Translations under genes and position numbers: made by a program
Notes under the pieces: generated by a model
Database searches by the model: none
What the model was told of the DNA's origin: nothing
Seen by the model: the letters and a program-made list of their open reading frames with translations, nothing else
Assembly: GCA_951813075.1 (NCBI GenBank)
Contig: OX638343.1
Coordinates: forward strand, 372,001-436,000
DNA from: Arenicellales bacterium
GTDB taxonomy: Bacteria; Pseudomonadota; Gammaproteobacteria; Arenicellales; JAJDZL01
Direction: 5' to 3'
DNA: 64,000 bases
Part shown: one piece after another, positions 1 to 64,000 of the stretch
How the letters are laid out: each line of letters begins with the position of its first letter
Position numbering within the stretch: position 1 is the first letter of the stretch

Positions 1-86
1 CGTCCGGATTCACGTTCCAAGACTGCTGAAGTTACTTTGCCGCCGATATCGGGGAAAAGTTCAATCGGTTTGGCGGATTTTGGCAT
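1..86 (-). CDS. Possible 5' end of a gene running off the left edge
   Basis: On the minus strand an ATG at 86-84 opens a frame of 28 codons with no stop before the window edge. The translation starts MPKSAKPIELFPDIGGK and is rich in ordinary codons, but it is too short to assign to a family. No convincing ribosome-binding site precedes the ATG. If real, the gene is divergent from the dehydrogenase at 328, and the roughly 240 bases between them would hold both promoters. Confidence 0.35.
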   Translation of the reverse strand, partial: MPKSAKPIELFPDIGGKVTSAVLERESG

Positions 87-327
87 TGAAGAAATTCACA
101 TAAACTTAAGCGCCACAATAAATTCGTTTTCAGAATTTTTGGGCGCAATCAGACGAATAAAATCAGAAAAACAATTGGGAATATTGTAAATTAGGTAAAG
201 TTTTAAAATGCTCCGTTTTCTATAGTTGTCTGATTCTTTTCGGAACAGTCGAATCTCCCAATAATGACATTGAAAATAACTAGTTAGCGGAAGTAAATTG
301 TGCGTTTATGGAAGAAGCGAGCAAAAT

Positions 328-2763
328 ATGGAAAGTTATGCAAGAGTAGTTGTTATCGGTGGGGGCGTCGTCGGTGTCAGTACACTATATCACCTCGCAA
401 AAAAAGGTTGGAGTGATGTAGTACTGTGCGAGCGTTCTGAACTCACTGCGGGATCAACGTGGCACGCAGCAGGTCTTTTGCCACTATTCAATATGAGTTA
501 TGCCGTAGGGCAGTTACACAAGTATTCCGTAGATCTTTACAAAAATCTGGAAGAGGAGACCGGCCAGGATGTCGGTTTTCATGTTACTGGAAATTTGCGT
601 CTCGCCTGTACACGAGACCGAATGGATGAATATAAAAAATATTGTGGCACAGCAAACACAATTGAAGTCCCGTTTGAACTGATCACACCCTCCGAAGTCA
701 AGGATCTTTGGCCGTTGATCAATCCAGATGGTTTGATCGGTGCCTTGTATCACCCGGACGACGGACACATTGCACCGGTTGACTTGACCAATGCCTTAGC
801 AAAAGGTGCACGCGATCGCGGTGCCAGAATCTACCAGAATACCGAAGTAACAGGGTTGAATCGGACCCCCGGGGGTGAATGGAAGGTTTCGACCTCGAAA
901 GGTGACATTGGCTGTGAGCATATTGTCTGTGCGACAGGTAACTATTCGCAGACAATCAGTCGACTGCTTGGGATTTCAATTCCTGCAATTCCGGTTCAGC
1001 ATCAATACATCGTCACAGATGTGGTGAACGAGTTGAGAGAGTACCGCGAAGGCGGCGGAAAGGAACTTGCGGTACTTCGCGAGTCTGATGCATCCTATTA
1101 TCTGCGCGAGGAAAGAATGGGCTACATTCTGGGTCCGTACGAGAAAGGAGCGCCGGCAGTTTTTGCAGATGGAGTGCCGTCGACTTTTGAGAAAGATCTG
1201 TTTCCTGGTGATCTGGACCGTCTCATGCCGCATGTTGAGGCTGCAATCAATCGAGTTCCTTCTTTTGAGACTGCAGGCATCAAGGATATTGTCAACGGAC
1301 CGATCTCCTATACCCCGGATGGCAGTCCGCTTATCGGGCCAGCGTGGGATATTCCCAATGTCTGGTTGAACGAAGGTCATAGTTTTGGCGTCACAGCAGC
1401 TGGTGGTGCAGGGTGGCAATTGGCGGAATGGATAGTTGAAGGCGAACCGACGATAGATTTACTTGCAGTTGATCCGCGCAGATACGGAGATTATGCGCGT
1501 GGTCCTTATCTGGCAACCAAGAATGAGGAAGCATATGAAAATGTGTTCACGATTCACTACCCTGATGAGGAGCGTCCCGCGTGTCGACCGGCCAAAACAA
1601 GCCCGATTCATGACAGATTGGCGACACTGGGTGCGGTCTGGGGACAACGATATGGCTGGGAGCGACCAAACTGGTTTGCGCCAGACGGAGTTGAAGCGGT
1701 GGATGACTGGAGTTTTCGACGTTCAAAATATTTCGAACACGTCGGCAATGAACATAACAATATCAGGAACAATGTGGGCATTATTGACATCACAAGCTTT
1801 TCAAAGTTTCGAGTGTCTGGAGAAGGTGCGGAAGACTATCTGGATGGTCTATTCGCCCGAAGGCTTCCGAAAAAGGTAGGAAGAATTCAGCTGTGTCACG
1901 CACTTACAAAAAATGGCGGCGTAAGAAGCGAGTTTACGGTTACCAAGGATGCTGATGGGTCATATTACCTGGTCAGTTCCGGAGCGGCCGAACGTTTTGA
2001 CTACAGTTTTCTGCAAAAACATTTGCCTGCTGACAAATCCGTTCGCTTGGACAATATTACGACTGCGTTTGGCACACTGGTGATCGCTGGACCAAATTCC
2101 CGAAGAGTTCTGGAAAAATTGACTGAAACCGATCTTTCCAATAGTGCATTTCCTTGGCTGACCGCACAGCACATCTATGTCGGGTTAGCCCCATTGAGAG
2201 CGATGCGGGTTAATTTTGTCGGTGAGTTGGGCTGGGAACTCCATCACCCTATCGAGTATCAAAGACACATTTTCGAGCAGTTGATGGAAGCTGGTGCTGA
2301 GTTCAATATCGGCCAATGTGGAATGCGGGCAATGGACTCGCTTCGGATTGAGAAATCCTACCGTATGTGGGGACAGGATCTGACCCGCGAATACACTATC
2401 CTTGAAGCTGGGCTTGGAATTTTTGTCCATATGGATAAAGGTGACTTCGTCGGTCGCGATGCTTTGCAGAATCAATTGGACAATGGTATTCCGCAGGAAT
2501 TCGTAACCGTCGCGGTAGAAGGAGTCACCGATGCGGACCCATTGGGTAATGAACCGCTTTGGGATGGTGAGAAGATGATCGGCAGGGCAACTGCCGGGTC
2601 TTATGGGCACTTTCTCAGACAAAGTCTTGCTATCGGTTACGTACAGACTGGATATGGGGGAATAGGAACCAAATTGGAGATTGAAATTCTTGGAAATCGC
2701 TATAATTGTTCCGTTATTGAAAACTCACCTCACGATTCCAGTAACGTACGGCTCAGATCGTAG
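328..2763 (+). CDS. Dimethylglycine/sarcosine dehydrogenase family protein (FAD domain plus GcvT folate domain)
   Basis: This flavoenzyme probably removes an N-methyl group from dimethylglycine or sarcosine, passing electrons to ETF and the one-carbon unit to tetrahydrofolate. The N-terminus carries a Rossmann dinucleotide motif (VVVIGGGVVG). It is followed by STWHAAG, whose His matches the covalent FAD attachment site of mammalian DMGDH and SARDH. The ERPNWF motif near residue 455 marks the junction to the C-terminal aminomethyltransferase (GcvT) half. Total length of about 811 residues is close to the mitochondrial enzymes. A TTG at 298 is also in frame, but ATG 328 places the FAD motif at the usual distance from the N-terminus. 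Next come etfB and etfA on the same strand, 42 bases downstream, which supports ETF as acceptor. Sequence alone does not separate dimethylglycine from sarcosine as substrate. Confidence 0.88.
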   Translation: MESYARVVVIGGGVVGVSTLYHLAKKGWSDVVLCERSELTAGSTWHAAGLLPLFNMSYAVGQLHKYSVDLYKNLEEETGQDVGFHVTGNLRLACTRDRMDEYKKYCGTANTIEVPFELITPSEVKDLWPLINPDGLIGALYHPDDGHIAPVDLTNALAKGARDRGARIYQNTEVTGLNRTPGGEWKVSTSKGDIGCEHIVCATGNYSQTISRLLGISIPAIPVQHQYIVTDVVNELREYREGGGKELAVLRESDASYYLREERMGYILGPYEKGAPAVFADGVPSTFEKDLFPGDLDRLMPHVEAAINRVPSFETAGIKDIVNGPISYTPDGSPLIGPAWDIPNVWLNEGHSFGVTAAGGAGWQLAEWIVEGEPTIDLLAVDPRRYGDYARGPYLATKNEEAYENVFTIHYPDEERPACRPAKTSPIHDRLATLGAVWGQRYGWERPNWFAPDGVEAVDDWSFRRSKYFEHVGNEHNNIRNNVGIIDITSFSKFRVSGEGAEDYLDGLFARRLPKKVGRIQLCHALTKNGGVRSEFTVTKDADGSYYLVSSGAAERFDYSFLQKHLPADKSVRLDNITTAFGTLVIAGPNSRRVLEKLTETDLSNSAFPWLTAQHIYVGLAPLRAMRVNFVGELGWELHHPIEYQRHIFEQLMEAGAEFNIGQCGMRAMDSLRIEKSYRMWGQDLTREYTILEAGLGIFVHMDKGDFVGRDALQNQLDNGIPQEFVTVAVEGVTDADPLGNEPLWDGEKMIGRATAGSYGHFLRQSLAIGYVQTGYGGIGTKLEIEILGNRYNCSVIENSPHDSSNVRLRS

Positions 2764-2805
2764 CTGAATCTAGCAAATTAGTTATTTTTTTCACTGGGGA
2801 GCGGT

Positions 2806-3555
2806 ATGAAGGTAATTGTTCCTGTTAAGCGCGTAATCGACGCCAACATCAAAGTCAGAGTAAGAATGGATGGTTCTGGTGTTGAACTGAATAATGTCAA
2901 AATGTCCATGAATCCATTCTGCGAGATAGCTGTTGAAGAATCCATCAGATTTAAGGAAGCAGGGAAGGCAGACGAAATCATCGTAGTTGCGGCCGGGCCG
3001 CAGCAAAGCCAGGAAACGCTGCGAAATGGCTTGGCCATGGGTGCTGATCGTGGAATTCTGATCCAGACTGATATTGATCTGGAACCCCTTGCAATTGCCA
3101 AACTGTTAACAGCTGTGGTTGAGCGCGAGCAGCCTGGCATTGTGTTGATGGGCAAACAAGCAGTCGACAACGACAACAATCAGACCGGTCAGATGCTTTC
3201 GGCGATGCTGAATTGGTCTCTCGGCACATTCGTGTCAAAAATTGAAATCGAGGATGATAGTTTCAATGTCGTTCGTGAGGTGGATGGCGGTCTTGAAACG
3301 GTGCGATTATCCCGACCTTCCGTAATTACAGTTGACTTGAGGCTGAATGAGCCTCGCTACGCTTCACTACCGAACATCATGAAGGCGCGCAGAAAGGAAA
3401 TTGAAGTCTTGACACCTGATGATCTTGGTATTGATGTAACACCCAGGGTTACGGTTTTGGAAGTAACTGAACCACCTGCAAGGAATGCCGGTGTGCGTGT
3501 TCAAAGTGCAGAGGAATTGATTGATAAACTGAAAAATGAAGCGAAGGTGCTGTAA
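2806..3555 (+). CDS. etfB: Electron transfer flavoprotein subunit beta
   Basis: EtfB binds AMP and, with EtfA, forms the FAD-carrying heterodimer that moves electrons from acyl-CoA and methylamine-type dehydrogenases to ETF:quinone oxidoreductase. The 249 residues start [10 protein letters not shown] and contain the family-typical [12 protein letters not shown] segment and the [18 protein letters not shown] segment near residues 178-196. The ATG follows a GGGGAG ribosome-binding site at the usual spacing. Its stop codon overlaps the etfA start by one base (TAATG), which indicates translational coupling. Position behind the DMG/sarcosine dehydrogenase suggests that this ETF pair serves that enzyme, although it may serve others. 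Confidence 0.95.
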
Positions 3556-4490
3556 TGAGCGTATTGGTTCTGATTGAACACGATAACACTGAAGTCAAAG
3601 CGTCGACTCTGAATACAGTTACAGCTGCAACGCAGCTCGGAAGTGACGTTCATGGACTTGTCGTAGGGAATGATTGTGCCAACGTTGCTTCCGCGGCTGC
3701 GAAAATTAGCGGGATTTCCAAGATACTGTCGGTGGACTCATCCGAGTATAAATATGGTTTGGTTGAGAATGTCGCACCTGTCGTCAAGGACATAGCATCG
3801 GGATATTCACATGTTCTGGCACCGGCATCGACGTTCGGCAAGAATCTTCTGCCGAGAGTTGCTGCCATGCTGGATGTTCAGCAGGTTTCCGATATCATCG
3901 AAATCGTCTCTGAAGATACATTCATCAGGCCGATTTATGCCGGAAATGCCTTGGCAAGAGTGCGGTCGACTGATTCAGTGAAATTGATCACGGTTCGTAC
4001 CACCACTTTCGATGCTGCCATAGAAGATAGTGGTTCGTCTGCACCAGTTGAGGAGTTATCTGCCATGGGTGACGAACAACTGTCGAGTTTTGTAAAGCAT
4101 GATCTGACCCGTAGCGAACGTCCGGAATTGACGACAGCGAATATCGTTATTTCGGGAGGTCGAGGAATGCAAAGTGGAGAGAATTTCATTATGCTTGAGC
4201 GTATAGCGGACAAGCTTGGTGCTGCCGTCGGGGCTTCGCGAGCCGCAGTTGATGCAGGTTACGTGCCAAATGATTATCAGGTTGGTCAAACTGGGAAAGT
4301 GGTTGCACCTGACCTGTATCTGGCCGTTGGCATATCGGGCGCGATTCAACATCTCGCTGGTATGAAAGACTCAAAAGTCATTGTTGCGATCAACAAAGAC
4401 GAGGAAGCACCGATTTTTCAGGTTGCAGATATTGGCTGGGTAGCGGATCTGTTTACAGCAATTCCAGAGTTGGAGAGCGCACTGGATTAA
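3555..4490 (+). CDS. etfA: Electron transfer flavoprotein subunit alpha
   Basis: EtfA holds the redox-active FAD of the ETF heterodimer. The 311 residues have the variable N-terminal half and the conserved C-terminal FAD domain. That domain shows VISGGRGM near residue 200, the GASRAAVDAGYVP stretch, QVGQTGKVV and LAVGISGAIQHLAGM, all family hallmarks. It ends with the expected acidic GWVADLF region. The start overlaps the etfB stop by one base. The operon most likely ends at the strong bidirectional hairpin at 4598-4631, about 110 bases downstream. Confidence 0.95.
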   Translation: MSVLVLIEHDNTEVKASTLNTVTAATQLGSDVHGLVVGNDCANVASAAAKISGISKILSVDSSEYKYGLVENVAPVVKDIASGYSHVLAPASTFGKNLLPRVAAMLDVQQVSDIIEIVSEDTFIRPIYAGNALARVRSTDSVKLITVRTTTFDAAIEDSGSSAPVEELSAMGDEQLSSFVKHDLTRSERPELTTANIVISGGRGMQSGENFIMLERIADKLGAAVGASRAAVDAGYVPNDYQVGQTGKVVAPDLYLAVGISGAIQHLAGMKDSKVIVAINKDEEAPIFQVADIGWVADLFTAIPELESALD

Positions 4491-4597
4491 TTCCGCCGAT
4501 TCTGTAGTCAGTCTGACGGCTGTAGTTCTTTAAATTTCTACTATAGATAGCGTCCCTCGCATAGCGCCAGCATGCTAGCCCAGTCGATTTGGTAACA

Positions 4598-4631
4598 AAA
4601 AAGGCTGATGCATTACGCATCAGCCTTTTTC
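4598..4631. terminator. Bidirectional Rho-independent terminator between etfA and aceA
   Basis: A perfect 9-bp stem, GGCTGATGC (4604-4612) with GCATCAGCC (4618-4626), encloses a 5-base loop ATTAC. It is flanked by A6 (4598-4603) and T5 (4627-4631), so it reads as a terminator in both directions. It sits between the convergent etfA and isocitrate lyase genes. Confidence 0.93.
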
Positions 4632-4663
4632 ATGTAAGACTTCTTTGTAAGAAAATTTTGAAT

Positions 4664-5992
4664 TCAGAACTGGGCAGTTTCTGTTGAATCAACCATTGCG
4701 ACGGTAGACGCTTCTTTACCTCCGGCAGTCGCTTCATTGACCGCGTCAAAGTAACTGACTCCAACTTCATGCTGATGGCGGGTTGCTGAGAAACCGAATT
4801 CCTCGGCTGCGAATTCTGCCTGCTGCAAGTCAGAATAGCCCTGCATACCACGTTGAATATATTTTCTGGCAATATCAAAACTCGAATAGTTGACGCTGTG
4901 AAAACTTGCCAAGGTCACAAACTGGTACCGATATCCCATTTCGGCGATGTCGTTTTGGAAACTTGCGAGTTCATCCGGCTTCAGGTGTTTTGACCAGTTG
5001 AATGATGGCGAACAGTTATACGCCAGCATTTTCCCGGGAAATTCTGCATGAACACTATCCGCGAATTTTCTCGCGTCATCAAGATTAGGTGTCGAAGTTT
5101 CCATCCAGATTAGATCTGCATACGGCGCATAAGCCAACCCGCGAGCGATGCACATATCTATTCCGCCAGTAATTCTAAAAAATCCTTCAGCAGTGCGTTC
5201 ACCAGTGATATACGGATGGTCGCGTTCGTCGACATCCGACAACAGCAATCTTGCGGCCTCAGCATCTGTTCTTGCAATGATGACAGTTGGGACACCCATC
5301 ACATCCGCTGCCAACCGAGCAGAGGTTAAATTACGAATACCTTGTTGCGTCGATAAAAGAACCTTTCCGCCGAGATGACCACACTTCTTTTCGGAAGACA
5401 GTTGATCTTCATAGTGGATACCCGCGGCGCCAGCCTTGATCATTGCCTTGGTCAGTTCGAAAACATTCAGCGGGCCGCCAAATCCTGCTTCTGCATCAGC
5501 AACAATTGGCATGAACCAGTCGATATTGGTGGTTTGCTGACCGCTCAGCTGCTCCAAGTTTTGGATCTGATCCTGCCGAATGAATGCATTGTTGATTCGT
5601 TCGATAACTTGCGGTACGGAACTGGCGGGATAAAGTGATTGATCTGGATAGGTCTGCCCGGCGTTGTTCGCATCAGCTGCTACTTGCCAGCCGGAAAGAT
5701 AGATTGATTTGAGTCCGGCTTTAACATGTTGAACCGCTTGACAACCTGTATATGCGCCTAACGAAGCAACAAATTTATCATTTTGTAAAAAATTCCAAAG
5801 CTTTTCAGAACCCATTTCAGCGAGCGTATGCCGGATGCATACAGAACCACGCAATCGTTCTACCTCGGTCCAGTCATAATCTCTTTTTATTCCATCCCAG
5901 CGCTTCGGCGCGAAGTGGGGTGTTGGAAATTCTTTCAAGTCTTCTGTCGGGTCGACATTCCACTTATATTTGCCGTTCGGTAGTTGGCTCAT
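4664..5992 (-). CDS. aceA: Isocitrate lyase
   Basis: Isocitrate lyase splits isocitrate into glyoxylate and succinate and opens the glyoxylate shunt for growth on acetyl-CoA. The catalytic motif KKCGHLGGK is present near residues 203-211 with the active-site Cys, and the metal-binding ADAEAGFGG segment lies near 166-174. Length is about 442 residues, as in the 430-440-residue E. coli-type enzymes. A GTG at 5995 directly precedes ATG 5992; I prefer the ATG. No malate synthase gene is in the window. Transcription ends at the 4598-4631 hairpin. The gene lies 165 bases downstream of the hydantoinase on the same strand and may have its own promoter in that gap. Confidence 0.96.
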
Positions 5993-6157
5993 CACTTGCG
6001 CTCCGTATATTCAAATAATCGCAATAAAACAACAACAAAAGCCACTAAACGTGGCCACAAAAGTCAAATTATATATTGCTTCTGCTCTGGTAGAGTATGA
6101 AATTTTACGTTGAAATTACAGGAATTCCGACGGAATCCATAATCCTGATCAGATTGC

Positions 6158-9100
6158 TCAATCCGGGCTGCCAAATCCACCGCCACCTGGCGTTTCAATT
6201 ACGAATATATCGTTTGCATTCATTTCAGTTCTGTCCGTAGAGTTCATGGATTCGATGTTGCCGCTTGATCTGATCACATAGTTTCTACCGGTTTGCCCGG
6301 GAGAGCCGCCGTCTGCCCCATATGGCGGGACCCGTCTATGTCCTGAGAGAATTGCTGCCGTCATAGGTTCAAGGAATCGAAGTTTTCGAATGGTTCCATT
6401 CCCACCTCGATTTTTGCCTTGTCCACCGCTTCCTTTACGAATTGAAAAACTCTCAAGCCGTATAGGAAATCTCCATTCCAATATTTCGGGGTCGGTCAAT
6501 TTGGCGTTGGTCATATGTGTGTGTACTGCATCGCAACCATCAAAGTCAGGTCCTGCACCTGATCCACCACAGATAGTTTCGTAATACTGATATGTGTCGT
6601 TACCAAAAGTGAAGTTGTTCATTGTTCCTTGTGCTGCTGCCATTACGCCGAGTGCACCATAGAGGGTATCTGTTATGTACTGAGAGGTTTCGACATTGCC
6701 TGCAACGACCGCGGCGGGATAAACCGGTTTCAGCATGCAGCCGTCCGGAATAACAATCTTGATTGGCTTCAGGCACCCCTCATTCATCGGAATGATGTCG
6801 TCGACCAGAGTGCGAAAGACATACATAACAGCAGCTCTCGCAACTGAAGATGGCGCATTGAAGTTGTTTGAAAGTTGAGCGGACGTTCCGGTGAAATCGA
6901 CAACAGCTGTCTGTTCTTCATTGTTGATGGATATTTCTACAGCAATCACACTTCCGTCATCCATCTCATACTTGAATTTACCATTACGAAGAACTTTGAG
7001 CACTCGCTTCACGGCACCTTCCGCGTTATCCTGAACATGCTTCATGTATGCGATGACGACATCCAAACCGAAGTGATTCACCATGTTCCGCAGTTCTTGC
7101 ACGCCTTTTTCGTTCGCTGCAATCTGTGCGCGAATATCAGCGAGGTTCTGCTCGACATTCCGCACCGGATATGTTGCGCTTTCCAGAATTGCTTTGACGT
7201 CGGATTCCAACAATTCGCCCTCTCGTATCAGTTGAACATCATCCAGCAGAACTCCTTCTTCCTCAATAACGTGACTGTCAGGTGGCATTGATCCAGGGGT
7301 AATGCCACCGACATCTGCGTGATGACCTCTTGATGCGACATAAAACAGAATTGTGCCTTTCGTCTGCTCGAACACGGGCGTAACGACCGTAATATCTGGT
7401 AGGTGAGTCCCTCCGTTGTATGGATTGTTCAGAATGAAGGCGTCTCCCGGTTTCATCGTCTCGATTCGATTGCGTATGATGATTTTTACGGATTCGCTCA
7501 TCGAGCCCAAATGAACAGGCATATGAGGTGCATTCGCAACGAGATCACCTTCGGCATCAAATATTGCACAAGAGAAATCAAGTCGTTCTTTGATGTTGAC
7601 CGAATAAGCGGAATTTTCCAAAGATGCCCCCATTTGTTCGGCAATCGACATGAAAAGATTGTTGAACACCTCTAACATCACCGGATCGGCGTCTGTTCCG
7701 ATAACTGTCTTGCGTGGCCGAGGAGCAATGCGCCTGAGAATGAGATGGTTGTATTTTGTGACTTCCAGTTTCCAGTCAAGTTCTACAACAGTTGTACCCG
7801 TGGATTCGATGATGATCGCGGGTCCTGTAATTTCGTCGCCTGGTTGAAGTGTCTCTCTGAGATAAATCTTTGCCTGGCGGAATTTGTCGGATAAATACAT
7901 CCTTGAGACACCGACCGGCTCAAGCTCCGAATGCCTTGCGGTACTTGCGTATCCTGATTCATCATGCACATCAGATCGTCCGATGGCCTCAACGGAAATA
8001 GCCTCGACAACAATTGGTTTTTCAGGCATGATGAAACCGAAGCGTTGTCGGTGTTTGTTCTCAAAATCGCGTCGAATCGAATCTATGTCGTCTCCATCGA
8101 CTGAAATGGCAGAGTCAGTACCATCGTATCGAACATGAATCTTCTTCTGTATCTCGATATTGCTGTCCAAAATCTGCTGATCTTTTACATCCTGCCTGGA
8201 TTTGTTCGCCAGATCTGTGTAGCGACCATCGAGAGATTGAATCAGATCCGTTGAAAGCAATCCTTCGACTGCCTCTTCGTACATGGTTCGGATATCTGCG
8301 AGGCCGATTCCGTAAGCAGACATCACACCTGCGTAAGGGTGTATAAAGACTGTTTCCACACCGAGTGCATCAGCAACCAGACACGCATGTTGACCACCGG
8401 CACCGCCGAAACTGCACAGGGTATATTCGGTTATGTCATAGCCGCGCTGAACGGAGATTTTCTTTATCGCGTTCGCCATGTTGTCGATGGCAATGTTCAG
8501 AAACCCTTCTGCAACACCATGTGCGGAACGGTCGTCTCCAGTGGCCTGTCTTATGGTTTCGGCCAATTCCTCAAACTTGCGATTGACGGCTTTTGTGTCA
8601 AGTGGCTGATCGCCAGTTGGTCCGAAGATCTTGGGGAAATAGTCCGGTTGAAGTTTGCCCAGTATCAGGTTACAGTCAGTTATCGTTAGAGGTCCGTTAC
8701 GCCGATAACAGGCAGGGCCTGGATTCGCGCCAGCTGATTCGGGACCGACACGGTATCTCAGACCGTCAAAATTGAGAATTGATCCTCCGCCGGCGGCAAC
8801 TGTGTGAATTCGCATAATCGGCGAACGGATTCGTACGCCTGCAACGTGTGTGTCGTATGCGCGCTCATATTCGCCGGCGTAGTGAGAGACATCAGTTGAT
8901 GTTCCTCCCATATCGAACGAGATGATCTTGTTAAATCCAGCGATTTTGCTGGTCTCAACAGCACCAACAATTCCACCTGCAGGTCCGGAAAGAATGCTAT
9001 CCTTGCCCTGAAATCGATAGGCGTCTGTAAGTCCGCCGTTTGATTGCATGAACATCAGCCGAACACCGTTCAGATGACTGGCAACCTGTTCAACGTAGCG

Positions 9101-9844
9101 ACGAAGGACTGGCGAAAGATAGGCGTCGACTACAGTCGTATCGCCGCGGCCGATCATTTTCATCAATGGGCTGGTTTCATGCGAAACCGAGATTTGTGTA
9201 AAGCCAATCTCTCTCGCCATTTCCGCTATGATCTTCTCGTGTCCATGAAACCGATAGCCGTGCAGAAAAACTATGGCGCATGAGCGAATGCCTTTGTCGA
9301 AAACTTTTTGCAGTTCTGTATATGCTGCTTCATGGTCTATCTCTTTGAGCACGTCACCATTGGCGCTGTGACGTTGGTCAATTTCGATCACTTTCTCATA
9401 GAGTAGGTGGGGTAGAACGATTTTCCTGGAGAATAGGTCCGGCCGAGTCTGATAGCCAATTCGAAGTGCGTCGCGAAACCCCTTTGTGGTAATGAGCACG
9501 CATGGGGTACCGGTGCGTTCCAGCAGGGCGTTGGTCGCTACCGTAGTACCCATTTTCACGACATGTATAAGTTCCGAACTGAGGTTTCCCCGGTCTGTTT
9601 TCAGAATATCTCGGATACCCTGAATTGCCGCGTCGTTGTATTGTTCGGGATTGTCCGATAGTAGTTTATGCGTGACGATCTGTCCTTTCGGGTCGCTGGC
9701 GACGATGTCAGTAAACGTGCCACCGCGATCAATCCAGAACTGCCATCTTTCGGAATCGTTTACTTGCACTGGAATATGGTTTAAGAGTGTTGAGTTTGGG
9801 AGTGGAATTGCAGAATTATAGACAATCACATCAGCTCTTGACAT
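6158..9844 (-). CDS. Fused 5-oxoprolinase / N-methylhydantoinase (HyuA-HyuB) family protein
   Basis: This family hydrolyses cyclic amides such as 5-oxoproline or N-methylhydantoin at the cost of ATP. The N-terminal HyuA-like half (about residues 30-700) shows FWIDRGGTFTDIV, GTTVATNALLER, a GPAGGIVGAVE loop and FDMGGTSTDVS, which are the phosphate-binding motifs of the actin-like ATPase fold. The HyuB-like half begins near residue 718 and contains NNPYNGGTHLPDIT and RGHHADVGG. Both halves in one chain of 1228 residues match the eukaryotic and Pseudomonas-type 5-oxoprolinase layout rather than separate hyuA and hyuB genes. About 30 residues precede the first conserved motif, so a later start is possible. 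Substrate cannot be fixed from sequence. Confidence 0.9.
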   Translation of the reverse strand: MSRADVIVYNSAIPLPNSTLLNHIPVQVNDSERWQFWIDRGGTFTDIVASDPKGQIVTHKLLSDNPEQYNDAAIQGIRDILKTDRGNLSSELIHVVKMGTTVATNALLERTGTPCVLITTKGFRDALRIGYQTRPDLFSRKIVLPHLLYEKVIEIDQRHSANGDVLKEIDHEAAYTELQKVFDKGIRSCAIVFLHGYRFHGHEKIIAEMAREIGFTQISVSHETSPLMKMIGRGDTTVVDAYLSPVLRRYVEQVASHLNGVRLMFMQSNGGLTDAYRFQGKDSILSGPAGGIVGAVETSKIAGFNKIISFDMGGTSTDVSHYAGEYERAYDTHVAGVRIRSPIMRIHTVAAGGGSILNFDGLRYRVGPESAGANPGPACYRRNGPLTITDCNLILGKLQPDYFPKIFGPTGDQPLDTKAVNRKFEELAETIRQATGDDRSAHGVAEGFLNIAIDNMANAIKKISVQRGYDITEYTLCSFGGAGGQHACLVADALGVETVFIHPYAGVMSAYGIGLADIRTMYEEAVEGLLSTDLIQSLDGRYTDLANKSRQDVKDQQILDSNIEIQKKIHVRYDGTDSAISVDGDDIDSIRRDFENKHRQRFGFIMPEKPIVVEAISVEAIGRSDVHDESGYASTARHSELEPVGVSRMYLSDKFRQAKIYLRETLQPGDEITGPAIIIESTGTTVVELDWKLEVTKYNHLILRRIAPRPRKTVIGTDADPVMLEVFNNLFMSIAEQMGASLENSAYSVNIKERLDFSCAIFDAEGDLVANAPHMPVHLGSMSESVKIIIRNRIETMKPGDAFILNNPYNGGTHLPDITVVTPVFEQTKGTILFYVASRGHHADVGGITPGSMPPDSHVIEEEGVLLDDVQLIREGELLESDVKAILESATYPVRNVEQNLADIRAQIAANEKGVQELRNMVNHFGLDVVIAYMKHVQDNAEGAVKRVLKVLRNGKFKYEMDDGSVIAVEISINNEEQTAVVDFTGTSAQLSNNFNAPSSVARAAVMYVFRTLVDDIIPMNEGCLKPIKIVIPDGCMLKPVYPAAVVAGNVETSQYITDTLYGALGVMAAAQGTMNNFTFGNDTYQYYETICGGSGAGPDFDGCDAVHTHMTNAKLTDPEILEWRFPIRLESFSIRKGSGGQGKNRGGNGTIRKLRFLEPMTAAILSGHRRVPPYGADGGSPGQTGRNYVIRSSGNIESMNSTDRTEMNANDIFVIETPGGGGFGSPD

Positions 9845-10025
9845 TCGACACTGGCTTGCAATTGCTGATGCTATGCATTCACGAGCTTATGCATGCTTAT
9901 GATATTTGTCGATGGGTTCTGGATAATTTATTTCTCCATAACAACGCGTACAATAATTTGTAACCATCAACCAGGCTGCTGTCAGCTTGTGAAAATTCAT
10001 TTAATAGCGGTTGGAACACCTCAAG

Positions 10026-10583
10026 ATGAAAGAGATTCTGAAAGTTCATGGACCGAGTGGACAAATAGTCGGCGTCAGGCAGGTTGATTCGCCAAATTTT
10101 GATAATCGGCCGAAAGACGTTGAACCGGAAGCGATCATCATCCATTCGATCAGTCTGCCGCCCGGACAGTACGGCGGTACCGAAGTCGAGGACCTTTTCT
10201 GTAACCGATTGGACTGTCGGGCACATCCGTATTTTCGCGAACTCGAGAGCTTACGTGTGTCGGCACATTTTCTGATACGGCGCGACGGCGAAACAATCCA
10301 GTTCGTTTCATTGAACAAACGTGCATGGCATGCGGGCGTCTCTTTTTGTCTCGGACGCGAGAATGTCAATGACTTCTCCATCGGTATTGAACTGGAGGGC
10401 TGTGATGAAGATATATTCGAGGACAGTCAGTACGAATCTCTCAACGCGCTGATCAGGTTGCTCTTGGAACATTTCCCCGAAATTGGTTACGATAAGATAT
10501 TCGGTCATTCAGACATTGCGCCTGATCGGAAAACCGACCCTGGTCCGAACTTTATCTGGTCAAGGATTCGAGAGGCCGGTTGA
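10026..10583 (+). CDS. ampD: 1,6-anhydro-N-acetylmuramyl-L-alanine amidase
   Basis: AmpD is a cytoplasmic zinc amidase that cuts the stem peptide from anhydro-muropeptides during cell-wall recycling. Its activity normally keeps AmpR-controlled beta-lactamase low. The 185-residue protein has the expected ligands: His40 (IIHSISLPPG), His161 (GHSDIAP) and Asp171 (KTDPGPNF). Glu122 in SIGIELEG is the likely catalytic Glu, and the YGG, RVSAHF and RAWHAG motifs are also present. A TTG at 10011 is in frame, but ATG 10026 gives the normal N-terminus. It has no signal peptide. No ampE or ampR is adjacent, so regulation cannot be read from context. Confidence 0.95.
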   Translation: MKEILKVHGPSGQIVGVRQVDSPNFDNRPKDVEPEAIIIHSISLPPGQYGGTEVEDLFCNRLDCRAHPYFRELESLRVSAHFLIRRDGETIQFVSLNKRAWHAGVSFCLGRENVNDFSIGIELEGCDEDIFEDSQYESLNALIRLLLEHFPEIGYDKIFGHSDIAPDRKTDPGPNFIWSRIREAG

Positions 10584-10709
10584 AAAGTATGGCGAACTTG
10601 CTCATCAAATCCAGATACCGGATATCACGGAAAATTCTGGCTTCGAATGGAGTCCAAACGAGAATCACGGAGGGATCACCCCTCAACTTAAAAATATAGG
10701 AGTCAATCA

Positions 10710-11090
10710 ATGGATAAAGAACTATTCGAAAAAGGGCTGGCAATGCGAAAAGCTACACTCGGCGCTGAATATGTAGAGAAGAATCTGACAGCAGCAGACG
10801 ATTTCAATCGGCCGTTTCAGGAAGCGATGACACAGTGGTGCTGGGGTTTTGGCTGGGGAGACGAAGCGATAGATGCAAAAACCAGATCCATGATGAACCT
10901 TGCGATGATTGGGGCGCTGGGCAAGATGCATGAATGGGAAATACACTGTCGCGGCGCGTTGACCAATGGGGTGACGACAGAACAGATTCGGGCGATCATA
11001 CATGTAGTCGCAATTTATTGCGGAGTTCCCCAAGCCTTGGAGTGCTTTCGGGTGGCACGTGAAGTACTGGAAGAGGCGGGAAGACTATGA
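10710..11090 (+). CDS. Carboxymuconolactone decarboxylase family protein (PcaC-like)
   Basis: The 126-residue helical protein matches the PcaC type of the carboxymuconolactone decarboxylase/AhpD superfamily. It opens with MDKELFEKGLAMRK and carries FGWGDEAIDAKTRSMMNLA followed by a WEIHCRGALTNGVT helix and IIHVVAIYCGVPQALE. In the beta-ketoadipate pathway PcaC turns 4-carboxymuconolactone into the enol-lactone. No other protocatechuate gene is nearby, so the true role may differ. The start is supported by AGGAG eight bases upstream. There is no CxxC pair, so an AhpD-like peroxidase role is unlikely. Confidence 0.85.
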   Translation: MDKELFEKGLAMRKATLGAEYVEKNLTAADDFNRPFQEAMTQWCWGFGWGDEAIDAKTRSMMNLAMIGALGKMHEWEIHCRGALTNGVTTEQIRAIIHVVAIYCGVPQALECFRVAREVLEEAGRL

Positions 11091-11145
11091 CAATTGATTT
11101 GCCATAAATTACCTCAAAACAGAAACTCATCGAATTGTGACGGTG

Positions 11146-11721
11146 TCAATCGGTTTTCTTGAATTTTTTCTTGGTTCTATCGTGATCCCACAGTACGTCA
11201 CCATCGCCGCCTTTCAAGTTGATATAACGAGCGGCGACGAACAGCAAATCCGATAACCGGTTTACGTATTGTCTTGAATATTGGGAGACGTCCTCTTCTT
11301 TAGCAAGCGTTTGCAAACGTCGCTCAACCCGTCTGCAGACGGTTCTTGCGACATGACAGTGTGCCGCCGCTGGGACACCTCCGGGAAGTATGAACTCTTT
11401 AAGTGGTGAGAGTTCACCATTGAATTCATCCAAACAGTCTTCTAGAAATTTAACATTCTCAGCTGTCACTAACGCGTCGAATCCGGGAACTGCAAGTTCT
11501 CCGCCGATATCCAACAAATTATGCTGGACTCTGTTTAAACAACTGCGAATGTTATCAGGTAATTCGTTCGCTAATGTCACACCGATGGAGCTGTTAAGCT
11601 CATCCAGTTGACCGATCGCTTCAATGCGGTTGGAATCTTTTGCGACTCGGCTTCGATCTCCGAGTCCAGTCGATCCATCGTCACCCGTTCTGGTGTAAAT
11701 TTTCGAAAGTCGGTGTCCCAT
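11146..11721 (-). CDS. PduO-type ATP:cob(I)alamin adenosyltransferase
   Basis: The enzyme adds the 5'-deoxyadenosyl group of ATP to cob(I)alamin to make adenosylcobalamin. The N-terminus contains the ATP-binding TRTGDDGSTGLGDR motif near residues 10-23, followed by RIEAIGQLDELNS. The later CHVARTVCRRVERR and RLSDLLFVAAR motifs are typical of PduO and human MMAB. Length, 191 residues, is normal. It is convergent with the PcaC-like gene and stands alone. No cobalamin riboswitch was recognised upstream. Its product could serve adenosylcobalamin enzymes elsewhere; MttB-type systems use a methylcorrinoid instead. Confidence 0.93.
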   Translation of the reverse strand: MGHRLSKIYTRTGDDGSTGLGDRSRVAKDSNRIEAIGQLDELNSSIGVTLANELPDNIRSCLNRVQHNLLDIGGELAVPGFDALVTAENVKFLEDCLDEFNGELSPLKEFILPGGVPAAAHCHVARTVCRRVERRLQTLAKEEDVSQYSRQYVNRLSDLLFVAARYINLKGGDGDVLWDHDRTKKKFKKTD

Positions 11722-11818
11722 AGCTATATTATTGAATTGCAGGAATCGTCAGAATGAAGAGTCAAATTTTACCTCAAACAAGTTTTATTCTATTTAAGAA
11801 TACGGCGTCATCAATCCG

Positions 11819-11903
11819 TAATCATGTCCAAATTGGCAGTCAGTAAAATCAAGCGTGCAGCGGTTCAATATTCGCAACTAACCGTTGGGGGAAAATCCAT
11901 GCC
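11819..11903. repeat. Diverged dispersed repeat, copy C
   Basis: By eye this stretch aligns with 12685-12816 and, less well, with 19205-19320. The shared core reads approximately ATCAAGCnTGnAGCnGTTCA here, followed by CAAC-AACC-GTTG and AATCCATGC. Copies C and A lie in the same orientation on either side of the Uma2 gene. Function is unknown; a decayed insertion-sequence end or other mobile scar is the simplest reading. Confidence 0.45.
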
Positions 11904-12000
11904 AGATAACGCTTGACGGTCGACTTTAAGGAAAATCCACCGCCTCATGCCATGCGGATGAAACAGTTCGAGACTTCAGAATTGTTGCTGATTGTTTGGC

Positions 12001-12654
12001 TCAACTCTGCCCGGGAAGTTCCATTGATGGCTGACCCACTGACTCTGATTCCGGTGCAGATTTATGTAGTATATGTGGTACCCACAAATCACCGAGATCA
12101 AAACTGATCGCGTCAAACGGCGGCAGCGAAACAGATTCGTCGTCGAACAGGGAGTCAATCAATGCCCACTGTTTGTCTCGCAATGCGTATGCTTCCAATG
12201 AACGCGCCTCAGGGTCGACAAGCCACAGATGATTGACACCAGCCCGGGCGTAGATTGCATTCTTACTGCCAAGGTCGAGCTTTCGCGTCGATGGTGAAAG
12301 CACCTCACATACCCAGTCCGGAGCCAACGTAAAGTAAGCTACGTCTGGATATTCAGGCAATCGTTCACGACGCCAACCTGCCCGGTCGGGCACCACGATG
12401 TCATCGCCCAGATGGAGTTCAGGTTCGAATAGAATCCACCAACCGCCAGGTCCGCTGTCACCAAAGTGAAAAGGTGGATTGATACGTCCTCCAAGACCGG
12501 AACTGGCCAAAGCATGGGGTGGTGTCGGTCTCGGGTGCGTATATAACGTGCCGTCGACAACTTCGGCGACCATGTGGGGTGGCGCATCCAGCACATCCTG
12601 ATAGGTCGCGTATGTTGAATTTTTTTCAGTTGCTGTGGCGTCGGGTCTTTTCAT
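12001..12654 (-). CDS. Uma2 family (DUF820) PD-(D/E)XK-fold protein
   Basis: The 217-residue protein belongs to the Uma2/DUF820 group of restriction-endonuclease-fold proteins, whose biological role is poorly known. Visible family features are an N-terminal TYQDVLDAPPHMVAEVVDG segment, the FEPELHLGDDIVVPDRAGWR strand-turn, the ExLSPSTRxxDxxxK motif (VCEVLSPSTRKLDLGSK) and GVNHLWLVDPEARSLEAY. The PD...E.K-like residues needed for the nuclease fold therefore appear intact. The gene stands between two copies of a diverged repeat and next to a broken HerA-like ATPase, which suggests transfer. The C-terminal 20 or so residues are low in conserved features. Confidence 0.85.
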   Translation of the reverse strand: MKRPDATATEKNSTYATYQDVLDAPPHMVAEVVDGTLYTHPRPTPPHALASSGLGGRINPPFHFGDSGPGGWWILFEPELHLGDDIVVPDRAGWRRERLPEYPDVAYFTLAPDWVCEVLSPSTRKLDLGSKNAIYARAGVNHLWLVDPEARSLEAYALRDKQWALIDSLFDDESVSLPPFDAISFDLGDLWVPHILHKSAPESESVGQPSMELPGQS

Positions 12655-12684
12655 CGTATTTTGATTCTTGGCGAGAGTATTGAT

Positions 12685-12816
12685 TTTAGTTCATCGGTGC
12701 TTAGCGAATCAAATTACACCACCTTCAGATCATAGACGACGTCCTGATCGGTATTCAGCAATATCAAGCCTGTAGCAGTTCATAATTGGTAGCAAACCAG
12801 TAGCGAGAATCCCATG
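12685..12816. repeat. Diverged dispersed repeat, copy A
   Basis: This copy overlaps the 3' end of the HerA-like pseudogene and ends just upstream of the Uma2 start. It shares TTTAGT-CAT-GGT-CTT-G-GAATCAAAT and ATTCAGC-AT-TCAAGCCT with copy B at 19205-19320, and the ATCAAGC...GTTCA core with copy C at 11819-11903. In copy B the same sequence directly follows an IS1634-type transposase remnant. Confidence 0.5.
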
Positions 12817-13357
12817 CTCATCGCACATGATCACGATCGGGTGGCGTTTATCTTTCTGGGTCCATAGGCTCGCTGAGAAGATGATCCGTACCGCCAGACT
12901 CACCATCAACGGTAATACGTCCGACGGTACCTCTGAGAAGTCGATGATCTTGATTCCGCCAGAATTATCGTTCTGTGCCGCACGACCAGTTGAGATGACA
13001 TGAACCATGCGCTCAAGCCAATTCATTTCCATGTATTCTGCTGGAGGCTGAAACAAGAATGCTAGGCGACGATCATTTCGTTTGGCCTCCAACCTACCGA
13101 TCAAACGGCTCAATTTACCGTAGCATGGCCCTTGTATTTCACGGTTGCTCGCGCCTGTAATCATCTGCTCGTCAAGATTTTTCAATTCAGTTTATTCGGC
13201 GTAGATGTCGAATTGAACTGGGTAGATTCGCGATTTGATCCAGCAATCGAGCCGTCGTCCAAGATTTTCCAGCCCCGGTGCTACCGACAACAACCGCATG
13301 TCGCTGATACAAATTATTGCCATGAGCTAAGCCACGGCTTGCTTTTCCTGAAGTTCA
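12730..13357 (-). pseudogene. Broken HerA-like (DUF87) ATPase gene
   Basis: Reading the minus strand in three pieces recovers a HerA/DUF87-type ATPase. The first piece contains LYQRHAVVVGSTGAGKSW, whose Walker A GSTGAGKS is encoded at 13285-13262. A frameshift near 13225 leads into FDIYAE, resembling the FDIHGEY motif of HerA proteins, followed by a TAA at 13194-13192. The same frame then runs through RLEAKRNDRRLAFLF and GGIKIIDFSEVP to the Walker B-like IVIMCDE. After that the normal DEAH continuation is lost where repeat copy A begins. Intact HerA-type ATPases translocate DNA, often with NurA-type nucleases or in defence islands. The frameshift, stop and lost C-terminus make this copy non-functional. 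Confidence 0.75.
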
Positions 13358-13939
13358 ACATTCCGGCCGTTGCGGGCTAGTCGCTGACTCTTGTCGGCTT
13401 AGCTGATGCAACCCTGATAAGCCCCATCCCGCAAGTGCAAGTGCAATGCCGGAGTTCACGGCCCGAACAGTGTTCCAGAACTGCCACGGGGCTGAGTAAT
13501 CTTGCCACGCTTCCCTCGCCTGAGCGGTATCCAGCGGCATCCCGACCGAGGCCAGAACCTCGTTCAACGGCACGTTGACGGTTATCGTCGGAACCATGGC
13601 CCCCAGAACGTACAGGAGACCGGCCAGGGTGAAGCAGATTGCAGCCCGCCGCTCCCGAACTCTCAAGGCAGCTAGCGCAGTGAAAATCAACAGGACAGGT
13701 GTACCGAAAAAGGTCGGAGCGAACACCCAATTACGCACACTCGCATTCATGGCCTGCATGGCGGCTACCGCGACCTTGGGGTCCGCCGTGTCCAGCCCCC
13801 ACATGGTCGAGCAAACCCAAGCGAAAAAGAAGCCAAACATGGCGCCGGTAAGGATGAGCGACAGGAGGGCCAGCAGCGTCCCAATGCGAGCAATGTTAAC
13901 CAGATTGTTCTCGTTTGGAGCAAACTCTTTGTCGATCAT
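13355..13939 (-). CDS. DUF1772 / anthrone-oxygenase-like integral membrane protein
   Basis: The 194-residue protein has four predicted membrane segments: about residues 15-42, 70-92, 98-118 and 160-180. This is the pattern of DUF1772 (anthrone oxygenase-like) proteins, with the typical NWVFAPTFFGTP segment after helix 1 and a PLNEVLAS loop after helix 3. Its role in bacteria is not established. The gene is clearly richer in G+C than its surroundings: two hand-counted lines give about 58 and 68 percent against about 40 percent in purL. That suggests recent acquisition. Its TGA stop lies at the edge of the HerA-like pseudogene, in the same reading frame. Confidence 0.75.
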   Translation of the reverse strand: MIDKEFAPNENNLVNIARIGTLLALLSLILTGAMFGFFFAWVCSTMWGLDTADPKVAVAAMQAMNASVRNWVFAPTFFGTPVLLIFTALAALRVRERRAAICFTLAGLLYVLGAMVPTITVNVPLNEVLASVGMPLDTAQAREAWQDYSAPWQFWNTVRAVNSGIALALAGWGLSGLHQLSRQESATSPQRPEC

Positions 13940-14871
13940 TTCGCTTTCGTCGAGATCTCGGTTGTTCAGTTTGCGGGTGATTTAGACTACCAAACCAATC
14001 TGATGCTGGCCAGGCTTACTGCTCTGGAGGATAACAAGGCGATTGACTTGGAGGCGTTTCGATTCGACCAGGCGAAATCGGTGGTAATCGGTGCTATTGT
14101 AGGTGCGGGTGCGAATCTTTCAAATGAACATGTGGGTGATTGTAATGAAATCCGACATTGATCAAGAATATTGTTACTTTCAGGGGCACTACATTCGTCA
14201 GAATCACCCGCAGGAAAATCAGTTCTCCATGAAAACAATAGATTGAAAAATTCAGCGATACACGGATACGTGGTGCATCCAGGCGATATACATCTGCCCC
14301 TCAGCCCCGGTGCTGATGCGCTTCCTTTCGCCGACCTGTAGCGTTATCCTTCTCAATCGGATAGGCACTGAAGATTCAATTACCTGCATATAGAGTGGGT
14401 GTTAATTGACAATACTCAATTTTTCTCCCACCCGTGCCGGATTACCTAGCTAGTGTAATTGATTTTGTACAAATTCCTTAGAGCCGTTTCCTCCTGAAAC
14501 TACATTCAATCTATCGTTTAATTTTCAGACGCCATAATGCAGTCGCATGTTTTGAACAAAACCAATTTTGATTTGATTGTAAAGACACTACTAGACAAAA
14601 CTACACGAAGTTCTTGTCTGTTAACCTAATGGGTAGTATTCAACTCCTCGTTAACCGTCGCTTTTCAAGATTGCAGTTCTTCTGAAGTGCCTATACAGAT
14701 AGGTCTGTCTACCAAAATCACAGCTATCAGACCTGAATTCGTAGTGTCGTCGACCATTTGGAACCAAATATTGCAAATTCATCGCATCCATTGCCTTTTA
14801 GTTGCACGCTACTTTACCCGCAAAAAACTTTCTCTATCATTGGTTCATATTCATCCAATGAGGAGTAAAAA
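13940..14871. other. Gene-poor stretch with one unassigned open frame and a candidate leader hairpin
   Basis: I see no convincing complete gene here. A plus-strand open frame from about 13927 to 14161 reads through NLMLARLTALEDNKAIDLEA and VVIGAIVGAGANLSNE without a clear start. It may be the relic of a coding region, but I do not recognise it. From about 14230 the sequence becomes A+T-rich with scattered stops in all frames. Promoter elements for the DUF2141 operon should lie in the last few hundred bases. Confidence 0.4.
14838..14865 (+). promoter_or_regulatory. Inverted repeat abutting the DUF2141 ribosome-binding site
   Basis: CATTGG (14838-14843) and CCAATG (14855-14860) form a 6-bp inverted repeat with an 11-base spacer, immediately followed by AGGAG (14861-14865) and the ATG at 14872. 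It could fold in the mRNA next to the ribosome-binding site or act as a protein-binding operator. It is short, so chance cannot be excluded. Confidence 0.35.
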
Positions 14872-15303
14872 ATGCGAAAAAACAAATTAATGTTAATCTT
14901 GACTGTTCTATTTTTCACGACATGGGCACCGGCTGGACTAGCTGAATCTCTCACCATCATCATCGAGAACATTGAAGTGGCAGAGGGGAAAATTATGATT
15001 CAAGTTATGTCTGGAGAAGAGGAATTTTTGGGTTCAAACGATCCCATCACGACCGTGTTAATGCGCGCTAGGCCTGAAGAAATGAGATTTTCGACCTCGA
15101 ACCTGCCGACTGGCGAATATGCCATCCGTGTCATGCACGACATCAACGACAACAACGAACTGGATGTCAACTATGTGGGATTGCCAAAGGAACCCTACGC
15201 ATTCTCCAACAATGCATCCGGTAATTTTGGCCCACCCGAATGGGAGGATGTCAAATTTGCTTTACATGGCTCCGTCACACAGAAGATTCAATTAGTTCAT
15301 TGA
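14872..15303 (+). CDS. Secreted DUF2141 domain protein
   Basis: The 143-residue protein begins with a lysine-bearing n-region and a hydrophobic core (LMLILTVLFF) that ends in AGLAES, a good Sec signal peptide cleaved near residue 24. The rest is a small beta-rich DUF2141 domain. It has the family features LTIIIENI, LPTGEYAIRVMHDINDNNEL and GLPKEPYAFSNNA near residues 80-115. The molecular function of DUF2141 is unknown. Such proteins are periplasmic or cell-surface. The stop overlaps the start of the carotenoid-oxygenase gene (TGATG at 15301-15305), and AGGAG precedes its own ATG, so it is the first gene of a four-gene operon. Confidence 0.88.
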   Translation: MRKNKLMLILTVLFFTTWAPAGLAESLTIIIENIEVAEGKIMIQVMSGEEEFLGSNDPITTVLMRARPEEMRFSTSNLPTGEYAIRVMHDINDNNELDVNYVGLPKEPYAFSNNASGNFGPPEWEDVKFALHGSVTQKIQLVH

Positions 15304-16841
15304 TGTTATTTACCATGAACCGTCGCTACTTTCTAAAATTAAGTGCCGCCAGTTTGGGCTCGGGTGCGCTGCAGATGGCAGGTCTTAGCATCGCTCAACA
15401 AGTGAACAGTGCATCCTGGCAAATGAAATTCAAAACAGCACTGAAAGAAAACCCTTGGCTCGCTATTTACCAGACTGCAGCCAATGAAGCATTTGCAAGT
15501 CGTGCTGAAGTCGTCGGACACTGGCCTAAAGAACTAAAAGGAGTTCTATATCGCAATGGTCCAGCTCGACACGAAATCGGAGATTTCCGTTATCACCACT
15601 GGTTTGATGGCGATGGAATGATTCAGGCGTTCGAGATTTCAGCGGATGGCATCACTCACAAAGCTAAGATGATTCGCACCCACAAGTTCAAAAGTGAAAA
15701 GGTTGCTGGTCACGCCCTATATCCAGGTTTTGGAACTCTGCCTCCAGAGCAAATTCCCATCACTGACCCTGACTCAATGAATACCGCAAATATCAGCGTA
15801 CTGCCACATCACAACAAACTGCTGGCACTGTGGGAAGGTGGCTCTCCCTGGGAAATCGATCCCGATACTCTTGAAACCCGTGGCATCCATCATTTTACAG
15901 AACACACTGCTGGTGTTCCTTTCTCAGCGCATCCACGCATAGAACCAGATGGCACGCTGTGGAATTTCGGTTATCTTTCAGGTGCAAGATTGATCGTATT
16001 TTGGCATCTGAACCGTAATGGAAAACTACTTAATATCGGCAAGATCAAATCTGACCCAATTAGTATGCCACATGATTTCGTTGTGACATCAAGGCACATT
16101 ATTCTGATGATTCCACCGCTGAACTTTGAACCCAGTCAGCACTCGTCATTTCTTGATGCGCATCAGTGGCAGCCGGACAAGCCGACGCGCATTCTGGTTG
16201 TAGATAAATACGATTTTTCCAAGTACCGTTGGTTGGAATTACCAAGTCAATGGATCTTTCATTTTGGCAATGGCTGGGAAGATTCTGCGGGTATCATCCG
16301 CTTCGATGGCGCCAGATACATTGACCCGTCAATAATGATCAACACATTTCGCGATGTCATGCGGGGTGTGACTCCGCTGGCCAATTTTAGTCGCCAGCAT
16401 CAGTACCAAATTGATACGAGAAAATGGTCAATTAGCGAGGCGCCGATACTACCGTCAGATATTCTTACCGAGTTTCCGGTGATTGATCCGCGAGTCAGCA
16501 CCCGACGCTACAGCAGACTAATCATGCTTTGCACCAACAAAAACCAACCGGCTCTACATGGTCATCTCAACGGGGTCTGCAGTTTCAATTTGGATTCCGG
16601 TAAACATAATAGCTATTACTATCCAGATACACAGATTCCCGAAGAACACCTGTTCGTAGCAAAACCCGGTAGCAAACCGGAAAGCGGAGGCTGGGTTATC
16701 GGAACATCTCACGATTGGGAAAAGAATAAAACCAACTTGAACGTATTCGATGTTGAGACGATAGATGCAGGTCCAATTGCAATTGCAACGGTACCGTATG
16801 CATTGCCATTTGGCTTACACGGGAAATTTGTAGAGAATTAA
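15303..16841 (+). CDS. Carotenoid oxygenase (RPE65/CCD) family protein with Tat signal
   Basis: Members of this family use a 4-His Fe(II) centre to cleave polyene double bonds in carotenoids, apocarotenoids or lignin stilbenes. The 512-residue protein contains YRHHWFDGDGMIQAF-like text (HHWFDGDGM) near residue 98, HPRIEPDGTLWNFGY, MPHDFVVT, FHFGNGWED and a terminal LHGKFV. These supply the expected conserved His positions. The N-terminus has a twin-arginine motif, NRRYFLKLS, before a hydrophobic stretch, so it is probably exported folded. ATG 15303 overlaps the upstream stop; ATG 15315 is an alternative. The sensor kinase starts four bases after its stop. Periplasmic location is unusual for carotenoid oxygenases. 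Substrate is unknown. Confidence 0.88.
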   Translation: MLFTMNRRYFLKLSAASLGSGALQMAGLSIAQQVNSASWQMKFKTALKENPWLAIYQTAANEAFASRAEVVGHWPKELKGVLYRNGPARHEIGDFRYHHWFDGDGMIQAFEISADGITHKAKMIRTHKFKSEKVAGHALYPGFGTLPPEQIPITDPDSMNTANISVLPHHNKLLALWEGGSPWEIDPDTLETRGIHHFTEHTAGVPFSAHPRIEPDGTLWNFGYLSGARLIVFWHLNRNGKLLNIGKIKSDPISMPHDFVVTSRHIILMIPPLNFEPSQHSSFLDAHQWQPDKPTRILVVDKYDFSKYRWLELPSQWIFHFGNGWEDSAGIIRFDGARYIDPSIMINTFRDVMRGVTPLANFSRQHQYQIDTRKWSISEAPILPSDILTEFPVIDPRVSTRRYSRLIMLCTNKNQPALHGHLNGVCSFNLDSGKHNSYYYPDTQIPEEHLFVAKPGSKPESGGWVIGTSHDWEKNKTNLNVFDVETIDAGPIAIATVPYALPFGLHGKFVEN

Positions 16842-16845
16842 CAGT

Positions 16846-17913
16846 ATGCAAAAATTGCGAAGAAAATTAATTTACCTAGGTTTCACAGGTTTATTTTGTC
16901 TCGCGATCGGACTGCTGCTCTGGTATCTAGGGATTACGGAGTCAGCTTGGATTTCAATACTCATTTCTTTGTGTATCGGTTGGTCAATCAATCTTACCTT
17001 CATTCTGGCCGAGAAATTAATCGCTCAGTATATGCCCGCTTATTTGGTACCCATACCCTTAACCGCGTTTGGATTGACTATCGGACTGTTGATTTCCGGG
17101 AGTATTTTATTCCGTGAGCCACTAAATTTTTTCACCGACAATTATCTAGCGTTAATAATCGGTGTGTTTTTCTCCATTGTCGGCGTGGCAATATTTAGTA
17201 CGCATTACAAATTGCTATCCGCACGGGCAGAACTCGCCAAGGCGGAAGCTCAAAGACAAGCTCAGCAAAAACTACTGCTGGAAACGGAACTAAAACTGCT
17301 ACAAGCACAAATAGAACCTCACTTTCTATTTAATACGCTCTCCAACATTGTCGGACTGATTCGCCAAACTCCAGAAGCAGCGGAACAAAGTCTGCTGAAT
17401 TTAACCACTCTGCTTCGCTATTCACTGCAGAGCACGCGTAAAGCCTTAGTCGCCCTAGAAGAGGAATTGAACTTTGTTCGTGCTTACCTTGATATTCAGT
17501 CCATTCGTATTCCAGAGCGTCTGCAGTATGAATTCCGTCCCTCAGGATTGCTTGAAGGAAATTCAGCGCAAGATTCGATTCGACAATTACAACTACCGCC
17601 GCTCCTGTTGCAGCCGATTGTAGAAAATTCCATAGTTCACGGTATCGAGCCTTCAGAATCCGGAGGACAGGTGGTCATCGAAGTCAGTTTAAGGAATAAT
17701 AAATTGATAATAACCATCACCGATACCGGTGTCAGCATATCCGAACATGCGCCCAGTGCAAAGAACAATGATTTATCCGGGACTGGTCTTGGCAACGTGC
17801 GCCAACGCCTGCACGCCTCATATGGGGATGCCGCAAACATGACGATTTCCGAGAATTCTCCCTGTGGCGTAGTCGTCCAACTGTCAATTCCCGTAAATAA
17901 CGATGAACACTAA
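16846..17913 (+). CDS. LytS/AlgZ-type sensor histidine kinase
   Basis: The 355-residue kinase has four membrane helices in the first 120 residues (about 8-28, 36-58, 68-89, 98-118) with very short loops. A coiled coil follows at about 123-155. Next comes a His_kinase (PF06580) domain whose phosphoacceptor is His159 in EPHFLFN. The C-terminal ATPase half shows LLQPIVENSIVHGIE (N box) and GTGLGNVRQRL (G box). There is no large periplasmic sensor domain, so the signal is likely sensed in or near the membrane. Its stop lies 11 bases inside the response-regulator gene, so the two form a cognate pair. Placement behind the carotenoid-oxygenase gene suggests a linked signal or target. Confidence 0.93.
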   Translation: MQKLRRKLIYLGFTGLFCLAIGLLLWYLGITESAWISILISLCIGWSINLTFILAEKLIAQYMPAYLVPIPLTAFGLTIGLLISGSILFREPLNFFTDNYLALIIGVFFSIVGVAIFSTHYKLLSARAELAKAEAQRQAQQKLLLETELKLLQAQIEPHFLFNTLSNIVGLIRQTPEAAEQSLLNLTTLLRYSLQSTRKALVALEEELNFVRAYLDIQSIRIPERLQYEFRPSGLLEGNSAQDSIRQLQLPPLLLQPIVENSIVHGIEPSESGGQVVIEVSLRNNKLIITITDTGVSISEHAPSAKNNDLSGTGLGNVRQRLHASYGDAANMTISENSPCGVVVQLSIPVNNDEH

Positions 17914-18643
17914 CGCAATTATTGTTGACGACGAGCCCAAACTTGTTGATTATCTTGATGGTAAACTCGCCAAACTATGGCCGGAGTTAACTATTGCAGG
18001 CATCGCTCATAACGGTCAAAACGCCATTGACCTAGCGAACGAAGTACAACCCGACATCGCCTTTCTGGATATTCAAATGCCGAATATGAGTGGACTTCAA
18101 GTGGCTGAAGCATTACCGGCAAAAACGAAAGTCGTGTTCATTACCGCCTACGATGAATTCGCGGTGGACGCCTTCCAACGCGCTGCCGTTGACTATCTGT
18201 TAAAGCCGGTTAGCGATATCCGACTCAGGCAAACCATCGTTCGTCTAAAGGAACGAAGTGATCAGAACCGCGAAGAACTAGTCAAGCTATTACGTAGTAT
18301 CAGCGAAGAGAAACATAGCTATTTGCAGTGGATTCGAGCGGGCTTTGGTGACACAATCGAACTCATTTCGGTGCAGGACATCATTTACTGTAAAGCAGAG
18401 CACAAGTACACCAGCATCATTACACGACACCGGAAGTTCGTCATCAGGCGCAGCATCAAGGACCTAGAACAACAACTGGATCCGAACCGGTTTTGGAGGA
18501 TACATCGCGGATTGATTGTTCGGATTGATCAAATTCAAAAAGCACAGCGAGACCTGCGCGGGCGCTACACCATTACACTTCGAGATTGTCCTGACATTTT
18601 GCGTAGCAGTCGGAACTATGGAACACTGTTCAAGATGATGTGA
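17903..18643 (+). CDS. LytTR-family response regulator
   Basis: The 246-residue regulator has an N-terminal receiver domain with acidic residues D9-D10, phosphoacceptor Asp56 (AFLDIQMP) and the conserved LLKPV lysine near residue 105. A C-terminal LytTR DNA-binding domain follows at about 140-240, with ISVQDIIYCKAEHKYTSI and FWRIHRGLIVRIDQI, both typical. LytTR proteins bind pairs of imperfect direct repeats upstream of target promoters. The gene overlaps the kinase by 11 bases. Its targets are not evident; autoregulation of the DUF2141 operon is plausible. Just downstream begins a transposase relic. Confidence 0.94.
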   Translation: MNTNAIIVDDEPKLVDYLDGKLAKLWPELTIAGIAHNGQNAIDLANEVQPDIAFLDIQMPNMSGLQVAEALPAKTKVVFITAYDEFAVDAFQRAAVDYLLKPVSDIRLRQTIVRLKERSDQNREELVKLLRSISEEKHSYLQWIRAGFGDTIELISVQDIIYCKAEHKYTSIITRHRKFVIRRSIKDLEQQLDPNRFWRIHRGLIVRIDQIQKAQRDLRGRYTITLRDCPDILRSSRNYGTLFKMM

Positions 18644-18691
18644 CCATTCAGTAGGTCAGAATTATCTATTCCAATATCTGCCATCGAGGTG

Positions 18692-19179
18692 AGGTGGAAG
18701 TTCAATGAACGCCGGGCGTATCGCGATGCCACCGCTGGAATGTATCTGCTTCGAACCTCGTTTTGCCAGTAGGATGAGGTGCGCATCACCCGGCTGTACT
18801 GGACCTTGAGTGATGTCGAGGCGACATTTCGCACCCTGAATCGGAACTAGGTCTGCGGCCGGTCTATCATCGGACACTGCGTCGCATTAGGGTGTATCTT
18901 TTCATTTCGGTACTCGCCTACCAGGCGGTACACTACCTGCGCCTGATGATGCACTCAAATGGCGAGCGACACAACTGTCAGACAATCCACCGACGGTTGG
19001 CGAACATCAATCGCATCACCACGGAACTGACCGATGCCGACGGTGACCGCATACAGATACGTCAGAATACACCCCCCGATTCGCAGCAGCGAAATCTGTT
19101 GTCTACGATGGGAGTGACGTTGCAGATCGACCAGCAGATCGGTCGCTGGTCAGATGGAGTGGAAGTCACAAAATCTTGA
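18692..19179 (+). pseudogene. IS1634-family transposase remnant (C-terminal part)
   Basis: Three readable pieces reproduce the C-terminal half of an IS1634-type (IS4 superfamily) DDE transposase. Frame one gives AGMYLLRTSFCQ, a TAG at 18770-18772 where the family usually has Trp, then LYWTLSDVEATFRTL. A frameshift near 18838 leads to SELGLRPVYHRTLRRIRVYL, then LFISVLAYQAVHYLR and the usual C-terminal tail to the TGA at 19179. The N-terminal half and one end of the element are missing. The element is dead and sits directly behind the LytTR operon. Confidence 0.8.
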
Positions 19180-19204
19180 CCCGTAGCAATTGTAATGGTC
19201 GGAA

Positions 19205-19320
19205 TTTAGTCCATTGGTACTTGGTGAATCAAATCTCCGTCAAATCATACCCTGCATCCTAATCGACATTCAGCGATTTCAAGCCTATGCACCCAGTAAT
19301 TTGTGAGCAATGCTTCCATC
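19205..19320. repeat. Diverged dispersed repeat, copy B
   Basis: This stretch starts 26 bases after the IS1634-type remnant and aligns by eye with copy A at 12685-12816 over its whole length, with small gaps. Because it follows the transposase, the repeat family may be the right-hand end region of that element, with copies A and C as scars of relatives. No clear terminal inverted repeat was identified. Confidence 0.45.
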
Positions 19321-19841
19321 CGGGTTGGGTGTTTACGTTGTTCTCACCTCACATCACCAATATCCGTACTAAGGCTACTGTCAGTTTCAAGTGTCTGCCT
19401 GGATAAGACTTTCAGAGCATCAGTTCTTTGATATAGGTCTTGATCCCATTTGTTTCTCTTATGTAGTTGATGTAATTTATTATCTAGATTATTCGTAATC
19501 TTAATTTAGTGGGCTTGGGAATTATTTTCGAATCAAGCTGTATTGACAACAATCCCTGCCTATTCCATAATTTCATTCTTAACAACTGCGCGTTACTGGA
19601 CGACGTGTAAATCTCAAAATTCTTACCCGAATTCGCTTTAATCCTGCTTGAACGACACATCAGGTAAGAAATAATATGTCCGGAGTCACATTGAGCAGTT
19701 AGTTCTTTTGTTGGGATGGAGTCAGTGCATCCAATTATGATCAATAATGCATTGCTGACCAGGCATCATGAACTAATATAGCGCAGTAAGAATTCGATTC
19801 AATCGATCAGACTGAATTCAGATTAGTTGGAGACCGAACAA
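19321..19841. other. A+T-rich intergenic region before dapA
   Basis: About 520 bases without a supportable gene. The open frames here are short, rich in rare residues and lack ribosome-binding sites. The last 60 bases hold the dapA ribosome-binding site (GGAG at 19829-19832) and presumably its promoter. Confidence 0.5.
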
Positions 19842-20717
19842 ATGATTACAGGTAGTATTTGCGCGATCGTCACACCCATGCACGAAGATGGCTCTGTGGA
19901 TTTGGATTCGCTATCCAAACTGATTGAACATCACATCGAATCTGGTACCGACGGAATCGTTTCCGTTGGCACCACAGGTGAATCAGCCACTCTGACTCAT
20001 GAAGAGCATCAACTCGTATTCGAAAAAACGATCGATTGTGTTGCGAGCCGAATTCCGGTCATCGCGGGTACAGGGTCGAACAGCACAGCTGAAGCACTGG
20101 AGCTAACCACTGCAGCGAAAGAACTTGGAGCCGACGCTTGTTTGCTCGTTGTTCCGTATTACAACAAACCAACCCAGGAAGGGATGTACCAACATTTCAA
20201 ATTGATTGCAGAATCCGTTGACATCCCACAAATTCTCTACAACGTACCTGGCCGAACGGTAGCAGACCTTCACAATAGCACAGTTGTCCGCCTCAGCCAC
20301 ATCGACAATATTGTCGGTATCAAGGATGCCACGGCAGATATTGAGCGTGGCATCAGATTGATGGAAGATTCCGCTGATGGATTTGTTTCATTTTCCGGGC
20401 AGGATACCGATGCTATGGGACTTATGCTGGCAGGAGGGAAGGGTACAATTTCTGTCACTGCGAACGTTGCACCAAAACTGATGCATGAAATGTGTACCGC
20501 TGCTGTTGCCGGAAATGAATCTCTTGCAAATGAACTAAATGACAAGCTGATGCCGGTGCACGAAGCGATGTTTGTCGAATCAAATCCGATACCAGCCAAA
20601 TGGGGGGTATCACAACAGGGTTTCATTGAAAACGGAATCAGGTTACCTTTGGTTCCCTTGTCAGACGATGCCCAACCTAGAGTGCGGGCGGCTATGGTTA
20701 GTGCCGGGGTGCTTTAA
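19842..20717 (+). CDS. dapA: 4-hydroxy-tetrahydrodipicolinate synthase
   Basis: DapA condenses pyruvate with aspartate semialdehyde, the first committed step to lysine and meso-diaminopimelate for peptidoglycan. From ATG 19842 the protein has 291 residues. Its catalytic Lys falls at position 161 (VGIKDATAD) and its Tyr at 133 (LYNVPGR), exactly the E. coli numbering, which supports this start over the in-frame TTG at 19827. GTTGESATL near residue 43 is the pyruvate-binding TT motif. The GGAG ribosome-binding site overlaps the rejected TTG. purC follows 41 bases after the stop; in many gammaproteobacteria bamC lies between these two genes, but not here. Confidence 0.97.
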   Translation: MITGSICAIVTPMHEDGSVDLDSLSKLIEHHIESGTDGIVSVGTTGESATLTHEEHQLVFEKTIDCVASRIPVIAGTGSNSTAEALELTTAAKELGADACLLVVPYYNKPTQEGMYQHFKLIAESVDIPQILYNVPGRTVADLHNSTVVRLSHIDNIVGIKDATADIERGIRLMEDSADGFVSFSGQDTDAMGLMLAGGKGTISVTANVAPKLMHEMCTAAVAGNESLANELNDKLMPVHEAMFVESNPIPAKWGVSQQGFIENGIRLPLVPLSDDAQPRVRAAMVSAGVL

Positions 20718-20758
20718 GTTACGAGTGTAACACCAACTTTTCATACTAAGGAGTGCAT

Positions 20759-21475
20759 ATGGAACGCGGCGAACTACTTTATTCCGGTAAAGCCAAATCA
20801 ATCTACCGAACTTCTGATAAGCGTCAGCTGCTGATGGAGTTCCGAGATGATACATCGGCATTTGACGGTAGAAAGACTGAGGCACTGAGTCGTAAAGGAA
20901 AAGTAAACAATTACTTCAACGCATTCATCATGGAGAGTCTTGAGGATGCTGGAATCAACACGCATTTCGATTCGCTTGTAGGCGATACCCAATCCTTGGT
21001 AAAGAATCTGGATATGATTCCTGTTGAGTGTGTCGTCCGCAACATTACAACCGGATCAATATGCAGACGACTTGGAGTGGAAGAGAATATCGAACTTGAA
21101 ACACCAACTTTTGAGTTCTTTCTCAAGAATGATGAGCTGCACGATCCAATGATCAATGAATATCACATTCGCTCTTTCGGTTGGGCTGAAGATGAGGAAA
21201 TCAAAAAGATGACAGCCTACACGCTCAAAACGAATGCGATACTTTCACCGTTATTTCGTAAAGCCGGGATCATACTGGTAGACTTCAAGCTTGAATTTGG
21301 GCGGTTCAACGGTGACATAGTGCTCGGAGATGAATTCACACCAGATGGATGTCGCTTATGGGATTCTGAAACACGTGAAAAACTGGACAAGGATCGCTTT
21401 AGACAGAATTTGGGTGACGTGGTTGAATCGTATGAGATTGCGGCCAGTCGTCTGGGTGTTTCTATTCCCGATTAG
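20759..21475 (+). CDS. purC: Phosphoribosylaminoimidazole-succinocarboxamide synthase (SAICAR synthetase)
   Basis: PurC joins aspartate to CAIR with ATP in purine synthesis. The 238-residue protein starts [16 protein letters not shown], the family's typical N-terminus with a glycine-rich ATP-binding hairpin. It contains the signature [11 protein letters not shown] near residues 85-95 and [12 protein letters not shown] near 172-183. ATG 20759 has a good AGGAG at 20747-20751; the in-frame GTG at 20753 is too close to it. The gene is followed by purL 87 bases downstream on the same strand, a purine pair. Confidence 0.97.
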
Positions 21476-21562
21476 TTTTTGAGCATCGATGACTATCGAC
21501 CTGTCACGAAATCCATTTGTGAAAGGTTCTTCAGTTACTGATCCGAAACGCCGATAGATGCC

Positions 21563-24500
21563 ATGAGAGATTTCGATGATGCCTCTTCGACGTCAGAAAT
21601 TCTTTGTATCAAAGGGCAAAGAGCGCAATCAGAATTCAAACTTGAGCAACTTCGGACGAGCATGCTTCAGTGCTTACCCGAACTAGAGTCACTTGACGCT
21701 TATTTCTGCTACTTCGTTTCCGTAGCATCACCACTTTCACTAGAAGAACATGCGCGCCTGATCGAATTGATTGATGGCGAGAAAGATACTTCTTTTAACC
21801 CCATAAAAGTCGACACAGTTCTGGTAACGCCAAGATTCGGAACAATTTCTGCCTGGTCGTCAAAAGCGACAGACATCATTCTCAGGTGTGGGATAAGCAA
21901 GCTGAAGCGAATCGAAAGAGCGACATACTGGGTTCTCGAATGCTCCGGAAAAATAAGCAATTTACAGAAAAAATCGACTTATCCATTTCTTCACGATCGA
22001 ATGGTCGAGTCAGTTCTGACTGATCCAGGTGAAACAAGTCTGATATTTCGTCAATACAATCGCCGATCTGTTCAGAAATTCAGCATCGACAAGACCGGAC
22101 AAGATGACTTGGAAATTGCAAACAAAGAGCTTGGATTGGCGCTTACCAAAGCTGAACTCTCATACATAAGAGATTGGTATCGAAAGGAAAAAAGACAGCC
22201 AACTGATGCTGAGTTAATGATGTTCTCTCAGGTTAATTCAGAACATTGCCGCCATAAGATCTTTAATGCCGAATGGACGATCGACAATCAGGATTATCCG
22301 GAATCGATGTTTTCGATGATACGTCGAACGCATCAAATGAATCCTTCTGGAACGCTTGTGGCTTATGAGGACAATTCAGCCGTCATTGAAGGTCATCTGT
22401 CAACGAGATTTGCACCGTCATCTGTCAACAGCAGATATCAATACAGCACTGAGCCTGCACACATAATCTTCAAAGCTGAAACGCACAATCATCCTACAGC
22501 AATATCACCTTTTCCGGGTGCAGCAACCGGAGCTGGTGGTGAAATACGAGATGAAGGTGCGACCGGGCGAGGCGGAAAACCAAAGGCTGGTTTGTGCGGG
22601 TATTCGGTATCGCATCTCCATATTCCGAACTTTCGGCAACCTTGGGAGGAAACTGAGCGGTCGCCGGACAGAATTTCATCCCCACTGAGAATTATGCTGG
22701 AAGCACCGATCGGCGCAGCGTCTTTCAACAATGAGTTCGGCCGTCCGAACATTGGTGGATATTTTCGAACACTTGAAATTAATAATCGAGAGCAGAGCAC
22801 TTGGTATGGCTACCATAAGCCAATCATGTTCGCTGGTGGAATTGGTAATATTCGCCCGTCACTAGTCAAGAAGAAAGAAATTTCAGCAGGCGACTTGCTG
22901 ATTGTGATCGGAGGCCCTGCCATGTTGATTGGTCTTGGGGGTGGTGCTGCTTCGAGCTTGGGTCAAGGGACATCCGGTGAAGAGCTTGATTTCGCATCAG
23001 TTCAGAGAAGCAATCCACAGATGCAGCGGCGCTGCCAGGAAGTGATTGATCGGTGTTGTGAACTTGGTGAAGACAATCCAATTCTTTCCATTCACGATGT
23101 GGGTGCAGGCGGACTCTCGAATGCGATACCTGAGATTGTTCATGCATCAAATCTCGGTGCGAAGATATATCTGAATCAAATCCCCAATGACGACCCAGCA
23201 ATGAGTCCCATGGAAATATGGTGCAACGAGTCTCAGGAACGCTATGTTCTGGCAATATCACCAAATAAGCTTGAAACACTAAACACTATGTTTGAGCGGG
23301 AACATTGCCCATATTCAATAGTCGGCGTGGCTACCGAAGAACGAACTCTTCGAATAGTCGAATCTAAATCGGATACGTTGTCCGCAGACCTACCGGTCAA
23401 TGTTGAAATGGATTTTTTGATGAATGGCTTCTTGAAAATCCATCAGCAGGATCAAAGAACGAAACAAACTTTACCTGATACAAACGAGAAGGAATTGAGT
23501 GATTTTTCGGAATGTGTAGAACGTGTTTTACGGTTTCCAAGCGTCGGAGATAAGTCTTTTCTCATCACTATCGGTGATAGAACCGTGAGCGGACTGATTC
23601 ATCGGGACCAAATGGTTGGGCCGTGGCAAGTGCCAGTTTCTGATGCGTCAGTTACGATTTCAGGATATGACACGAGCAATGGTGAGGCAATGGCTGTTGG
23701 AGAGAGATCGCCAATTGCTGTCATTGATCCAGCAGCCAGCGCGCGTATGGCAGTCGGAGAGGCGCTAACGAACCTGAGGTCGGTATCTGTCGGCCCACTC
23801 GATACAGTAAAAATGTCTGCAAACTGGATGGCCGCTGTCAGTGTTGAAGGGCAGGGAAGCGCTCTATACGAATCGGTTCGTAGTGTAGCGCTGGATATGT
23901 GCCGAACACTTGAGATTTCAATACCCGTCGGCAAGGATTCCCTGTCGATGCAAACGGAGTGGGTTGACGATGCCGGGCATTCAACCAAAGTGATCTCACC
24001 AATTTCGCTCGTGGCAACAGCATTCGCGGCGGTTCAGGATGTAAGACGTTGTGTTACCTCGCAATTGATCAGGAAGTCAGATACGGTGCTGCTGCTGGTT
24101 GATCTGGGAGCAGGTCGGAATCGAATGGGAATGTCTGTCTTGCACCAATCACATCACTTAGTCACGAATCGCGTTCCAGATATCGATGAGCCATTGCACC
24201 TCAAGTCATTTTTCGAGGTAATAGGAAACCTGATTGACCAAGCTGAGCTACTCGCATACCACGACCGATCGGATGGTGGTTTGTTTGCGACTTTGTGCGA
24301 GATGGCATTCGCGAGTCGAACGGGCCTTGATATCAAAGTTGATAAATCAGTTGATGCAGTCGAATTCTTTTTCAACGAAGAGTTGGGCGCTATTCTGCAA
24401 ATTGAAAGAAATAACCTTAAAAAAGTATTGGAACTATTTGATAAAGAAAAAATTAGACATCTAATTTCAGAAATTGGAACATTACGAGATGATGGCTTGA

Positions 24501-25543
24501 TTGAAATTCGTGATAAAGACAGATTGATATTCAGCGAGGAGAGGAAGAAACTTCATCAAATCTGGTCGGAGTTAAGCTGGCGGATGCAGTCATTGCGCGA
24601 TAACTCAATCTGTGCCAAACAGGAATACGAACGGATTCTAGATGATTCGGATCCAGGTTTGTGCCAGAATTTACCTGACGCCTGGGAACTATTCTGTAAT
24701 TTGCAGATTCCACAAACCCATGCTGATTCCGAAAATCAACTGAAATCTCAAACTATCAATGTTTCCTCCAAACCGCGAGTGGCAGTTTTGCGAGAGCAAG
24801 GCGTAAATGGACACGTCGAGATGGCAGCAGCTTTCGATCGAGCCGGATTTGAATCCTATGATGTCGTGATGGCCGATTTGGTAAATCGAGAAGTGGAATT
24901 GGATTCGTTCAGTGGAATTGTCATGGGTGGTGGATTTTCCTTCGGTGATGTTTTGGGAGCAGGTAAAGGTTGGGCAAGTTTCATACTTTACGAGAGTATG
25001 TTGAGGGATATGTTTGAACAATTCTTTTCCGACAAGAGCAAGTTCGCTTTGGGGGTATGCAACGGATGTCAGGTGATGGCGGAACTGAAGGCAATCATAC
25101 CCGGCTCGCAATATTGGCCCAAGTTCGTCCGAAATGAGTCACAGCAGTTCGAAGCCAGGCTTGTGATGGTCGAAATATCGGAGAGTAATTCGATACTGAC
25201 AGCCGGACTTCAGGGGATTTACCTTCCTGTTGCGGTGGCACATGGTGAAGGAAAAGCGATCTTCGACGAACCAGAATACGCAGTAAACTTGAAAACCAAC
25301 AACCAGATGTGTCTGCGCTACACCGACAATCGCAACCAGGTGACGAATCTGTATCCTTATAATCCTAATGGTTCAGAATTTTCGGTCGCAGGGGTGACAA
25401 GCTCAGACGGACGAATTACCGCAATGATGCCGCACCCAGAACGAGTGTTCAGAACGATTCAGTATTCGTGGGCACCAGAGAATTGGGGAGAGAACAGTCC
25501 CTGGTTAAGTTTGTTCCAAAATGCCAGGAAGTGGTTGGAGTAG
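21563..25543 (+). CDS. purL: Phosphoribosylformylglycinamidine synthase
   Basis: This is the large single-chain PurL of gamma- and betaproteobacteria (1326 residues). It converts FGAR to FGAM using glutamine and ATP. An N-terminal PurS-like region is followed by two AIR-synthase-like halves. The first contains QVNSEHCRHKIFNAEW and KAETHNHPTAISPFPGA; the second contains SIPVGKDSLSMQ. The C-terminal class I glutaminase has the nucleophile Cys in LGVCNGCQVM near residue 1172 and the His/Glu pair in PHPERVFR near the end. The N-terminus is some ten residues longer than usual before the ILCIKGQRAQSEF segment, so a slightly later start is possible. It converges with the HAD gene after only 16 bases. 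Confidence 0.97.
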   Translation: MRDFDDASSTSEILCIKGQRAQSEFKLEQLRTSMLQCLPELESLDAYFCYFVSVASPLSLEEHARLIELIDGEKDTSFNPIKVDTVLVTPRFGTISAWSSKATDIILRCGISKLKRIERATYWVLECSGKISNLQKKSTYPFLHDRMVESVLTDPGETSLIFRQYNRRSVQKFSIDKTGQDDLEIANKELGLALTKAELSYIRDWYRKEKRQPTDAELMMFSQVNSEHCRHKIFNAEWTIDNQDYPESMFSMIRRTHQMNPSGTLVAYEDNSAVIEGHLSTRFAPSSVNSRYQYSTEPAHIIFKAETHNHPTAISPFPGAATGAGGEIRDEGATGRGGKPKAGLCGYSVSHLHIPNFRQPWEETERSPDRISSPLRIMLEAPIGAASFNNEFGRPNIGGYFRTLEINNREQSTWYGYHKPIMFAGGIGNIRPSLVKKKEISAGDLLIVIGGPAMLIGLGGGAASSLGQGTSGEELDFASVQRSNPQMQRRCQEVIDRCCELGEDNPILSIHDVGAGGLSNAIPEIVHASNLGAKIYLNQIPNDDPAMSPMEIWCNESQERYVLAISPNKLETLNTMFEREHCPYSIVGVATEERTLRIVESKSDTLSADLPVNVEMDFLMNGFLKIHQQDQRTKQTLPDTNEKELSDFSECVERVLRFPSVGDKSFLITIGDRTVSGLIHRDQMVGPWQVPVSDASVTISGYDTSNGEAMAVGERSPIAVIDPAASARMAVGEALTNLRSVSVGPLDTVKMSANWMAAVSVEGQGSALYESVRSVALDMCRTLEISIPVGKDSLSMQTEWVDDAGHSTKVISPISLVATAFAAVQDVRRCVTSQLIRKSDTVLLLVDLGAGRNRMGMSVLHQSHHLVTNRVPDIDEPLHLKSFFEVIGNLIDQAELLAYHDRSDGGLFATLCEMAFASRTGLDIKVDKSVDAVEFFFNEELGAILQIERNNLKKVLELFDKEKIRHLISEIGTLRDDGLIEIRDKDRLIFSEERKKLHQIWSELSWRMQSLRDNSICAKQEYERILDDSDPGLCQNLPDAWELFCNLQIPQTHADSENQLKSQTINVSSKPRVAVLREQGVNGHVEMAAAFDRAGFESYDVVMADLVNREVELDSFSGIVMGGGFSFGDVLGAGKGWASFILYESMLRDMFEQFFSDKSKFALGVCNGCQVMAELKAIIPGSQYWPKFVRNESQQFEARLVMVEISESNSILTAGLQGIYLPVAVAHGEGKAIFDEPEYAVNLKTNNQMCLRYTDNRNQVTNLYPYNPNGSEFSVAGVTSSDGRITAMMPHPERVFRTIQYSWAPENWGENSPWLSLFQNARKWLE

Positions 25544-25559
25544 ACCTTCTGGTTGTTCT

Positions 25560-26216
25560 TCAAACGACATCCTGCAATAGTTCGATCACACCGTACAGGT
25601 TTGGAACAACGGCATAGGCGAGTTCTTCATTGGCTTTTGTTGATCCGGCAATACTCGGGACCATAATTGGCAGCATGCCCGCTGCTTTTGCTCCAACAAT
25701 CCCAGCGTGCGCATCTTCAACAACAACACACTCACCGGGGTTTATGCCAATTTGCTCGGCCGCAATCAGAAAGATATCGGGTGCAGGTTTGCCATTGGCG
25801 GCGCGATCACCCGTGATGACATCATCAATCGCACCCAGCAAGCCCGACTTTTTTAATTTCCATTCTGCCTGTTCCTTTATGGTTGATGTCGCGATCGCAG
25901 ATTTCAGCCCACGTTGTCGCAAAAAATCGAGTAGTTCAGTAACGCCGGGCATCACTCGAACACCGTTGGAATGCATCTCACCATAATAGATTGCGGCCGA
26001 GCGATCCATATAGCATTCCATGTCAATTCGGCCATTCGTTAATACCGAAATTTCTTTCCGCGTGTCCAACACCGAATATCCAACAATTTTTTCATAGAAT
26101 GAATCGGTAATCTCAAACCCAAATTCGCGCGCTGCACGCATCCATGCCATTCTGGAAATGGATTCTGTGTCGATTAAAACACCATCCAGATCAATGATCA
26201 CTGCTGAGATTCTCAT
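25560..26216 (-). CDS. HAD-superfamily hydrolase (beta-phosphoglucomutase-like)
   Basis: The 218-residue protein has the motifs of subfamily IA HAD phosphatases or phosphomutases. Motif I is DLDGVLIDTE near residue 8-17, motif II is ATSTIKEQAEWKL (Ser/Thr near 114), and motif III is GKPAPDIFLIAAEQIG with the Lys. It ends with VVVEDAHAGIVGAKAAGM carrying the acidic metal ligands. The cap region between motifs I and II is helical, as in beta-phosphoglucomutase. The start ATG overlaps the TGA of the upstream ABC exporter (ATGA, 26216-26213), so the two genes are translationally coupled. Substrate is unknown; the coupling may hint at a shared process with the exporter. Confidence 0.88.
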   Translation of the reverse strand: MRISAVIIDLDGVLIDTESISRMAWMRAAREFGFEITDSFYEKIVGYSVLDTRKEISVLTNGRIDMECYMDRSAAIYYGEMHSNGVRVMPGVTELLDFLRQRGLKSAIATSTIKEQAEWKLKKSGLLGAIDDVITGDRAANGKPAPDIFLIAAEQIGINPGECVVVEDAHAGIVGAKAAGMLPIMVPSIAGSTKANEELAYAVVPNLYGVIELLQDVV

Positions 26217-28054
26217 ACCGAGACAGGGTCCTTGTTTTCTGACATTTCGGTAAGTTTGGCCTCGATCTGTTCAATTTGCTGCAGCCACCACATTTCGGCG
26301 AACAGCCCGTCAAGTTTCAAAAGTTCTTCATGCGTACCTTGCTCGACAATTTCACCATTATCGAGCACGAGTATTCTGTCGGCGTCTGCAACTGTCGATA
26401 GACGATGTGCAATAACCAGAGTTGTACGGTTTTTGGCGACAATATCCAATGCGTTCTGGATAAAACGCTCGGATTTTGAATCAAGTGAAGAAGTTGCTTC
26501 ATCCAACACCAGGATAGGTGGGTTCTTCAATATTGTTCTGGCAATTGAGACACGTTGTTTTTCGCCACCCGAGAGTTTCAATCCACGCTCGCCAACGATT
26601 GTGTCAAAACTTTGGGGTAATGAATCAATGAACTCCTTCAGATTCGCTTGTTCTACAGCTTTTTCAAATTCCGATCGCGTACAGCGAGGATTTCCGTAAA
26701 GAATGTTGTACTCGATCGTGTCATTGAATAGCACAGTGTCTTGTGGGACGATGCCAATTGCGGCATGTAGCGATTCCAGAGTCACGTCACGCACATCTTG
26801 GCCATCGATCAGCACATGTCCGCTGTCAACATCGTAGAATCGAAACAGCAGACGCACGAGTGTGGATTTTCCGGAACCGCTTTTCCCCACCACAGCAATT
26901 TTTTGACCTGAGGGAATCTCAAAACTAACGTTCTTGAGAATGATACGGTCAGATTTATAACCAAAACCAACATTTTCAAATCTAATTGCCGCACCATTGG
27001 TAACCAACTCAGGTGCATCGTCTGGTTCCGACATGGTATCGTCGACATCCAGCAGATTGAACATTCTCTCCAAGTCGGTGAGTGCGTGATTGATTTCCCG
27101 AAAAGTGGTGCCAAGAAAGCGCAGCGGCATATACATCTGCATCAGGAAAGCATTAAGCATAATGAAATCTCCCAGTGTCAGAACGCCGGCAACGATTCCT
27201 TCTGCCGCGAGCATAAGCAACACAATCATTCCTGAGGCGATAATCAATCCCTGACCAATATTCAGTAGCGCCAGAGTCTGCTCACTGATAACAGATTGTT
27301 TTTCCCACTCTTTGAGATGGAAGTCAAAACGCTCAGCTTCGTGTCTTTCGTTACCGAAGTACTTGACAGTCTCGTAGTTCAATAAGGCATCAACGCTTGA
27401 TGAGTTCGCTTTGGATTCCGCAGCATTCATGCGAACCCGGAATTTGGTACGCCATCGCGTGACGTAGAAGGTGAATGCGAAGTAGGCTGCGATTGTACCA
27501 CCCGTAATCAATACGAATTTAGCCTCGAAATTGATCGCCAGAAAAGTACAGATCACCAATATTTCAAATATCGTCGGCACAATGCTGAAGACAATGTACC
27601 ACAACAGATAGTTGATGCCTCTGGTGCCTCGTTCAATATCGCGGGAGATGCCACCGGTCTCGCGGTCTTGATGGAAGGAGTGCGATAGGTTATGCAGATG
27701 TCGGAATACTTTTAAACCTATATTGCGGACCGCACGTTGGGAAGCACGAGAGAATAACGCGTTTCGGAGTTCTTCGAATAATGTACTCGACAACCCAAGT
27801 AGTCCGTATGTAAGAATCAGAGCAACCGGGACAATTAAAATCGGGTCTGGATTCAATGAGATGTCAAACCAATCAACGATTTTCTTGATCGTGATCGGAA
27901 CCAAGACGATTGCGACTTTTGCGAGAATCAGAAATGCGAACGCAATTCCGATTCTCCATCTGAATTCCCACAGATAGCTGGTAAGGGTTTCGAGAGTTTT
28001 CCAGACGTCTCTTTTGCCATCTGGATTGTTATGCACCATCAGATTAATATCCAT
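26213..28054 (-). CDS. Atm1-type ABC exporter (ABCB7/HMT1 family)
   Basis: This is a half-size ABC exporter of 613 residues with one membrane domain of six helices and one nucleotide-binding domain. The membrane part has HSFHQDRETGGISRDIERGT and ETVKYFGNERHEAERFD, the marks of Atm1/HMT1 transporters. In bacteria these export glutathione-linked metals and related thiol compounds. The NBD shows Walker A GKSGSGKST near residue 395, signature LSGGEKQR and Walker B ILVLDEATSSLD. Length agrees with Novosphingobium Atm1 and relatives. It works as a homodimer in the inner membrane. The HAD gene downstream is overlapped by four bases. Confidence 0.92.
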   Translation of the reverse strand: MDINLMVHNNPDGKRDVWKTLETLTSYLWEFRWRIGIAFAFLILAKVAIVLVPITIKKIVDWFDISLNPDPILIVPVALILTYGLLGLSSTLFEELRNALFSRASQRAVRNIGLKVFRHLHNLSHSFHQDRETGGISRDIERGTRGINYLLWYIVFSIVPTIFEILVICTFLAINFEAKFVLITGGTIAAYFAFTFYVTRWRTKFRVRMNAAESKANSSSVDALLNYETVKYFGNERHEAERFDFHLKEWEKQSVISEQTLALLNIGQGLIIASGMIVLLMLAAEGIVAGVLTLGDFIMLNAFLMQMYMPLRFLGTTFREINHALTDLERMFNLLDVDDTMSEPDDAPELVTNGAAIRFENVGFGYKSDRIILKNVSFEIPSGQKIAVVGKSGSGKSTLVRLLFRFYDVDSGHVLIDGQDVRDVTLESLHAAIGIVPQDTVLFNDTIEYNILYGNPRCTRSEFEKAVEQANLKEFIDSLPQSFDTIVGERGLKLSGGEKQRVSIARTILKNPPILVLDEATSSLDSKSERFIQNALDIVAKNRTTLVIAHRLSTVADADRILVLDNGEIVEQGTHEELLKLDGLFAEMWWLQQIEQIEAKLTEMSENKDPVSV

Positions 28055-28114
28055 CGGTCGATTCGATGAAACCTTATAGATTCAGAAATCGAAAGAGGCG
28101 AAGAGCCGAAAACC

Positions 28115-28798
28115 TTAATTTCCGGTAGTTCGTGGCGAATACTTCTTCCAGATCCGAAACCCCAATAGGATTGCGAGAACGGTTCCATAAATTACGGGTT
28201 CAGTAATATCAGCTTTTACGGAGAGGTAAAAATGCAAGACACCGAGGATTCCAATCAGGTAAACCAACTTATGCAGTTTGGCCCAGCGTCGCCCGCCCAG
28301 CCATCGGACCATTCGGTTTGTGGATGTAGCAGCGAGCAGCGTCATCATGGTAAACGCCGCCGAGCCGAAAAGTATGTAGTATCGTTCAATGATGTCTTCA
28401 ATTATCCGCCCGAAGTCAAAAAAGTTGTCGATCACCAGCCAGGTGAGAAAATGCAGGAGAATGTAAAAAAAGGCAAACACCCCCAGCATTCGACGTAACA
28501 GCGTCAGTTGATTGATTTTGGTCAGAATTCTAAGTGGTGTAATCGCCAGAGTGATCAGCAACAAGCGAAGTCCCCACTCGCCGGTTACTTTGGTGATGTC
28601 TTCAATAGGGTCGGCGCTTATGTTTCCTGTGAAAATATCAAAAGCCAGAATACTGACGGGAATCAGACAAAGTACAAAAATTACTGGTTTCGAGCGTCGA
28701 ATTCTTGTCGCCCAAATTTTCGAAGACGTATTGGCCATATCAGTTACAAAAAGATTCGCGATTCCCAGAATCATCTGGAAACCGCGATTGAGATACAT
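28115..28798 (-). CDS. msrQ: Protein-methionine-sulfoxide reductase heme-binding subunit
   Basis: MsrQ is an inner-membrane b-type heme protein that passes electrons from the quinone pool to periplasmic MsrP for repair of oxidised methionines. About six membrane helices are visible, with the ferric-reductase-like core LRRMLGVFAFFYILLHFLTW (heme His) and RRWAKLHKLVYLIGILGVLHF (further His). The ORF starts ten bases after the msrP stop at 28798, but an ATG at 28738 (MANTSS) gives an N-terminus closer to the usual family length. No strong ribosome-binding site distinguishes them. Its adjacency to msrP supports the assignment. Confidence 0.93.
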   Translation of the reverse strand: MYLNRGFQMILGIANLFVTDMANTSSKIWATRIRRSKPVIFVLCLIPVSILAFDIFTGNISADPIEDITKVTGEWGLRLLLITLAITPLRILTKINQLTLLRRMLGVFAFFYILLHFLTWLVIDNFFDFGRIIEDIIERYYILFGSAAFTMMTLLAATSTNRMVRWLGGRRWAKLHKLVYLIGILGVLHFYLSVKADITEPVIYGTVLAILLGFRIWKKYSPRTTGN

Positions 28799-28808
28799 AT
28801 GTCGTCAT

Positions 28809-29780
28809 TCAGAAATTGACGGAAAGATCCATACCACTATAAAGACTCGCAACCTGTTCGGAGTATCCATTGAACATCAACGTGGGTTGTCTGCCAAATA
28901 GCGTGCCAACCCGCCGTTCGGTGGCTTGGCTCCAGCGCGGATGATCTACATTTGGATTTACGTTGGCGTAGAACCCATATTCATTCGGTGCTTGATCCTG
29001 CCAAGTATTAAGCGGTTGCTGTTCGGTGAACGTGACAGATACGATAGACTTGATTCCCTTGAATCCATACTTCCAGGGAACCACCAAACGGATCGGTGCG
29101 CCATTTTGATTGGGCATGTGCTGGCCATACAGTCCCACAGCAAAAATTGCCAATGGATTCATGGCTTCATCCATTCGCAGTCCCTCACGATATGGCCAAT
29201 CCAATACACTGCCAAACAATCCGGGTCTTTGTCCGTCCATCTCCTCCGGTCTTACCAGTGTCAGCATCTCGACGTACTTGGCTTTTGATGTCGGTTTGTG
29301 AGATTTCAGAAATTCACTCAGTGGAAATCCAACCCATGGAACCACCATTGACCATGCCTCAACACACCGATGCCGGTAAATTCTTTCTTCCAGAGGAAAC
29401 TGTTTGAGTATGTCTTCGATATCCCAGTCACGTGGTGCTTCGCATTCACCCGACACCGATAGGCTCCAAGGACGCGTAGTCAACCGATGCGCGAGCTTCG
29501 ACGGACTTCTCTTGTCGGTCCCAAACTCATAAAAGTTGTTGTACGAAGTGACGTCCTTGAAACTTGTGAGTTCTTCGTCTGTTGAGGAAAACGGACTGTC
29601 CATAATATTTTCAAACTTTTGCGCTGCTTGCGCGTCTTCGGACTCAATGGCCAAAATAGACGCGGTTCCACCAATAGCGAGTGCGGCCGTTGTTTTCAGG
29701 AATTTGCGTCGATTCTTGTAGACGCTGAGCGGTGTGATTTCGCTCGTTGGAATATCAGGTTTACGTCGTATTAGTACCAT
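28809..29780 (-). CDS. msrP: Protein-methionine-sulfoxide reductase catalytic subunit
   Basis: MsrP is a periplasmic molybdopterin enzyme that reduces methionine sulfoxide in envelope proteins. The 323-residue precursor carries a Tat motif [16 protein letters not shown] near residues 23-38. The molybdenum-ligating Cys lies in [15 protein letters not shown] near residue 137-151. [11 protein letters not shown] and [10 protein letters not shown] near the C-terminus are typical of the YedY family. It is the first gene of the msrPQ pair. No regulator such as a two-component pair of the HprSR type is adjacent, so its control is not visible here. Confidence 0.95.
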
Positions 29781-29824
29781 TTTTCAAACCTACATCTTTT
29801 GTCATTGATTTTTAAATCGGTTGG

Positions 29825-31009
29825 TTACAATCTTTCAAATGCCGCTGCGATACCCTGACCACCACCGATACACATGGATACGATGGCGTATCTGCCGCCC
29901 GTGCGTTTCAATTCATGCAATGCCTTTACCGTCAGAATGCACCCGGTTGCCCCAATGGGATGTCCAAGAGATATACCGCTTCCGTTCGGATTGGTCCTGT
30001 CTGAAGGCAAGTTGAGATCTTTCATCACAGCGAGTGCTTGTACGGCAAACGCTTCGTTGAGTTCTATAACATCAACATTGTCGAGATTCAGTCTGGTTCT
30101 GTCGAGCAGTTTGCGAATTGCCGGGACAGGTCCGATTCCCATGTACTCGGGTTCAACACCTGAATGGGTATAGTCGAGTAGTTTTGCGATGGGTTCGTGA
30201 CCGGCTCTTTCTGCGGCGCCAGCCTCCATCATTACAATTGCGGCCGCTGCGTCGTTTATCCCGGATGCGTTACCCGCAGTCACGGAACCTTCCTTTTTGA
30301 AAACCGGACGCATTTTAGCGAGGCTATCCATGGTGCAATCAGGACGGATATGCTCATCTGTTGCGAATTGTGTTGTTTCTCGACGAGACTTTACTTCAAT
30401 GGGAACGATTTGATCATCAAATCTGCCTTCCTCATGTGCTCGCGCAGCTCTGGCGTGGCTTTCAACAGACAGGGCATCTTGCTCATCTCTGTCTATTTTC
30501 CATTTTTCTGCGATATTCTCGGCTGTCACTCCCATGTGACAGTCATGGAACGGATCACTCAAAGCGCCGACCATGATGTCGATAAACTGAGCATGCCCCA
30601 TACGCTGTCCCCAGCGCATCCCTGTGGCCCAGTAAGGTGCACCGCTCATGGACTCGGCACCGCCTGCGATGACTGTATCGGCGTCACCGAGTTGAACGAT
30701 CTGTGCAGCATTCACTATAGCCTGCAATCCACTCCCGCAGAGACGATTGACAGTCAGCGCCGGTGTCTCAATCGGCAAGCCACCTTCCAGGGCAGCATAT
30801 CTGGAAATGTACATGTCGCGCTTGTCGGAGTGTAGTACGTTGCCGATGACGCAATGCCCGACTGAGTTCGGATCGATGCCTGTTTTGTCCAATGCGCCAC
30901 GGACTGCAATCGCGCCCAGTTCACATGCTGAAAAAGATTTTAATGTACCACCATAATCACCGATACCGGTTCTTACACCGTCCAATACAACGACTTCATT
31001 GCCTTTCAT
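29825..31009 (-). CDS. Acetyl-CoA acetyltransferase / beta-ketothiolase
   Basis: Thiolase condenses two acetyl-CoA or cleaves 3-ketoacyl-CoA. The 394-residue protein has the acyl-accepting Cys91 in NRLCGSGLQ, the catalytic His in SLGHPIGATG, the C-terminal Cys in SMCIGGGQG, and NEAFAVQALAV. It is most like biosynthetic or beta-ketothiolases (BktB/PhaA type), but no phaB or phaC is nearby, so polyhydroxyalkanoate synthesis cannot be claimed. It is transcribed away from msrP with a 44-base gap and may share an operon with the GNAT gene 45 bases upstream. The acetyl-CoA theme links it loosely with isocitrate lyase. Confidence 0.93.
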   Translation of the reverse strand: MKGNEVVVLDGVRTGIGDYGGTLKSFSACELGAIAVRGALDKTGIDPNSVGHCVIGNVLHSDKRDMYISRYAALEGGLPIETPALTVNRLCGSGLQAIVNAAQIVQLGDADTVIAGGAESMSGAPYWATGMRWGQRMGHAQFIDIMVGALSDPFHDCHMGVTAENIAEKWKIDRDEQDALSVESHARAARAHEEGRFDDQIVPIEVKSRRETTQFATDEHIRPDCTMDSLAKMRPVFKKEGSVTAGNASGINDAAAAIVMMEAGAAERAGHEPIAKLLDYTHSGVEPEYMGIGPVPAIRKLLDRTRLNLDNVDVIELNEAFAVQALAVMKDLNLPSDRTNPNGSGISLGHPIGATGCILTVKALHELKRTGGRYAIVSMCIGGGQGIAAAFERL

Positions 31010-31054
31010 TAAATTTCCTTTATTTCGTTAAATCAATTAAATAATCAAAGTTAT

Positions 31055-31534
31055 TCAAGTATTTTTCAAAGTAGTTTCGTAAACAAGATAATTTGTCGCT
31101 TGCATACCGATCGAATGATATGTTGCCTGTGCCAGCTTATTGTCTTTTTCAACATAGAGCCTCATTCCACAGACTTCGGGATTGCCTGAGGCAAGGTTGA
31201 TAGTGAAACTCCATAATTGTTTGAAAACGCCTTTCCGACGAAATTCGGATTTAACATAGACGCTTTGCAACCACCATTGTACACCGTTACGCCAGTCACT
31301 CCATTCGTAAGTGACCATCAGGCAACCGATGATGTTTCCAGAATTGGTTGCGACAACGTAGAACCCCAGCCCTGGGTCATCGAACACGGCTTGCACACCA
31401 TCAGACACCGTTTCCGGTGTGAGTTGAATATTTTCGGTTTCCCACGCAATGTTACGGGTAAAGTCAGCTATTGTCGCCGCGTCTTGGGGTTCTGCGAGTC
31501 TCACTTCGATAGGGATTTTCAGTGGTTCATCCAT
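31055..31534 (-). CDS. GNAT family N-acetyltransferase
   Basis: The 159-residue protein has the GNAT fold: the N-terminal VRLAEPQDAATIADF strand-helix, the central WWLQSVYVKSEFRRKGVFKQL acetyl-CoA pyrophosphate loop (Q/RxxGxG/A type, here RRKGVF), and MRLYVEKDNKLAQATYHSIG. Substrate is unknown. It ends 45 bases before the thiolase start on the same strand, so the two may be cotranscribed. Confidence 0.9.
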   Translation of the reverse strand: MDEPLKIPIEVRLAEPQDAATIADFTRNIAWETENIQLTPETVSDGVQAVFDDPGLGFYVVATNSGNIIGCLMVTYEWSDWRNGVQWWLQSVYVKSEFRRKGVFKQLWSFTINLASGNPEVCGMRLYVEKDNKLAQATYHSIGMQATNYLVYETTLKNT

Positions 31535-31702
31535 ATTTTGAAACTCGGAGTCTTAAGGGAGTACCAATTATAATGGCGCTGAAATTATTCCGAATTCTTG
31601 GTCAATCTATAGATCTTAGAGTATATCTTTTCGGTAATCCAAGATACTCTGTGATTTGCCAATTGTTCGGATCATACAAGCACTGACAAATGGAAAAGGT
31701 TC

Positions 31703-32596
31703 ATGGGCTCAAATTCAGATTCAAAGGGTGTTAAAACTACATTTCTCGGACTAGGCGTGATGGGATATCCGATGGCCGGCCATCTGGCGACAAACGGGTA
31801 TGAAGTATGTGTCTTTAACCGAACCGCAAGCAGATCGGAGCAGTGGGTGAATCAGCACTCTGGCAGCAGATCTGAAACACCAGCTGATGCAGTACAGGAT
31901 GCGGACTTCGTTTTCGCCTGTGTCGGTAACGACAATGATATCGAGGAGATTTGCTGTGGTGAAAATGGTGCATTTTCCAAAATGAAACCCGGTTCAGTGT
32001 TCATTGATCACACCACTGCATCGGCGCGCATCGCAAGACATCTTGCGCAGATTGCAACCGATTCCGAGCTTCATTTCATTGATGCGCCGGTGTCAGGCGG
32101 TCAGGCAGGTGCGGAAAATGGAATTCTGACAATCATGGCGGGCGGCGACAGAACTGTCTTCAAATCTGTCGCTCCGGTGATGCAGAGCTATGGCAGGGCG
32201 GTAACACTGATGGGGCCTGTAGGCTCTGGACAGCTGACCAAGATGGTAAATCAGATTTCCATCGCTGGACTGATTCAAGGATTGTCCGAAGCATTGAACT
32301 TCGCTACGAAGGTTGGGCTGGATGAGAAACAAGTGCTGGATGTGATTTCCAAGGGCGCCGCACAGTCGTGGCAGATGGAAAATCGCGGCACAACGATGGT
32401 AGATGATCAATTCGATTTTGGGTTCGCGGTTGACTGGATGCGCAAGGATCTGGCTATCTGCCTTGGTGAGGCAGACAAGGCCGGTGCGAGACTCCCGGTG
32501 ACCGCCCTGGTTGATCAGTTTTACGCAGAAATTCAGGCAATGGGCGGCAACCGATGGGATACTTCGAGCCTGATCCGACTCTTGCGAAATCCATAA
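31703..32596 (+). CDS. NAD(P)-dependent beta-hydroxyacid dehydrogenase (3-hydroxyisobutyrate dehydrogenase family)
   Basis: The 297-residue protein has the Rossmann motif FLGLGVMGYPMAGHL near residues 14-28, the substrate-binding DAPVSGGQAGAENG near 128-140, and the catalytic Lys180 in GQLTKMVNQI. The C-terminal helical domain has the DFGFAVDWMRKDLAI segment. Family members oxidise 3-hydroxyisobutyrate, tartronate semialdehyde, glyoxylate or related compounds. Which one applies here is not decided by sequence. A glyoxylate or tartronate role would fit isocitrate lyase. It stands alone and converges with an MFS gene. Confidence 0.92.
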   Translation: MGSNSDSKGVKTTFLGLGVMGYPMAGHLATNGYEVCVFNRTASRSEQWVNQHSGSRSETPADAVQDADFVFACVGNDNDIEEICCGENGAFSKMKPGSVFIDHTTASARIARHLAQIATDSELHFIDAPVSGGQAGAENGILTIMAGGDRTVFKSVAPVMQSYGRAVTLMGPVGSGQLTKMVNQISIAGLIQGLSEALNFATKVGLDEKQVLDVISKGAAQSWQMENRGTTMVDDQFDFGFAVDWMRKDLAICLGEADKAGARLPVTALVDQFYAEIQAMGGNRWDTSSLIRLLRNP

Positions 32597-32653
32597 GCGC
32601 AAGAATTTATCTGCGCAGGCGATCTGGCATCTGTGCACTGGGGAGGTGGCTTG

Positions 32654-33940
32654 CTAGTCTTTTTTCGGACCAATGGGATGCGTCATATCCTTATCCGTTT
32701 GGTCGCTCACTTCCTGATGGCTGGTTTCGCTCTTGGTGGATGATTCTCCGACTCGAAAAATGCGGCTGAATTTTTTCTTTTTCGGGGCCTCCTTTACTCT
32801 GGTTCGCCAGATTACGTGTGCGGCATACAGCAACATAATTGTCGCGCTGTATATGAACAAGAAATGAAAACCCAGAAAGTCAACTGCTGTAGCGCCTAGC
32901 ACAGGACCAATGATTGAACCGGTGCTGAACGCGGTCAGCATTCCCGCTGCAGCATAAAGCAATTTTGTCCGGTCGATGGAGTCGTTCATATAAGCCAGCG
33001 CAATAGGATAGACTGTAAAGGAAAACGCTCCGAACAGGGATGCACATATCAGAAATGCAATTAAATTCGCCTCTGCAGTGAAGATTATCGCAACTGAGAT
33101 CAAGCCGCTGGCGAAACACATGGTTGCGATAAGTTTTCGACGATCAAAGTGGTCTGACAATCGCCCGATCGGCCACTGTAGCAACCCACCACTGAAGATA
33201 ACCAACGCCATGAAGTATGCGGTGGTGGATGGTGTCATGCCCAATCCTTGAACGTAGACCGGAGCAAGTCCGTACACGGCAGAATAGACCAGTCCACAGC
33301 AAAAAGCACCTGACATGGCGGTGGGTGAATATCCGTAAATTTCCCGAAATTTGAAAGCTTGCCTTGCCTTCACTTCAGGTGCCGGTAGTCTTGTCATGAG
33401 TACTGGTGCGAGCGATAGCATATAGCCAATGGCAGCGATTGAGAACAGCTGAAATCCGGAGCTATCCGCAAAGGGAATGAACAGTTGACCGGTCCCCGCT
33501 GCGAGATAATGCGTGATCATGTACATCGAGAGCACCTGTCCCCTTGTCGTTCGCGTCGCTTGGGCGTTGATCCAGCTTTCGGTAACCATCAGAAGCCCGG
33601 CGATACAAAAACCGGTACCGAGCCGAATCGCGATCCACGAGTAGGGGTCGACTACCAGAGCATGTAGCAATGCGCAGACCGCACCATATCCGGCGAACAC
33701 TGCATAGGATCGACCGTGACCACTTCGGGCGACCACGATGCTGCTGAACTTTGCACCGAGATATAGCCCGAGGAAATAAGCCGCACTGATACAGCCGATC
33801 AGAATTATCGGGAATCCTTCCTGCTGGGCACGAAGCGAAAGCAGTGTCATCAGCAACGCATTACCACTGAACAAAAATGCGTAGCTGATCAATAAAGAAG
33901 ATATTGCAGCTAAAGTGCCAAACAATGCTTCAATCTCCAA
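32654..33940 (-). CDS. MFS transporter (YcaD/UMF1-like permease)
   Basis: The 428-residue protein has twelve hydrophobic segments in two bundles. The loop between helices 2 and 3 carries YLGAKFSSIVVARSGHGRSY, and GLLQWPIGRLSDHFDRRKLI lies between helices 8 and 9, both characteristic of major-facilitator permeases of the YcaD type. It ends in a charged cytoplasmic tail (about residues 385-428) with a KKKKF cluster. Substrate is unknown. About 450 bases without a gene precede it. Confidence 0.88.
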   Translation of the reverse strand: MEIEALFGTLAAISSLLISYAFLFSGNALLMTLLSLRAQQEGFPIILIGCISAAYFLGLYLGAKFSSIVVARSGHGRSYAVFAGYGAVCALLHALVVDPYSWIAIRLGTGFCIAGLLMVTESWINAQATRTTRGQVLSMYMITHYLAAGTGQLFIPFADSSGFQLFSIAAIGYMLSLAPVLMTRLPAPEVKARQAFKFREIYGYSPTAMSGAFCCGLVYSAVYGLAPVYVQGLGMTPSTTAYFMALVIFSGGLLQWPIGRLSDHFDRRKLIATMCFASGLISVAIIFTAEANLIAFLICASLFGAFSFTVYPIALAYMNDSIDRTKLLYAAAGMLTAFSTGSIIGPVLGATAVDFLGFHFLFIYSATIMLLYAAHVIWRTRVKEAPKKKKFSRIFRVGESSTKSETSHQEVSDQTDKDMTHPIGPKKD

Positions 33941-34397
33941 ATTATCGAATTATCACGCCACAATCCTGGCCAATCCCGATGTGCTGAATACAGTTGTGAA
34001 TCAACAAGCGCATGATTCACCAGAATCGTAAACCGAATGCATCTATATGAACGGCGACTGTGACAGAATCGTCGGTTCCATGAATTGGATATATGTGGGT
34101 ACGGGCACAATATTCAATAGCGATGCGAATTTTGAGATAATTAACTAGTATGAATGATGTGAGAATCAGATAGCTACTGATAGAGTTTCAATCCTTAGGA
34201 AATACGGTTCGACACCAGCGGCTCACATCCACCAAGATATTCATTCAACTATCCATGGTGTACGATCGAATAAATTATATTTTATGTATTGAAAATCCGA
34301 CATCAGACAGAACAAAATTTATGTCAATATATTGTGCGTCTTTGGCGTATGTGAAATGATTGACTCAGTAATATTTTTGGTCGCGGCGGTATAGGAA
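33941..34397. other. Divergent intergenic region between the MFS gene and lhr
   Basis: No gene, RNA or repeat was recognised. The region is A+T-rich and should hold the promoters of both divergent genes; no clear consensus promoter could be picked out. Confidence 0.5.
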
Positions 34398-37300
34398 TTG
34401 GGTGACATAAATAAACAGTGTTGGAGTTTTCACCCACAGGTTCAAAGGTGGTTTGAGACAACCTATGACAGCGCCACGGAGTGCCAGGAGTCGGCCTGGC
34501 CTGCGATACAGAACCAACGTGATGTCATCGTTGCTGCTCCGACCGGTTCGGGCAAGACTCTTGCAGCGTTTCTGGCGGTCATTGATGAACTGGTTCAACT
34601 CGGCGTTGATCAAGGCGAAGTTCCAGCTGGAACACATGTAGTCTACGTTTCTCCACTCAAGGCGCTCTCCTACGACATTGAGAGAAATCTTGAAGCGCCG
34701 CTGGATGGAATCAGAGAGAACCTCGCGAATTCCGGCTATGGAGACATTCATATCCGAAGCGGTGTTCGCACCGGCGACACGACTCAGTCAGAACGCCAGA
34801 AAATGGCAAAGAATCCTCCGCATATTCTTGTCACCACTCCGGAATCGTTGTACCTGCTGTTGACTTCCGTGTCTGGCAGGAAGATGCTGGGTTCGGTTCG
34901 GCGCCTAATTATTGATGAAATTCATTCGCTAGTCAGCAATAAACGAGGTGCACACCTTTCGCTTTCTATCGCCAGACTCGAAGCGATGCTGGCGACATCA
35001 CCAGTGAAAATTGGTTTATCTGCCACACAAAAGCCGATAGATCGTGTTGCATCATTCCTGACGGGAAAACAACAACACAACTGCGTGATCGTGAATTCGG
35101 GTCACATACGCAAGTGGGACTTGAAAATCGAAGTTCCGTCGCATCCCTTGGAGTCTGTGATGTCTACGGAAAGTTGGCAGGAAACCTATCGGAAAATTGC
35201 AAATTTGGTGGAGAACCACCAAACGACACTGATTTTCGTCAACACACGTCGTCATGTGGAACGTGCAAGCCGGCACCTTGCGGAATTGATCGGTAAAGAA
35301 CACGTCGCGTCGCACCATGGAAGTCTCTCGAAAGAGCATCGATTTGATGCCGAACAGAAATTGAAAAGCGGTTCATTGAAAGTGCTTGTTGCTACCGCGT
35401 CGCTTGAAATGGGAATTGATATCGGTGACATCGATTTGGTCTGCCAGATCTCCTCACCTCGATCAATCGCGGTCTTCTTACAAAGAGTTGGTCGATCCGG
35501 TCATACATTAGGGAAGATCCCGAAGGGGATATTGTTTCCAACATCGAGAGATGAGTTGATCGAAAGTGCCGCGCTATTCAAAGCTGTGAACGATGGTGAA
35601 TTGGAAAGTCTGGAAATCTGTCACTCTTCGCTGGACGCGCTGGCGCAACAGATTGTGGCGGAAGTCAGCGCACGTGATTGGAATATCGATGATCTGTATC
35701 AGTGCTTTTTGACAGCATATCCATATCGAAACATTACGCTGGATTGTTTCCACGAAATTCTACAGATGCTATCAGAAGGATTTTCACTTCGATGGGGACG
35801 TCGAGGTGCATACATTTATCTCGACGCGGTCAATCGAATGGTGCGAGCGCGAGCTGGAGCACGAATTGCAGCTGCTACCAACGCCGGCGTCATTGCTGAT
35901 CAATTTGATTATGACGTGATCTTGGAGCCGGAAGATATCCGAATTGGTACTGTTAATGAAGATTTTGCATTCGAGAGCCTGGTTGGAGATATTTTTCAGT
36001 TGGGTAATATGTCCTATCGAGTTCGGCGTGTCGAAAAGGGATTCGTTCGTGTTGAAGATGCTCGCGGGCAGCCGCCAAACATTCCGTTCTGGCTCGGTGA
36101 AGGAAGAGGACGTAGTAATGAGTTGAGCAGGGCGGTGTCCGATCTGCGCGAGTATGTGTGTGAGTGTCTGAACGAGAAGCATCTGGAAGACGTTGTTAGT
36201 CTGGTTCAGGTTTACTGCCAGATCGATTCGCATATTTCTACTCAAATTGTCGAATACTTGGCGGCATCAAAAAAAGCACTCGGAGTTATTCCAACCCAGA
36301 AAACGATTGTCTTTGAACGATTCTTTGATGAAATGAACGACTGGCATCTGGTGATCCACAGTGTATTCGGTTCTAGATTGAATCGCGCTTGGGGGTTGGC
36401 TTTGCGAAAGCGTTTTTGCGTCCGCTTCAACTTTGAACTTCAGGCTGCTGCGCTTGAAGACAATTTTGTCCTGTCGCTCGGTCCGACCCACAGTTTTGCG
36501 CTGGAAGAGGTTAAAGGATATGTGAAACGTTCGACGGCCAGTACGGTGTTAAGACAGGCGGTACTTGGAGCGCCCATGTTCGGTGTGCGGTGGCGTTGGG
36601 TTGCGAGCGCCGCGCTTGCCGTACTCCGATTCCGCAATGGAAAAAAGGTTCCACCGCCATTTCAGAGAAACGATTCCGAGGATCTGTTATCTGTAGTCTT
36701 TCCGGATCAACTGGCTTGCCAAGAGAACATTGCAGGTCCGGTCGAAATACCGGACCATCCGTTAGTCAGTCAGACCCTGACGGACTGCACTAAGGAACTG
36801 ATGGATCTGGATGGTTTCGAGTCCTTGCTGGACAAAATTGAGCGCGGTCGAATTTCGGTTGTATGCCGTGACCTGAGTGAGCCATCTCCGCTCGCACAGG
36901 AGGTATTGACGGCAAAGCCATACGCTTTCCTCGACGATGCACCTGCCGAAGAACGAAGAACGCTCGCTGTGCAATCCCGTCGTTATCTGAACTCATCTGA
37001 CGTGACCGAATATGACATGCTTGATAAGGAAGTGATCGAACGTCTATGTGTGCAAGCGTGGCCTGACCCAACCAACGTGGAAGAATTGCATGACACATTG
37101 GTGAGTCTTGGCTATATGCATTCGAGTGAGGCGACTCCGAAAACCGAATCGCCCTTGTGTCAATTTTCCGAAACCCTCTGGCATTCTTTTTTCGAACATT
37201 TAGTTGCTGATAAAAGAGCAACCAGACTGACAACACCCAGTGGCAATGAACTTTGGGTAGCAGCAGAAAGACTGGATGAGATGAAGCTTGTACATCCGAA

Positions 37301-38711
37301 TTGTGAAATTACGCCGCAAATCGAGTCAGCAAGTATTGTCAGCAAATCAGTAGTCGATAGCAGTGATGCGCTCGTTTCTCTGATTCGCGGGAGGATGGAA
37401 TTAGTTGGACCTGCAACTACCTCGAGAATTGCACAATCAATTGATCTTCCGTTGGCTACCGTTGAGATCGCACTGGTCAGACTGGAGTCTGAAGGCAGTG
37501 TGATGAAAGGTAACTTCATGGGGAATAGCGAACAATCGGAATGGTGTGAACGACACTTTCTGTCTCGTATTCACAAAACGACAATCTCCGGGTTAAGAAA
37601 TCAAATAAAGCCAATAAATACAGCAGAATATATACGTTATTTGACTCAATGGTTAAGGTTGGATCATGACTCAATGGGAGAGGGCCCGGACGCTCTTGGA
37701 CATGTGCTGGAGAAGATGGAAGGATATGAGGCGACGGCCGGGGTTTGGGAATCTGAATTGCTACCTGCCAGAATTTTCGGTTATACGCCGGAACTACTTG
37801 ATTTTCTTGGTGCATCCGGCAGTATTGTCTGGACGCGCCTGTCTGTGCCTCAATCGAGCAAATCAAATTCGGATGAGCAAAGGAAACCGATTCGATATGG
37901 CAGTTCAATAAGATCAATTCCGCTCACGTTTCTGCGACGAAGCTATCTGAAGAATTGGAACGTATTAACCGGCAATCGCAGCCAGGGAACACCAGTGTTT
38001 TCGGGATTTGCGCGACAGATTCAAGAGGCTTTGCAAGAACACGGGCCAATGTTCTATTCTGAACTACTTGAAGAGATCAGACAAATGCCTGAGCATCTGG
38101 AAGAAGGATTGGTCGAACTATTCGCAACGGGGATTGCGACATGTGACCACTATGGGGGAGTTCGGGCACTGCTCACACCGCGGGAGGAAAGGCGGCACCA
38201 AGCACGATTCAAACATTCTTATAGTTCTGGTGTTCAAATTTCAGGTCGTTGGTCGCTGCTGGTTGGCACGACAACCAAGCCGGCAGCAAAAACAACCCAA
38301 ACGGAAGCAAGTCAATATGCGGCTGAAGTATTACTAAGACGCTACGGCGTTGTCTTCCGGGCTTTACTAGCTAAAGAAGGCCGGTATTTCCCCGCATGGA
38401 GTGATCTGAGAACCATATACAGGAAGATGGAAGATCGAGGAGAAATTCGCGGTGGCAGATTTGTCAGCAATGTAGTCGGTGAGCAATTTGCGTTGCCTGA
38501 AGCGGTAGATATTCTACGAAGTGTAAGAAAGCAGAGCCCTGATGGAAAGTCATTGACCATTCATGCGTCCGACCCATTGAATATGACTGGAATTCTGGAC
38601 TCTGGTCCTAGGGTATCTGCTCACACGACAACCTATCTGGTTTATAGGGATGGCCAGCTAATCACAGTAGCGGGTAGCGGTGGCTCGAGAGTCCCGATCG
38701 CCTCGTTTTAG
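34398..38711 (+). CDS. lhr: Lhr-type large superfamily 2 DNA helicase
   Basis: Lhr is a 3'-5' helicase of the DEAD/DEAH group linked to DNA repair. In order the 1437 residues show motif I APTGSGKTLAAF near residue 50, Ib TTPESLYLLL, motif II DEIHSL near 173, motif III LSATQKP near 215, and motif VI FLQRVGRSGHTLG near 358-370. Winged-helix and Lhr-core domains follow, with a long C-terminal extension from about residue 900 that contains further helix-turn-helix text, as in full-length bacterial Lhr. A TAG at 34392 is in frame upstream, so TTG 34398 is the only early start; its AGGA is very close. It appears to stand alone. Confidence 0.93.
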   Translation: MGDINKQCWSFHPQVQRWFETTYDSATECQESAWPAIQNQRDVIVAAPTGSGKTLAAFLAVIDELVQLGVDQGEVPAGTHVVYVSPLKALSYDIERNLEAPLDGIRENLANSGYGDIHIRSGVRTGDTTQSERQKMAKNPPHILVTTPESLYLLLTSVSGRKMLGSVRRLIIDEIHSLVSNKRGAHLSLSIARLEAMLATSPVKIGLSATQKPIDRVASFLTGKQQHNCVIVNSGHIRKWDLKIEVPSHPLESVMSTESWQETYRKIANLVENHQTTLIFVNTRRHVERASRHLAELIGKEHVASHHGSLSKEHRFDAEQKLKSGSLKVLVATASLEMGIDIGDIDLVCQISSPRSIAVFLQRVGRSGHTLGKIPKGILFPTSRDELIESAALFKAVNDGELESLEICHSSLDALAQQIVAEVSARDWNIDDLYQCFLTAYPYRNITLDCFHEILQMLSEGFSLRWGRRGAYIYLDAVNRMVRARAGARIAAATNAGVIADQFDYDVILEPEDIRIGTVNEDFAFESLVGDIFQLGNMSYRVRRVEKGFVRVEDARGQPPNIPFWLGEGRGRSNELSRAVSDLREYVCECLNEKHLEDVVSLVQVYCQIDSHISTQIVEYLAASKKALGVIPTQKTIVFERFFDEMNDWHLVIHSVFGSRLNRAWGLALRKRFCVRFNFELQAAALEDNFVLSLGPTHSFALEEVKGYVKRSTASTVLRQAVLGAPMFGVRWRWVASAALAVLRFRNGKKVPPPFQRNDSEDLLSVVFPDQLACQENIAGPVEIPDHPLVSQTLTDCTKELMDLDGFESLLDKIERGRISVVCRDLSEPSPLAQEVLTAKPYAFLDDAPAEERRTLAVQSRRYLNSSDVTEYDMLDKEVIERLCVQAWPDPTNVEELHDTLVSLGYMHSSEATPKTESPLCQFSETLWHSFFEHLVADKRATRLTTPSGNELWVAAERLDEMKLVHPNCEITPQIESASIVSKSVVDSSDALVSLIRGRMELVGPATTSRIAQSIDLPLATVEIALVRLESEGSVMKGNFMGNSEQSEWCERHFLSRIHKTTISGLRNQIKPINTAEYIRYLTQWLRLDHDSMGEGPDALGHVLEKMEGYEATAGVWESELLPARIFGYTPELLDFLGASGSIVWTRLSVPQSSKSNSDEQRKPIRYGSSIRSIPLTFLRRSYLKNWNVLTGNRSQGTPVFSGFARQIQEALQEHGPMFYSELLEEIRQMPEHLEEGLVELFATGIATCDHYGGVRALLTPREERRHQARFKHSYSSGVQISGRWSLLVGTTTKPAAKTTQTEASQYAAEVLLRRYGVVFRALLAKEGRYFPAWSDLRTIYRKMEDRGEIRGGRFVSNVVGEQFALPEAVDILRSVRKQSPDGKSLTIHASDPLNMTGILDSGPRVSAHTTTYLVYRDGQLITVAGSGGSRVPIASF

Positions 38712-38734
38712 CTAGTTGCGTCGCTGGGTGAATA

Positions 38735-39091
38735 TTACTCAGTCGGTGTGAAAAGCTGAGAATCCATATCGGCGTAGAATGCAGCCAGGTCTTCAATGTC
38801 TTTGTCACTCAGACTGATCGAAAATCCCGTCATAATCGGATTGTTACGGGTACCTGACTGGTAACTTTTCATTGCCTGAATCAGGTAATCTTCGTATTGT
38901 CCCGAGATGATGGGAGTTCCGACACCTTGAACGGTATTTCCTTTGCCATGGCATGTGAGGCACAGTGCGGCTTTTGACTCGCCTGCCTTAGGGTCGCCCG
39001 CCCAGACAGTAAAAGGGACACTGGCAATCGCCAACACCGCAAACATGAGAATAAGCTGAAAACTGTTGATTGTCTTTCGCATCGTATTCAC
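38735..39091 (-). CDS. Small c-type cytochrome (cytochrome c553-like), second of a pair
   Basis: The 118-residue precursor has a Sec signal peptide (hydrophobic LILMFAVLAIASVPF, cleavage after VWAG near residue 32). A single heme site CLTCH lies near residues 43-47, and the likely distal Met is in NPIMTGF. The pattern is that of class I cytochromes related to c553/c4 half-domains. It starts four bases inside the upstream cytochrome gene (ATGA), so the two are translated together and may form a di-heme electron carrier. The terminal oxidase or dehydrogenase partner is not nearby. Confidence 0.9.
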   Translation of the reverse strand: MNTMRKTINSFQLILMFAVLAIASVPFTVWAGDPKAGESKAALCLTCHGKGNTVQGVGTPIISGQYEDYLIQAMKSYQSGTRNNPIMTGFSISLSDKDIEDLAAFYADMDSQLFTPTE

Positions 39092-39411
39092 TCTTTTACC
39101 AGTTGTGAAAAGTAGGCGGCGATGTCAATAATATCGCTATCGGTTAACTGCGCAATTTGTGCGTGCATTGTGTCGTGTTTTCGGTCTCCATCACGATAAG
39201 CCTTCAGGGCAACAATCAGATAGTCGGCCTTTTGTCCGCCTAATTTCGGTACCGTATAGCCCGGATAGGCGTTACGGTATCCAGGCGAAGAATGGCAGCC
39301 TGTACATGTAAATGATTTTTCCCGACCAGCTGTGGCATCGCCTTGTGCTTGTACTGCCATGGCAGTAACAAGACAAGTAAAACCCAACAAAATTCGTATA
39401 GACAATCTCAT
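39088..39411 (-). CDS. Small c-type cytochrome, first of a pair
   Basis: The 107-residue precursor has a signal peptide ending near VQAQG (residue 23) and one heme site CTGCH near residues 36-40. GGQKADYLIVALKAYRDGDR and a Met in HDTMHAQ supply the rest of the class I fold. It resembles its neighbour (shared DYLI-A-K-Y--G-R-- and I-D-AA-F/Y text), so the pair probably arose by duplication of a half-domain of the cytochrome c4 type. It is periplasmic and needs the cytochrome c maturation system. Confidence 0.9.
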   Translation of the reverse strand: MRLSIRILLGFTCLVTAMAVQAQGDATAGREKSFTCTGCHSSPGYRNAYPGYTVPKLGGQKADYLIVALKAYRDGDRKHDTMHAQIAQLTDSDIIDIAAYFSQLVKE

Positions 39412-39700
39412 AATGAGTTGCTCTCCCCAATATTAGCGCTCAATATAACTTCAAACTGCAAAAAGTGGGAATTATAACGATAAACTCGACGAGAAATTGT
39501 CTTGCCATCTCAGAAAACTGATCTTTTAAATTGTTCTTATGGGCGTTGTTGAGCAATGGGTCGTCTGCATTTGAATTGCTGAATTTGTTATCTAAGGTCG
39601 GTCTGCCCCACTAGTGTTGTAGTCACTGTCGATCAGAAATTTCGGGTTGTATCGAGTTATAATCGTACCGCAATCGAATTCACCTGCAGGAGAATTTATT

Positions 39701-40804
39701 TTGATCGAATCACATGAAAATTCTTTGCTTCCGAATCAGCGAACTCAATCCAAGACAACCCCGCCCAATTTAACTGGAACAGAGAATTCGGATAATTTGA
39801 ACTTCCGTCCCATATGGTTCACGGGTACTGCCGGCGAATACTGGGGCATCTTTATTGCGAACGCGTTTCTCTCGGCCATTACTTTCGGAATCTATAGCGC
39901 TTGGGCCAAGGTAAGACGTAAGCGGTACTTCCTTAACTGTACCAAGATTGATGGAATTGCGCTAAATTATCATGCAACCGGTAAACAGTTGTTCAAAGGG
40001 CGGTTGATCGTATTTGCCGTAATCGTGGTCTCATTGATACTGACCACCTTCTATCCTCTCGAAGCAGGGATACCATTGGCGATCTTTTTTCTTTTCTTAC
40101 CACCTTGGGTACTGAACAGGTCCATGAAATTCAATGCCCGGGTTACATCGTGGCGGAATGTCCGCTTCAACTGGCAGGGCACGTATTGGAAATCGTTCGC
40201 AGTGATATGGCTGTCAGTACCTCTGGCTGTACTCAGTTTTGGAATCCTGATACCTTTCATTTCTAGATGGATTTATCAATACTACGTTCGACGATATTCT
40301 TATGGAGTGACTTCATTTGAAGAGAATGCGGCTTTAGCGCCTTTTGTCAAAGCATTTCTACTTCTACTCCCGATTGTCATCATCTTGGAGCTGATAATCT
40401 TCGCATTACTGGGGAACTACTTTTTTCAATTGAATACGGGTATTTTGAGATTCCTGCTCACCATATCGGCTGTAGTTATTCTGATTGCCGCACCTATCTT
40501 GTACCGAACGATGTGTCGCAACATTGTGGTGCAGTCACTGGCTTTAGGTGACGCAGTCAGATTTCATTCAAACCTGAACCCCTACAAGGTGGCATGGATC
40601 CTGGTTACAAATTATCTCGTTAGTATAGTGTCTTTGGGATTGCTGATACCGTGGGCTCATGTTCGAATTTACCGTTATCTATGCAACAACACAAGATATG
40701 CGTTTGTTAGGAGTGCGGACGAATTCATAGATGAGGAACAAGAGAAAATGAGTTCGTTCGGCGAGGAATATGCCGATATCGAAGACGTGGACTTTTCTCT
40801 ATAG
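39701..40804 (+). CDS. DUF898 (YjgN family) inner-membrane protein
   Basis: From a TTG at 39701, which follows AGGAG at 39688-39692 with ideal spacing, the protein has 367 residues. It carries the two-repeat DUF898/YjgN pattern: FTGTAGEYWGIFIANAFLSA near residue 45, GIYSAWAKVRRKRYFL, and again FHSNLNPYKVAWILV and GLLIPWAHVRIYRYLCNNT near the C-terminus. About seven to eight membrane helices are visible. The function is unknown. The M48 protease begins six bases after its stop, so the two are an operon. Confidence 0.88.
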   Translation: MIESHENSLLPNQRTQSKTTPPNLTGTENSDNLNFRPIWFTGTAGEYWGIFIANAFLSAITFGIYSAWAKVRRKRYFLNCTKIDGIALNYHATGKQLFKGRLIVFAVIVVSLILTTFYPLEAGIPLAIFFLFLPPWVLNRSMKFNARVTSWRNVRFNWQGTYWKSFAVIWLSVPLAVLSFGILIPFISRWIYQYYVRRYSYGVTSFEENAALAPFVKAFLLLLPIVIILELIIFALLGNYFFQLNTGILRFLLTISAVVILIAAPILYRTMCRNIVVQSLALGDAVRFHSNLNPYKVAWILVTNYLVSIVSLGLLIPWAHVRIYRYLCNNTRYAFVRSADEFIDEEQEKMSSFGEEYADIEDVDFSL

Positions 40805-40810
40805 CTGAAA

Positions 40811-41842
40811 ATGAAGATCGATGGCGACTACTTCGAGCCGCTCTCGTCTCGAAGCCATCATGCACAAATGTCCGTTAGAAATAGCGGCATTCGTATTGTG
40901 TTTGAGGACGGTCGTCGTACCGGAATTTTGGATGTCGACCACATTCAGGGAAATCGTGATGTCAATTTCATTGACGGCGCCTATTTTCGATCAAACGAAA
41001 TTCTTCCGTCCGAATTTATTCGCCGATTCCAAAATTCGATGCAGAGAAAAATTTCCTGGCTGGAGAAATTTTCTTTTTCCCGCATGGTTGTTTTGCTATT
41101 GTTGTTGGTCGCGGCGGTGATTTTATTTCGACTGGCATTTGAATCAATCGAGTCGGTGGCGGTTAGCGTTTTTCCTAGAGATTGGGAAGAACGGGTCGGC
41201 CATAGAACTTATGAAAAATTCAAATTGTTATCGTTTTCGGACAGCGAGTTATCGGCAGAAATTCAAAACGATATGCGTGCAAGCGCTTACCGGATGATCG
41301 AAGCGGCCGGGTTAAGCAGACAACCGAAAATATACTTTCACAGCTCTGGGTTGCTCGGCCCCAATGCGGTTGCTTTCCCGGGTGGTCCAATCGTCGTGAC
41401 GGACGAACTAGTCGAGCTATTAGCGAACCCGGACGAGGTATTGTCCGTGATCGCACATGAATTGGCTCACATTGAACTGCGCCATTCGCTTCGCGGTGTA
41501 ATTGAAGTAGTCGGGTTCTCCATTCTGGCTGTTCTTCTTTTTGGTGCAGATGAAGGTGTAATTGAGGAAATGGCTGCGATCGCGGCCGGAGTGATAACTT
41601 TGGAAGGTAGACGGAATTATGAGAAGGAAGCGGACCTTGCTGCAATCGAATACCTGTCATCTATCGACAGAGACCCAAGACATATGTTGAATGTGATTAC
41701 AAAGTTGTCCGCCTATTTTTGCGCTGCTGCGGAGGGCGATTTGATTATGGATTGCGAATCGGACGGTCTCGACTGGTTTTCTACCCACCCGACAAATGCT
41801 GATCGAATCGCTTACCTTGAAGAAGCGATTCGCAGCCAATAA
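40811..41842 (+). CDS. M48 family zinc metalloprotease
   Basis: The 343-residue protein has one membrane helix near residues 94-117. Its zinc site HELAH lies near residues 215-219 (VIAHELAHIELRH), and a downstream Glu ligand is in YEKEADLAAIEYL near 275, as in Ste24/HtpX/BepA peptidases. WFSTHPTNADRIAYLE near the C-terminus is the common M48C tail. The domain before the helix is unlike HtpX. The catalytic domain follows the helix. It forms an operon with the DUF898 gene. A DUF898-M48 pairing suggests membrane-protein quality control, but this is inference. Confidence 0.9.
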   Translation: MKIDGDYFEPLSSRSHHAQMSVRNSGIRIVFEDGRRTGILDVDHIQGNRDVNFIDGAYFRSNEILPSEFIRRFQNSMQRKISWLEKFSFSRMVVLLLLLVAAVILFRLAFESIESVAVSVFPRDWEERVGHRTYEKFKLLSFSDSELSAEIQNDMRASAYRMIEAAGLSRQPKIYFHSSGLLGPNAVAFPGGPIVVTDELVELLANPDEVLSVIAHELAHIELRHSLRGVIEVVGFSILAVLLFGADEGVIEEMAAIAAGVITLEGRRNYEKEADLAAIEYLSSIDRDPRHMLNVITKLSAYFCAAAEGDLIMDCESDGLDWFSTHPTNADRIAYLEEAIRSQ

Positions 41843-42130
41843 CAAGATGAACGCTCACCCGAATCGATTTCGATCAAAGTAGTGCTGACTGAGTCAGATA
41901 CAATGTTGCAATTGATTTGCTTGGTGAGAAGCGGTCAATCTGAATCATCAATGGGTAAAATTCGGATTACTCTTTGCGATTTGCTATTGAAAATTTAAGT
42001 GGTTTGATTCTGAAATCACCATGGTGAAATTCCGTCAAGCTGGAATTGTCACAATCTGTCAGAGTCATTCAAACCGATTCCACTAAATTCAATTCATCAA
42101 TTCTTATACTTCTATTCGATTCCTGGAAAA

Positions 42131-45100
42131 ATGGCGCAGACAGGTGGCAATTTGATATCTCGAGCTGTCGATCGTCCGATTGCAGTCGTGGCGTTTGTAC
42201 TGATGATTGTACTTTTTGGCATTGTCGCCTTGCAGACTATCCCCATTCAGCTCGCTCCAGATGTAGATAGACCAGTCATAACCGTCACAACTTACTGGCC
42301 GGGCGCCGCTCCGGCTGAAGTTGAAAGAGAAATTTTGAATCCGCAGGAGACAGAACTTGCCGGACTCGAAAACCTCAGTAACATCACGGGCAATGCACAG
42401 TCAGGCCGAGCCCGCATTTCCATGGAGTTTGATGTTGCTACGGATATGGACAAGGCATTGTTGCTGGTGTCTAACCGGCTTGACAGGGTTGCCTCATATC
42501 CCGACGAAGCGGCTTCTCCACAGTTGAGCACCTCTGGCAGCGAGGACAACGCCATTGCTTGGTTCACCGTTATTCGGGAGCCAGGTAATGAACGTCCGAT
42601 TCATGAATTCGGACAGTTTGTAGAAAATTCTATCAAGGAGAGAATTGAGCGCGTACCGGGTGTTGGTGAAGTGTCCGTATTCGGTGGCAGTGATCCGGAA
42701 TTTCAGATCACGGTTCAACCGGAAAAACTCGCTAGACTGAAGTTGACCGTCGGTGAACTCCTGAGCTCTTTGCGTAACGCCAATGTCTCGCTCTCAGTTG
42801 GAGATATTGACGAGGGGAAACGGCGGTACGTCGTTCGGTCCGATGGCGAATTGAATACGGTTGAGTCTTTTCGTAAATTGGTCATTCGATCCAATGCAGA
42901 TAACCAGGTCGCACCATCAGGACGAATTCGACTGGGTGACATTGCCGATGTACGGATGGGTTACAAGGATCCCACTGCAATCATACGAGTATTAGGAGAA
43001 CCAGCCATTCCATTCAATGCTACCCGTGAGGTAGGGGCAAACGTTATCGAAACAATGGAACGCATCAGAGAAGCGGTTGATGAGTTGAATCGAACGGTCA
43101 TGCCAGATAGCGGACTGTTATTACGCCAAGTTTATGACGAGACTGTGTATATCAATTCGTCTATTGATCTGGTTCAACAGAATATCTGGGTCGGGGGGAT
43201 TCTCGCTGCGCTTGTGATGCTGTTGTTTCTTCGCTCACTACGCGCGACTCTGGCCGTTTCCATTGCGATTCCTGTTTCCATTATTGGCGCATTTGTTGCA
43301 ATGGCTGCGTTGGGGCGTTCGATCAACGTTGTTTCCTTGGCAGGACTTGCATTTGCGGTTGGTATGGTGGTTGATGCAGCGATTGTAATTCTCGAAAATA
43401 TCTACCGAATACGGGAAGAGGGAAAATCATCCAGAGAGGCCGCGATCGAGGGGGCCAAACAGGTTTGGGGCGCTGTGTTTGTTTCGGCGGTGACGACTGT
43501 AATGGTATTCATCCCGGTTTTGGTTTCGCAGTTGGAAATCGGGCAACTGTTCAGGGACATTGCGGTCGCTATCTCTGTTGCGGTGATGCTGTCACTGCTT
43601 GTTTCGGTTACAGTGATACCGACGCTGGCAAACAAACTGCTCGGCTTCTCGAATACCGAGACAGGTACGATTGCTCGCCGCCGGATTCCGGTCGTTGATG
43701 ATGTCGCTGGTTCTTTAGTCAGACTGATTCTGTGGTTCACTTCCCATCTGATCCGCCGACGCACCGTAGCATTTGCCTGGGTGGCATTCGTGACAGTAGC
43801 AGCTTTCCTGTTCGTCACAAAATTCCTGCCTAATCTGGAATATCTGCCGGAAGGAAATAACAATCTGATATTCGGTTTGATTGTTCCACCTCCTGGATAC
43901 AACCTCAAGACGATGACCGAGATAGCGGGGAATATTGAAAATGCCATTCGGCCACACTGGGTTTCGGATTCAGATGTTGAAGCCGAGCGTGATTCTCCAC
44001 CGAAAATCGAACGATTCTTTTTTGTTTCGACGCGATCTAACATGTTTGTAGGCGCGATATCCGACGACCCCGAACGCGTTTCAGAATTGATTCCGGTCAT
44101 GCAAGTTCCAGTTTTCAAGGAGCCTGGCACTTTTGGGTTTATGAGTCAGCCTTCGATATTCGGAAGAGGCATTGGGGCAGGGCGTAAAATTGATCTGGAT
44201 GTATCCGGCGCCACGCTGGAAGAGATCCTTGCTGCAGCAAGCAAGGCTGCAGGTAGAATTCTTGCGATCATGCCACGCTCTGAAGGTCATCAATTCCGTC
44301 CTAATCCGGGCTTGGAGCTTGGAGTTCCAGAAGTTCGGATTATTCCAGATCGTCTTCGATTGGCGGATAACGGTTTATCTGCCTTGGAACTCAGTCTCGT
44401 CGTTGATGCGTTCAATGATGGTTTGAGAGTGGACGAAACAATTTACGGCGGACACGCAATGGACATCACATTGCGAGGGCTGGCAGGTTCGGTGATTGAA
44501 ACTCAGAACATTGAGAATATTCCAGTTGTAACGCCACAGGGAAGAATCATTCCAGTCGGTTCTCTAGCTGATATTGACATAACGGCAGGTCCCACTGCGA
44601 TCAGGCATCGAGAGCGGTTGCGGACAATTACACTGGAAATCCGTCCGGCACCTAATTTGACGATGGAAGAAGCAATCGAACGGGTTCGGTCGCAAGTAAT
44701 TGAACCATTGAAGGAAGAAGGCTTGCCACCAAGTATTCGATTTCGGATTTCAGGAACTGCCGATGCACTGAATACGACATGGAATGCAATGGTTTGGCAA
44801 TTGCTGATTGCACTGATCATCGTGTACTTGGTTATGGCAATCCTTTTCGAGAGTTTCGTTTATCCACTGATAATTATGTTAGCGGTACCTGTCGCTGCTG
44901 CCGGCGGTGTTGCGGGTCTTGCTGTTTTGAATCTATTCGTCCATCAACCGCTCGACATGCTCACGCTACTTGGGTTTGTGATATTGATCGGAATCGTGGT
45001 GAACAATGCGATCTTGCTTGTCCACCAATCGATCTATTTCTTAAGATATTACAACATGGACGATACCAGCGTGATTATGACGGCGACGCAGTACCGAATC

Positions 45101-45355
45101 CGACCCATATTCATGTCTACATTGACCAGTATTTTCGGCATGTTGCCACTGGTATTGTTTCCTGGTGCAGGATCAGAGTTGTATCGCGGGCTGGGTTCTG
45201 TCGTTATCGGGGGTTTGTCCATGTCGGCAATTCTGACTTTATTCATGGTTCCACCGCTCACAGCAATTATCGTTGTACCTCTGGAGAATCGTCGCAAAGC
45301 CAAAAGGAATCGATTGGGTGTATTCGGACCGAAAGAGGTAGATTCCGCTAGTTAG
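42131..45355 (+). CDS. RND-type efflux pump inner-membrane subunit (HAE1/AcrB-like)
   Basis: The 1074-residue protein has the RND layout. One helix near residue 20 leads into a large periplasmic porter domain. Helices 2-6 follow from about 345, then a second periplasmic domain and helices 8-12. Text such as VDRPVITVTTYWPGAAPAEVE and RVPGVGEVSVFGGSDPE marks a multidrug-type (HAE1) pump. In helix 4 the proton-relay motif reads GMVVDAAIVILENIY, with one Asp where AcrB has Asp-Asp. No outer-membrane channel or adaptor follows directly; a likely adaptor lies 2.4 kb away on the other strand. No obvious ribosome-binding site precedes the ATG. Confidence 0.93.
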   Translation: MAQTGGNLISRAVDRPIAVVAFVLMIVLFGIVALQTIPIQLAPDVDRPVITVTTYWPGAAPAEVEREILNPQETELAGLENLSNITGNAQSGRARISMEFDVATDMDKALLLVSNRLDRVASYPDEAASPQLSTSGSEDNAIAWFTVIREPGNERPIHEFGQFVENSIKERIERVPGVGEVSVFGGSDPEFQITVQPEKLARLKLTVGELLSSLRNANVSLSVGDIDEGKRRYVVRSDGELNTVESFRKLVIRSNADNQVAPSGRIRLGDIADVRMGYKDPTAIIRVLGEPAIPFNATREVGANVIETMERIREAVDELNRTVMPDSGLLLRQVYDETVYINSSIDLVQQNIWVGGILAALVMLLFLRSLRATLAVSIAIPVSIIGAFVAMAALGRSINVVSLAGLAFAVGMVVDAAIVILENIYRIREEGKSSREAAIEGAKQVWGAVFVSAVTTVMVFIPVLVSQLEIGQLFRDIAVAISVAVMLSLLVSVTVIPTLANKLLGFSNTETGTIARRRIPVVDDVAGSLVRLILWFTSHLIRRRTVAFAWVAFVTVAAFLFVTKFLPNLEYLPEGNNNLIFGLIVPPPGYNLKTMTEIAGNIENAIRPHWVSDSDVEAERDSPPKIERFFFVSTRSNMFVGAISDDPERVSELIPVMQVPVFKEPGTFGFMSQPSIFGRGIGAGRKIDLDVSGATLEEILAAASKAAGRILAIMPRSEGHQFRPNPGLELGVPEVRIIPDRLRLADNGLSALELSLVVDAFNDGLRVDETIYGGHAMDITLRGLAGSVIETQNIENIPVVTPQGRIIPVGSLADIDITAGPTAIRHRERLRTITLEIRPAPNLTMEEAIERVRSQVIEPLKEEGLPPSIRFRISGTADALNTTWNAMVWQLLIALIIVYLVMAILFESFVYPLIIMLAVPVAAAGGVAGLAVLNLFVHQPLDMLTLLGFVILIGIVVNNAILLVHQSIYFLRYYNMDDTSVIMTATQYRIRPIFMSTLTSIFGMLPLVLFPGAGSELYRGLGSVVIGGLSMSAILTLFMVPPLTAIIVVPLENRRKAKRNRLGVFGPKEVDSAS

Positions 45356-45421
45356 TTATCGCTCCCATGAAGTAGAACACGAAAGCAACGACTGCCGAAA
45401 ATTGACTTGAATCTAACGCAA

Positions 45422-46009
45422 TCAAGGTGTCGCGTTTTGAGTGTCGGTTGGTGGCTCGTTAATTGGTGTTGATTCCGACTGCGGTACCGGGGCTGGTTCT
45501 TCAGTGCTAACTTCTTCCGTAGTGACTGACTGCCACATTTGGCTAACTTCCTCCCAATTTAGCCAAATGGCGAACACGGCAGCCAAGATTGAAGTGACTA
45601 CCAGCGCTCTCACAATGATCGCGATCCATCGTGTATTCCAGAATGTCGCTCCGCCTGGTTTCGGAATCGCAGAATTAAATTGATTGTTTTCAATTTCGAC
45701 GATTCCCAATTCAGGATCATTCTTGATCAACTCATTTGGGTTTAGATTCACAAGTTTCGCATACGACCTGACATAGCCGGTTGCATAGGCGACGCCATAC
45801 AGCTGATCATATTCACGATTTTCGATTGCGATGATAATATTTTCGGTTAGTTTAAGTGCTTCAGCAACATCCTGAGCACTGAGATTCAATCGCATTCGTG
45901 CTGCGGCAAGTTGCTCACCGGTGTTGGCGGAGGCGGCGACGATAAGCGGTTCCGAAGGTTCAGGAATCAATTTGTCGAACGAAAATAGTTGATTCCGATC
46001 CTTTTCCAT
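45422..46009 (-). CDS. RodZ-like helix-turn-helix membrane protein, short form
   Basis: The 195-residue protein has a cytoplasmic RodZ-type helix-turn-helix domain at about residues 29-95 (GEQLAAARMRLNLSAQDVAE and YATGYVRSYAKLVNLNP), one membrane helix near 131-150, and a Pro/Thr/Glu-rich periplasmic tail. RodZ links MreB to the elongation machinery and keeps rod shape. The usual C-terminal DUF4115 domain is missing, and gammaproteobacterial RodZ is normally over 300 residues and next to ispG. It may be a reduced RodZ or a paralogue. Confidence 0.8.
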   Translation of the reverse strand: MEKDRNQLFSFDKLIPEPSEPLIVAASANTGEQLAAARMRLNLSAQDVAEALKLTENIIIAIENREYDQLYGVAYATGYVRSYAKLVNLNPNELIKNDPELGIVEIENNQFNSAIPKPGGATFWNTRWIAIIVRALVVTSILAAVFAIWLNWEEVSQMWQSVTTEEVSTEEPAPVPQSESTPINEPPTDTQNATP

Positions 46010-46082
46010 TTATTATCCTTGTATGACTATTCCTGAGAATGAAGATTCAATGATCAGCATGACAATTTGTTGCTATCGGTCG

Positions 46083-46550
46083 TCAGCCGACCACGTAAGC
46101 TCCAGTGCCGACTGCGATCAGCAAGTTGTCGTCGTTATGCAGCTCCATACGCGTAACTGCAACCTTGTTACCCGTTCGAAGGACAAATCCACTTGCAATG
46201 AATTTGGAACCAAATCCTGGACGAAGATAGTCAACGCGAATGTCAATCGTCCCCATTTTCGAAAATTGCTCAATTTTCGCGTCGGAGGTTGTGATATCAC
46301 GTCGATTGACGACATCGACGAATGCAACGATTCCACCAATCACATCGAGCAGACAGGAAATGACACCTCCGTGCAGATTGCCCCGAACAAAATTACCGAC
46401 GAATTTATCCTGCATATCGACGGATAACTTTGGCTCGCCCATTTCGAGGTTGATTACCTTGATACCGAGCGATTTGTGAAACGGTACCGATTCTTCGAAA
46501 ATTTCCCGTAGGACATTCCAAGATGATTTGGCAACGTCGACTTTATTCAT
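46083..46550 (-). CDS. Hotdog-fold thioesterase (PaaI/YigI-like)
   Basis: The 155-residue protein has the PaaI-type hotdog signature: the N-terminal PFHKSLGIKVINLEMGEPKL strand, the helix-start NLHGGVISCLLDVIGGIVAF with the catalytic-region Asp, and RVDYLRPGFGSKFIASGFV, where the substrate CoA binds. It should hydrolyse an acyl-CoA thioester, but the acyl group is unknown. Its start region overlaps, on the opposite strand, sequence upstream of the DinB gene, so the two share a divergent promoter region of about 70 bases. Confidence 0.9.
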   Translation of the reverse strand: MNKVDVAKSSWNVLREIFEESVPFHKSLGIKVINLEMGEPKLSVDMQDKFVGNFVRGNLHGGVISCLLDVIGGIVAFVDVVNRRDITTSDAKIEQFSKMGTIDIRVDYLRPGFGSKFIASGFVLRTGNKVAVTRMELHNDDNLLIAVGTGAYVVG

Positions 46551-46620
46551 TTGCGAATGTCTGTTGCGATTATGTATAAATGATCAAACCACTCGAAATT
46601 TGAAACATCGGAGTTCCTCT

Positions 46621-47136
46621 ATGCGATATCTTTCGACTATGGCAAATTATAACACTTGGGCGAATTTGCGGATTTTCGAACTGTGTGCCAGCCTGAACGA
46701 TTATGAGTATCGTTTGGATCGAAAATCCTTCTTTGGTTCCATACATGGCACGTTGAATCATATTCTGCTTGTTGACATTTTGTGGATGACGCGTCTAAAG
46801 CATGAAGAACCACGTTCCATTGAATCGCTTAATCAAATTCTTTATGAAGATTTCGACGAACTTCGTATCGAAAGAGCCAGACAAGATCAAAAACTGACTG
46901 AATTTATCTTGAACATTGACAGTTCAGAACTGTCGAGAACGCTGAAATTTAGTCGAATGGATGGTAGTCATTGTGAGGGTGTGATGGAAGATTTTATCGC
47001 TACTCTCTTTAACCATCAGACACACCACCGAGGCCAGATACATGCGATGCTGACACAGTCGGGGATACCCAATTCAGACATGCCAGATCTGGATGTGATC
47101 GACTACCTTGCGGACAGTTCATTGATCAGCAGGTAA
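46621..47136 (+). CDS. DinB family protein
   Basis: From ATG 46621 the protein has 171 residues and forms the four-helix-bundle fold of DinB/YfiT proteins. MANYNTWANLRIFELCASL begins near residue 6, SFFGSIHGTLNHILLVDILW carries the first metal His, and TLFNHQTHHRGQIHAML supplies the last two. These metal-binding proteins include thiol-dependent transferases and DNA-damage-inducible proteins; the role here is not known. An in-frame upstream start at 46528 would add 31 unlike residues and overlap the thioesterase gene, so it is unlikely. Confidence 0.9.
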   Translation: MRYLSTMANYNTWANLRIFELCASLNDYEYRLDRKSFFGSIHGTLNHILLVDILWMTRLKHEEPRSIESLNQILYEDFDELRIERARQDQKLTEFILNIDSSELSRTLKFSRMDGSHCEGVMEDFIATLFNHQTHHRGQIHAMLTQSGIPNSDMPDLDVIDYLADSSLISR

Positions 47137-47200
47137 GTCCGTCAATGATACGGAAGAAATTAGGCTGTGCGTCTTCCTATATACTATTTCGCTGGGCAGT

Positions 47201-47276
47201 GGGGCGGTAGCTCAGTTGGGAGAGCGTAGCGTTCGCAATGCTAAGGTCGGGAGTTCGATCCTCCTCCGCTCCACCA
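47201..47276 (+). tRNA. tRNA-Ala (anticodon CGC)
   Basis: A full 76-base cloverleaf can be folded. The acceptor GGGGCGG pairs with CCGCTCC, with one G-U. The D arm is GCTC/GAGC, the anticodon stem TAGCG/TGCTA has loop TTCGCAA, and the T arm is GGGAG/CTCCT with loop TTCGATC. The 3' ACCA is encoded. The anticodon CGC is at 47234-47236 and reads GCG alanine codons. Confidence 0.96.
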
Positions 47277-47322
47277 TCTGAAGCCCCAGTTTCTAAATCT
47301 TGGTTCAATTGAAACTTTCGCA

Positions 47323-47745
47323 ATGGAAACAGATCAACATCTTTTCGATAATCTTGCAGAAGGTCTGAAATTCGAGCGTAACATCGAAATAGGTGAAGAT
47401 CGTGTGATCACTTTCATGGGCGATGATCTTCGAGTCTATGAGACTCCATCCATGATCGCAGACATGGAGTATGCCTGCCGGGATCTATTGCATGAACATC
47501 TGCCGCCAGATTGGGATTCTGTAGGAGTCGTGGTTGATATTGAGCATCTGGCTGCTACGCCTATGCGAGAATCAGTGACAGTTCAGATCGAAATTGTCAA
47601 GATCACCAACCGCAAAGTACGATTCAGATGTGAGGTTTACGATGCACTTGAAATCGTGGGTAGAGGCTATCACGAGCGTTTCGTCATCAATGTAACCAAA
47701 CACCGCCAGCGGGTCGCTGACAAGCGAGCGAGAATGCAACAGTAG
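47323..47745 (+). CDS. FlK-like hotdog thioesterase
   Basis: The 140-residue protein resembles the fluoroacetyl-CoA-thioesterase-like (FlK) group of hotdog proteins. DLRVYETPSMIADMEYACRD holds the Thr and Glu of the active site, and VVVDIEHLAATPMRESV the His. It follows with VTVQIEIVKITNRKVRFRCEV and GRGYHERFVI strands. Such proteins hydrolyse small acyl-CoA esters; few act on fluoroacetyl-CoA, so that substrate should not be assumed. It starts 47 bases after the tRNA. Confidence 0.87.
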   Translation: METDQHLFDNLAEGLKFERNIEIGEDRVITFMGDDLRVYETPSMIADMEYACRDLLHEHLPPDWDSVGVVVDIEHLAATPMRESVTVQIEIVKITNRKVRFRCEVYDALEIVGRGYHERFVINVTKHRQRVADKRARMQQ

Positions 47746-47787
47746 CTCAGCTGCATTCTGTATCAGGTCTCGATTTTGACAGATTGA

Positions 47788-48900
47788 TCAGTTGACGATC
47801 GTAACTTTCTGACCGGGAGACAGACGCTCGTTTCCTCGGACGACCGCCACTTCACCATTATTCAGTCCCGAAGTCACTTCGAATCGGCTGGCGGACGCGC
47901 GGCCAATACTGATTGGACGCGGCACAACCGAATCGTCTTCAACAATGTAAACGATATGCTGTCCCTGTTGGGTGATAACTGCGTCTTTGTGAATTGTAAG
48001 CACTTGATCCTGACCGGAAATCGGAACCTGAATGATCACATTCTGATTGACTGCCAACAGGTCGTCAAATTGACTTTGGTCAAATGTAAACTGAACTGCT
48101 CTGGTCCGTGTGCTGACATGCTCTTCGGGAATGAAGGCGCGCAAAGTCACCTCAAATTCAGTGCCATTGTCGAATTCCGCCGATAAGACATCACCGACTT
48201 TAAGAGAATCAATGTATCGATACGGAATGTAAGCCTCGATCTCCAAATCGTGGTCACCAACAATTCTGACAATTTGTTGGCCGACTCGAACATACTGGCC
48301 GAGATCGATATTGCGTTCGACCACAATACCCGAATAAGGTGCATGAATTTTGGTCAGCGAGAGATTGTAGTCGGATATCTGCGATTCTCTTTGAATCTGA
48401 CTGGTCGCCGCCTTTGCTTCTCCGAGTGCATGCTCGGCAATTTTGAGTTTGAGAACCGAATCCTCATATTGAGCTTCGGTGGTCGCAGCAGAATGTCGCA
48501 ATTGGCGGAATCGGTCTTCTTGCTGACGGGCAAGCTCCAATTCCGTGGATTTTCTGCTGGTTGCCCATGCGGACATTTCAATTCGTGCTTCGACAGCGGC
48601 TTTTTGCAGTTCCAGCAAAGACGCGTCCAATGTGGCGATCAGATCGCCTTCATTTACGCGATCTCCGACATCCACTTCAATGGAGTTTACCGGTGCATTG
48701 ATTGCGACATGCACCGGGCCGGATTGCCTTGAAACCAATTCGCCGAATACGGATACAGTCTCAGCAATGGATTCGGACTTAACCTGGTCAACCGCCACCG
48801 GCGTTCCAGCACTTTGGGAATTTGACAATCCAGGTGCCAGAATAAAAGCAAATGAGATAAGGGCTAAACTTGCTCTGTCTAAGTGAGTTTTTTTGAACAT
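47788..48900 (-). CDS. RND/MFP-type periplasmic adaptor protein
   Basis: The 370-residue protein has an N-terminal signal sequence (ALISFAFILAPGLSNSQ) and the membrane-fusion-protein layout. The order is a lipoyl half-motif (APVNSIEVDVGDRVNEGDLIA), an alpha-hairpin with coiled coil at about residues 100-165, the second lipoyl half (IHAPYSGIVVERNIDLG) and beta-barrel and membrane-proximal domains. No lipobox Cys is visible. It is the natural partner for the RND permease at 42131-45355 even though it is on the other strand and 2.4 kb away. An outer-membrane TolC homologue is not in the window. Confidence 0.9.
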   Translation of the reverse strand: MFKKTHLDRASLALISFAFILAPGLSNSQSAGTPVAVDQVKSESIAETVSVFGELVSRQSGPVHVAINAPVNSIEVDVGDRVNEGDLIATLDASLLELQKAAVEARIEMSAWATSRKSTELELARQQEDRFRQLRHSAATTEAQYEDSVLKLKIAEHALGEAKAATSQIQRESQISDYNLSLTKIHAPYSGIVVERNIDLGQYVRVGQQIVRIVGDHDLEIEAYIPYRYIDSLKVGDVLSAEFDNGTEFEVTLRAFIPEEHVSTRTRAVQFTFDQSQFDDLLAVNQNVIIQVPISGQDQVLTIHKDAVITQQGQHIVYIVEDDSVVPRPISIGRASASRFEVTSGLNNGEVAVVRGNERLSPGQKVTIVN

Positions 48901-49045
48901 AACTTTGATCGAAATGGCTTGAGTTTCTGTTTATAGGTAGATTTGATCCAAGGATTATTGAATCGGTTGCTACCTGATAACAATAATACCGTTATTGATA
49001 TCCAAATTTAAAATTTTATAAAATTCACGACGCTGAATTCAGGAA

Positions 49046-49342
49046 TCATGAGTGGTTATAACCCTCTACAATTAACAATTTAGAGGTTGTTGTCTGTTCC
49101 CGAAGTTGCTTGGCAGGTGCGTATTCATCTGAAGCCCACCAGTTTTTTGCCTGTTCAACGCTGTCGAATTCAATGATAACCAGCCTTTCCGGATTCCACT
49201 CGCCCTCAACATTTACCCAGTTGCCACCGCGCACAAGATATCGGCCTCCGAATTTTTCCAGAGTCGGAGGCACCATTCCTGCATACACAGCAAAACCCTC
49301 CGGATCGTGAATACTGACTTGAACAACTACATATCCTGCCAT
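49046..49342 (-). CDS. DUF1330 family protein
   Basis: The 98-residue protein has the dimeric alpha/beta barrel fold of DUF1330: AGYVVVQVSIHDPEGFAVYA at the start, GGRYLVRGG near residue 33-41, RLVIIEFDSVEQAKNWWAS near 53-72 and YAPAKQLREQTT. Function is unknown. ATG 49342 follows GGAGAG with eight-base spacing; an in-frame TTG at 49348 is less likely. The gene stands alone. Confidence 0.92.
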   Translation of the reverse strand: MAGYVVVQVSIHDPEGFAVYAGMVPPTLEKFGGRYLVRGGNWVNVEGEWNPERLVIIEFDSVEQAKNWWASDEYAPAKQLREQTTTSKLLIVEGYNHS

Positions 49343-49561
49343 GATCAATTCTCTCCATGTACATTTAACTTAGCTTAATCTGCATTTTACTGTCGTTGGC
49401 ACAGGATTGTCCCTGCTACCAAAAACGCGCCGGGCGAAAACCAACGAATAGTGTGTATATTATGCGCCGAGTAATAGGCTTTGACGACCGTCAAGTCGAA
49501 CTACCAAAGATATCCATTATCGAACTTGGTTTGGAATAGTCTAACTGCAGGACACAGCTCT

Positions 49562-50230
49562 ATGCTTGACGTAATAACGATTGAACCGACAAACCGTCCG
49601 AAACTTACGGTAATCTGGTTGCACGGACTAGGCGCAGACGGACACGACTTTGAACCGATCGTACCGCACTTGAATATCCCTGAATCCTGTCCCGTACGCT
49701 TCGTGTTTCCACATGCTCCGATCCAGTCGGTCACCATCAACATGGGTATGAAAATGCGGGCGTGGTATGACATTGTGAATCCGGTTATCGGAATGGGATT
49801 GGAAGACAGCGTCGGGATTAGACGATCGAGTGAAGAGCTGGAGGCACTGATCGAAAGGGAAATTTCAAACGGTATGGACGCGAATCAGGTGGTTGTTGCC
49901 GGATTCTCCCAGGGCGGTGCGATCGCGCTTTTCACCACTTTGCGGTATCCCGCAAGATTGTCAGGGGTATTGGCGATATCTACCTATCTCCCGCTGGCAG
50001 ATACCCTCGAAATGGAGAGACATGGTGCCAATTCCGATGTCCCTATTTTGTCGCTGCACGGAGATTTCGATCCGGTAATTTCACCTGCGATTGCAGATCA
50101 ATCCAGACAGAAACTCAGAGAATTGGGCTACTGTGTCGAATCAAGGAATTATCCAGTTCCGCATTCTCTGGCGGCGGAGGAAATCGCCGACATCGGAAAT
50201 TGGCTCACACAACGCTGTCAGTGTTTATAG
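49562..50230 (+). CDS. Carboxylesterase / phospholipase (alpha/beta hydrolase family 2)
   Basis: From ATG 49562 the protein has 222 residues, the normal size of the EstB/acyl-protein-thioesterase-like carboxylesterases. The oxyanion region is WLHGLGADGHDFEPI, and the triad is Ser116 (GFSQGGA), Asp170 (HGDFDPVI) and His201 (YPVPHSL). There is no signal peptide, so it is cytoplasmic. The ORF extends upstream to 49481 in the same frame, but those 27 residues are not family-like. Natural substrate unknown. Confidence 0.93.
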   Translation: MLDVITIEPTNRPKLTVIWLHGLGADGHDFEPIVPHLNIPESCPVRFVFPHAPIQSVTINMGMKMRAWYDIVNPVIGMGLEDSVGIRRSSEELEALIEREISNGMDANQVVVAGFSQGGAIALFTTLRYPARLSGVLAISTYLPLADTLEMERHGANSDVPILSLHGDFDPVISPAIADQSRQKLRELGYCVESRNYPVPHSLAAEEIADIGNWLTQRCQCL

Positions 50231-50282
50231 TGCGACACCTGCAACTGGAATTTGAGCCGGCTGCAGCGAATCGACGACGGAA

Positions 50283-50867
50283 CTAGACGGGGTCGTCTTC
50301 CAGGTAATCTCGCAAGCGTTTTATCTGCAATTTTGGTCCGCTGAGATGCGGATTGATTTCCAAAGCTTTCTCAAAAGCTTCGATCGCGCTTTCTGGGTAG
50401 TTCAGTGAGAGAAAGATCAACCCTAATCCCGCCGCCGCACCGAAATGTCGAGGTTCAAGCAATAGTGTCTGACGTACGTCCTCCACAGATTTTTCGTATT
50501 GACGAAGAAAGTAAAGGACAGTAGCCCGCTTGTTCCAACCTTCGGCGAAGTCAGGCGCTCTTAACACAATTGCGTCAAATATCCTTTCAGCATGACGAAG
50601 TCGACCCGTTCTCATGGCGTTAACACCGGCCGTCATCAATTCGCTGACTTCCGCGTCAGCTGGATATTCGCGCCAAATCGCCCATATCTGATCAGTGATC
50701 GCTTCTCCAGTCGTCTGGTCGGGTGCGGTCTGCAACTGCTTGAATAATTCGTCCAGTCTTGGGTCACTTTGATCTGCGTGTACTGGCAAGAACACACAGC
50801 CAATTGCGAGAATCACCAGCCCCGAAAAGGCAGATTTTAGGCAGTTTGAAATTTGAGGTAACTTCAT
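50283..50867 (-). CDS. TPR-repeat protein with signal peptide
   Basis: From ATG 50867 the protein has 194 residues, a signal sequence (AFSGLVILAIGCVFLPVHAD, cleaved near residue 32) and at least three tetratricopeptide units at about 85-185: MRTGRLRHAERIFDAIVLRA, WNKRATVLYFLRQYEKSVED, and LIFLSLNYPESAIEAFEKAL. A Cys lies in the hydrophobic region, but no proper lipobox precedes it. Such proteins serve as periplasmic scaffolds; the partner is unknown. It converges with the esterase gene. Confidence 0.88.
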   Translation of the reverse strand: MKLPQISNCLKSAFSGLVILAIGCVFLPVHADQSDPRLDELFKQLQTAPDQTTGEAITDQIWAIWREYPADAEVSELMTAGVNAMRTGRLRHAERIFDAIVLRAPDFAEGWNKRATVLYFLRQYEKSVEDVRQTLLLEPRHFGAAAGLGLIFLSLNYPESAIEAFEKALEINPHLSGPKLQIKRLRDYLEDDPV

Positions 50868-51153
50868 TCGCGATTTACTCAATCAGTCAATTTCCCGAAT
50901 ATGAATGCAATTCCAAACCATGCAGCAAGTCATATGGATTTTAGCGGAATTTAAAAATTTATTGTCGAATAATTTGAGGAGCCTCAGAAATCCTATCGAT
51001 TTTGGAATCCAAGCAACCGAGCGTAGTGCTATGGAAGACAACAAGATTTGAGGCTATTTTTCATTGTCCGGAAGCGCTCGCTAGTGTTATTAATCCTGCG
51101 CATTACTGATATCTCCCTATAATGAATTGCTCAAACTACTTGGCTGGAACGTT

Positions 51154-52254
51154 ATGAATGCAGAAACCACCAATGATTCTGTCATCGAATGTCGCGGTCT
51201 TTGGAAGATCTTCGGTTCACGCGCTGAGGACGCCATGCAGGCCGTCATGCAGCGCGGACTTTCAAAAGACGAGATTCGCGATCAGTTCGGTGCCGTAGTT
51301 GGGGTTCAGGATGCCAGCTTCGCGGTGGGTCACGGCGAGATATTCTGCATTATGGGTTTGTCCGGTTCCGGCAAGTCAACTTTGATACGGCACGTCAATC
51401 GACTGATTGAGCCGACATATGGTGAAGTGCTGATTGAAGGGCAGGATATAAACTCATTGAATGAAACTGATTTGAGAGCATTGCGGTCAACCAAGATCGG
51501 TATGGTTTTTCAGAACATGGCCCTGATGCCTCACCGTACTGTCAGAGACAATGTTGCGTTCGCACAGGAAGTTCGTGGAGTGAGTAAAGACGAGCGTTAC
51601 GAAACGGCAGATAAAGCGATTGCGACAGTAGAGCTTGGTGGTTGGGAAGATCGCTATCCGGATGAATTGTCGGGTGGCATGCAGCAACGTGTTGGTCTGG
51701 CGCGAGCAATTGCAGCCGACCCACATATTTTACTGATGGATGAACCGTTTTCCGCGCTTGACCCGTTGATTCGTCGACAGTTGCAGGATCAGTTCATGGA
51801 ATTGGCTGCGGAAATGCGCAAGACAACACTGTTCATTACACATGATCTGGATGAGGCGATTCGAATCGGTGACCGAATCGCAATCATGAAAGATGGAGCA
51901 CTGGTTCAAATCGGCACACCCGAAGAAATTGTCACGGAACCTGTTGACGACTATGTAAAGGATTTTGTAGCTGGAATCTCGAAACTCGAGTTGGTGACAG
52001 CCAGCAGGGTGATGCAATCGGTTCAGGAATATGAATCTGTCGCCGGAGATATTGAAATCAGCGAATGCCCGGTCGCAGCACCGGATGACAATCTTGACGC
52101 ACTGGTTGACATGTCCGTGGATACGAATCACCCGATTGTCGTCTCATCGGACAATCAGATTGTCGGAATCGTAACAAAGCGGGCATTGTTACGGGGTATA
52201 CAGGGCCGGTTGTATGATGCAGAAACTGATTCTGCATCCGTAGCAGGAAACTGA
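51154..52254 (+). CDS. proV: Glycine betaine/proline ABC transporter ATPase
   Basis: ProV drives uptake of glycine betaine or related compatible solutes. From ATG 51154 it has 366 residues with GLWKIFGSRAEDAM near the start, the ProV-type loop GAVVGVQDASF, Walker A GLSGSGKST, the Q loop, signature LSGGMQQRVGLARA, and Walker B ILLMDEPFSALDP. A short C-terminal CBS-like regulatory part follows (NHPIVVSSDNQIVGIVTKRA near 325-345). E. coli ProV is about 400 residues, so the regulatory tail is a little shorter. An upstream in-frame TTG at 51127 adds nine unlike residues. A TATAAT lies at 51118-51123, too close to be certain. proW starts three bases after the stop. Confidence 0.95.
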   Translation: MNAETTNDSVIECRGLWKIFGSRAEDAMQAVMQRGLSKDEIRDQFGAVVGVQDASFAVGHGEIFCIMGLSGSGKSTLIRHVNRLIEPTYGEVLIEGQDINSLNETDLRALRSTKIGMVFQNMALMPHRTVRDNVAFAQEVRGVSKDERYETADKAIATVELGGWEDRYPDELSGGMQQRVGLARAIAADPHILLMDEPFSALDPLIRRQLQDQFMELAAEMRKTTLFITHDLDEAIRIGDRIAIMKDGALVQIGTPEEIVTEPVDDYVKDFVAGISKLELVTASRVMQSVQEYESVAGDIEISECPVAAPDDNLDALVDMSVDTNHPIVVSSDNQIVGIVTKRALLRGIQGRLYDAETDSASVAGN

Positions 52255-52257
52255 ATA

Positions 52258-53220
52258 ATGGCTGAAGAGAAAGGATTTGAAGTTCTCAACCCATTTCTGA
52301 GTATTGATTTGGGTATCGCCGATTGGGCCGACGGTATCAAAGCCTGGGCTACTGCCAATAGAGACATGGTTCAACCGATAAAGTGGTTGGTAAACGATTT
52401 AATTGTCACCATTGAAGGAGTCATGCAGGCAATTCCGCCTGTCGCCATGCTGGGCATCATTTTATTGATTGCGTGGCAAGCCGCCGGTTTTCGCATGGCA
52501 ATATTTATTTCTATGTGCCTGATACTACTCGGGCTCAGCGACCCCAATGCATGGAGTCTTGCCATGACAACTTTGGCGATTGTTGCGACATCGGTGGTTC
52601 TATGTGTGATCTTTGGCTTGCCTCTGGGACTATTGGCTGGAAAGAGCGATCGCTTTGAAATAGCTATTCGGCCGGTTCTTGATACCATGCAGACGATTCC
52701 GGCATTTGTTTATCTTGTACCTGTAGTCATGTTGATCGGAATTGGAAATGTTTCAGGCGTAATCGTTACGATCGTGTTTGCGCTACCGCCAATCATTCGA
52801 TTGACGTCCCTCGGAATAAGGCAGGTCAACGCAAGTGTGGTAGAAGCCGCGCGGGCATTTGGAGCTTCTCCAAGACAGATTCTTCTGAAAGTTGAATTGC
52901 CTCTGGCAACACCCTCGATCATGGCGGGGTTGAACCAGACAATCATGATGGCGCTGTCTGTTGTGGTTATTGCTTCATTGATCGCGGTCAAAGGACTAGG
53001 TAACGAGGTTTTGCGAGCCATGGGGCGACTGGATGCTGGTAAGGCGATTGTCGGAGGATTTGGTATTGTGATCCTCGCTATCGTGCTGGACCGGATCACA
53101 CAAGGTCTTGGACGGACCGGACGTGAACGAGGACATCGTCATTGGTGGCAGGGTGGTCCAGTCGGTTGGATCGTAAGAATCGGTCAAAAATTCAAATCGA
53201 AAGACGTAGCGACTGATTAA
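52258..53220 (+). CDS. proW: Glycine betaine/proline ABC transporter permease
   Basis: The 320-residue permease has a cytoplasmic N-terminal part with [19 protein letters not shown], then six to seven membrane helices from about residue 60. The EAA loop region reads [21 protein letters not shown] near residue 200. This is the pattern of OpuAB/ProW proteins. The C-terminal hydrophilic tail is short. It is the second gene of the proVWX operon. Confidence 0.95.
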
Positions 53221-53244
53221 AATATCAAATTACTTGTATTGAGT

Positions 53245-53269
53245 TTTGTCGGTACTTCCCGACGACAAA
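53245..53269 (+). promoter_or_regulatory. Possible intercistronic hairpin before proX
   Basis: TTTGTCG (53245-53251) pairs with CGACAAA (53263-53269) around an 11-base loop in the 88-base gap between proW and proX. It is not followed by a T run, so it looks more like an mRNA-processing or stabilising hairpin than a terminator. Confidence 0.35.
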
Positions 53270-53308
53270 CGCTAGATTAGATCAATCGGGAAATAAGGAG
53301 GAATTTAA

Positions 53309-54310
53309 GTGTTTAACTTGAAAAAATTAATTTTGGGTGTGATGGCGGCCTTCATGGTTGCTAGCGGTGCGAATACGATTTCCGCTGACATGAAGCCAGG
53401 AAAGGGTGTCACAGTTCAACCAATTGAAGGGACGAATCTGGAAGAAAAGTTTCAGCACCAGATAATTTATCGGGCACTTGAGCAACTCGGTTACGAAATT
53501 GCCGAGCCGCAGGAAGTCGAATACCAGACGATCCATCTTGCTCTTGGAACCGGTGACGGTGATTTCACCGCTGTTCATTGGGACCCGTTGCATTTGGTGT
53601 TCTTCAATGAATCTGGTGGTGCGGAAAAGATGACCAAGGTTGGCGACTATATTGCAGGAGCACTGCAGGGATATCTGGTCGATAAGGCCTCCTACGAAGC
53701 TGGTGTGACCAATTTAGGCGATCTGAAAGATCCCGAAGTTGCCAAGAGATTTGATGCCGATGGAAACGGGACAGCCGACCTAGCCGGATGTGTTCCAGGC
53801 TGGGGTTGCGAGCGAGTCATCGAGCATCATCTCACTGAGTTCGGACTTCGAGACACTGTCACGCATAACCAAGGTGCGTACAACGCTGTCATTGCCGAAA
53901 CCATTGCTTTGCAACAGGCAGGAAAACCGATCATCTATTACACCTGGACACCTTATTGGGTATCGGGAGTACTGGTGCCGGGCGACAATGTTGAGTGGAT
54001 TGCAGTTCCATACTCATCTTTGCCAGACGGCCGGGTCGCCAATACTGAGTTTATGGGTAAGGACTTGGGCTTTGAAGTCAATAGTCTTCGTGTGGTCGCC
54101 AACAACGAGTTCTTGAGCGCCAATCCAGCAGCCGCAAAGTTGTTTGAGGTTGCGAAACTCGACATTAATGACGTCTCCGCACAAAACAAGAGAATGCGGG
54201 ATGGAGAAGATTCTATCGACGACATCGCTCGGCATGTTGACGAATGGATCAGTACCAACCAGGAGACTTTTGATAGTTGGGTAGCTGCAGCTGCCGCTGC
54301 CGGTGGCTGA
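53309..54310 (+). CDS. proX: Glycine betaine/proline ABC transporter substrate-binding protein
   Basis: ProX is the periplasmic binding protein of the ProU system. The 333-residue precursor has a signal peptide (hydrophobic LILGVMAAFMVASGANTISAD, cleavage after residue 26). The Trp cage that binds the quaternary ammonium group is visible: AVHWDPLH, CVPGWGCE with the disulphide Cys pair, and YYTWTPYWVSG. THNQGAYNAVIAETIALQQ matches E. coli ProX. It starts with GTG 53309, justified by a strong AAGGAGG upstream. Trp and Cys conservation points to betaine or proline betaine. It is probably expressed more strongly than proV and proW. A likely terminator follows at 54326-54362. Confidence 0.96.
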   Translation: MFNLKKLILGVMAAFMVASGANTISADMKPGKGVTVQPIEGTNLEEKFQHQIIYRALEQLGYEIAEPQEVEYQTIHLALGTGDGDFTAVHWDPLHLVFFNESGGAEKMTKVGDYIAGALQGYLVDKASYEAGVTNLGDLKDPEVAKRFDADGNGTADLAGCVPGWGCERVIEHHLTEFGLRDTVTHNQGAYNAVIAETIALQQAGKPIIYYTWTPYWVSGVLVPGDNVEWIAVPYSSLPDGRVANTEFMGKDLGFEVNSLRVVANNEFLSANPAAAKLFEVAKLDINDVSAQNKRMRDGEDSIDDIARHVDEWISTNQETFDSWVAAAAAAGG

Positions 54311-54325
54311 GTAATTTCGCTTTAT

Positions 54326-54362
54326 GGAGAGGGCGAGTATTTGCTCTCTCCGTAGGGTTTTT
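54326..54362 (+). terminator. Probable terminator after proX
   Basis: A 9-bp stem with one G-U pair (54326-54334 with 54343-54351) is followed by GTAGGG and a T run at 54358-54362. The spacing between stem and T run weakens it, so some read-through into the methyltransferase gene is possible. Confidence 0.55.
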
Positions 54363-54488
54363 CGGTATACAGCCGCACCGATAAATTTTCAATTACATCG
54401 GCGGGCAATTCATTCAGGATTCCTGTTCAGCGCAAAAGGCTATGCCAATCCAGCAAATAATATGAAATTCGCATGAGGAACGCGGCGA

Positions 54489-56054
54489 GTGGTGCAACGT
54501 CAGACTAACGACGGACTGAGACATCAGCGAGTCGGCCGTTCTCGCCGAAAAAGTATCCGCAAAGATCTGCGCGAGCCGATGCTTCCGGCGCTCGAATATG
54601 GTATCCCTCGAATCGAACTGCTATCGGAAGAGCAGATTGCAAAAATAAATGCTGCTTCGATGGACATTCTCGAAAATGTAGGTGTTGTATTTCGAGACCC
54701 TGTAGCGATCTCCGACTGGAAACATGCTGGCGCTGATATTCGGGACGGCGATCGGATTCATCTTGATCGGGATATGGTGACCGAGTTGATCGATACCATC
54801 CCTTCAGAAATCACCTACCATGCAAGGGACCCACAGAAAAACGTCAGAATCGGCGACAAGAGCGCAATGCTGATTCCGATGGCAGGTGCACCATACCTCA
54901 GAGACCTTGACGATAAACGACGTGCACCGACGCTTGAAGATCTGGCTATGTTTCATAAATTGTCTCATATGGCACCTTCACTGCATTCGACATGCCATCA
55001 TATTGTGGAACCGATGGATCATGTTGTTGCGCACCGACATCTGAGAATCACGTATTCGTCCATGAAATACTCTGACAAGACTTTCATGGGGATGACAACG
55101 TCGGAGCGAAATGCCGAAGATGTTCTGGACATGTGCGAGATATTATTCGGAAAAGATTTTATGGAGACGCATCCCGTTGTGACCGGTAATTGCAATGGCA
55201 ATTCACCATTACTTTGGGATCAGACTATGCTCGGTGCGATGCGCGCATTCAACCGACGAAATCAACCAATTCTGTGTTCACCGTTTGTATTGGGAGGCGC
55301 CAATACACCTGCTTCAACTGCCGCGGCAGTTGCGCAATTGAATGCTGAGGCTTTATCAGCACTCGCTTATACGCAGGTGGTGCGAAAAGGTTGTCCAGCG
55401 ATATATGGTCATTACCTTTCGACCGTATCCATGCAATCCGGTGCGCCAATGGCAGGCACACCGGAAATCAGCCTGATGAATTTCATGGTCGGACAACTCG
55501 CCAGGTATTACAACATACCGTGGCGCACATCCAATACGCTGGGAGGCGCCAAGACTTTCGATGCACAGGCCGGTTACGAAAGCGCATCAACCATGATGGC
55601 GGTGCTGCTGTCCGGTGCTCACTACATATGGCATTCGGCCGGATGGAACGAAGCCGGCATGCACTGTTCAGTGGCCAAATTCATCGTTGATGTTGAACAG
55701 TGTGCTATGGGCTATCGCATGGCACAGGGGATTGATTGGAGTGACTTCGATGACGCAATAAGTGCGGTGTCTGACATTGGGCCGGGAGGTCATTATTTGG
55801 GACACCCACATACGCTGCAGCGCTTTCAGGATGCATTTTTCATGCCGAAATTGTTTGACAATTCAACTTTTGAGCAATGGGATGCGAACGGAGCAGTGGA
55901 AGTTACCGAGCGCGCTTTGAAAGTAGCTCACCAAATGCTCAGAGCCTATGAGGAGCCGAAGCTTGAATCTTCCGTAGATGAGGCGTTACGGGATTTCATT
56001 GCCCGTCGAGAACAGGAAATCCCAGCGGTAGATGAACTGAATCAAAAATACTGA
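54489..56054 (+). CDS. MttB-family trimethylamine/glycine betaine methyltransferase (no pyrrolysine)
   Basis: The 521-residue protein belongs to the MttB superfamily, corrinoid-dependent methyltransferases that take a methyl group from quaternary amines such as glycine betaine. The first 35 residues are Arg-rich, as is common in aerobic proteobacterial members. The barrel follows with IAKINAASMDILENVGVVF near residue 50, MAGAPYLRDLDD near 135 and LVLGGANTPAS-like text, ending in GHPHTLQRFQDAFF and DLNQKY-type tail text. There is no in-frame TAG, so it lacks the pyrrolysine of methanogen MttB and belongs to the MtgB-like group. It begins with GTG 54489 (GAGGAA upstream). Placement after proVWX makes glycine betaine a reasonable substrate. 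No corrinoid protein or methyl acceptor gene is beside it. Confidence 0.9.
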   Translation: MVQRQTNDGLRHQRVGRSRRKSIRKDLREPMLPALEYGIPRIELLSEEQIAKINAASMDILENVGVVFRDPVAISDWKHAGADIRDGDRIHLDRDMVTELIDTIPSEITYHARDPQKNVRIGDKSAMLIPMAGAPYLRDLDDKRRAPTLEDLAMFHKLSHMAPSLHSTCHHIVEPMDHVVAHRHLRITYSSMKYSDKTFMGMTTSERNAEDVLDMCEILFGKDFMETHPVVTGNCNGNSPLLWDQTMLGAMRAFNRRNQPILCSPFVLGGANTPASTAAAVAQLNAEALSALAYTQVVRKGCPAIYGHYLSTVSMQSGAPMAGTPEISLMNFMVGQLARYYNIPWRTSNTLGGAKTFDAQAGYESASTMMAVLLSGAHYIWHSAGWNEAGMHCSVAKFIVDVEQCAMGYRMAQGIDWSDFDDAISAVSDIGPGGHYLGHPHTLQRFQDAFFMPKLFDNSTFEQWDANGAVEVTERALKVAHQMLRAYEEPKLESSVDEALRDFIARREQEIPAVDELNQKY

Positions 56055-56097
56055 TGAACAGCTACTACTTACCGGTAAGGGTTTGTCAGAAGAGCCA

Positions 56098-56500
56098 TCA
56101 ATACCTAGCCGACGCGCGAAAAACCTGAACGGTATGCAATTCAACAAATTCTGATTCGGGCAACTGATCCAACTCTGCTTCAAAGTATGGCCGTCATACA
56201 GATCGCCGGGTGAGGCCAGACCACCGAAGAAGAAATTGCTGCGGTTAGCCCGATACAGGCAATTCGTACCCACACGCACATGACTTTGACGCAACTACAC
56301 ACATGTTGATGACACAGTCGCACCACGCAAGACTCCAATTTCAATCTGCCCCAGCACTCATTCACAGTTTGATTCACCGATGTGTTGTAGATGCCGCGTC
56401 AAATAGCTCGGGTTGAACGACTATTCGGTCTGAAAACGATTTTCGCCATAAAAGCACTGCCAATTCGGATATTTCGACCAGCCACTGACAACCAACTCAT
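56098..56500 (-). pseudogene. IS5-family transposase remnant
   Basis: Minus-strand pieces in several frames match an IS5-type transposase: ELVVSGWSKYPNWQCFYGEN, then SFNPSYLTRHLQHIGES, and downstream SHVRVG and NRSNFFFGGLASPGDLYDGH, followed by a shifted ELDQLPE. In-frame stops and at least two frameshifts are present, and the element's ends and catalytic C-terminus are gone. It is a dead scar between the methyltransferase and LIV-transporter regions, in a stretch of about 670 bases with no functional gene. Confidence 0.75.
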
Positions 56501-56730
56501 GGTTTATGTTGAGATGGTTGTCTAGGTTATTGCAAAACAGCTGATTGGATCTGGATTGTGGTGCTTCATTATTGTTCGCAAGATTGCAAGATGAATTAGT
56601 AACAATGATATATCGGCGACAAATGAATTATTCAGGGACGATTAGCTAATCTCGTGTCCCCATTCATCGGCCGCTGCATGTGGCACTCGCCAAACTTCAC
56701 AATCTAGGCAGAACGAAGCCAATTGGTTCG

Positions 56731-57696
56731 TCAATTGTCCTTTATGAGTCTCATTGTTAGACGTTTTGCCAATCCTGCCAATCCATCCGGCGCGAGACGT
56801 AAAATAGCAATGATAACTGCGGCGATGACCAGATGCTTGTACACATTAAGATCCGGAAAATTTTCGAGATACTCAGAGAATAGCACGATACAGAATGCCG
56901 CCGCGACTGGCCCGTAGATGGTACTGGTACCACCAACCAATAGCATGGAAAGCACCAAAGTTGCCGTTCCGAAGCTGAACACCTCGGGTGCGGAGATGCG
57001 AAAATAGAGGCAGTATAGTCCACCTGCAAGTCCAGCTGGAATAGCACTTACTACCAGCACTGTCACTCTGATAGCCGCCTGATTTATGCCTCGTGCAGCC
57101 GCATAGTCGGGATTGTCGCGCAATGCGAGAATACCGCGGCCGAACGGTGTTTTTACGAAACGAGTTAAAGCAATCACGGTAAATACGAGCAGGACTAGCG
57201 CGACATAGTAATACGCAAATTTACCATCACGAGCAAAGTTATAGTCAAACAGCGTGAGCGGCGGAATACGCACAAGTCCACCTGATCCGCCCGTTAACCA
57301 TGATTGGCTGAGCACGAGTTGAAGACACAATTGCGAAAAAGCAAAGGTAACAAGAACCACATAAATTCCTTTAAGCCGCAATACCGGAATTGCAATCGGA
57401 ATGGCCGATATTCCAGCCATGACCCCGGCCGCGGGCAACGCCAGCCATGGATCAAATCCGTAATTCCGAGCTAGAACGCCCGTAGTGTAGACGCCAATGC
57501 CGAAAAACGCGACGTGACCGAAGTTGAAAAGACCTGCGTAGCCAAGCGAAATATCCCAGCTACAAGCCACTACAGCAAAAATGAATGCCAAAATCATTAG
57601 GTGACGAATATAACTGTCGGTCACAAACAATGGAAGGAAACAAAGCAGTGCGAAACAGATTGTCGCGACAGTGGCTTGCGTTTTGATCCTAGACAT
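56731..57696 (-). CDS. livM: LIV-type ABC transporter permease (LivM-like)
   Basis: The 321-residue permease has about eight to ten membrane helices and the LivM pattern: VACSWDISLGYAGLFNFGHV near residue 42-61, GIGVYTTGVLARNYGFDPW, and the EAA-like LRDNPDYAAARGINQAAIRV near residue 197. It is the last gene of a livGFHM-type operon read right to left, 12 bases after livH. Family members import branched-chain amino acids, amides, urea or aromatic acids; the substrate cannot be read from it. Confidence 0.92.
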   Translation of the reverse strand: MSRIKTQATVATICFALLCFLPLFVTDSYIRHLMILAFIFAVVACSWDISLGYAGLFNFGHVAFFGIGVYTTGVLARNYGFDPWLALPAAGVMAGISAIPIAIPVLRLKGIYVVLVTFAFSQLCLQLVLSQSWLTGGSGGLVRIPPLTLFDYNFARDGKFAYYYVALVLLVFTVIALTRFVKTPFGRGILALRDNPDYAAARGINQAAIRVTVLVVSAIPAGLAGGLYCLYFRISAPEVFSFGTATLVLSMLLVGGTSTIYGPVAAAFCIVLFSEYLENFPDLNVYKHLVIAAVIIAILRLAPDGLAGLAKRLTMRLIKDN

Positions 57697-57708
57697 TCCA
57701 CGAACTTC

Positions 57709-58602
57709 CTACGTTGTTGTTCGGGCGGATTCGCCGAACAGACCTTCGTGACGAAAAATCAACACGAAAATCATGAAAAGAAACAACAGCGATGGTGTCC
57801 AGTAAAGTCCGATGAAATAGATCAGGAAAGCTTCCAAAAAGCCAATCAAATAGGCCGCCGCAATCGTACCGCTGATATTCCCGAGTCCGCCAAAAATAAC
57901 GACGATTAGCGCCTTAACCAACGGTTCGCTACCCATGGTGGGATTCATCAACCGCAATCCGCCGTAAAATGCGCCAGCAATTCCAGTTAGAGCGGCCGCG
58001 AGACCAAACGTTAGAATGAAGCTGCGACTGACATTGATGCCCATTAACTTTGCTGCCTTTTGGTTCTGACCCACAGCGCGAATGGACTTACCAATTATCG
58101 AGTAATTGAGAAAGTAGTACAGTCCTATCAGAATGAGCGGTGAAACCACGATGATCACGGCCTCGTGGGCTGAAAGCGTCAGTAAGCCGTGGATTGAAAT
58201 GTTGCCGTCGATCAACGGTGGCAGTTGTTTCAATCGCGGCCCCCACACGGCTTGAATGCCATTTTCGAGAAAGGTCAATCCAGCAAGAGTAGTCATGACC
58301 GTAACCAGAACAATATTCTTGTTCCCATAAAATGGACGGATCAATACATACTCCAGTACCGCACCAAGCATCACCATTACAACGATCATCAGCGCAATGC
58401 TATAGCCGATCCAGTATGTTTCACCAATGCTTTGCGATATCTGCCAAGTAACGTACGCACCGACAGCCATCAGAACTCCATGCGCGAAGTTGAAAATTCC
58501 AAGAGTAGTCCACACCAGCGAAAGACCGCTTGCTAACAACGCATAGAGCGAACTGAGTACGAGTCCGCTCAGAAGCACTGATGTGAAAGCATCAAGACTC
58601 AT
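57709..58602 (-). CDS. livH: LIV-type ABC transporter permease (LivH-like)
   Basis: The 297-residue permease shows LSLVWTTLGIFNFAHGVLMA near residue 28-47 and the LMNPTMGSEPLVKALIVVIF segment with GGLGNISGTIAAAYLIGF typical of LivH. The coupling helix region reads GKSIRAVGQNQKAAKLMGIN. Its start lies 11 bases inside livF, and livM follows, so it is part of a coupled operon. Confidence 0.93.
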   Translation of the reverse strand: MSLDAFTSVLLSGLVLSSLYALLASGLSLVWTTLGIFNFAHGVLMAVGAYVTWQISQSIGETYWIGYSIALMIVVMVMLGAVLEYVLIRPFYGNKNIVLVTVMTTLAGLTFLENGIQAVWGPRLKQLPPLIDGNISIHGLLTLSAHEAVIIVVSPLILIGLYYFLNYSIIGKSIRAVGQNQKAAKLMGINVSRSFILTFGLAAALTGIAGAFYGGLRLMNPTMGSEPLVKALIVVIFGGLGNISGTIAAAYLIGFLEAFLIYFIGLYWTPSLLFLFMIFVLIFRHEGLFGESARTTT

Positions 58603-59329
58603 GAGTTACTGCAACTCCGAAATATTCTTCCATGATTTCTTGGTGACTTACCTGTTCCGACTGTCGATCGATACGCTTGGTGATTCGACCGTGGTTGAGC
58701 AACAGCAGTCGTTGAACCAGTAACAGTAGGAACTCCAAATCCTGTTCCACCAAAATAAGCGACACTCCCGAATTTTCAATGTCGGAAATCGGGCGTACAA
58801 GTTCTTCCTTCAGCCGAGGAGATAGACCAAGCGTCGGTTCATCGAGAATTAACAGACGCGGGCAAGCCATCAATCCAGTTGCAAGATTCAACATTTGGCG
58901 TTCACCGCCTGAAAGTGTTTTACATTTGCTGCTTCGACGCGCTGTTAAACGCGGAAAAATAGAAAATGCACGATCGAGGTTTGATCGCAATTTCTGGCGT
59001 GAACGCTTGGGGAATGCCCCCAGTTGAAGTACTTCCATCACCGTCATATCGGGGAAAAGCGTATTGCCTTGCGCTACGTGGACAAGACCCATTTCCACTA
59101 TCGCGTCAGAAGATGCGTTCGTAATATCGGTACCGTCAAATATGATTTTTCCGGCGGTTTGACGGATCAACCCTGAAATTGTTTCGAATAGTGTTGTCTT
59201 GCCGTGTCCGTTTGGCCCGAAGAATCCGATATTTTGCCCGTTTGACAGATCAAACGATACGCCATGCAGTACCTTGTAAGCACCATATCCTGCTTCCAAG
59301 CCTTCAACCCGCAAAAGCTCCTCAGTCAT
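58592..59329 (-). CDS. livF: LIV-type ABC transporter ATPase (LivF-like)
   Basis: The 245-residue ATPase has Walker A GPNGHGKTTLF near residue 38, signature LSGGERQMLNLA, and Walker B LLILDEPTLGLSP. VEGLEAGYGAYKVLHGVSF at the start is the normal LivF opening. Walker A has His where most have Ala or Ser. The start ATG overlaps the livG stop by four bases (ATGA). Confidence 0.94.
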   Translation of the reverse strand: MTEELLRVEGLEAGYGAYKVLHGVSFDLSNGQNIGFFGPNGHGKTTLFETISGLIRQTAGKIIFDGTDITNASSDAIVEMGLVHVAQGNTLFPDMTVMEVLQLGAFPKRSRQKLRSNLDRAFSIFPRLTARRSSKCKTLSGGERQMLNLATGLMACPRLLILDEPTLGLSPRLKEELVRPISDIENSGVSLILVEQDLEFLLLLVQRLLLLNHGRITKRIDRQSEQVSHQEIMEEYFGVAVTHES

Positions 59330-60060
59330 GGGTGTGTACTCCCGCCGAGATAAGCTTCAATAACATCTTTGTTGACAATTATTTCGCTCGCGGTTCCCTC
59401 GGCCAATAACTTCCCTTCATTGAGAATCAGCAACCGTGGAGCAACTTTTAATAATAGTGCGATGATATGTTCAATCACTAAAATTGCTACGCCGGTGCGG
59501 TTGATTGCTAATATCAATTCGCACAACTGATTCACCTCAGGTTTGGTCAAACCCGAAGCAGGTTCATCAAGCATCAATAGTTTCGGTTTGGAGACGACCG
59601 AACTAGCGATCATCACGCGCTTCTTATCGAATACTGATAAATTTTCCGCTTTTTGAGATCTTTTACTTTCCTCGACCCCGACGAGGTCTAAGGCATATTC
59701 TATTGCGGTATCGTCATGCATCTCCTCCCGGAGCGAACTGAAGTGAGCACCGACAAGAACATTATCACGCACCGACAGACTGGAAAATTCGCAATCTTTC
59801 TGGAAAGTACGAGCAAGGCCAGCGCGGTATATTTCATGCGGGCGCACACGGGTAATTTCTTGATCATCGTAGGATATCAGTCCTGTCGTCGCATGAAACG
59901 GTATGCCTGAAATGACATTAAACAGCGTACTCTTGCCACTACCGTTCGGCCCCGCAATACCAAGAATTTCACCTTTCCGGAGCGAAAGACTAACGCCATC
60001 TAGTGCCTTGAGCGCCCCGAATGTGCGCGTTACATCTTTGACTTCAAGCAAAATTGACAA
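59326..60060 (-). CDS. livG: LIV-type ABC transporter ATPase (LivG-like)
   Basis: The 244-residue ATPase has Walker A GPNGSGKSTLFN near residue 36-47, the LivG-type insertion FNVISGIPFHATTGLI, and Walker B LLMLDEPASGLT. The signature motif reads LSVFDKKR instead of the usual LSxGQ, a degenerate form seen in some LivG proteins. The start is TTG 60060; no ATG lies at the right distance, and the ribosome-binding site is weak (GGCGGA). It is the first gene of the GFHM block after the hairpin at 60326-60358. Confidence 0.92.
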   Translation of the reverse strand: MSILLEVKDVTRTFGALKALDGVSLSLRKGEILGIAGPNGSGKSTLFNVISGIPFHATTGLISYDDQEITRVRPHEIYRAGLARTFQKDCEFSSLSVRDNVLVGAHFSSLREEMHDDTAIEYALDLVGVEESKRSQKAENLSVFDKKRVMIASSVVSKPKLLMLDEPASGLTKPEVNQLCELILAINRTGVAILVIEHIIALLLKVAPRLLILNEGKLLAEGTASEIIVNKDVIEAYLGGSTHP

Positions 60061-60325
60061 ACGAAATCCGCCATCTCAGCGATTGGAAATTATAAGACCG
60101 GAGATTGCAAGTAGAAACAATCGGTATTGAACGAAGATGCATCGCGGCAATAACTCATCCGGCTTCTGTGATCAATTCAATTTGTGAGATTGTTAGCCTT
60201 TAAGCTGTAAATGGGTTGCCAACGAAACCTTTTTGTGGAACCAACACCCAAACTGTCGATCCGGAGCTTCCGCTCAGCCACACTTTCCCATAGCATCGCG
60301 ATTCGATCGCAATTTCGTTAAAATG

Positions 60326-60358
60326 GTCAGTGACGCCGCTTGCGCAGGCGTCACTGAC
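60326..60358 (-). terminator. Strong hairpin between the binding-protein gene and livGFHM
   Basis: GTCAGTGACGCC (60326-60337) and GGCGTCACTGAC (60347-60358) form a perfect 12-bp stem with a 9-base loop. On the minus strand, which is the direction of transcription, it is followed by ATTTTAACG. It lies in the 331-base gap after the binding-protein gene. It likely acts as a partial terminator or stabiliser so that the binding protein is made in excess. Nothing else was recognised in the gap. Confidence 0.8.
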
Positions 60359-60391
60359 TTAAACTTTTCGCATCTTCTGATTGACTCGAGA

Positions 60392-61633
60392 TTAATTTTC
60401 CATCCATGGAGGTGATTGGAATTCTCGATTGGCCCATCGTTGCGGGCTTACCACATAACGTCCGCCTTCCCATACCTGATAGAAATGCAACGGCATACCT
60501 TCGTCACCTGCCTTTGCCAGATGCGTTTGTGGATCAAAGTTGACGACGCCAAGCGCTGTTTCATGATCCTTAACTTCGCTCAGTGATTTGGCAATTGCTG
60601 CTCGATCTGTCGGATCTCCAACCTTTTCGATTGCGTCTCTGTACATATAGGTCATTTCATAAAGCGCTACCCCATAGGTACTAGGTTCAACCCCGTACGC
60701 AGCGATATATTTTTGAACAATGTCGTCAGTTCGATCGGAAGGTAAAAGTCCGAGCATGGTGGTTGACAATACGCCAGTGCCTTTTTCCTTTGTCAGTGCG
60801 ACAAATTCCGGAATTGTCGGCGCATACTGAATAAAGATCAGTGACTGTGTTGGATTTTCCAAAAATTGAGAGATAAAGGTTGCCGCATTAGACGCCACGT
60901 AGTCGGTATTGACAATGAAAGCTGGTGGATTGTCGCGAAGCTTAGAAAAGAAAGCACGCCAATCATTCACTTCTCCGAAGGGAACGAGATCTGACGTAAC
61001 AACTTCCCAACCAAGCTGCTTGGCGTTCTCGGCAATACCGTTGGCGATTGTCGTTGAATAGGGGTTGTCGGAACTGATAATGGCGATCTTTTTGTTGGAA
61101 AGTGTCACCTTGCCCTCAGCGCCCCATTTCTCTATTACCGGCACCACTCCGGTCTCGTAAAGCTTGTAAGAGGGTGTGAATGACCAAATCGTCGGAAATT
61201 GTTCCGGTGACGACTCGATAATCTCCTTGGTTTGTGCCGAGTTGCCGGCGACGAAGTAAGGCATGCCTTCTTCTGCCATATACTCTATTTCGAAATTTGA
61301 CGTGCTGGCGTACCCAGTCATCATGAAATTGGTATCCTTATCGCCTTTAAGCCGCTCAAAGGCACTGATAACGGCGTCCGGGCTCAAGTCTTTCGTATCT
61401 CCAATTGCGACTTCAAGCATGTAGCCGGCGACGCCACCTGCAGCATTGATTTCGTCAATCGCGAGTTGGGTGCCTCGCCTCATTTCTTCACCATCTGCAG
61501 CGGCTGCGCCACTGAGCGGGGCGAGCAGCCCTATCTTCGCAACCTTGTCAGAAGCACTTGCCGGTAGAGTTGCCACCGTGGCAATCGCTATTGCTGCAAG
61601 TAGCTTCAGGGTTAAATTTTTCATTTTTTCCAT
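60392..61633 (-). CDS. LIV-type periplasmic substrate-binding protein
   Basis: The 413-residue precursor has a signal peptide (LTLKLLAAIAIATVATLPASA, cut near residue 27) and the type I periplasmic-binding fold: KIGLLAPLSGAAAADGEEMR near residue 32, AIDEINAAGGVAGYMLEVA, the hinge segments AIISSDNPYSTTIANG and FIVNTDYVASNAATF, and a Trp/Tyr-rich C-terminus. ATG 61633 has a GAGGA site; ATG 61624 is also possible. It is cotranscribed with the upstream enzymes. The ligand is unknown; it need not be a branched-chain amino acid. Confidence 0.92.
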   Translation of the reverse strand: MEKMKNLTLKLLAAIAIATVATLPASASDKVAKIGLLAPLSGAAAADGEEMRRGTQLAIDEINAAGGVAGYMLEVAIGDTKDLSPDAVISAFERLKGDKDTNFMMTGYASTSNFEIEYMAEEGMPYFVAGNSAQTKEIIESSPEQFPTIWSFTPSYKLYETGVVPVIEKWGAEGKVTLSNKKIAIISSDNPYSTTIANGIAENAKQLGWEVVTSDLVPFGEVNDWRAFFSKLRDNPPAFIVNTDYVASNAATFISQFLENPTQSLIFIQYAPTIPEFVALTKEKGTGVLSTTMLGLLPSDRTDDIVQKYIAAYGVEPSTYGVALYEMTYMYRDAIEKVGDPTDRAAIAKSLSEVKDHETALGVVNFDPQTHLAKAGDEGMPLHFYQVWEGGRYVVSPQRWANREFQSPPWMEN

Positions 61634-61663
61634 GGTTGATCCTCATTATCTATTAAGTGAAAT

Positions 61664-62035
61664 TTACATATCTATCAGCCTTCGAAATCTAGCTAATTTG
61701 TCTGCAGAAAATCGGTATCGAGCGATATCATCATTTGCTTGGGCAATAATGAATATGTGCTCTTTTTCTTCCGCTTCAGCGCGATCTGCATAGTTGTGCG
61801 CTGTCTTGGTAATCGTTTCAACGAGGGCAGAATGGCTGCGACTTGTTTGGCCCCGTGATGCAGACAGGTCGATCAATTGGCTCCTACTATCATCCGTAAT
61901 GTTGCATTTTCGCCCACTGGTCACGGCGAGCGCAAACAAGCGGAGATATTGCATGCGAGACACCACAGCACAATCGCTTTGGTAGAGAAATTCAACCACG
62001 ATTTGGTCTCCCAACGCGCCTGCTCGACTTAACAC
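61664..62035 (-). CDS. Unrecognised small protein in the LIV operon
   Basis: A 123-residue frame starting with GTG 62035 lies inside the end of the M20 gene and fills most of the 358-base gap before the binding-protein gene. It has no signal peptide or membrane helix, contains helical text such as LVETITKTAHNYADRAEAEE, and matches no family that I recognise. ATG 61952 (MQYLRLF) is an alternative start. The 44-base overlap with the M20 gene could mean coupling, or the frame may be fortuitous. Confidence 0.35.
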   Translation of the reverse strand: MLSRAGALGDQIVVEFLYQSDCAVVSRMQYLRLFALAVTSGRKCNITDDSRSQLIDLSASRGQTSRSHSALVETITKTAHNYADRAEAEEKEHIFIIAQANDDIARYRFSADKLARFRRLIDM

Positions 62036-63335
62036 CGCAATTGTCGATGATTGCTGCAGCGATGACTTTTGTCGTCTCGATTAGACTGTTAATCTCCACG
62101 CACTCATTGTCGCCATGGAAACCGTCTCCGGCTGGTCCGTAGATTACTGGAACAACCCCACTGCCGGCATAGTGCGCAGCGTCCGATACTGCTTCGAATC
62201 CTTTCACTCTGGGCTGTTTCACTTGAACTTCGGTGGCACGCTTTATAAGAGACTGGGTTAGCGGATGTTCGACCGGAGTATTCACTGGCGAGAAATAAAG
62301 GTCTAACAGGTTCCAGAGTATTTTTGGCGGATTGTCACGCATCCAAGAATCAGTTGACGCAAAGTGGTGAACAAAGGACTCAAATTCCGCCTTGACATCT
62401 TCAAAATTTTCGTCTGGCATGAATTTGTAGTCGAGATCAATAGTAACAACATCGGGAATCATTGCCGCGTTGCCAAGTATCGCTGGCGTGCCATCCTTAC
62501 CCAGCCCAGCTCCGCCTTGAATAACGCCCGGATTGATTGTCGCCAGACCGGCCGGCATCAGCGGATGCCAATGACCTCGGCACCTGTCTGCTTCGAAATC
62601 CCGAAGTGCATTCAAAAAGCGGTTTGCAAGTTCGATTGCGTTGACGCCAGGCTCAATGCGGTCTTCCGAGTGCGGTTGCGGCCAAATCGCGTTAAACCGC
62701 CAGCCAGCATGAGCCTGTTTGCCGAATATGGTTACCCGGACCCAAGTCAACCCGCCTTCAGCTGGCAAGACATCGCCCCATGTCGGCTCGGCGATGATCA
62801 CGTGCTTGGCAAGCCGAGTTGATTTGACTAGATCCATGGCACCGAATCCGCCTGCCTCTTCGTCGACAACGCTATGGACCGCCAGGCGACCTTCGAGTTC
62901 AATCCCGGCCTCGCGAATGGCATGCGCCGCGGCAATACACGCTGCGAGGCCGCCTTTCATGTCGACTGCCCCTCGCCCCCATATACAACCTTGCTCTATT
63001 TGCGCACCAAACGGTTCTCGTTGCCAGGCAGATGAATCACCGACAGGGACGACATCAATGTGTCCACATAGAATCAGACTTTTTTCATCGGTGCCTTGCC
63101 ACTCGCCTATCACGTTGGGGCGATCGGGAAAAACCTCCCAGCTTTCAGTGGCGAAGTCGTTGTCTTCCAGCGTAGAACGCACCAAAATCTGTGCATCGGA
63201 TTCTCGATTTAATGCTTGATCAGCGTGGAATTTCGGATTGACGGTAGGAATCTGAACCAAACGCCGTGTCAATTCGACGACGTAGTCCGTCTCTCGATCA
63301 ATCTGCGCCCAAACGCTTTCGACAGGGTTCTTCAT
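61992..63335 (-). CDS. M20 family amidohydrolase (ArgE/DapE-like deacylase)
   Basis: The 447-residue enzyme belongs to the M20 metallopeptidases that hydrolyse N-acyl amino acids or small peptides. Metal ligands and catalytic residues are visible: LCGHIDVVPVG (His92, Asp94), GRGAVDMKGG (Asp125), DEEAGGFGA (Glu159-Glu160), AEPTWGD and the late GDGFHGDNE His. A lid-domain insertion lies around residues 195-330. The start overlaps the stop of the upstream isochorismatase-family gene (ATGA at 63332-63335). Together with the LIV transporter this suggests hydrolysis of an imported N-substituted compound. The substrate is unknown. Confidence 0.92.
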   Translation of the reverse strand: MKNPVESVWAQIDRETDYVVELTRRLVQIPTVNPKFHADQALNRESDAQILVRSTLEDNDFATESWEVFPDRPNVIGEWQGTDEKSLILCGHIDVVPVGDSSAWQREPFGAQIEQGCIWGRGAVDMKGGLAACIAAAHAIREAGIELEGRLAVHSVVDEEAGGFGAMDLVKSTRLAKHVIIAEPTWGDVLPAEGGLTWVRVTIFGKQAHAGWRFNAIWPQPHSEDRIEPGVNAIELANRFLNALRDFEADRCRGHWHPLMPAGLATINPGVIQGGAGLGKDGTPAILGNAAMIPDVVTIDLDYKFMPDENFEDVKAEFESFVHHFASTDSWMRDNPPKILWNLLDLYFSPVNTPVEHPLTQSLIKRATEVQVKQPRVKGFEAVSDAAHYAGSGVVPVIYGPAGDGFHGDNECVEINSLIETTKVIAAAIIDNCGVKSSRRVGRPNRG

Positions 63336-63979
63336 TTTCTTACTCCTCGCAGTTCTTCGAGCTGTTCCTGAGTGGTTAACTGACGACAGTACCCTTTGAT
63401 CGCGGAAAGTGAACGATCGTGACGTTCCTGACTGTAGGTCGTGCAGGCATCGGTAATCAGGGTGACCAGATAGCCGAGGTCACATGCATCGCGAACCGCG
63501 CTTTCCACACACTGATCGGTTACGAGTCCGCTGATGACGACCTGGCGCACCCCGAGATTACGCAGAATGTAATCAATGTTGGTGGAGATAAAGACCGACG
63601 ATGAGGTTTTCGGCAACCAGATCTCGTCTTCATCCGGCTGAAGTTGGTCGATTACACGACCGTCCCACGATCCCTTGGGATTGTGAAACCCAGTAATCTT
63701 GTAATCGAGACTGCGATCACGTCCGTCTTTTGTCAGACTTTCAATTGTCGTATATATAACCTCGATTCCAGCGTGTCGAAAAGATTTTTGCAGAATCTGC
63801 ATATTGGGAATGACTTGGTTTTCGAGACGATCGAAAAAATATCGATACTTTTTGTCAAAATTTGACTGTGATAGGTCTCTATACTCCGCTCCGTCGCGAT
63901 GGGCATTGAAATTCTGCACATCGATGAATAACAATACTGAACTGTCAGATGAGAGTGCAACATCCCTGGTCAAATTCAT
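63332..63979 (-). CDS. Isochorismatase-family cysteine amidohydrolase
   Basis: The 215-residue protein has the Asp-Lys-Cys triad of the family: Asp20 (LLFIDVQNF), Lys124 (IWLPKTSSSVF) and Cys157 (VTDQCVESAVRDA). The cis-peptide loop precedes the Cys as VVISGLVTD. Family members include biuret hydrolase, ureidoacrylate amidase and N-carbamoylsarcosine amidase. The CVES text resembles the amidases rather than isochorismatase itself. A strong AAGGAGG precedes the ATG. It is coupled to the M20 gene and may be the first gene of the operon, or be preceded by genes beyond the right edge. Confidence 0.9.
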   Translation of the reverse strand: MNLTRDVALSSDSSVLLFIDVQNFNAHRDGAEYRDLSQSNFDKKYRYFFDRLENQVIPNMQILQKSFRHAGIEVIYTTIESLTKDGRDRSLDYKITGFHNPKGSWDGRVIDQLQPDEDEIWLPKTSSSVFISTNIDYILRNLGVRQVVISGLVTDQCVESAVRDACDLGYLVTLITDACTTYSQERHDRSLSAIKGYCRQLTTQEQLEELRGVRK

Positions 63980-64000
63980 CGGTCCTCCTTTTCAAGAAAT

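Follow-up and report, generated by a model that had tools for sequence, protein, structure and literature searches.

The Uma2 gene that lies between direct repeats in the window (the whole 64,000-nt stretch of DNA analysed) is likely to be the residue of a small head-to-tail array of such genes, with the repeats being the flanks left over from lost duplicates, as judged from sequence. Three parts of this reading were observed directly: the homology of the repeats, designated A, C, and D, to Uma2 5' flanks, an in-register coding vestige at a second locus at 182 kb in the same genome, and a live array in the same genus. From them we infer that a gene once stood at both C and D, and in what order the events took place. 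When direct repeats lie on either side of a gene, that gene can be all that survives of a tandem array, its lost neighbours having left orphan upstream regions as scars; this corrects the mobile-element call that such a layout is likely to receive. The genus also lets Uma2 be followed from a live array (genome G003) to decayed ones (G000, the genome of the window) and to a genome with no detected copy (G001), which is useful for learning how the family multiplies.

Results

The Uma2 (COG4636/DUF820) gene occupies 12001..12654 on the minus strand as an open frame of 217 aa. Its product matched PF05685 with E 2.3e-23 (83 bits against a cut-off of 27, profile positions 11-166 of 172), above the cut-off and over most of the domain, which confirmed the Uma2-type gene named in the initial annotation. 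P89, D90, E117, and K131 were invariant in 12/12 aligned proteins, giving the conserved PD, E, and displaced K. By analogy with the excerpts of Feder and Bujnicki 2005 (PMC551604), these would be the catalytic residues of a PD-EXX-K site, with K131 as the displaced lysine, and the window protein is probably a PD-(D/E)XK nuclease, as predicted from its family membership. The dN/dS was 0.27 between the window gene and its sister copy at 182 kb and 0.12-0.27 across 10 Uma2 pairs, values that are rough because dS was >1 in 7/10 pairs. The Uma2 coding sequences appear to be under constraint. In a tree of 25 genes, the window and 182-kb genes were sisters with support of 1.0 (codon) and 0.998 (protein). 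No partner gene for Uma2 was seen at the window locus.

Repeat A (12655..12816, minus strand) comprises the 5' leader, a promoter-like site, and the upstream flank of the intact Uma2 gene; it could be aligned to the sequence upstream of Uma2 at 6 other loci of the genome and has a DNA match at 182 kb. Two profiles of Uma2 upstream regions and first codons were built, a narrow one from the window and 182-kb genes and a broad one from 19 genes of G000 and G003. Both found C, D, and the left repeat of the 182-kb locus, none of which was in either profile. Repeat C (11808..11890, minus strand), which we read as the decayed 5' flank of an adjacent, presumably lost Uma2 copy, gave E 3.5e-8 with the narrow profile and was borderline with the broad one (E 0.011 in the profile search, E 0.082 in the control of 28 open reading frames (ORFs) below). 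Repeat D (19173..19285, minus strand), the 5' flank and leader of another presumed lost copy, gave E 3.5e-18 and 5.3e-11, and the 182-kb left repeat gave E 9.7e-22 (2 flanks) and 4.4e-7 (19 flanks); the best of 200 shuffles reached E 4.9. The limits of C and D were taken from these matches, A continues into the Uma2 leader, and the repeats are about 80-160 nt long. As the initial annotation had stated, the repeats flank the Uma2 gene in direct orientation, A, C, and D all being on the same strand.

Pairwise alignment scores were compared with those of 1000 dinucleotide shuffles under three scoring schemes. The A-D and A-C scores were higher than all 1000 shuffles in each scheme. However, the direct C-D comparison stayed at the shuffle level, as 349, 82, and 120 shuffles reached its score. 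The initial annotation therefore held for the Uma2 gene and for the similarity of A to C and D, but not for that of C to D. In these comparisons, C is the weakest member and belongs to the set only through A and through the profiles. It was identical to A at 52/81 sites and to the 182-kb left repeat at 41/79. This greater likeness of C to A does not favour a common origin of the two brackets in a single ancestral pair. The at most 81 comparable sites gave no resolution of sister relations among the repeats.

By sequence, the repeat is the Uma2 gene's own 5' flank: A is owned by the intact gene, and C and D are flanks without a gene. This conclusion was drawn because a profile scan, upstream matches, and a 7-locus alignment all place the repeat before Uma2 starts. 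A genome search with the DNA around D returned two further copies, both at 182 kb. A five-copy repeat profile run against the whole genome (150/349 first-look candidates scored) returned the five training copies, two weak matches upstream of Uma2 genes at 1848 kb (E 0.0026) and 2952 kb (E 0.075), and one match at E 0.57. Since the scan gave only Uma2 flanks and the E 0.57 match besides the training copies, an independent repeat family was rejected; no further free-standing family, such as the initial annotation had envisaged, appeared among the candidates scored. The DNA profile of the repeat also matched 27-36 bp upstream of the start at 5/5 other Uma2 loci that keep a start codon, each match being weak (E 0.0025 to 0.31). 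When the upstream regions of the 7 Uma2 loci of the genome were aligned before their start codons, they shared a core, which was not seen by eye outside the genus in the 95 nt upstream of the listed related Uma2 genes.

A sigma-70-like site in A (TTGATT, 18 nt, TAAAAT; 12683..12712, minus strand) matches the consensus and falls within this shared core, and the same site is present in the 182-kb unit. A consensus scan, which by itself gives no evidence of function, found 4 sites against 1.5 expected and, at 182 kb, 2 against 2.1 expected, which is chance level. The argument for the site is therefore its shared position and not the count. The scan also marked a site with a 16-nt spacer at the left edge of C. 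The Uma2 5' flank may hold the promoter. Folding of the repeat as single-stranded DNA gave no signal in the 5 copies (z-scores 0.42, -0.56, 0.79, 0.14, and -0.19), and no Rfam match was obtained in window positions 11000-20000. An RNA element was rejected on these two results, and an integron-type gene cassette (attC) was rejected because the 5 copies gave no folding signal for a stable hairpin.

The 182-kb locus has a second Uma2 gene (216 aa) with one repeat on each side, arranged as in the window. The unit lies between what we take, from sequence, to be a TRAP-type transporter gene and ribBA. An 857-bp DNA match at 77% between the two units spans the gene and most of A, and the two loci also resemble each other in the spacer from stop codon to left repeat. 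At 182 kb, this left repeat reads on in register through the leader, the start codon (now not ATG), and ~14-16 codons of decayed Uma2. The score of this coding extension against the window gene was reached by 0/2000 mononucleotide shuffles in both schemes; the match to the gene of its own locus was weaker (297 and 22 of 2000). A vestige of a lost gene beside an orphan flank was detected at the 182-kb locus and not next to C or D. For the DNA left of C, 1034 to 1956 of 2000 shuffles reached the score, and for that left of D, where no clear vestige was seen, 71 to 407 did. A gap-tolerant shuffle test for gene vestiges over whole intergenic stretches was negative (the lowest of 12 comparisons being 38/500, beside D). 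A test with stricter gaps, like the profiles, detected a vestige nowhere but at 182 kb. The 182-kb unit (L022:9745-11295) is at a joint whose two sides lie on separate contigs in G001, where the genes left of the unit adjoin a purL-like gene. A further Uma2 remnant of 159 bp at G000:C1:2795745-2795903 matched the 3' end of the 182-kb unit at 74%.

Repeat D ends at 19173, about 4 bases short of where its start codon would be, and there abuts the 3' remnant of an IS1634-family transposase gene (18892..19173, plus strand; NF033559 E 7.8e-6, 25 bits against a cut-off of 100). The remnant has 82-93% DNA matches to three other loci. The IS copies at these loci (the longest with 90% over 493 nt) stop matching at 19172-19173, and different DNA follows that point in the two copies reading in the same direction. 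Because the matches to the IS copies all stop at 19172-19173, the window junction joins a fragment of the IS to a Uma2 leader. Next to A is a remnant of a HerA-type helicase gene (12817..13185, minus strand; NF042944 E 5.8e-13, 48 bits against a cut-off of 850, profile positions 319-414 of 576). The initial annotation had placed A at the point where the HerA-like gene breaks off, which is approximately right, as the profile match is lost at about 12847, some 30 bases from the end of A. The remnant resembles helicases of anti-phage systems (NF042944, far under the cut-off), and no HerA relatives were detected in G001-G005 (0/5 at E 1e-5).

G001 is the nearest of five same-genus relatives by two proteins (88 and 89% identity, against 63-74% for the others). 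Comparison by blastn with the equivalent G001 region (L104), where the neighbours are genes that we take to be pduO (identified by PF01923) and dapA, showed that window positions 11752..19536 are absent from G001: 7.8 kb in the window corresponds to 159 nt between matching blocks. The edges of this segment, which are not base-exact because the intergenic DNA is too diverged from G001, do not coincide with the repeats, and the segment extends 6.7 kb beyond A. The Uma2 genes at 2174 kb (1984 vs 656 bp) and 2952 kb (5098 vs 212 bp) are also in stretches missing from G001. All four G000 loci compared with G001 are therefore plastic, three in G001-absent stretches and the 182-kb locus at a rearrangement joint. 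At three loci, the variable stretches have edges other than those of the units. The similarity between Uma2 copies at separate sites continues outside the gene; its limits are often near -250 and +210 to +245 but were ragged by eye in many pairs. A precise mobile unit was rejected on these two grounds. In G001 (a draft, 97% complete), Uma2 had no match at E 0.01 and the repeat had no match among 32/238 candidates scored under stricter filters.

The Uma2 family matches total 30, with 8 in G000 and 22 in other genomes. We examined 28 ATG-started ORFs of at least 100 aa (7 in G000, 14 in G003, 4 in G004, and 3 in G005) for a second flank; three fragments (1843 kb in G000; 2731 kb and 2938.2 kb in G003) were left out, and one truncated ORF not listed separately among the family matches was included. 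A second flank occurred within 450 bp after the stop in 6/28 ORFs and in none of the other 22. Four of the six were G003 ORFs with a further Uma2 ORF behind them, truncated in two cases, and the other two were the window and 182-kb loci. Part of the G003 matches was expected, since those flanks were included in the 19-gene profile. The second flank in the window gave E 0.082 with the broad profile and 2.7e-7 with the narrow one, and narrow-profile scores were 27.7 bits in the window and 72.2 bits at 182 kb, against 6.1 bits for the best of 560 shuffled regions. The broad profile had no match in the 560 shuffled regions.

The live array in G003 has three Uma2 genes head to tail with a period of 1122-1123 bp, and G003:C1:3600000-3636000 (L083, L084) holds nine same-strand Uma2 genes in about 36 kb, these three included. 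In this variable island, the Uma2 copies could be used as homology for exchange. The G003 genes are interleaved with AbiEi/AbiEii (AbiE-type toxin-antitoxin; AbiEi twice), TIR-domain, PIN, and transposase genes. At the array joints, a short direct repeat seemed, by eye, to be shared by both ends of tandem units. Two Uma2 loci are common to G004 and G005, with surroundings or flank, and some copies look stably inherited, as ordinary genes. Over 100 genomes, the repeat profile had matches in 2, G000 and G003.

Discussion

In a relic of tandem duplication, the repeat is the duplicated gene's own flank and lies on the same strand, and this was found here. The duplicated unit would have been a Uma2 gene with its upstream flank, each neighbour contributing one flank on the same strand. 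Gene loss would then have left the intact gene with A and, from the left and right neighbours, only their flanks, C and D respectively. D is now 6.4 kb away and apparently cut just before its start codon by the IS remnant. Unequal homologous exchange may have been the mechanism of duplication. Losing neighbouring duplicates in this way is an ordinary outcome for a duplicating gene family.

Uma2 nucleases may also, on the hypothesis of Feder and Bujnicki 2005, drive their own spread, with DNA breaks provoking recombination that copies genes and flanks to new places and into tandem arrays. This would be a cause behind the array and not an alternative to it, and we regard it as unlikely. It would fit the finding that three of the four compared G000 loci (those of the window, 2174 kb, and 2952 kb) are in G001-absent stretches and the fourth (182 kb) is at a rearrangement joint, the lack of a detected Uma2 in G001, the DNA that copies at different sites share outside the gene, and the dN/dS of 0.12-0.27 in 10 pairs (rough, with dS >1 in 7). 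However, the cleavage activity and its target are putative, the edges of the variable stretches do not fit unit edges, and the two loci common to G004 and G005 behave like ordinary inherited genes. A stronger form, which we think rather improbable, is that Uma2 and its upstream flank form a minimal self-spreading unit of about 1.1 kb, which the repair of nuclease-provoked breaks copies to adjacent or other places and whose flank homology expands, collapses, and rearranges variable islands. If true, such a unit would be a transposase-free route of gene proliferation.

It is very unlikely that Uma2 is the passenger of a mobile unit ending in direct repeats (LTR-like, or a cassette bounded by recombination sites), with D as a solo scar after excision. 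The repeat-Uma2-repeat layout occurs at two loci with different neighbours, similarity ends near the outer repeats, D is a lone copy, and the window locus is inside a segment absent from G001. These observations are set against the identity of the repeat as Uma2's own 5' flank, the 22/28 ORFs without a downstream copy within 450 bp, the continuation of the 182-kb left repeat into Uma2 codons, the reach of the window segment 6.7 kb past A, and the absent folding signal. The initial annotation had read the locus as a cargo gene in a scarred mobile or recombination site. Its repeats and bracketing stand, and the locus is part of the G001-absent segment, but the cargo gene between element ends is not supported, given the origin of the repeat in the gene's own flank, the lack of an independent family among the candidates scored, and those 22 ORFs. 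A composite transposon or IS-bounded cassette is not supported either, as the repeats match Uma2 5' flanks and are not IS copies, and the transposase remnant abuts D only. Chance similarity of intergenic DNA is almost certainly wrong, being refuted for A, D, and the 182-kb copies and leaving C alone as the weakest case: the C-D comparison is no better than shuffles, but A-C and A-D exceed all 1000, and profiles excluding C, D, and the 182-kb left repeat found all three.

The array relic can be compared with published cases. In the excerpts of PMC551604, Uma2/COG4636/DUF820 proteins are predicted PD-(D/E)XK nucleases whose proliferating genes show erratic positions, occasional tandem duplications, and horizontal transfer, and nicks or breaks are hypothesized to stimulate recombination. 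Our genes are alike in protein family and in these features, including proliferation within a genome. However, the family in those excerpts is mainly from Cyanobacteria, whereas ours belongs to an uncultured gammaproteobacterial genus, in which the flanks are conserved from copy to copy and some flanks are left over with no gene. Uma2 proliferation and tandem duplication are already published (PMC551604), and what we describe is a known pattern in a decayed state. The excerpted text of Makarova et al. 2009 (PMC2701414) lists Uma2 as a 'likely solo toxin' forming 'cassettes of paralogous genes'. The likeness to these cassettes is in neighbouring paralogues and the absence of a partner gene; the difference is that the window has one survivor with flank remnants, and the toxin role is putative. 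Uma2 expansions in Thermus (PMC1274311) and Thermosynechococcus (PMC9403480), as far as the available passages of these papers go, are alike in having many paralogues per lineage, but they concern other phyla and flanking repeats were not seen in those passages. Orphan Uma2 upstream regions were not described in the literature searched, of which the sources gave partial coverage. Related Uma2 proteins (L111-L190) with 60-72% identity, among the matches listed (80 of 258), came from MAGs titled alpha- and gammaproteobacteria, acidobacteria, gemmatimonadetes, Binatota, and others, often with several loci per assembly. This spread across several phyla suggests wide transfer or strong conservation of Uma2.
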